NCBI GenBank assembly: GCA_030740295.1
Contig: JASLXP010000819.1
Span: 1 to 16,953, forward strand
Direction of reading: 5' to 3'
Length of the DNA stretch: 16,953 nt
Source of the DNA: Planctomycetota bacterium
GTDB lineage: Bacteria > Planctomycetota > PUPC01 > JACPCR01
Below the pieces are notes generated by a model. It saw nothing but the letters and a program-made list of their open reading frames with translations, made no database searches and had not been told where the DNA came from. The position numbers were made by a program, and so were the translations under genes. Every line of letters starts with the position of its first letter. Positions within the stretch are counted from its first letter, which is position 1. This document shows positions 1 through 16,953 of this stretch, one piece after another.

Positions 1-789
1 ATGTGTAAAGGAGCCGGTCACTCGCATGTGAATGAACTCCATGTGCGGAATCGGATCACCGTCATCGTCCAGTTGTTTGGCCGGTTTCTTATATCTCTCG
101 AGCCAGCGCTCCTCGGTACTGGCCGACGTACCATCGGCACAGGCAGGCACGGATGCAAAAACCACACCTGCTTCCGCAAGCCTGTCCAGATGCACAGAGC
201 CTGTCTCCAGGATGGCGGATTTTTCCAGACCGCGAGGGCGCGTAACGTCTTTGGTGCTGAAGACCATTTCGTTCCCGAAGTACATCCCTTGACTGGTGCC
301 GGAAATGGGGCATCTCCAGGTCTCATGAAGTCCCCTTTCATTTACCAGGTTCGCCGCCCCACTGTCATTAATCACATAATCAGGTGTTGTGTACAGGTAT
401 CCATCTCGCGATTCGGCATCCATCAGTTTGTCCAGGATTTGCTGCCAGGACAATGAAAAATCAGGATGAATAGCTATGTTACTTCTGAAAGTGCCATTCT
501 TATACCAGCGAGGCGGGGCAGGCAATCCGGGGCCTGGAATTGGTTCACCTGCGGATGTCTTTTCTCTGCCCTGCGGCAGAAAATTATTATTTTGTGTCAG
601 ATAGATGCCCATTGCCGTACCGACATTCTTGAGGTTGTTCTTGCAAATCTTGTCTTTGGCAATTTTCTGGACCTCGATGATGGCCGGTACCAGCAACCCG
701 GCGAGGATGGAGATAATGAAGGCTACGACGAGGATTTCTATAAGAGTAAATCCTTGAAGGCGTTTGGTCGGCTTTTGGGGAACAGGCAT
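1..789 (-). CDS. Type IV pilin-like (pseudopilin) protein, C-terminus cut by window edge
   Basis: The frame is open from an ATG at 789 down to base 1 with no stop, so at least 263 residues are present and the C-terminus is missing. Residues 1-12 form a short basic leader (MPVPQKPTKRLQ). GFTLIEILVV follows, with Gly13 at -1, Phe14 at +1 and Glu18 at +5: the complete prepilin peptidase and N-methylation signature. A hydrophobic helix runs to about residue 35. The next part (CKNNLKNVGTAMGIYL) resembles the region after the helix in type II secretion-like pseudopilins of planctomycetes and their relatives. The remainder is a soluble domain I cannot place. An AAGGAG ribosome site lies 5 nt before the ATG (complement of 795-800), which fixes the start. 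The gene is divergent from the dcw cluster and has its own promoter. It is probably an exported pseudopilin or surface filament subunit; the exact role is unknown. Confidence 0.88.
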   Translation of the reverse strand, partial: MPVPQKPTKRLQGFTLIEILVVAFIISILAGLLVPAIIEVQKIAKDKICKNNLKNVGTAMGIYLTQNNNFLPQGREKTSAGEPIPGPGLPAPPRWYKNGTFRSNIAIHPDFSLSWQQILDKLMDAESRDGYLYTTPDYVINDSGAANLVNERGLHETWRCPISGTSQGMYFGNEMVFSTKDVTRPRGLEKSAILETGSVHLDRLAEAGVVFASVPACADGTSASTEERWLERYKKPAKQLDDDGDPIPHMEFIHMRVTGSFTH

Positions 790-1336
790 TAAGACTCCTT
801 CGGCTCAGGGAATGCCGGAATGTGCTAGCGGCAATGCGCAATCCTGCTTCAAGCATGCAGGTTTTGCGTTTTACAACGCGTCTAGTTGATTTCTTGAGAC
901 ATTAGCCATCTACTCCCATTCCCAAAGGCTTACGTGTCTGATACAGACAAGCTCAACGTCTCAATTTGCAAATTATAGCATTATCACTCGGATGGTCAAC
1001 GATTGATTTGGGTGGATTTCTGAGTTGTCGGTCGAGTCAGACAGTCAATTAGCCCGCCTTTCAATCTGCGCTGGCACTTCCCCCACATCCTACCACCTTT
1101 TCGTCAGCGATACTCGCACTTTGTAGCCAGCAGCTATCTGCTTTCCACATAATGGGTAAAACGGAAGCAAGATGCCCCGGAACTGGTTTCAGGGCTGATT
1201 CGGCAACCTTGGCCAGGACGTCAATTTTCAGCCAAATCCACCAAACATTTGTGCGCCATGCATATTGGACTGATGAAAAACTGGGATGGATTCTGTTTAA
1301 ATCTTTAGCACATAATGATTTTTTGTGCATTTTCTG
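790..1336. other. Intergenic region between divergent pseudopilin and dcw cluster
   Basis: I find no convincing gene here. The stretch holds the pseudopilin promoter and 5' leader (about 790-999). The leader contains two small hairpins: CCTGC/GCAGG at 843-861 and GCGTT/AACGC at 866-879. From about 1000 to 1336 I see no recognisable RNA gene, terminator or repeat array. A 95-codon minus-strand reading frame at 1061-1348 lacks any recognisable domain and runs into the mraZ promoter, so I do not call it. Confidence 0.6.
972..999 (-). promoter_or_regulatory. Sigma70-like promoter for the pseudopilin gene
   Basis: On the minus strand TTGACC (999-994) is followed after 16 nt by a perfect TATAAT (977-972). 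This gives a start near 965 and a leader of about 175 nt. A perfect 12-bp palindrome, AATTTGCAAATT (963-974), overlaps the -10 and start. A second dyad, TGTCTG-ATA-CAGACA (935-949), lies just inside the transcript. Either could be an operator; that is inference. Confidence 0.65.
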
Positions 1337-1364
1337 TTGACGCACCACTCCAATTCAGTAGTAT
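1337..1364 (+). promoter_or_regulatory. Candidate dcw operon promoter (Pmra-like)
   Basis: TTGACG (1337-1342) and TAGTAT (1359-1364) are separated by 16 nt, placing the start near 1371, exactly where the GTGGG repeats begin. The -35 matches 5 of 6 bases and the -10 matches 4 of 6. Position upstream of mraZ and the adjoining repeats support it. The spacing of promoter and boxes would suit repression by MraZ bound just downstream of the start. Confidence 0.5.
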
Positions 1365-1370
1365 TCCGTC

Positions 1371-1428
1371 GTGGGGGGAAATGGCAGAAAGTGGAGCGTG
1401 TATTACTTGAGGTGGGGAATTGTGGGGA
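1371..1428 (+). promoter_or_regulatory. MraZ-box-like repeats in the mraZ leader
   Basis: GTGGGG-type units recur on the same DNA face. The first group is GTGGGGG at 1371, a degenerate ATGGCAG at 1381 and GTGGAGC at 1391. The second group is two identical copies of GTGGGGAATT in tandem from 1412 to 1431. The 10-bp period, the G-rich core and the place just upstream of mraZ match the known MraZ operator of E. coli (TGGGN direct repeats separated by 5 bp). Direct observation supports the repeats; binding by MraZ is inferred from family knowledge. Confidence 0.7.
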
Positions 1429-1453
1429 ATTTCATCCGAAGATGGATTTCTGA

Positions 1454-1921
1454 ATGTTTGCCGGGAAGTATGAACATACTCTGGACAAGAAAGGCAGATT
1501 AATCATCCCCTCCAAGCTCAGACAGGTGGTTGTAAGGGAAGACCCCGAAATCCTCGGTTTCTGGGCAACGGTCGGGGTCGATACATGCCTGTATATGTAC
1601 AGCCCGAATGGCTGGAAAAAAATTATTGAGCACTTCGCGTTCGACGACAACCCCTTCCAAAGCGAATCATCACGACAGATTGAACGGTGGTTTTTCAGCA
1701 ATGCGCAGTTCCTTGAAGTGGACAAGACCGGCCGCGTCAACATGCCCACCCAACTGCTCGGCAAAGCCCAGATATCGGACAAAGTCATCCTGGCTGGTGT
1801 CAACAAGCGAGTTGAAGTCTGGTCACCTGCTCTCTGGGGAGAGCAGGCTGAGGATGCAGACAGCTTCAGAGATTTCGTTGAAGCAGATCAGTCCAAGCCC
1901 AGCCGTGGCTCGACTGATTGA
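1454..1921 (+). CDS. mraZ: MraZ, transcriptional regulator of the dcw cluster
   Basis: The 155-residue product is close to the usual length of about 150. It has two tandem SpoVT/AbrB-like half-domains, each with the family DxxxR motif: DKKGR at residues 11-15 and DKTGR at 90-94. Both are followed by the expected hydrophobic I/V-P stretch (LIIPSKLR, VNMPTQLL). MraZ forms ring-shaped oligomers that bind repeated G-rich boxes and usually repress its own operon; such boxes lie just upstream. The ribosome site is weak (GATGGA at 1441-1446, 7 nt before the ATG), so low translation would be expected. The C-terminal tail (about residues 128-155) is acidic, then polar, with no known motif. It is the first gene of the cluster, 30 bp before rsmH, as in most bacteria. 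Confidence 0.95.
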   Translation: MFAGKYEHTLDKKGRLIIPSKLRQVVVREDPEILGFWATVGVDTCLYMYSPNGWKKIIEHFAFDDNPFQSESSRQIERWFFSNAQFLEVDKTGRVNMPTQLLGKAQISDKVILAGVNKRVEVWSPALWGEQAEDADSFRDFVEADQSKPSRGSTD

Positions 1922-1939
1922 TCTCTGCTCTTTGAAAAC

Positions 1940-1946
1940 AAGGTGG
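1940..1946 (+). promoter_or_regulatory. Ribosome binding site that decides the rsmH start
   Basis: AAGGTGG ends 5 nt before the ATG at 1952. The upstream in-frame GTG at 1943 lies inside this Shine-Dalgarno sequence and is therefore an unlikely start. Confidence 0.7.
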
Positions 1947-1951
1947 TTCAG

Positions 1952-2851
1952 ATGAATGAACCGATTTTGCACCATCCTGTCATGCTGGAAGAGGTATTGA
2001 ATTTCCTCGAGCCTGCACCGGGAGCTGTATACGTTGACGCTACTCTGGGGGGCGCTTCCTACTCGAGAGCCATCCTCGAAAAGACCAATGGCCGCGCCAC
2101 AGTCGTTGGGCTGGACAGGGACCTCGAGGCTATTGAGGCAGCGTCGCAGAGGTTATCGGAATACGAAACCTTCCACGCGATTCACACCGAGTTCAGCGAC
2201 CTGACCAACGTGCTTCATTCACTGGGCCTGGAAATGATCGACGGTCTGGTCGCTGACCTGGGCGTCTCATCGCCTCAATTCGACCGGCCTGAGCGAGGCT
2301 TCAGTCTGAGGCATGACGGGGATATCGACATGAGAATGGACGCCACTCAGAAAACGACGGCCGCCGACATAGTAAATTATGAGAAACAGGAAGAGCTGGC
2401 CAGAATCCTCTGGGAATACGGCGAAGAACGCTTCTCGCGCCGCCTTGCAAGAAGGATTGTTGATCGGCGGAAGACAAAGAAATTTACGAGCACGGTTGAG
2501 TTAGCGGATTTCATCGCCGCGACCATACCGGGCAAGCGGGGCCACATTCACCCCGCCACCAGAACTTTCCAGGCTCTCCGGATCGCGACCAACAACGAGT
2601 TGGCCGAGTTGGAGTGCCTCTGCAACCAGGCAGAACAAACGGTGAAACCGTCCGGAGTGTTCATATGTGTCAGCTTTCATTCACTGGAAGACCGACTTGT
2701 TAAACAGGCTCATCGACAGAGAAACCAGGACGGAAAGCCGCTCTGGGAGCTGCTGACTCGCCGTCCTGCCACGCCGTCCGCTGACGAAAAATCAGTCAAC
2801 CCACGAAGCCGCAGCGCGAAGCTCCGCGCTGCCAGAAGATTAGGACCATGA
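1952..2851 (+). CDS. rsmH: RsmH, 16S rRNA (cytosine-1402 N4) methyltransferase
   Basis: RsmH (MraW) uses S-adenosylmethionine to methylate N4 of C1402 in 16S rRNA, in the decoding centre of the small subunit. The protein has 299 residues from the chosen ATG. It shows the family landmarks in order: HHPVMLEEVL near the N-terminus, the SAM-binding DATLGGASYSRAIL (29-42), GLDRD, VADLGVSSPQFDRPERGFSL with DMRMD after it, HPATRTFQALRI, and FHSLEDRLVK near the C-terminus. The basic tail (SRSRSAKLRAARR) is also typical. The start at 1952 is preferred over a GTG at 1943 because of the ribosome site. The stop overlaps the next gene by 4 bp (ATGA, 2848-2851), implying coupled translation. Confidence 0.96.
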   Translation: MNEPILHHPVMLEEVLNFLEPAPGAVYVDATLGGASYSRAILEKTNGRATVVGLDRDLEAIEAASQRLSEYETFHAIHTEFSDLTNVLHSLGLEMIDGLVADLGVSSPQFDRPERGFSLRHDGDIDMRMDATQKTTAADIVNYEKQEELARILWEYGEERFSRRLARRIVDRRKTKKFTSTVELADFIAATIPGKRGHIHPATRTFQALRIATNNELAELECLCNQAEQTVKPSGVFICVSFHSLEDRLVKQAHRQRNQDGKPLWELLTRRPATPSADEKSVNPRSRSAKLRAARRLGP

Positions 2852-3114
2852 TTCGAGTTGTTTTTGTTTTACAGATTCTTGCCGCCCTTTCCCTTGGGTG
2901 CCAGGCGATTGCGCTCAGGGGCGAAGTCTGGCGTAACGGCCATGAGCTCGCCCAGTTCATTGAGCGCGAGGTCGAGCTTCGTGCTGCACATCAGGAGCTC
3001 GAGCTGATTCTCTCCGAAGAAAGCATGCCCAGCCGTCTCCGTGACCGGGCAACTCGAATGAACATTCCCTTGGAAAGCGAACCAGCAGACCAGCAGGTTG
3101 AGAGCAACCTGTGA
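2848..3114 (+). CDS. ftsL: FtsL-like small bitopic division protein
   Basis: This 88-residue protein has a hydrophobic segment at about residues 4-22. A charged helical stretch follows, likely a coiled coil (GHELAQFIEREVELRAAH and on), ending in RDRATRMNIPLE. A similar RA...G/N-hydrophobic motif closes many FtsL proteins. Size, topology and position between rsmH and ftsI all fit FtsL, which with FtsB and FtsQ activates the septal synthase FtsW-FtsI. FtsL proteins are poorly conserved, so the call rests mainly on architecture and context. It starts within the rsmH stop (ATGA overlap). The last 18 coding bases form a perfect 7-bp hairpin with an AGAG loop (3094-3111) directly before the TGA stop, and an unusually long non-coding gap follows before ftsI. 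Confidence 0.8.
   Translation: MIRVVFVLQILAALSLGCQAIALRGEVWRNGHELAQFIEREVELRAAHQELELILSEESMPSRLRDRATRMNIPLESEPADQQVESNL
3094..3111 (+). repeat. Perfect hairpin at the end of ftsL
   Basis: CAGGTTG-AGAG-CAACCTG forms a 7-bp stem with a 4-nt loop immediately before the TGA stop at 3112. No T-run follows, so it is not a standard intrinsic terminator. It may protect a processed 3' end or belong to the structured segment that begins here. Confidence 0.5.
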
Positions 3115-3509
3115 TCTCGCCTTCAACGGTTCATTGAAAACTTCTGCACTCCACCGACCCCCTGTCGTGTGGAAGTGCTTAAGAATGTGTGTTGGGTGAA
3201 CCCAGCGAATCGACGGCTTTGCAGGCGTCGAACTAAGCCAAGCATCAGTCCGAAAGGGGCTCGCGTGATTGAGCAGAGAGATTTTCACGTCGAGGCGGGC
3301 TGGTGTGAAGTTCCGGCCAGGCGCCATGCGTCAGGCTGTTGATTCGCTGGTCACCTTTTAATGCACCCTCTCGCCTGACCCACCAGTTCCGCCTCTTCTG
3401 CGCGTAAGGGGCGGCCCAGGAATGACCGCCACTATCAGATCTCAACAGCCCCATGGGCTGGAGCGTTTCGCAAGACGCGACGCTCCGCACTTTTATCGGT
3501 GGACTCGCC
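3115..3509 (+). other. Non-coding, hairpin-rich gap between ftsL and ftsI; candidate structured RNA or leader
   Basis: These 395 bp hold no plausible gene but several strong inverted repeats, readable as + strand RNA. 3146-3178: 13 pairs (GCACT/AGTGC, CCAC/GTGG, CGAC/GTCG) with two single-base bulges and loop CCCCT. 3191-3206: GTTGGG-TGAA-CCCAGC. 3210-3231: TCGACG/CGTCGA. 3247-3261: AGTCC-GAAA-GGGGCT with a GNRA loop. 3298-3318: GGCTGG/CCGGCC. 3330-3336 with 3373-3379: GTCAGGC/GCCTGAC. 3389-3414: CCGCCTCTT/AAGGGGCGG, 9 pairs. 3446-3460: CAGCCC/GGGCTG. 3460-3486: GGAGCG-TT-TCGC/GCGA-CGCTCC, 10 pairs. No T-runs follow. I compared it by eye with RNase P RNA, tmRNA, SRP RNA, tRNA and the common riboswitch cores, and found no match. 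It could be a regulatory leader for ftsI, an independent small RNA, or a processing and pausing region. Confidence 0.45.
3498..3503 (+). promoter_or_regulatory. Ribosome binding site that decides the ftsI start
   Basis: GGTGGA lies 6 nt before the ATG at 3510. The upstream in-frame ATG at 3453 has no Shine-Dalgarno sequence and sits in a hairpin loop (3446-3460), so 3510 is preferred. Confidence 0.5.
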
Positions 3510-5372
3510 ATGCCCGGTCAGGAATCAGGTATTCAGTCTCAAGCAGTCTCGCGTACCGGCGCCCTGCTGATGGCGGTGCTTTCAGTGGGCGTCCTGATGG
3601 TCGTCGGCCGTACGGTCCGCTTGCAGTATTATCCTCAGCGGCGCCTTTCAGCTATGGCGTTTCGCCAGCACGATCGCCTCATAAAGAAGCGTGCCTATCG
3701 GGGGTCGATTTTCGATAGAAACAGACGCGTGCTGGTCAGTTCAGTAAATGCCTACTCCGTTTTTATCGATCCCGCCGCGCTGAGACGACCTGAAGAACCA
3801 CGGCTGTCAGATGCAGACAAACTCGACCGGCTCGAGTCCCTCTCCCGCGCGCTCGCGATTGCTCTTGAAATCGAATTCTCAGAACTGTGGGATCGCGTTC
3901 GAACGCGGGGTCACACACGTTTCATCTGGGTAGCGAGAAGGCTCGATACAGACAGAGAGCTCAGATTGCGATCCCTGATGGAGAACGGAGGAACTGCAGA
4001 AGATTATCGGGGTGCCTTCTTTACGACCGAACCCAAGCGTGAATATCCGCTAGGGTCACTTGCGGGACAGGTGCTTGGCGCCATTGGCAATCATGGAGAG
4101 GGCATGAGCGGCATCGAATCCAGTTGGGAGGCCGAGCTCGGCGGCGCCAACGGATTTCAATCCGTGAAGAGTGATGTTCGCAATCGCAGAACTGCTTTGC
4201 CCGATCTCGACTACGTTCCTTCCCGTGCCGGCCGCAATGTCCATCTGACGATTGATGCCAACGTGCAGGAAATCGTGGAAAGGGAGCTTGAACGACTTTA
4301 TGAAGATTCCCAGCCGATTAGCACATTCGGCATCGTCACCGATCCCAATACCGGCGACATCCTCGCGCTGGCGGCCGCGCCCTCCTTCGATCCGGATAAG
4401 TGGGAAAACTATCGGTGGGGTGAAAGACAGCAACTGCGTACTGCGCGCCCGGTGACTGACTGCTACGAAGTCGGTTCCGTCATCAAGCCAATCGTCGCCG
4501 CATCTGCCGTTTACGCGGGCCTGCTCAATCTGAATACCCCCATTCACTGCGGCAACGGCGTCGTCAGAACCGATGACGGTGTCACCCACCATGATCATCA
4601 TCCCTACGGCTCTCTCACCGTGACGAAAGTCCTGGCCAAGTCCTCCAACATTGGCGCCTACCGAATCATGAAAGCCTTGGGCCGAAGACGGCTCAACAAT
4701 TACTTCTCAGACTTCGGTTTCGGAAGAAAAACCGGGGTCACTTTCCCAGGCGAATCGGCAGGGAAACTCTGGACAGTTGATGAATGGAAAGATAAGAAAA
4801 TCAGCTCGTGGAATCTTGCCATCGGCTACGGCACCGCAATCAGTCCCCTTCAACTGGCGATGGCATATGGCGTCATCGCCAATGGCGGAAACCTCATGAC
4901 GCCGAGGCTGGTCACGCGTGTAGAAAATGAAAACGGTGATGGGGTGCAGGATTACCCGGTCAACGTAACGCGAAGAGTGATCGGCCGGACCATCTCGAAG
5001 CGAATGCGCGAGGCTCTGGAAACTGTCGTGCGTAAAGGTGCCACCGGGCGCAGAGCCATGGTCGAAGGATACCGGCTCGCGGGCAAGACCGGCACTGCGG
5101 AAAAACTTCTTCCCGTGAGAGATGAAAGTGGCAACCTCGTTCGGAACAGGCAAGGCAGAACAGTCCACAAATACGCCAAGGATAAACACGTGGCCAGCTT
5201 CGTCGGTTTCGCGCCGGTCGATGCGCCACGATTACTTGTCTACGTGGGCGTCGATCAGCCCACTGGAGACCTTCAGTTCGGCGGCCAGGTCGCTGCCCCG
5301 GCGGTCAGAAACATCTTCATAGAGCTCTTCGAGTACTACCACATCAAGCCTGACAGGGAGACCGCGCATTGA
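3510..5372 (+). CDS. ftsI: FtsI, septal peptidoglycan transpeptidase (class B penicillin-binding protein)
   Basis: FtsI cross-links septal peptidoglycan in the periplasm as partner of FtsW. From the chosen ATG it has 620 residues. A short cytoplasmic tail leads to one membrane helix (about 15-35; TGALLMAVLSVGVLMVVG). A dimerisation/pedestal domain follows, starting with the typical RGSIFDRNRRVL. The transpeptidase domain has all three active-site motifs: S323-V-I-K, S378-S-N, and K526-T-G in AGKTGTAEK. There is no C-terminal PASTA domain, so it resembles Gram-negative FtsI rather than sporulation SpoVD. An alternative ATG at 3453 would add 19 residues but lacks a ribosome site. The stop is shared with the TTG start of murE (5369-5372). 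It is the first gene after the hairpin-rich gap, so its expression may be set separately from mraZ-rsmH-ftsL. Confidence 0.95.
   Translation: MPGQESGIQSQAVSRTGALLMAVLSVGVLMVVGRTVRLQYYPQRRLSAMAFRQHDRLIKKRAYRGSIFDRNRRVLVSSVNAYSVFIDPAALRRPEEPRLSDADKLDRLESLSRALAIALEIEFSELWDRVRTRGHTRFIWVARRLDTDRELRLRSLMENGGTAEDYRGAFFTTEPKREYPLGSLAGQVLGAIGNHGEGMSGIESSWEAELGGANGFQSVKSDVRNRRTALPDLDYVPSRAGRNVHLTIDANVQEIVERELERLYEDSQPISTFGIVTDPNTGDILALAAAPSFDPDKWENYRWGERQQLRTARPVTDCYEVGSVIKPIVAASAVYAGLLNLNTPIHCGNGVVRTDDGVTHHDHHPYGSLTVTKVLAKSSNIGAYRIMKALGRRRLNNYFSDFGFGRKTGVTFPGESAGKLWTVDEWKDKKISSWNLAIGYGTAISPLQLAMAYGVIANGGNLMTPRLVTRVENENGDGVQDYPVNVTRRVIGRTISKRMREALETVVRKGATGRRAMVEGYRLAGKTGTAEKLLPVRDESGNLVRNRQGRTVHKYAKDKHVASFVGFAPVDAPRLLVYVGVDQPTGDLQFGGQVAAPAVRNIFIELFEYYHIKPDRETAH
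5355..5360 (+). promoter_or_regulatory. Ribosome binding site supporting a TTG start for murE
   Basis: AGGGAG lies 8 nt before the TTG at 5369. No ATG or GTG occurs in that frame near the conserved N-terminus, so the rare TTG start is well supported. Confidence 0.65.
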
Positions 5373-6814
5373 AATTAGACGAACTGTTTCGCACCAACGG
5401 TGATCACAAAGAATGGGCCTCCACAGATATAAGAGGTCTCTGTTACGACTCTCGCCGCGCTGAGCCCGGCTTCGCATTCTTTGCTATCTCCGGCACTGCG
5501 GACGATGGACATCGTTACATTGAGGACGCGATGGAACGGGGCGCGTGCGCATTAATCGTAGAGCGGCGATTGGATCTGAAGACAGATATCCCACAACTTG
5601 TAGTGGCCAACGCAAGGCGAGCATTGGCGAATGCCGCACGCAAATTCTACTGCGATCCTTCTTTCGAAATGACCGTCGCCGCGGTGACTGGCACGAACGG
5701 CAAGACCAGTATTGTCTATCTCAGCCGGCACATTCTCTCCCACTCAGGAATTCAGTCAGGGCTGATGAGTACGGTGATGGTGGATGATGGCAAACGGAAA
5801 GAAACAGCTACACACACCACCCCCGAGAGCCTCGAGATTCAGAGCCTTCTCTCAGAAATGCGGAGAAACGGGCTGACCCATGCGCTCATGGAAGCATCCA
5901 GCCACGCGCTGGACCAAGGGCGCCTTGCAGGGCTCAAACTGGCCTCCGGTGTTTTCACCAATCTGACACCCGACCACCTGGATTATCATCGGGACATGTC
6001 ACATTACCTGGCCAGCAAGGCCAGGCTTTTCGAGATGCTGCACGGGGACGCGTTCGCAGTTCTCAATCGAGAGGATCCGGTTTCATTGAAGCTGGCCTCG
6101 CGCAGCCTCGCTCGGCCCCTCTGGTTTGGGATGGGAGAAAAAGTCGACGTTCATGCCGCCGTCCATGACTGTTCCTCGGAAGGCACTCGACTGACCCTGA
6201 CCGCACCTGACGGCTCCGCCGAGATCTTCACCAGCCTCGTCGGCCTCCACAACGTGGAGAACATCCTCGCTGCCACAGCAAACGCCCATGCCCTGGGCAT
6301 TCCGTTCGACATCGTCTGCGCGGCCATTGAAAGCTTCAGCGGCACCCCGGGCCGATTGCAGCGCGTGGAGTGTGGTCAACCGTTCACGGTACTGATCGAC
6401 TATGCGCACACACAGGACGCGCTTGAAAAAGTTCTGCAGGCACTCGTCTCTCTCCGCGGCGATGGCCGGCTTCTGCTTGTCTTCGGATGCGGCGGTGACC
6501 GCGACAAGAGCAAACGTCCTCAGATGGGCAAGGCCGCGTCCCGCTACGCGGATGAATTCTGGGTCACTTCAGACAACCCGCGCTCGGAAGATCCGAAAGC
6601 CATCATCGATGACATTCTGACTGGCATTAACGGAACGCCCTGTCACGTCGAAGCCGATCGCCGCGCAGCCATACAAGACGCCATCAAACACGCTGCCCCC
6701 AGCGACATCGTCCTCATCGCCGGCAAAGGCCACGAAGACTACCAGATCATCGGCAACGAAAAATTTCACTTCGACGACGCCGAAGAAGCAGCATCTGTGC
6801 TCAGTTCGCAGTAA
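5369..6814 (+). CDS. murE: MurE, UDP-MurNAc-tripeptide synthetase, probably meso-diaminopimelate-adding
   Basis: MurE is a cytoplasmic ATP-dependent ligase that adds the third stem residue to UDP-MurNAc-L-Ala-D-Glu. The protein has 481 residues and a Mur ligase layout. An N-terminal domain with YDSRR and PGFAFFAI binds UDP-MurNAc. The P-loop GTNGKTS is at 108-114. HTTPE and SSHALDQGRL follow, then TNLTPDHLDYH with the likely carbamylated lysine in LASKARLF (K217). DYAHTQDALEKVL opens the C-terminal domain. The motif DNPR at 402-405 is the known marker for meso-diaminopimelate specificity, as opposed to lysine-adding enzymes. Translation starts at TTG inside the ftsI stop (TTGA overlap). A 113-bp gap separates it from murF, the only break before the tight murF-murB block. 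Confidence 0.96.
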   Translation: MKLDELFRTNGDHKEWASTDIRGLCYDSRRAEPGFAFFAISGTADDGHRYIEDAMERGACALIVERRLDLKTDIPQLVVANARRALANAARKFYCDPSFEMTVAAVTGTNGKTSIVYLSRHILSHSGIQSGLMSTVMVDDGKRKETATHTTPESLEIQSLLSEMRRNGLTHALMEASSHALDQGRLAGLKLASGVFTNLTPDHLDYHRDMSHYLASKARLFEMLHGDAFAVLNREDPVSLKLASRSLARPLWFGMGEKVDVHAAVHDCSSEGTRLTLTAPDGSAEIFTSLVGLHNVENILAATANAHALGIPFDIVCAAIESFSGTPGRLQRVECGQPFTVLIDYAHTQDALEKVLQALVSLRGDGRLLLVFGCGGDRDKSKRPQMGKAASRYADEFWVTSDNPRSEDPKAIIDDILTGINGTPCHVEADRRAAIQDAIKHAAPSDIVLIAGKGHEDYQIIGNEKFHFDDAEEAASVLSSQ

Positions 6815-6917
6815 CCCGCTGAATTTCGTTCTTCCCTTCACTTTTTAATTGAAGCAAAACACGAAGCACGGTTTGATTCACGACTGATTGGGAAGTTGGT
6901 TTTCACCGTGCAATTTC

Positions 6918-6922
6918 GGAGG
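6918..6922 (+). promoter_or_regulatory. Ribosome binding site that decides the murF start
   Basis: GGAGG ends 5 nt before the ATG at 6928. A GTG at 6922 overlaps it and an ATG at 6925 is only 2 nt away, so 6928 is the best start. A 7-bp inverted repeat (GCACGGT 6866-6872, ACCGTGC 6905-6911) ends just before the site. Confidence 0.65.
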
Positions 6923-6927
6923 TGATG

Positions 6928-8334
6928 ATGCCGATAACCCATTCAGAATCCCCCCTTCTCCCAAGCGGCCTTAACCTCGACGATGTAGCCGAAGCGCTTC
7001 AGGCAAACGGCGACAGGCCCTCAAGACAACTTACCGGTATCTCGACCGACAGCCGCACGATAGCAAAAGGCTATCTCTTCGTGGCAATTACAGGGGACCG
7101 CTTCGACGGCCACGATTTTATCCCTGCAGTTGCACGACAAGGCGCGGCCGCCGCGGTCGTGAGTGCCGACGTGACAGACGCAGCCGGCTTACCCCTCATC
7201 CGGGTCGAGGACACGCTCATAGCCCTCGGAAAGCTAGGCAACCTCTGCCGCAAAATGTCGCAAGCCCACGTGCTCGCCATCACCGGCAGCAACGGCAAGA
7301 CGACCGTAAAGAATTTCGTCAGCTCCCTCCTGCAGTTGTTTGGTCCCGTAACTTCATCTCCCCTGAGCTACAACAACAACATCGGAGTACCTCTCACCAT
7401 CTTTTCCTCACGGCAGAACGATCAGTGGCTGATTCTCGAAATGGGCACGAACCACTTCGGAGAGCTCCATGACCTTGCAGCGATTGCCGAACCGGATGTT
7501 GCCGTCATCACCAACATCGGTGAGACGCACCTGGAATTCCTCGGCGACAAGAACGGTGTGGCTCGCGCCAAGGGTGAACTGATCGAATCACTCCAGCCCG
7601 GCGATACGGCAGTTCTGAACGCGGACGATCCCTTTCTGCCGATCCTGATGGCACATACCGGGGCCCGCGTCCTGACCTTCGGCACCTCTACCAATGCGGA
7701 CATCTGCGCCAGCGATATCGAGCCCTCACCCCGCGGTCTGCGATTCCGCATCAACGGGAGCTTGATGACTGAGCTTGCCGTTCCTGGCCGTTACAACGTT
7801 CATAACGCCCTTGCAGCCATTGGCGCGGGCTATGCCTATGGTCTTCCACTCAATGAAATGGTCGAGGCCGTGCCGGAATTTCGGCTGCCCAAACTGCGCA
7901 TGCAGACCGAACGGATCGGGCCGGTGCAGGTCGTTCTGGATGCGTATAACGCGAATCCGACTTCCATGTCCCACGCGCTCGAAGAGTTCTCACGATGGCC
8001 GGTCAGCGGGCGTCGATTGATCATCCTCGGCGAGATGGGCGAGCTCGGTCAAGCCTCGCGCAATTCTCATCAACGAATCGGTGAACAGGTCGCCCAATAC
8101 GAATTCGATCTCCTTTTCTCGGTCGGCCAAGACGCCGCGCACCTGCATCGGTCTGCCATTGATGCAGGCGTTCATTCCGGCAACGCGACCCACTTTGAGA
8201 ACACCCTCGAGGCCGCAGAAGCCATCAGCGGTCACATCCGTCCAGGAGACACGCTTTTCCTGAAAGGGTCTCGAAGCAACGGGCTGGAAAAAGTGGCCGA
8301 CCAGTTGCGCAATCACTTTGGAGGGAGCTCATGA
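6928..8334 (+). CDS. murF: MurF, UDP-MurNAc-pentapeptide synthetase (D-Ala-D-Ala adding)
   Basis: MurF joins D-Ala-D-Ala, the product of Ddl encoded downstream, to the UDP-MurNAc-tripeptide in the cytoplasm, finishing the soluble precursor. From the chosen ATG it has 468 residues. Landmarks are STDSRTIAKGYLFVAI in the N-terminal domain, the P-loop GSNGKTT at 120-126, YNNNIGVPLT, EMGTNHFGEL, TNIGETHLEFLG with the RAKGEL segment, NADDP, YNANPTSM, LGEMGELG and KGSRSNGLEK at the C-terminus. All are normal for MurF. Its stop overlaps ftsW by 4 bp (8331-8334). In most bacteria mraY and murD come next; here they do not. Confidence 0.96.
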   Translation: MPITHSESPLLPSGLNLDDVAEALQANGDRPSRQLTGISTDSRTIAKGYLFVAITGDRFDGHDFIPAVARQGAAAAVVSADVTDAAGLPLIRVEDTLIALGKLGNLCRKMSQAHVLAITGSNGKTTVKNFVSSLLQLFGPVTSSPLSYNNNIGVPLTIFSSRQNDQWLILEMGTNHFGELHDLAAIAEPDVAVITNIGETHLEFLGDKNGVARAKGELIESLQPGDTAVLNADDPFLPILMAHTGARVLTFGTSTNADICASDIEPSPRGLRFRINGSLMTELAVPGRYNVHNALAAIGAGYAYGLPLNEMVEAVPEFRLPKLRMQTERIGPVQVVLDAYNANPTSMSHALEEFSRWPVSGRRLIILGEMGELGQASRNSHQRIGEQVAQYEFDLLFSVGQDAAHLHRSAIDAGVHSGNATHFENTLEAAEAISGHIRPGDTLFLKGSRSNGLEKVADQLRNHFGGSS

Positions 8335-9491
8335 AGATTGCGGGCACACATTTCAATCCCGAAGAATGCCGTGGCGCCATCCTACTCTCCATCTTTGCGC
8401 TCATGGCAATGGGCACGCTCTTCGTTTTCAGCGCGTCGGTCTATTACCCGATAGCCGGAGTGGAAGACCCCTTCAGGCACTTCAGAAAGCATCTCTTCTT
8501 TGTATTCGGCAGCGCGCTGATTATGTGCGTGTTGAGCTACTTCAATTATCGGTTCTTTCTTAAGGACGCGGTTCTTTTCTTGCTCGGTTTTATCACGCTG
8601 GCTCTGCTCGTGCTGGTCCTGATTCCGGGAGTCGGGGCTCAGATTAACGGCGCAAAGAGGTGGATTAGAATCGCCGGCTTGTCGTTCCAGCCTTCCGAGC
8701 TCGCCAAACTCACTGGCATACTTTTCTGCGCGCGTTTCCTGACGCAATACTCGGATCGCCTGAGGGATTGGAAGCAGGGCTTTCTGCCTGCGGTTGCGGT
8801 GATCGGTTTTCTTGCCGGGCTCATCGTGCTCGAAAAAGATCTCGGCACACCGGTGCTGATCGTCGCAGTTATGTTCATCATGCTTCTTGCCGGCGGCGCG
8901 AGGGCAGACCATATCGCATTGGTGACCGCCGTCGGGATTCCCCTGGTCATCTTCCTGATTCGCTGGGATGCCTATCGTATGAAACGCATCCTTGCGTTCA
9001 TCAATCCGTGGCACGATGCGCAGGGCACGGGTTACCAGCTCATCCAATCCTGGATCGGTATTCATGAAGGCGGCATCAGCGGCGTGGGCCTTGGCCAGGG
9101 CATGCAGAAGCAGGGCTTCCTGCCCGCACACATGAACGATTTTATTTTCGCGATGGTCGGCGAAGAGATGGGTGCAATTGGAGTCTCCATGTTGATCGCG
9201 CTCTTCGCCGTGTTCCTTTACGCGGGTTGGAAAATAATCGTGAACGCGCCGGACCAGCCCGGTGCGCTGATCGCGACCGGTGTGGTTGCGACGATTGGAT
9301 TACAGATGCTCATCCACATGCTGGTCAACGTCGGTCTGATGCCAACCAAGGGCATCTCACTGCCGTTCGTCAGCCTGGGTGGGTCGTCCATGCTTGTTAC
9401 GGCCGCCGGCATCGGCCTGTTGTTGAACGTCGCTGCCCAAGCCTCCCCTGTTGTGGAAGGCGTCCCGGTGGAAGGAGGCCAGATCGCATGA
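8331..9491 (+). CDS. ftsW: FtsW, septal peptidoglycan glycosyltransferase (SEDS family)
   Basis: FtsW is a polytopic inner-membrane protein that polymerises lipid II at the septum with FtsI. The 386-residue product is highly hydrophobic with about ten predicted membrane segments by eye. It carries SEDS landmarks: INGAKRWIRIAGLSFQPSELAKL, EKDLGTPVLI, the long periplasmic segment GTGYQLIQSWIGIHEGGISG, GLGQGMQKQGFLPAHMNDFIFA, and ISLPFVSLGGSSML near the C-terminus. RodA and SpoVE are relatives, but position between murF and murG makes FtsW the better name. A GGAGG ribosome site (8320-8324) lies 6 nt before the ATG, and the start overlaps the murF stop. The stop overlaps the murG start. Confidence 0.95.
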   Translation: MKIAGTHFNPEECRGAILLSIFALMAMGTLFVFSASVYYPIAGVEDPFRHFRKHLFFVFGSALIMCVLSYFNYRFFLKDAVLFLLGFITLALLVLVLIPGVGAQINGAKRWIRIAGLSFQPSELAKLTGILFCARFLTQYSDRLRDWKQGFLPAVAVIGFLAGLIVLEKDLGTPVLIVAVMFIMLLAGGARADHIALVTAVGIPLVIFLIRWDAYRMKRILAFINPWHDAQGTGYQLIQSWIGIHEGGISGVGLGQGMQKQGFLPAHMNDFIFAMVGEEMGAIGVSMLIALFAVFLYAGWKIIVNAPDQPGALIATGVVATIGLQMLIHMLVNVGLMPTKGISLPFVSLGGSSMLVTAAGIGLLLNVAAQASPVVEGVPVEGGQIA

Positions 9492-10570
9492 AATGTATTT
9501 TTGCTGCAGGAGGAACGGGTGGTCACATCCAGCCCGCAATCGCGCTCGCATCGGAACTGATCGAGAGCATTCCGAATGCGGAGGTTCTTTTTCTGGGTGG
9601 CCGCCGCTCGCAGGAAAGTGAGTGGATCAAGGCCGCGGGGTTCGAGTTTCTGTCGGTGGAATGCTCGCCCCTCGGCGGGGGACTGAAGGGCCTCACCGCG
9701 CCGCCGAAGATGGCCTGGGGCACGCTCCAATGCGTGCGCATTCTGCGGAAGTTCCGGCCGGACGCAGTCGTAGGATTCGGGGGTTACACGTCGTTTCCTC
9801 CGCTTGTAGCGAGTTATCTCCTGAGAGTACCCCGCGTACTCCTGGAACAGAATGTCCTGCCCGGCAGGACCAATCGGTGGATGGCGCGAATGGTCAACGA
9901 AGTGCATTCGCAATGGCTGGAATCCCGCGAGCACATTGACGGGCGGACCCGGTTCTTCCACAGCGGAAACCCCGTACGCCGCAGCATCCTCGACCGAGTC
10001 GAGCGTTCCGCGAGTTCCCGGAGTCTGCTCGTCATGGGAGGCAGCCAGGGATCTGAAGCGGTCAATAAGATGATGATCGAGGCCGCGGACCAGATTGGCC
10101 GTGAGCATCCGGAGCTCGAGATTATTCATCTGACCGGACCGTGCCTTCTCGATGAAGTGCGCCAGGCATACGCCTCAGCCGGATTGCAGGCTGAGGTCCA
10201 TGAATACCTGACTAACATGGCCGGCGCGTATCGGAAGGCGAGCTTCGCGCTCTGCCGAGCGGGCGGCACGACCATTGCCGAGCTCATGGCGGTGGGGCTG
10301 CCGGCGATTCTCGTTCCTTACCCTTATGCGGCGGACGATCACCAGCGGAAAAACGCCATGGCCGTGCAGTCCCACGGCGCGGGATTCTGCCTCGATGAAT
10401 TTACCTCTGACGGCCAGACCATCGCCGACCTCATCCACAATCTTCTGTCCACCCCCTCCCTCCTCGATTCACTTCGGCAGAAGACGCATTCGCTGGCGAT
10501 CCCCGATGCCAGCCAACGCATACTGGGCCACCTCTCCGATCTCGTTCATTCAACCAGGGAGTCTTCATGA
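9488..10570 (+). CDS. murG: MurG, lipid II synthase (GlcNAc transferase)
   Basis: MurG is a GT-B family enzyme on the inner face of the membrane. It transfers GlcNAc from UDP-GlcNAc to lipid I, making lipid II for FtsW. The 360-residue protein begins MKCIFAAGGTGGHIQPAIA, with the N-terminal glycine-rich loop at residues 8-13. GFGGYTSFPP, LLEQNVLPGRTNRW, SGNPVRR and GGSQGSEAVN follow, then the UDP-GlcNAc-binding segment CRAGGTTIAELMAVGLPAILVPYP with DDHQRKNA. The start is fixed by AAGGAGG (9472-9478) and by the N-terminal motif. The same frame is open upstream to about 9227, but that part lies inside ftsW and is not coding. The substrate lipid I needs MraY, which is not encoded in this window. 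Confidence 0.96.
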   Translation: MKCIFAAGGTGGHIQPAIALASELIESIPNAEVLFLGGRRSQESEWIKAAGFEFLSVECSPLGGGLKGLTAPPKMAWGTLQCVRILRKFRPDAVVGFGGYTSFPPLVASYLLRVPRVLLEQNVLPGRTNRWMARMVNEVHSQWLESREHIDGRTRFFHSGNPVRRSILDRVERSASSRSLLVMGGSQGSEAVNKMMIEAADQIGREHPELEIIHLTGPCLLDEVRQAYASAGLQAEVHEYLTNMAGAYRKASFALCRAGGTTIAELMAVGLPAILVPYPYAADDHQRKNAMAVQSHGAGFCLDEFTSDGQTIADLIHNLLSTPSLLDSLRQKTHSLAIPDASQRILGHLSDLVHSTRESS

Positions 10571-11970
10571 GAACGCATCACCTCTACGGCAAGCACATCC
10601 ATTTCATCGGCATCGGCGGCATCGGCATGAGCGCCCTTGCACGGATCCTCCTCTCCAGGGGCGCACGGATTACGGGTAGTGACGCACACGCAAATCAACT
10701 CACGGAAGACCTCAACAGGCACGGCGCAGCCTGCTTCACAAAGCATCGCTCAGAGCACGTGGAAGGCGCAGACCTCGTGATTTATTCGCCGGCGATTCCC
10801 AAATCGAATTGCGAACTGAGGACAGCAAGAGAAAAGAACATCCCCATCCTCTGCCGCGCCCAGTTGCTCAAGCTGCTCGCCCGCGAAAGAGACTGCGTCG
10901 GTATTGCCGGAACCCATGGCAAATCGACCACTTCATGGCTGGTGGGCAGCATGCTGCTGGAAGCCGGCTTCGATCCCACACTGCTCGTCGGGGCCAATAT
11001 CGAAGCCCTGGGCAGCAACTGCCACAGCGGCCATGGGCGTTACCTGGTCGCCGAGGTGGATGAAAGCGATGGCGTGTTCGCAGATATGCGGACCTCCCTC
11101 GCGGTGGTCACCAACATCGGCCACGATCATCACGATTACTACAAAAGCCTGCACGAGACGGAAGAACACTTTCTCCGCTATATCGATCACAGCGCGGCCG
11201 GATTGGGCGCCATCGTCTGTGCCGATAACGCCGGCACGCTGCGTACGGCCCGCCGCTCCCGAGCTCGCATCCTTACCTATGGCACGGACAACTGCATGCT
11301 CAGGGCACACAACATCCAGCTCACCGGAAAAGGCTCGCAGTTCGAAGTCGAGTGGCTGGGCAGCCATCTGGGCGAATTCAGGACACCACTTCTCGGCAGG
11401 CACAACGTGCTCAACAGTCTTGCAGCCATCGGTGCCGGCCTGCGGCTCGATGTGCCGGTGCCGGTGATGGCAGCGGCCCTTGAAAAAAATCATGGTGTCG
11501 AGCGCCGCCTGACCTTGCGTGGCGAAGTCGACGGAATCCGCGTGTGGGAGGACTACGGTCACCATCCGGTCGAGATGTGCGCCACTCTACAGGCGCTGCG
11601 ACCCGCAGTGAGCGGCCGCCTCCATGTCGTGTTCCAGCCGCACAGATTTTCCCGCACGCTTCACCTTCATGAGGACTTCGGCAAGGCCCTGCGCCTGGCA
11701 GACCACTCCATCGTCACCGGCATCTATGCGGCCAGCGAAAAGCCAATCGACGGAGTCACCAGCAAGCTGATCGTTGACGAGGCGGCGCGCTACGAAAACT
11801 GCGATGTCGAGCACATGGCAGATAAAGAATTCGTGCCTCATCGCCTGTCGCAACTGGTCGAGCCGGGCGATGGCATTCTCCTGCAAGGCGCGGGGGATAT
11901 TCATCAACTCGCGCAGCCTGTGCTCGAAGCATTGGATTCCACCACACAGACGGAAAGAAACGCTGGATGA
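10567..11970 (+). CDS. murC: MurC, UDP-MurNAc-L-alanine ligase
   Basis: MurC adds L-alanine to UDP-MurNAc, the first amino acid of the stem peptide, in the cytoplasm. The 467-residue protein has the N-terminal Rossmann-like HFIGIGGIGMSALA (12-25) and the P-loop GTHGKST (115-121). AEVDESDGVF, TNIGHDHHDYY, GRHNVLNSLAAIGAG, RLTLRGEVDGIRVWEDYGHHP and VVFQPHRFSRT follow in the usual order. It is a stand-alone MurC, not the MurC-Ddl fusion known from Chlamydiae. AGGGAG (10556-10561) is 5 nt before the ATG. It overlaps murG by 4 bp at its start and murB by 4 bp at its stop. Confidence 0.96.
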   Translation: MRTHHLYGKHIHFIGIGGIGMSALARILLSRGARITGSDAHANQLTEDLNRHGAACFTKHRSEHVEGADLVIYSPAIPKSNCELRTAREKNIPILCRAQLLKLLARERDCVGIAGTHGKSTTSWLVGSMLLEAGFDPTLLVGANIEALGSNCHSGHGRYLVAEVDESDGVFADMRTSLAVVTNIGHDHHDYYKSLHETEEHFLRYIDHSAAGLGAIVCADNAGTLRTARRSRARILTYGTDNCMLRAHNIQLTGKGSQFEVEWLGSHLGEFRTPLLGRHNVLNSLAAIGAGLRLDVPVPVMAAALEKNHGVERRLTLRGEVDGIRVWEDYGHHPVEMCATLQALRPAVSGRLHVVFQPHRFSRTLHLHEDFGKALRLADHSIVTGIYAASEKPIDGVTSKLIVDEAARYENCDVEHMADKEFVPHRLSQLVEPGDGILLQGAGDIHQLAQPVLEALDSTTQTERNAG

Positions 11971-12863
11971 AAAGTGAGCTGAATGTCCGTCTCTTTGATG
12001 AGGCGAAAAATCTTGTCGCCATCGACGAGCCCCTCGGCCGGCACACCACCTACGACATCGGCGGCCCGGCGAGATTCTTTGCCAGCCCAGAGAATACGGA
12101 CGAGGTCCGTCTGCTGGTCGAGAAGGCGCGCCGTGCTGAATTGCCCATGTACATCCTCGGCGGCGGCTCGAACCTGTTGATCAGCGATTCAGGTCTCGCA
12201 GGGCTCGTCCTTCACATGAATCGAATGCGCGGTATCGAAGTCAAGAATGGCAAACTGCACGTGGGGGCCGGCGGCTCGCTGCCGGGCCTTGTGAAGCGCA
12301 CCGCGAGAATGGGCATCAAGGGCTTCGGTCGTTTTGCAGGAATTCCCGGGCTCGTGGGTGGCATGATACGAACGAACTCCGGGGGGCGTCACGGCACGCT
12401 TGCGGACGTGCTTCATTCGGTGGTTCTCATCAGTCACAACGGTGAAGAGGTCGTCAGGAATGCGGAAGATTTCAACTTCGGTCATCGCCGCAGCAATCTG
12501 TCCGACGAAATCGCGGTGAAGCTGATCTTCAATGTTGAATCAGGTGATCCGGCTGAGCTCAACGCTGAGCGGCGCAAAATAATGAAACTGAAAACCGCCT
12601 CCCAACCTCTGAGTGATCGAAACGCCGGATGCTGTTTCAGCAACCCGGCCCAGGGAATCCATGCCTCGAAACTCATCGACGAATGCGGTCTCAAAGGCTT
12701 CGGCGTCGGAGGAGCCGTGGTTTCCGAAGAGCACGCAAATTTCATCTGCAACGAAGACGATGCCACCGCAGACGAGGTACGAAAACTGATGGGGATTGTG
12801 CGAGATACCGTGCTTTCTGAGACAGGTTTCGTGTTGAAGCAGGAGATTATCTATTGGTCGTGA
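11967..12863 (+). CDS. murB: MurB, UDP-N-acetylenolpyruvoylglucosamine reductase with unusual active-site residues
   Basis: MurB is a cytoplasmic FAD enzyme that reduces UDP-GlcNAc-enolpyruvate to UDP-MurNAc with NADPH. The 298-residue protein shows HTTYDIGGPARFF (26-38), the FAD-binding YILGGGSNLLISD (62-74), GAGGSLPGLV, and AGIPGLVGGMIRTNSGG (124-140). The C-terminal domain is the shorter type II form. The segment aligned with the usual SAGSxFKNP reads NAGCCFSNP (219-227), so the proton-donating Ser is Cys222. The segment usually FGYRxS reads FGHRRS (171-176), with His172 for Tyr but Arg174 kept. A C-terminal Glu is present in KQEIIYWS. These changes are read directly; the effect on catalysis is unknown. 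The start lies in the murC stop. Its own ribosome site is weak, suggesting coupling. It ends the tight murF-murB block. Confidence 0.92.
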   Translation: MKSELNVRLFDEAKNLVAIDEPLGRHTTYDIGGPARFFASPENTDEVRLLVEKARRAELPMYILGGGSNLLISDSGLAGLVLHMNRMRGIEVKNGKLHVGAGGSLPGLVKRTARMGIKGFGRFAGIPGLVGGMIRTNSGGRHGTLADVLHSVVLISHNGEEVVRNAEDFNFGHRRSNLSDEIAVKLIFNVESGDPAELNAERRKIMKLKTASQPLSDRNAGCCFSNPAQGIHASKLIDECGLKGFGVGGAVVSEEHANFICNEDDATADEVRKLMGIVRDTVLSETGFVLKQEIIYWS

Positions 12864-12868
12864 AGGGG

Positions 12869-12884
12869 TGTTGGAGTGTTGGAG
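12869..12884. repeat. Short tandem repeat TGTTGGAG x2
   Basis: Two perfect copies of TGTTGGAG lie 5 bp after the murB stop, followed by the similar GAAGGAG. It may be part of the palindromic element that follows or simple low-complexity spacer. Confidence 0.6.
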
Positions 12885-12911
12885 GAAGGAGCGAAGTTAG
12901 CATCTGAGTCT

Positions 12912-13033
12912 CCGCCCTCTTAATCGTTATCTTAATCCTTCTCCTAATCGGGATTGCCGAGATCGCGCTTTACAGCGCCGGAAAGGCCAAAATCCGATTA
13001 TGAGAAGGATTAAGATAGCGATTAAGAAGGCGG
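12912..13033. repeat. Long AATC-rich inverted repeat (MITE- or REP-like element)
   Basis: Bases 12912-12952 pair with 12993-13033 over 41 positions: 37 Watson-Crick pairs, two G-T and two mismatches (12917/13028 and 12944/13001). The 40-base loop has its own GCGC-TTTACA-GCGC hairpin (12965-12978). The arms are built from repeated TTAATC/CTAATC words (CTTAATC, TTAATCC, CTAATCG). The matching arms, position in the only sizeable gap of the murF-ftsQ stretch and repetitive wording suggest a small mobile or dispersed palindromic element. No transposase is present and no clear target duplication is seen. Copies elsewhere in the genome would confirm it. Confidence 0.75.
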
Positions 13034-13052
13034 TCTCCCACACCGCCCTCTT
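13024..13052 (+). terminator. Terminator-like hairpin before ddl
   Basis: AAGAAGGCGGT (13024-13034) can pair with ACCGCCCTCTT (13042-13052) around a 7-nt loop, 11 positions with one mismatch. Only TTCTG follows, so the T-run is poor; another T-rich stretch comes at 13063-13072. Its left arm is also the right arm of the long inverted repeat, so the two folds exclude each other. Confidence 0.35.
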
Positions 13053-13091
13053 TCTGAAGACTGTTTTCTTTTACTGATCGGGGAGACTGAA

Positions 13092-14039
13092 ATGAACGCT
13101 GATACCCATGTTGTTGTGATGATGGGAGGTTTTTCGTCTGAGCGTGAGATCTCCCTGAAGACAGGGCAGGGAGTGGTCGCCGCTCTTGAGTCGAAAGGCT
13201 TCTTAGTTTCCCGGTTCGATGTCAGGGATGGCGGATTGACAGGGTTCGATCCCGCGGGTGTTGATGCAGTCTTCATTGCACTGCATGGCGAATTTGGTGA
13301 AGACGGTGGAGTCCAGGATCGCCTTGAACATTTTGGCTTGCCGTACACCGGTTCAGACCCCGAGGCCAGCCGCCTTGCGATGGACAAAGTGATGGCAAAA
13401 GAACGCTTCGAGGAGGCCGGCCTGAAGACGCCGCCCGGCGTGGTGGTCGACTGTCTGGCGGATATGCCCGACAGCCTGCTCGATGTATCCAGGCTCGGAT
13501 TTCCGTTGGTGGTGAAGCCGGTGTCCGAAGGCTCCAGCATCGGAGTCAATCTGGCGCGCCATCATGCTGAGCTTTCGGATGCGATAAAAGAAGCTGCCCA
13601 GTTTCAGCAGGGCATCCTCATTGAAAAGTTCATCCCCGGCCGGGAACTGACCGTCAGCATCCTGGGCGATGAACCGACCTGTATCATCGAAATTCACTCG
13701 CCGATGTTCCTCTTTGATTTCGAATCCAAGTACGACGGCTCCAGCAAGTATTTGGTACCTGCGCCAATCGAACCGAAACATGCCTCGAGAATCCAGCAGG
13801 CAGCCCTGACCGCGCACCAGTCCCTCGGCTGCCGGGATATGTCGCGGGTGGACATCCGTCTCAAGCCGGATGATCCGGAGCCATTCATCCTGGAGGTTAA
13901 CACCATTCCGGGCATGACCGCGATGAGCCTCCTGCCAATGGCCGCAGCCCATGACGGGCTGAGCTACGCGGATCTTTGTGAACAGATGATTCATCGTTGC
14001 CTGGCGAGGGCAGAGGTCCGTGAACCAGCCTTGGTCTGA
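13092..14039 (+). CDS. ddl: Ddl, D-alanine-D-alanine ligase
   Basis: Ddl is a cytoplasmic ATP-grasp enzyme joining two D-alanines into the dipeptide used by MurF. The 315-residue length is typical of the DdlB group. Visible motifs are VVMMGGFSSEREISLKTG (9-26), ALHGEFGEDGGVQ, YTGSDPEASRLAMDK, FPLVVKPVSEGSSIGV (the ATP-grasp lysine and glycine loop), the omega-loop SKYDGSSKYLVPA, and ILEVNTIPGMT with the metal-binding Glu and Asn. The residues in the omega loop fit D-Ala-D-Ala rather than D-Ala-D-Lac formation, though this is by eye. GGGGAG (13080-13085) lies 6 nt before the ATG, a stronger ribosome site than most in the cluster. Together with the palindromic gap upstream, this suggests partly independent expression. 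Confidence 0.95.
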   Translation: MNADTHVVVMMGGFSSEREISLKTGQGVVAALESKGFLVSRFDVRDGGLTGFDPAGVDAVFIALHGEFGEDGGVQDRLEHFGLPYTGSDPEASRLAMDKVMAKERFEEAGLKTPPGVVVDCLADMPDSLLDVSRLGFPLVVKPVSEGSSIGVNLARHHAELSDAIKEAAQFQQGILIEKFIPGRELTVSILGDEPTCIIEIHSPMFLFDFESKYDGSSKYLVPAPIEPKHASRIQQAALTAHQSLGCRDMSRVDIRLKPDDPEPFILEVNTIPGMTAMSLLPMAAAHDGLSYADLCEQMIHRCLARAEVREPALV

Positions 14040-14064
14040 ATCCAGCAAATGGAAAATTGAAACC

Positions 14065-15036
14065 ATGCCACGTCAAAGAAAAAAACCAGAAGCCCCACGA
14101 AAGCCACCCGCCTCAGCAAACAGAAACCGAGCTTCAAGAACTCGGAAATCCGCTGCATCCGACGAGCCGAAACAGCCGGGCTGGTGGAGTAGAAATCCGG
14201 AATCCCGGCGGTTCATCTTCCAGCTTGTTGTTCCGTTGGCTGCGCTCATGGGTGTGCTTACTTTTGGAACCAGGATGGCTTTCGCTTACGTGCGCACGAT
14301 GCCGCAGTTCCGCGTGGATGCCGGCCACCTGGTTATGGACAACCGGCCGCACTGGCTGAAACAGGATGCCGCGCAGGCCATTCACATGAAGGCATTTCGT
14401 CGTCAGGATATTTCCATTTTCGATCCTGATCTCGTGCCGAAGGTGCGTTCGGAATATGAAAGAGATCCGTGGGTGCTGGAGGTCGTCTCTATTTCGAAGA
14501 TGTTCCCCAATCAGGTGAATGTCAGCCTCGTGCTTCGTGAGCCTATCGCCCGCGTCAGCAGCGAGCTTGGTACCTATCTGCTCGATATCCACGGTATCGT
14601 GGTAGACATCCTGAATCCTTCGCATGACATGAACTACCGTCACCTCCCCACCATCGCAGGCTGGGAATCTGAGCCGCCGCTCCGGGGAGAACTGTGGGAC
14701 GATCCGTCTATCACTGCAGCGCTCGGTGTGTCGAAGGTGTTGCTGGATGAAAAGCTCACCGAGGAACTGGCGGTGGACCAGATCAACGTGGCCAACTTCA
14801 AAGGCAACCAGGATCCCCGAGAAAGTGAGATCGTCATTCACCTGCCGGACGGCAACCGGATCCACTGGGGTCGCGGCGTGAACACTTACGGCGAAGTGCC
14901 GCTTCACGAGAAGCTGACGAAGATCAGAGAGTGCGCCGCAAAGGCGCAGGGCGGCGTCAATCTGGATTGGATCATCCGGTATCCGGAGAAAACGCTCTAC
15001 CGGACCAGGGAAACCGTTGACGGGGCACGGCGGTAA
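14065..15036 (+). CDS. ftsQ: FtsQ/DivIB-like division protein
   Basis: This protein has a basic cytoplasmic tail rich in Lys, Arg and Pro, then one membrane helix (about residues 50-76, FIFQLVVPLAALMGVLTFGT onward). Next comes a periplasmic POTRA-like region with the typical order: DISIFDPDLV, RDPWVLEVVSISKMFPNQVNVSL, REPIARV, YLLDIHGIVVD. A C-terminal beta domain ends WIIRYPEKTLY. FtsQ links FtsL/FtsB to the septal synthase. Sequence conservation is low in the family; topology, motif order and position after ddl support it. The ATG at 14065 gives 323 residues. A GTG at 14020, inside ddl and 3 nt after AGAGG, would give 338, so the start is uncertain. ftsA and ftsZ, which usually follow, are absent here. 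Confidence 0.87.
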   Translation: MPRQRKKPEAPRKPPASANRNRASRTRKSAASDEPKQPGWWSRNPESRRFIFQLVVPLAALMGVLTFGTRMAFAYVRTMPQFRVDAGHLVMDNRPHWLKQDAAQAIHMKAFRRQDISIFDPDLVPKVRSEYERDPWVLEVVSISKMFPNQVNVSLVLREPIARVSSELGTYLLDIHGIVVDILNPSHDMNYRHLPTIAGWESEPPLRGELWDDPSITAALGVSKVLLDEKLTEELAVDQINVANFKGNQDPRESEIVIHLPDGNRIHWGRGVNTYGEVPLHEKLTKIRECAAKAQGGVNLDWIIRYPEKTLYRTRETVDGARR

Positions 15037-15080
15037 GGGGTAAGTTCTCGGCCATCTGTCTTCTTCCGCCTTCATGAAGC

Positions 15081-15098
15081 GGTCGCGGACCCCGCGCC
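15081..15098 (+). terminator. GC-rich hairpin after ftsQ, possible weak terminator
   Basis: GG-T-CGCGG-ACC-CCGCG-CC forms 7 GC pairs with one bulge 45 bp after the ftsQ stop. A TCTTTT run comes 6 nt later at 15105-15110, so it is a poor match to a standard terminator. It may mark the end of the dcw transcript. Confidence 0.25.
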
Positions 15099-15158
15099 AC
15101 GGGATCTTTTGCGGAAAAGACTACCTCAGTCTGAATACTTCCCCCCAGGAATCACAAC

Positions 15159-15935
15159 ATGCCAGAAAACTTACTTTCATGCCGTCCTCAGAGCTTCGGT
15201 AAGGCCGGGCATCGCGCGTACGAAGAAATGCAGCGGATTGGAATCAAGTACGTCGAAGCGTCTATTGCGCATCCCAGCAAAATGATCGAAGAAAAAGAGA
15301 AGTATGAGGCATTCGGACTTCAGGCTGCGACCATCAGCGGCAAGATAAATATTCAATCTCAAAGCTGCGGGCAGGAATTTGAGCCGTGGGCCCTCGCTTG
15401 CCAGGTGGCAGGTGCGAAGCACATGTTCGTCAGTGTCCATGCCGGAGAGCTTGACCGCCGTCTTGTTTACACCCGTCTCTACGAATGCGGTGAAATCGCC
15501 CGGCAGTATGGCGTCACCATCTGCATGGAAACTCATCCTGATCTGATTACCAATATGGATGTGGCGATCGAGACGATGAAGGGAGTGGACCATCCCAACG
15601 TCCGTGTGAATTTCGACACTGCGAATATCTACTACTACAACGAAGGCATAGACGGCCATGAGGAGCTTAAGAAGATTCTCAATTACGTCGGCGCCATGCA
15701 CCTCAAAGAAACGAACGGCGCTTTCAAGACCTGGTATTTCCCCACCTTTGGCGATGAGCAGGGGGTGGTAAACTGGACCGATACATTTGAACTCCTGAAT
15801 AAAGAGATCGAATTCTTCGGGCCGTTCACCATGGAAATAGAGGGCTGCAAGGATGAACAGTTCGAGGAAGATGATCACATCAAGCGAGTCGAGGATTCAG
15901 TCAATCATCTTCGCTCGCTCGGGCTCGTATCCTGA
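15159..15935 (+). CDS. Sugar phosphate isomerase/epimerase-like TIM-barrel protein (AP endonuclease 2 fold)
   Basis: The 258-residue protein looks like the xylose isomerase-like/IolE-type TIM barrel family. Candidate metal ligands appear at the expected places on successive strands: Glu124 in CMETHPDL, Asp153 in NFDTANIYYY, His181 in MHLKET and Glu226 or Glu228 in MEIEG. FVSVHAGE (residues 90-97) fits an earlier strand. Such enzymes act on sugars or inositol derivatives in the cytoplasm using a divalent metal; the substrate cannot be told. No signal peptide is visible. AGGA lies 8 nt before the ATG. It is 122 bp after ftsQ and 12 bp before the PTS IIA gene, so it probably starts or belongs to a second transcription unit linked to carbohydrate use. 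Confidence 0.8.
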   Translation: MPENLLSCRPQSFGKAGHRAYEEMQRIGIKYVEASIAHPSKMIEEKEKYEAFGLQAATISGKINIQSQSCGQEFEPWALACQVAGAKHMFVSVHAGELDRRLVYTRLYECGEIARQYGVTICMETHPDLITNMDVAIETMKGVDHPNVRVNFDTANIYYYNEGIDGHEELKKILNYVGAMHLKETNGAFKTWYFPTFGDEQGVVNWTDTFELLNKEIEFFGPFTMEIEGCKDEQFEEDDHIKRVEDSVNHLRSLGLVS

Positions 15936-15947
15936 CTGGAAAACCCT

Positions 15948-16424
15948 ATGGCCGACACCCGGGACGAGCGACTGAGCAGTTACCTTGATCCAAACCTGAT
16001 TGACACCGACATGCGTGCCGGCAGCAAGGAGAGCGTCCTGGAGGAGCTTCTTCGAAGGATGGAGGCCCATGGCCGCATCGCAAGTGCGGAGCCCCTGCTT
16101 GCCGAGTATCTAAAGCGCGAGGAAGTGATGTCGACCGGCATCGGCAACGGGCTCGCGGTACCTCACATTCATACGTCACTCGTGGATGATTACTGTGTTG
16201 CCTTCGGCCACTGCAGACAGGGCATTAGCTTCGATGCCCTGGACGGCGAACCGGTCTACCTGGTATTCATGATCGCCGCGGTGGAAGAGACCTCACAAAA
16301 GCATGTCAGACTTGTTTCGGCACTAATGCGCCTGCTGAAAACGCCTGGTGTTCTCGATGCCATCCTGGAAGCGAAGACTCCTGAGTGCGTCATTGAGGCC
16401 TTCAAGAATGCTGAGGCAGAATGA
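15948..16424 (+). CDS. PTS fructose-type EIIA domain protein (PtsN-like)
   Basis: This single-domain EIIA protein has 158 residues, the normal length. The active-site segment is GIGNGLAVPHIHT, with His73 as the phosphorylated residue. The earlier SKESVLEELLRRM helix and EEVMSTGIG are also typical. EIIA proteins take phosphate from HPr and pass it to a sugar-transporting EIIB/EIIC, or act as regulators as PtsN does. No EIIB or EIIC is seen here, so a regulatory role is more likely, but that is inference. The ribosome site is weak (GGAAAA, 4 nt before the ATG). Tight spacing after the isomerase gene suggests co-transcription. Confidence 0.87.
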   Translation: MADTRDERLSSYLDPNLIDTDMRAGSKESVLEELLRRMEAHGRIASAEPLLAEYLKREEVMSTGIGNGLAVPHIHTSLVDDYCVAFGHCRQGISFDALDGEPVYLVFMIAAVEETSQKHVRLVSALMRLLKTPGVLDAILEAKTPECVIEAFKNAEAE

Positions 16425-16469
16425 AACCTGGAATTTCGTAATACGCACAACCCACAGATTCCACCACTC

Positions 16470-16953
16470 ATGCCATCACGTCCCAACATCCTCATCATTC
16501 TCGCTGACGACCACGGTTACGGTGACGTCACCTGCTACGGCGGGCCGAATCTGCAGACGCCGAATCTGGATCGAATCGCTGAGTCTGGAATGCGTTTTAC
16601 GCGATTTTATGCGAATTCGTCTGTGTGCTCGCCAAGCCGGGCTGCGCTGATGACCGGCCGTTATCCCGATCTGGTGGGCGTGCCGGGCGTGATCCGCACA
16701 CACCCTGAAAACAACTGGGGCTACTTTGATCCGGCCGCGATCACGCTGCCGCAGATGATGGGACGCGCCGGTTATACAACCGCGCTGTTTGGTAAGTGGC
16801 ATCTCGGTCTCGACGCCGGCAGCCATCCCTGCGCTCGCGGGTTCGAACACTTCCGCGGCTTCCTCGGCGATATGATGGATGACTACTACACGCATCTTCG
16901 CCACGGCTTCAATTACATGCGGCAGGGCGAGGTCGAGATTCATCCTGAAGGGC
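16470..16953 (+). CDS. Type I (formylglycine) sulfatase, N-terminal part, cut by window edge
   Basis: The frame is open from the ATG to the end of the window, 161 codons, with the C-terminus missing. It begins MPSRPNILIILADDHGYGD, with the metal-binding Asp13 and Asp14. The active-site motif C53-S-P-S-R follows; Cys53 would be converted to formylglycine. TGRYP comes next, then GKWHLG with Lys109 and His111, all standard for arylsulfatase-like enzymes. No signal peptide is visible at this start, so either it is cytoplasmic or an unrecognised upstream start exists; none is in frame with a clear ribosome site. Sulfatases remove sulfate from polysaccharides or aryl esters. Many paralogues are typical of PVC bacteria living on sulfated glycans. 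The gene starts 45 bp after the PTS IIA gene. Confidence 0.92.
   Translation, partial: MPSRPNILIILADDHGYGDVTCYGGPNLQTPNLDRIAESGMRFTRFYANSSVCSPSRAALMTGRYPDLVGVPGVIRTHPENNWGYFDPAAITLPQMMGRAGYTTALFGKWHLGLDAGSHPCARGFEHFRGFLGDMMDDYYTHLRHGFNYMRQGEVEIHPEG

Follow-up and report, generated by a model that had tools for sequence, protein, structure and literature searches.

What, if anything, does a planctomycete dcw cluster carry in the unusually wide space between ftsL and ftsI? The window, as we call the whole stretch of 16,953 nucleotides analysed here, holds mraZ, rsmH, an ftsL-like gene, the gap, ftsI, murE, murF, ftsW, murG, murC, murB, ddl and an ftsQ-like gene. A preliminary description, made from the letters alone, had suggested a candidate structured RNA in the gap. 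Fold energy, conservation at the nucleotide level, strand-specific pairing and a similarly built gap in a distant relative (genome G002) all support that suggestion. Computation points to a structured non-coding RNA that is encoded between ftsL and ftsI on the plus strand, within the dcw operon, and we are confident that the element represents a new structured RNA family. How it might act is a matter of weighing several explanations, of which we tentatively prefer an RNA that is cut from the dcw transcript and works through its tip.

The genes around the interval were named with differing degrees of support. The murE and murF calls are based on Mur-ligase domains and position, and the ftsQ-like call on position and a match far under the cut-off. 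The ftsL-like gene gave no Pfam match at E 0.001, and its matches to the NCBIfam FtsL models stayed below their cut-offs (18.5 bits against 55, and 14.7 against 42.45). The nearest protein match of the window FtsI (95%) comes from a Planctomycetota MAG. Among the window ORFs that were identified we saw neither mraY nor murD, and an ARAGORN scan of the window gave neither a tRNA nor a tmRNA. In dcw clusters ftsA and ftsZ often occupy the place after ftsQ; here the ftsQ-like gene is followed (14020-16953) by a sugar-isomerase-like protein and then a PTS EIIA domain. The gap between murB and ddl (12864-13091) contains a long, almost perfect palindrome (z -7.15). It resembles a dispersed palindromic repeat, because parts of it match the relative genome G001 at eight places on four contigs (E below 0.001); its first 20-odd bases (GGGTGTTGGAGTGTTGGAG-like) have many weaker matches, some of them in tandem with a 16-base spacing.

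The length of the ftsL-ftsI gap follows from the end of ftsL at 3114 and the likely start of ftsI at 3510. This start agrees with the protein P0001; the records of P0002 and P0003 place it earlier. P0003, a public FtsI, has an N-terminal extension of 63 residues (L001 5001-5189) that overlaps the conserved non-coding 3' part of the interval; we read this extension as a start-site artefact, because in the window TTTTAA stops the same frame. For comparison we used L001, the corresponding locus of G001. Substitutions between the two gaps are spread evenly across codon positions in all six frames (e.g. 22/22/19), as against 12/10/38 in the ftsL control, and the constraint therefore acts on nucleotides. 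With no frame showing an ftsL-like excess of third-position changes, we rejected a coding role for the gap. On the minus strand, frames at about 3245-3511 end alike in both genomes, yet 8-9 of their changed codons are synonymous against 36-41 nonsynonymous. The preliminary description had reported a 395-bp gap without a plausible gene, and both the boundaries and the codon-position test confirm it. The coordinates of the element, its parts and its neighbours are collected in Table 1.

Table 1. Features of the ftsL-ftsI interval and its two neighbouring genes (positions in the window; L001 and G002 denote the close and the distant relative).
Feature	Position	Strand	Remarks
ftsL-like gene, upstream neighbour	2848..3114	+	88 aa; named mainly by position
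Non-coding ftsL-ftsI interval	3115..3509	+	395 nt; 84% identical to L001
5' hairpin	3146..3178	+	13 pairs in window fold
Rod	3194..3356	+	z -5.5; 88% identical to L001; similar-length rods in L001 and G002
Rod base stem	3194-3199/3351-3356	+	
Rod 18-pair helix	3202-3219/3333-3350	+	uninterrupted in window fold
Further rod helices	3220-3229/3320-3330 and 3242-3251/3297-3306	+	
Conserved core GGGGCTCGCGYGATTGAGCAGAGA at rod tip	3256..3279	+	identical in L001; 23/24 in G002
Apical hairpin	3260..3294	+	stem 3260-3268/3285-3294; GAGCAGAGA part of loop 3271-3279
3' hairpin	3389..3414	+	9 pairs; 92% identical to L001
Hairpin adjoining ftsI start	3460..3486	+	10 pairs; 85% identical to L001, 1 gap
ftsI (penicillin-binding protein), downstream neighbour	3510..5372	+	PF00905 219.8 bits, PF03717 61.9 bits

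Folded as plus strand RNA, the whole gap reaches -162.7 kcal/mol (z -3.55), a stability equalled by none of 100 shuffles; the minus strand gives z -1.73, with 4 of 100 shuffles equally stable. Thirteen inverted pairs were listed over 3000-3620, most of them long-range and eight lying wholly within the gap. The dominant structure is a long rod, which was absent from the list given in the preliminary description. When 3187-3357 is folded alone it gives z -5.5, and none of 300 shuffles is as stable; the reverse complement of the rod is likewise better than shuffled (z -3.4). A fold energy better than that of shuffled sequence, one of the checks proposed at the outset, is thus found for gap and rod alike. 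As background, we folded 99 tiles on each strand of the window (198 in all, 60 shuffles each), which gave a mean z of -0.19 and a standard deviation of 1.18. The two lowest tiles are both strands of 12921-13091 (-7.5 and -6.3), within the murB-ddl palindrome and distinct from the rod. The next-lowest are both strands of 3061-3231 (-4.25 and -2.93), which overlap the gap, the tiles not being coincident with the rod.

Outside the rod the structure is less firm. The three strong hairpins of the preliminary description do appear at their places in the whole-gap fold, with 13, 9 and 10 pairs. The hairpins to which it had assigned TGAA and GAAA loops do not form, these bases belonging in the predicted fold to the rod base and an internal bulge. 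The 5' part (3115-3186) has z -3.9, with 2 of 300 shuffles as stable, and its hairpin, folded apart together with L001, has 10 consensus pairs, of which three vary and all three are kept, two by two-sided changes. In the two-sequence consensus of the whole gap, this hairpin is replaced by other pairs, and outside the rod that consensus differs from the single-sequence fold; only the rod is therefore stable to the way of folding. The 3' part (3358-3509) holds two of the three named hairpins and folds no better than shuffled sequence (z -0.24). Though weakly folded, it is conserved in sequence: 3357-3414 is 91-92% identical to L001, with 7 gap columns. By eye, GCAGAGAG in the apical loop of the rod (3274-3281) could pair with CTCTTCTGC (3394-3402) with one bulged base, a possible pseudoknot.

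Conservation against the close relative was measured over 391 aligned positions, with 14 gap columns, and the identity of the interval (Table 1) rises to 98% over 3249-3295. Third codon positions of mraZ, rsmH, ftsL and ftsI are only 55-61% identical in the same comparison. The pattern of changes also speaks for the plus strand. Among the 51 pairs of the two-sequence consensus rod seven vary, and all seven would pair in plus strand RNA, G-U allowed, against none of the seven in minus strand RNA; the sequences that yielded this consensus are also those in which the pairs were counted. A fairer test uses the window's own rod fold, in which 11 pairs vary in L001, seven being kept and four broken, where 6.6 broken pairs (sd 0.9) are expected if the changes are randomly placed (P 0.009). 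No compensatory two-sided change was seen in the rod between the window and L001. The two-sequence consensus keeps all varied pairs in the 3' part (8/8) and in the whole gap (19/19) as well, counts to which we give no weight because RNAalifold selects such pairs.

The distant relative carries the argument further. A search of the L001 gap against 199 genomes (G001 and relatives) returned two matches, G001 itself and G002, the latter over 29 bases at 93%. In G002 the match lies between the gene at the ftsL position and ftsI, and the FtsI proteins are only 43-44% identical. The shared piece is the core at the rod tip (Table 1). Local alignment scores of G002 were 43 against the window and 48 against L001, and 200 single-base shuffles of G002 reached at most 30. 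Outside the core no other piece of the G002 gap is significantly alignable, the 3' part included. The G002 gap nonetheless folds into a rod of about 175 nt with a similar architecture and unrelated stem sequence (z -6.4 for 187 nt). The z values of the three rods are thus -5.5 in the window, -4.3 in L001 and -6.4 in G002, with none of 300 shuffles as stable in each case. MAFFT puts the 3' strand of G002 in the wrong place whenever this sequence is aligned with the others, and we therefore compared G002 by its fold and by model-guided alignment; it is joined to the close pair by position, architecture and the 24-nt core, its stems not being alignable. The check for conservation in relatives is accordingly answered at two depths, by the identity of the close pair and by the core and similar rod of G002.

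Across these sequences the tip hardly changes and its surroundings do. The rods are all about 165-175 nt long. The stem CUCGCGYGA carries the GAGCAGAGA loop, most of which stays unpaired in the predicted fold of each of the three sequences, and a GGGG bulge is mostly unpaired as well, the exceptions being its third G, partly paired in the window and L001, and its fourth G, paired in G002. The apical stem has nine pairs, with 26 of 27 cells paired (96.3%) over the three sequences. One pair has changed on both sides, from U-A to C-G; with three sequences only, it is not callable as significant, and 175 of 500 shuffles equalled it. Covariation, for which a test had been proposed, is sparse in these two to three sequences: two-sided changes do occur, one in the tip helix and two in the 5' hairpin, and the one in the tip helix falls within its shuffle control. 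A TTTT follows the rod in the window and L001 and is absent in G002. The distance from rod to ftsI also varies, being about 153, 158 and 364 nt, the last with a guessed start of G002 ftsI.

How widely is the element distributed? The core pattern, searched with up to three mismatches, matched two of nine genomes of the class, G001 and G002, both without a mismatch, and the remaining seven held no copy by core pattern or by model R2. In a phylum sample of 392 genomes the pattern matched seven, namely these two and five with three mismatches (G116, G078, G303, G266 and G249). The 163-nt surroundings of those five gave z values of -0.83 to 0.55 and we dropped them as chance, the same fold test giving -4.55 for G002 and -4.9 for G001. 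The element is single-copy: the L001 gap matches G001 once, and the core occurs once in each of the genomes G001 and G002. Of the 392 genomes, model R1, derived from the close pair, picked up G001 and missed G002, whose locus scored 14.4 bits (E 0.15), and we therefore built model R2. It matches its three building sequences by construction; among the 392 genomes it found G001 and G002 only, and among 40 genomes around G002 these two and one weak hit (G033, 27.3 bits, E 0.018), which we took as chance after inspecting the locus. A 23-base pattern had no match among viral contigs.

The FtsI tree sets this distribution in context. FtsI was found in eight of the nine class genomes, the miss being G006. 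The window, G001 and G002 fall into one clade (100/99) together with P0001, P0002, P0004, P0005 and P0006, with G002 as its deepest branch under a midpoint root; G003, G004, G005, G007, G008, G009, G012 and G021 lie outside. Of the eight rows of this clade three have readable DNA, and all three carry the element. Only 39-65 nt lie between the rsmH and ftsI ORFs listed for G007, G008 and G004, which leaves no room for it; the spacing is about 147 nt in G003, and the ORFs listed for G005 and G009 overlap. Among the genomes examined, the RNA is restricted to one clade, and a single gain at the clade base is the simplest reading. An ftsZ model gave sub-cut-off matches in six of the nine class genomes and matched 13 of 14 control genomes; it found no match in G001, G002 and G006. 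Both RNA-bearing genomes are thus among those without an ftsZ match. We treat this coincidence as a lead only, because the completeness of the genomes was not stated and, in G006, FtsI was not found either. A bolder reading, which we think improbable, is that this new RNA family joined the division operon when one Planctomycetota clade arose, in the very lineage in which FtsZ goes undetected, and that through its GGGG/GAGCAGAGA tip it takes part in controlling septal peptidoglycan synthesis without FtsZ.

Any account of the element has to explain why the apical sequence is kept nearly letter for letter, the stems are replaced and the distance to ftsI is variable. Our tentative preference, on a comparison of three sequences of which two are close, is for a processed RNA: the rod would protect and mark a stable RNA excised from the dcw transcript, and the near-invariant tip may be the part that does the work, with a protein or a second RNA as its binding partner. 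Stable RNAs cut out of this operon in enterobacteria would be a parallel, and cleavage at the rod would also allow the mRNA levels of ftsL and ftsI to differ. We favour an autonomously folding, tip-acting excised RNA since constant spacing would be expected of a switch tied to the ribosome site of ftsI, and a conserved tip would not be expected of a site that serves an RNase only. Nearly as likely is a regulator acting in cis, in which a protein or small molecule bound to the tip affects ftsI and the mur genes after it by altering read-through, cleavage or translation. The element lies between the same two genes in all three RNA-bearing genomes, as expected of a cis element, although this position is weak evidence because the dcw gene order is itself conserved. 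A leader would also suit the conservation of the weakly folded 3' part up to 3414 in the close pair and the hairpin just upstream of ftsI, and the scans of the window and L001 stretches gave no plus strand promoter-like site that would have hinted at an independent transcript, although the promoters of planctomycetes may depart from the consensus used. The spacing to ftsI is not kept, however, and the 3' part is neither better folded than shuffled sequence nor significantly alignable in G002. Nor did the terminator scan (window 2700-3700 and L001 4400-5300, loops of 3-8 only) find a plus strand terminator-like site, and the TTTT that might have suggested one is missing in G002.

A simpler proposal is that the rod serves processing or stability only, being cut by an RNase III-type enzyme that separates the ftsL and ftsI mRNAs, with no specific partner for the tip. 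The uninterrupted 18-pair helix of the window fold speaks for this, as does the G002 rod of similar length with unrelated stem sequence; the proposal leaves unexplained, however, a 24-nt tip that is near-unchanged in G002 despite unalignable stems, and we consider this proposal unlikely. Finally, the interval might have no function at all and be what is left of a lost gene, or a palindromic repeat that moves about, or a chance fold. Such elements do occur here, the palindromic repeat with G001 matches sitting in another gap of the same cluster (12864-13091). Against this, the RNA is present once in G001 and once in G002, its constraint is far above that of third codon positions with no codon signal in any frame, and it occupies the same place in G002 despite the distance of the FtsI proteins; we regard a non-functional origin as very improbable. 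The processed, tip-acting RNA thus remains our tentative choice.

No known family accounts for the element, as the preliminary description had supposed: Rfam 15 gave no match at the gathering score in the window and none up to E 10 over 3000-3620, and L001 had none up to E 1. Among the open-licence papers listed by our literature search, no title or abstract opening described a structured RNA between ftsL and ftsI. Comparable RNAs nevertheless exist. One is 6S RNA (RF00013), likewise a non-coding RNA shaped like a rod and of about this length (187 model positions). It differs in that its model has no match at the window locus or L001, and the 6S matches of the two relatives lie on other contigs, at 83.5 bits in G001 and, for a 6S-like RNA (G002:C49:75482-75687), at 44.6 bits against a gathering score of 46.4.

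Another is a 173-nt stable RNA from ftsI in enterobacteria, which according to the cited passages exceeds the remainder of the gene in conservation (PMC6156199). This ftsI-decRNA was later named FtsO and, according to the passages cited, is a sponge of the sRNA RybB (PMC7815308). We liken the two by description, without sequence comparison: both would be stable RNAs from the dcw operon, excision of the window RNA being our proposal, yet FtsO lies inside the ftsI coding sequence of enterobacteria and the window RNA is intergenic, before ftsI and in another phylum. UpsM, as its source presents it in the passages cited, is a 5' leader RNA of the dcw cluster of Rhodobacteraceae, located upstream of mraZ and ending in a Rho-independent terminator (PMC5089854). 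To the extent of that account it too is a structured non-coding RNA of the dcw transcript from one lineage only; it differs in lying upstream of mraZ, whereas our element follows ftsL. At our element the scans, which covered loops of 3-8, showed no plus strand terminator-like site, and TTTT follows the rod in the window and L001. The mraW motif (RF01746) is located upstream of mraW; the Rfam scans of the window locus matched no family. It is listed, in the cited part of its source, as a predicted structured RNA for Actinomycetales (PMC2864571), and to that extent shares with the present element an association with the dcw region. Structured RNAs in or before dcw transcripts are already known from proteobacteria, and a clade-specific RNA in mid-operon, in genomes without an ftsZ match, adds to them a small and concrete target for the study of how Planctomycetota control their division and wall genes.
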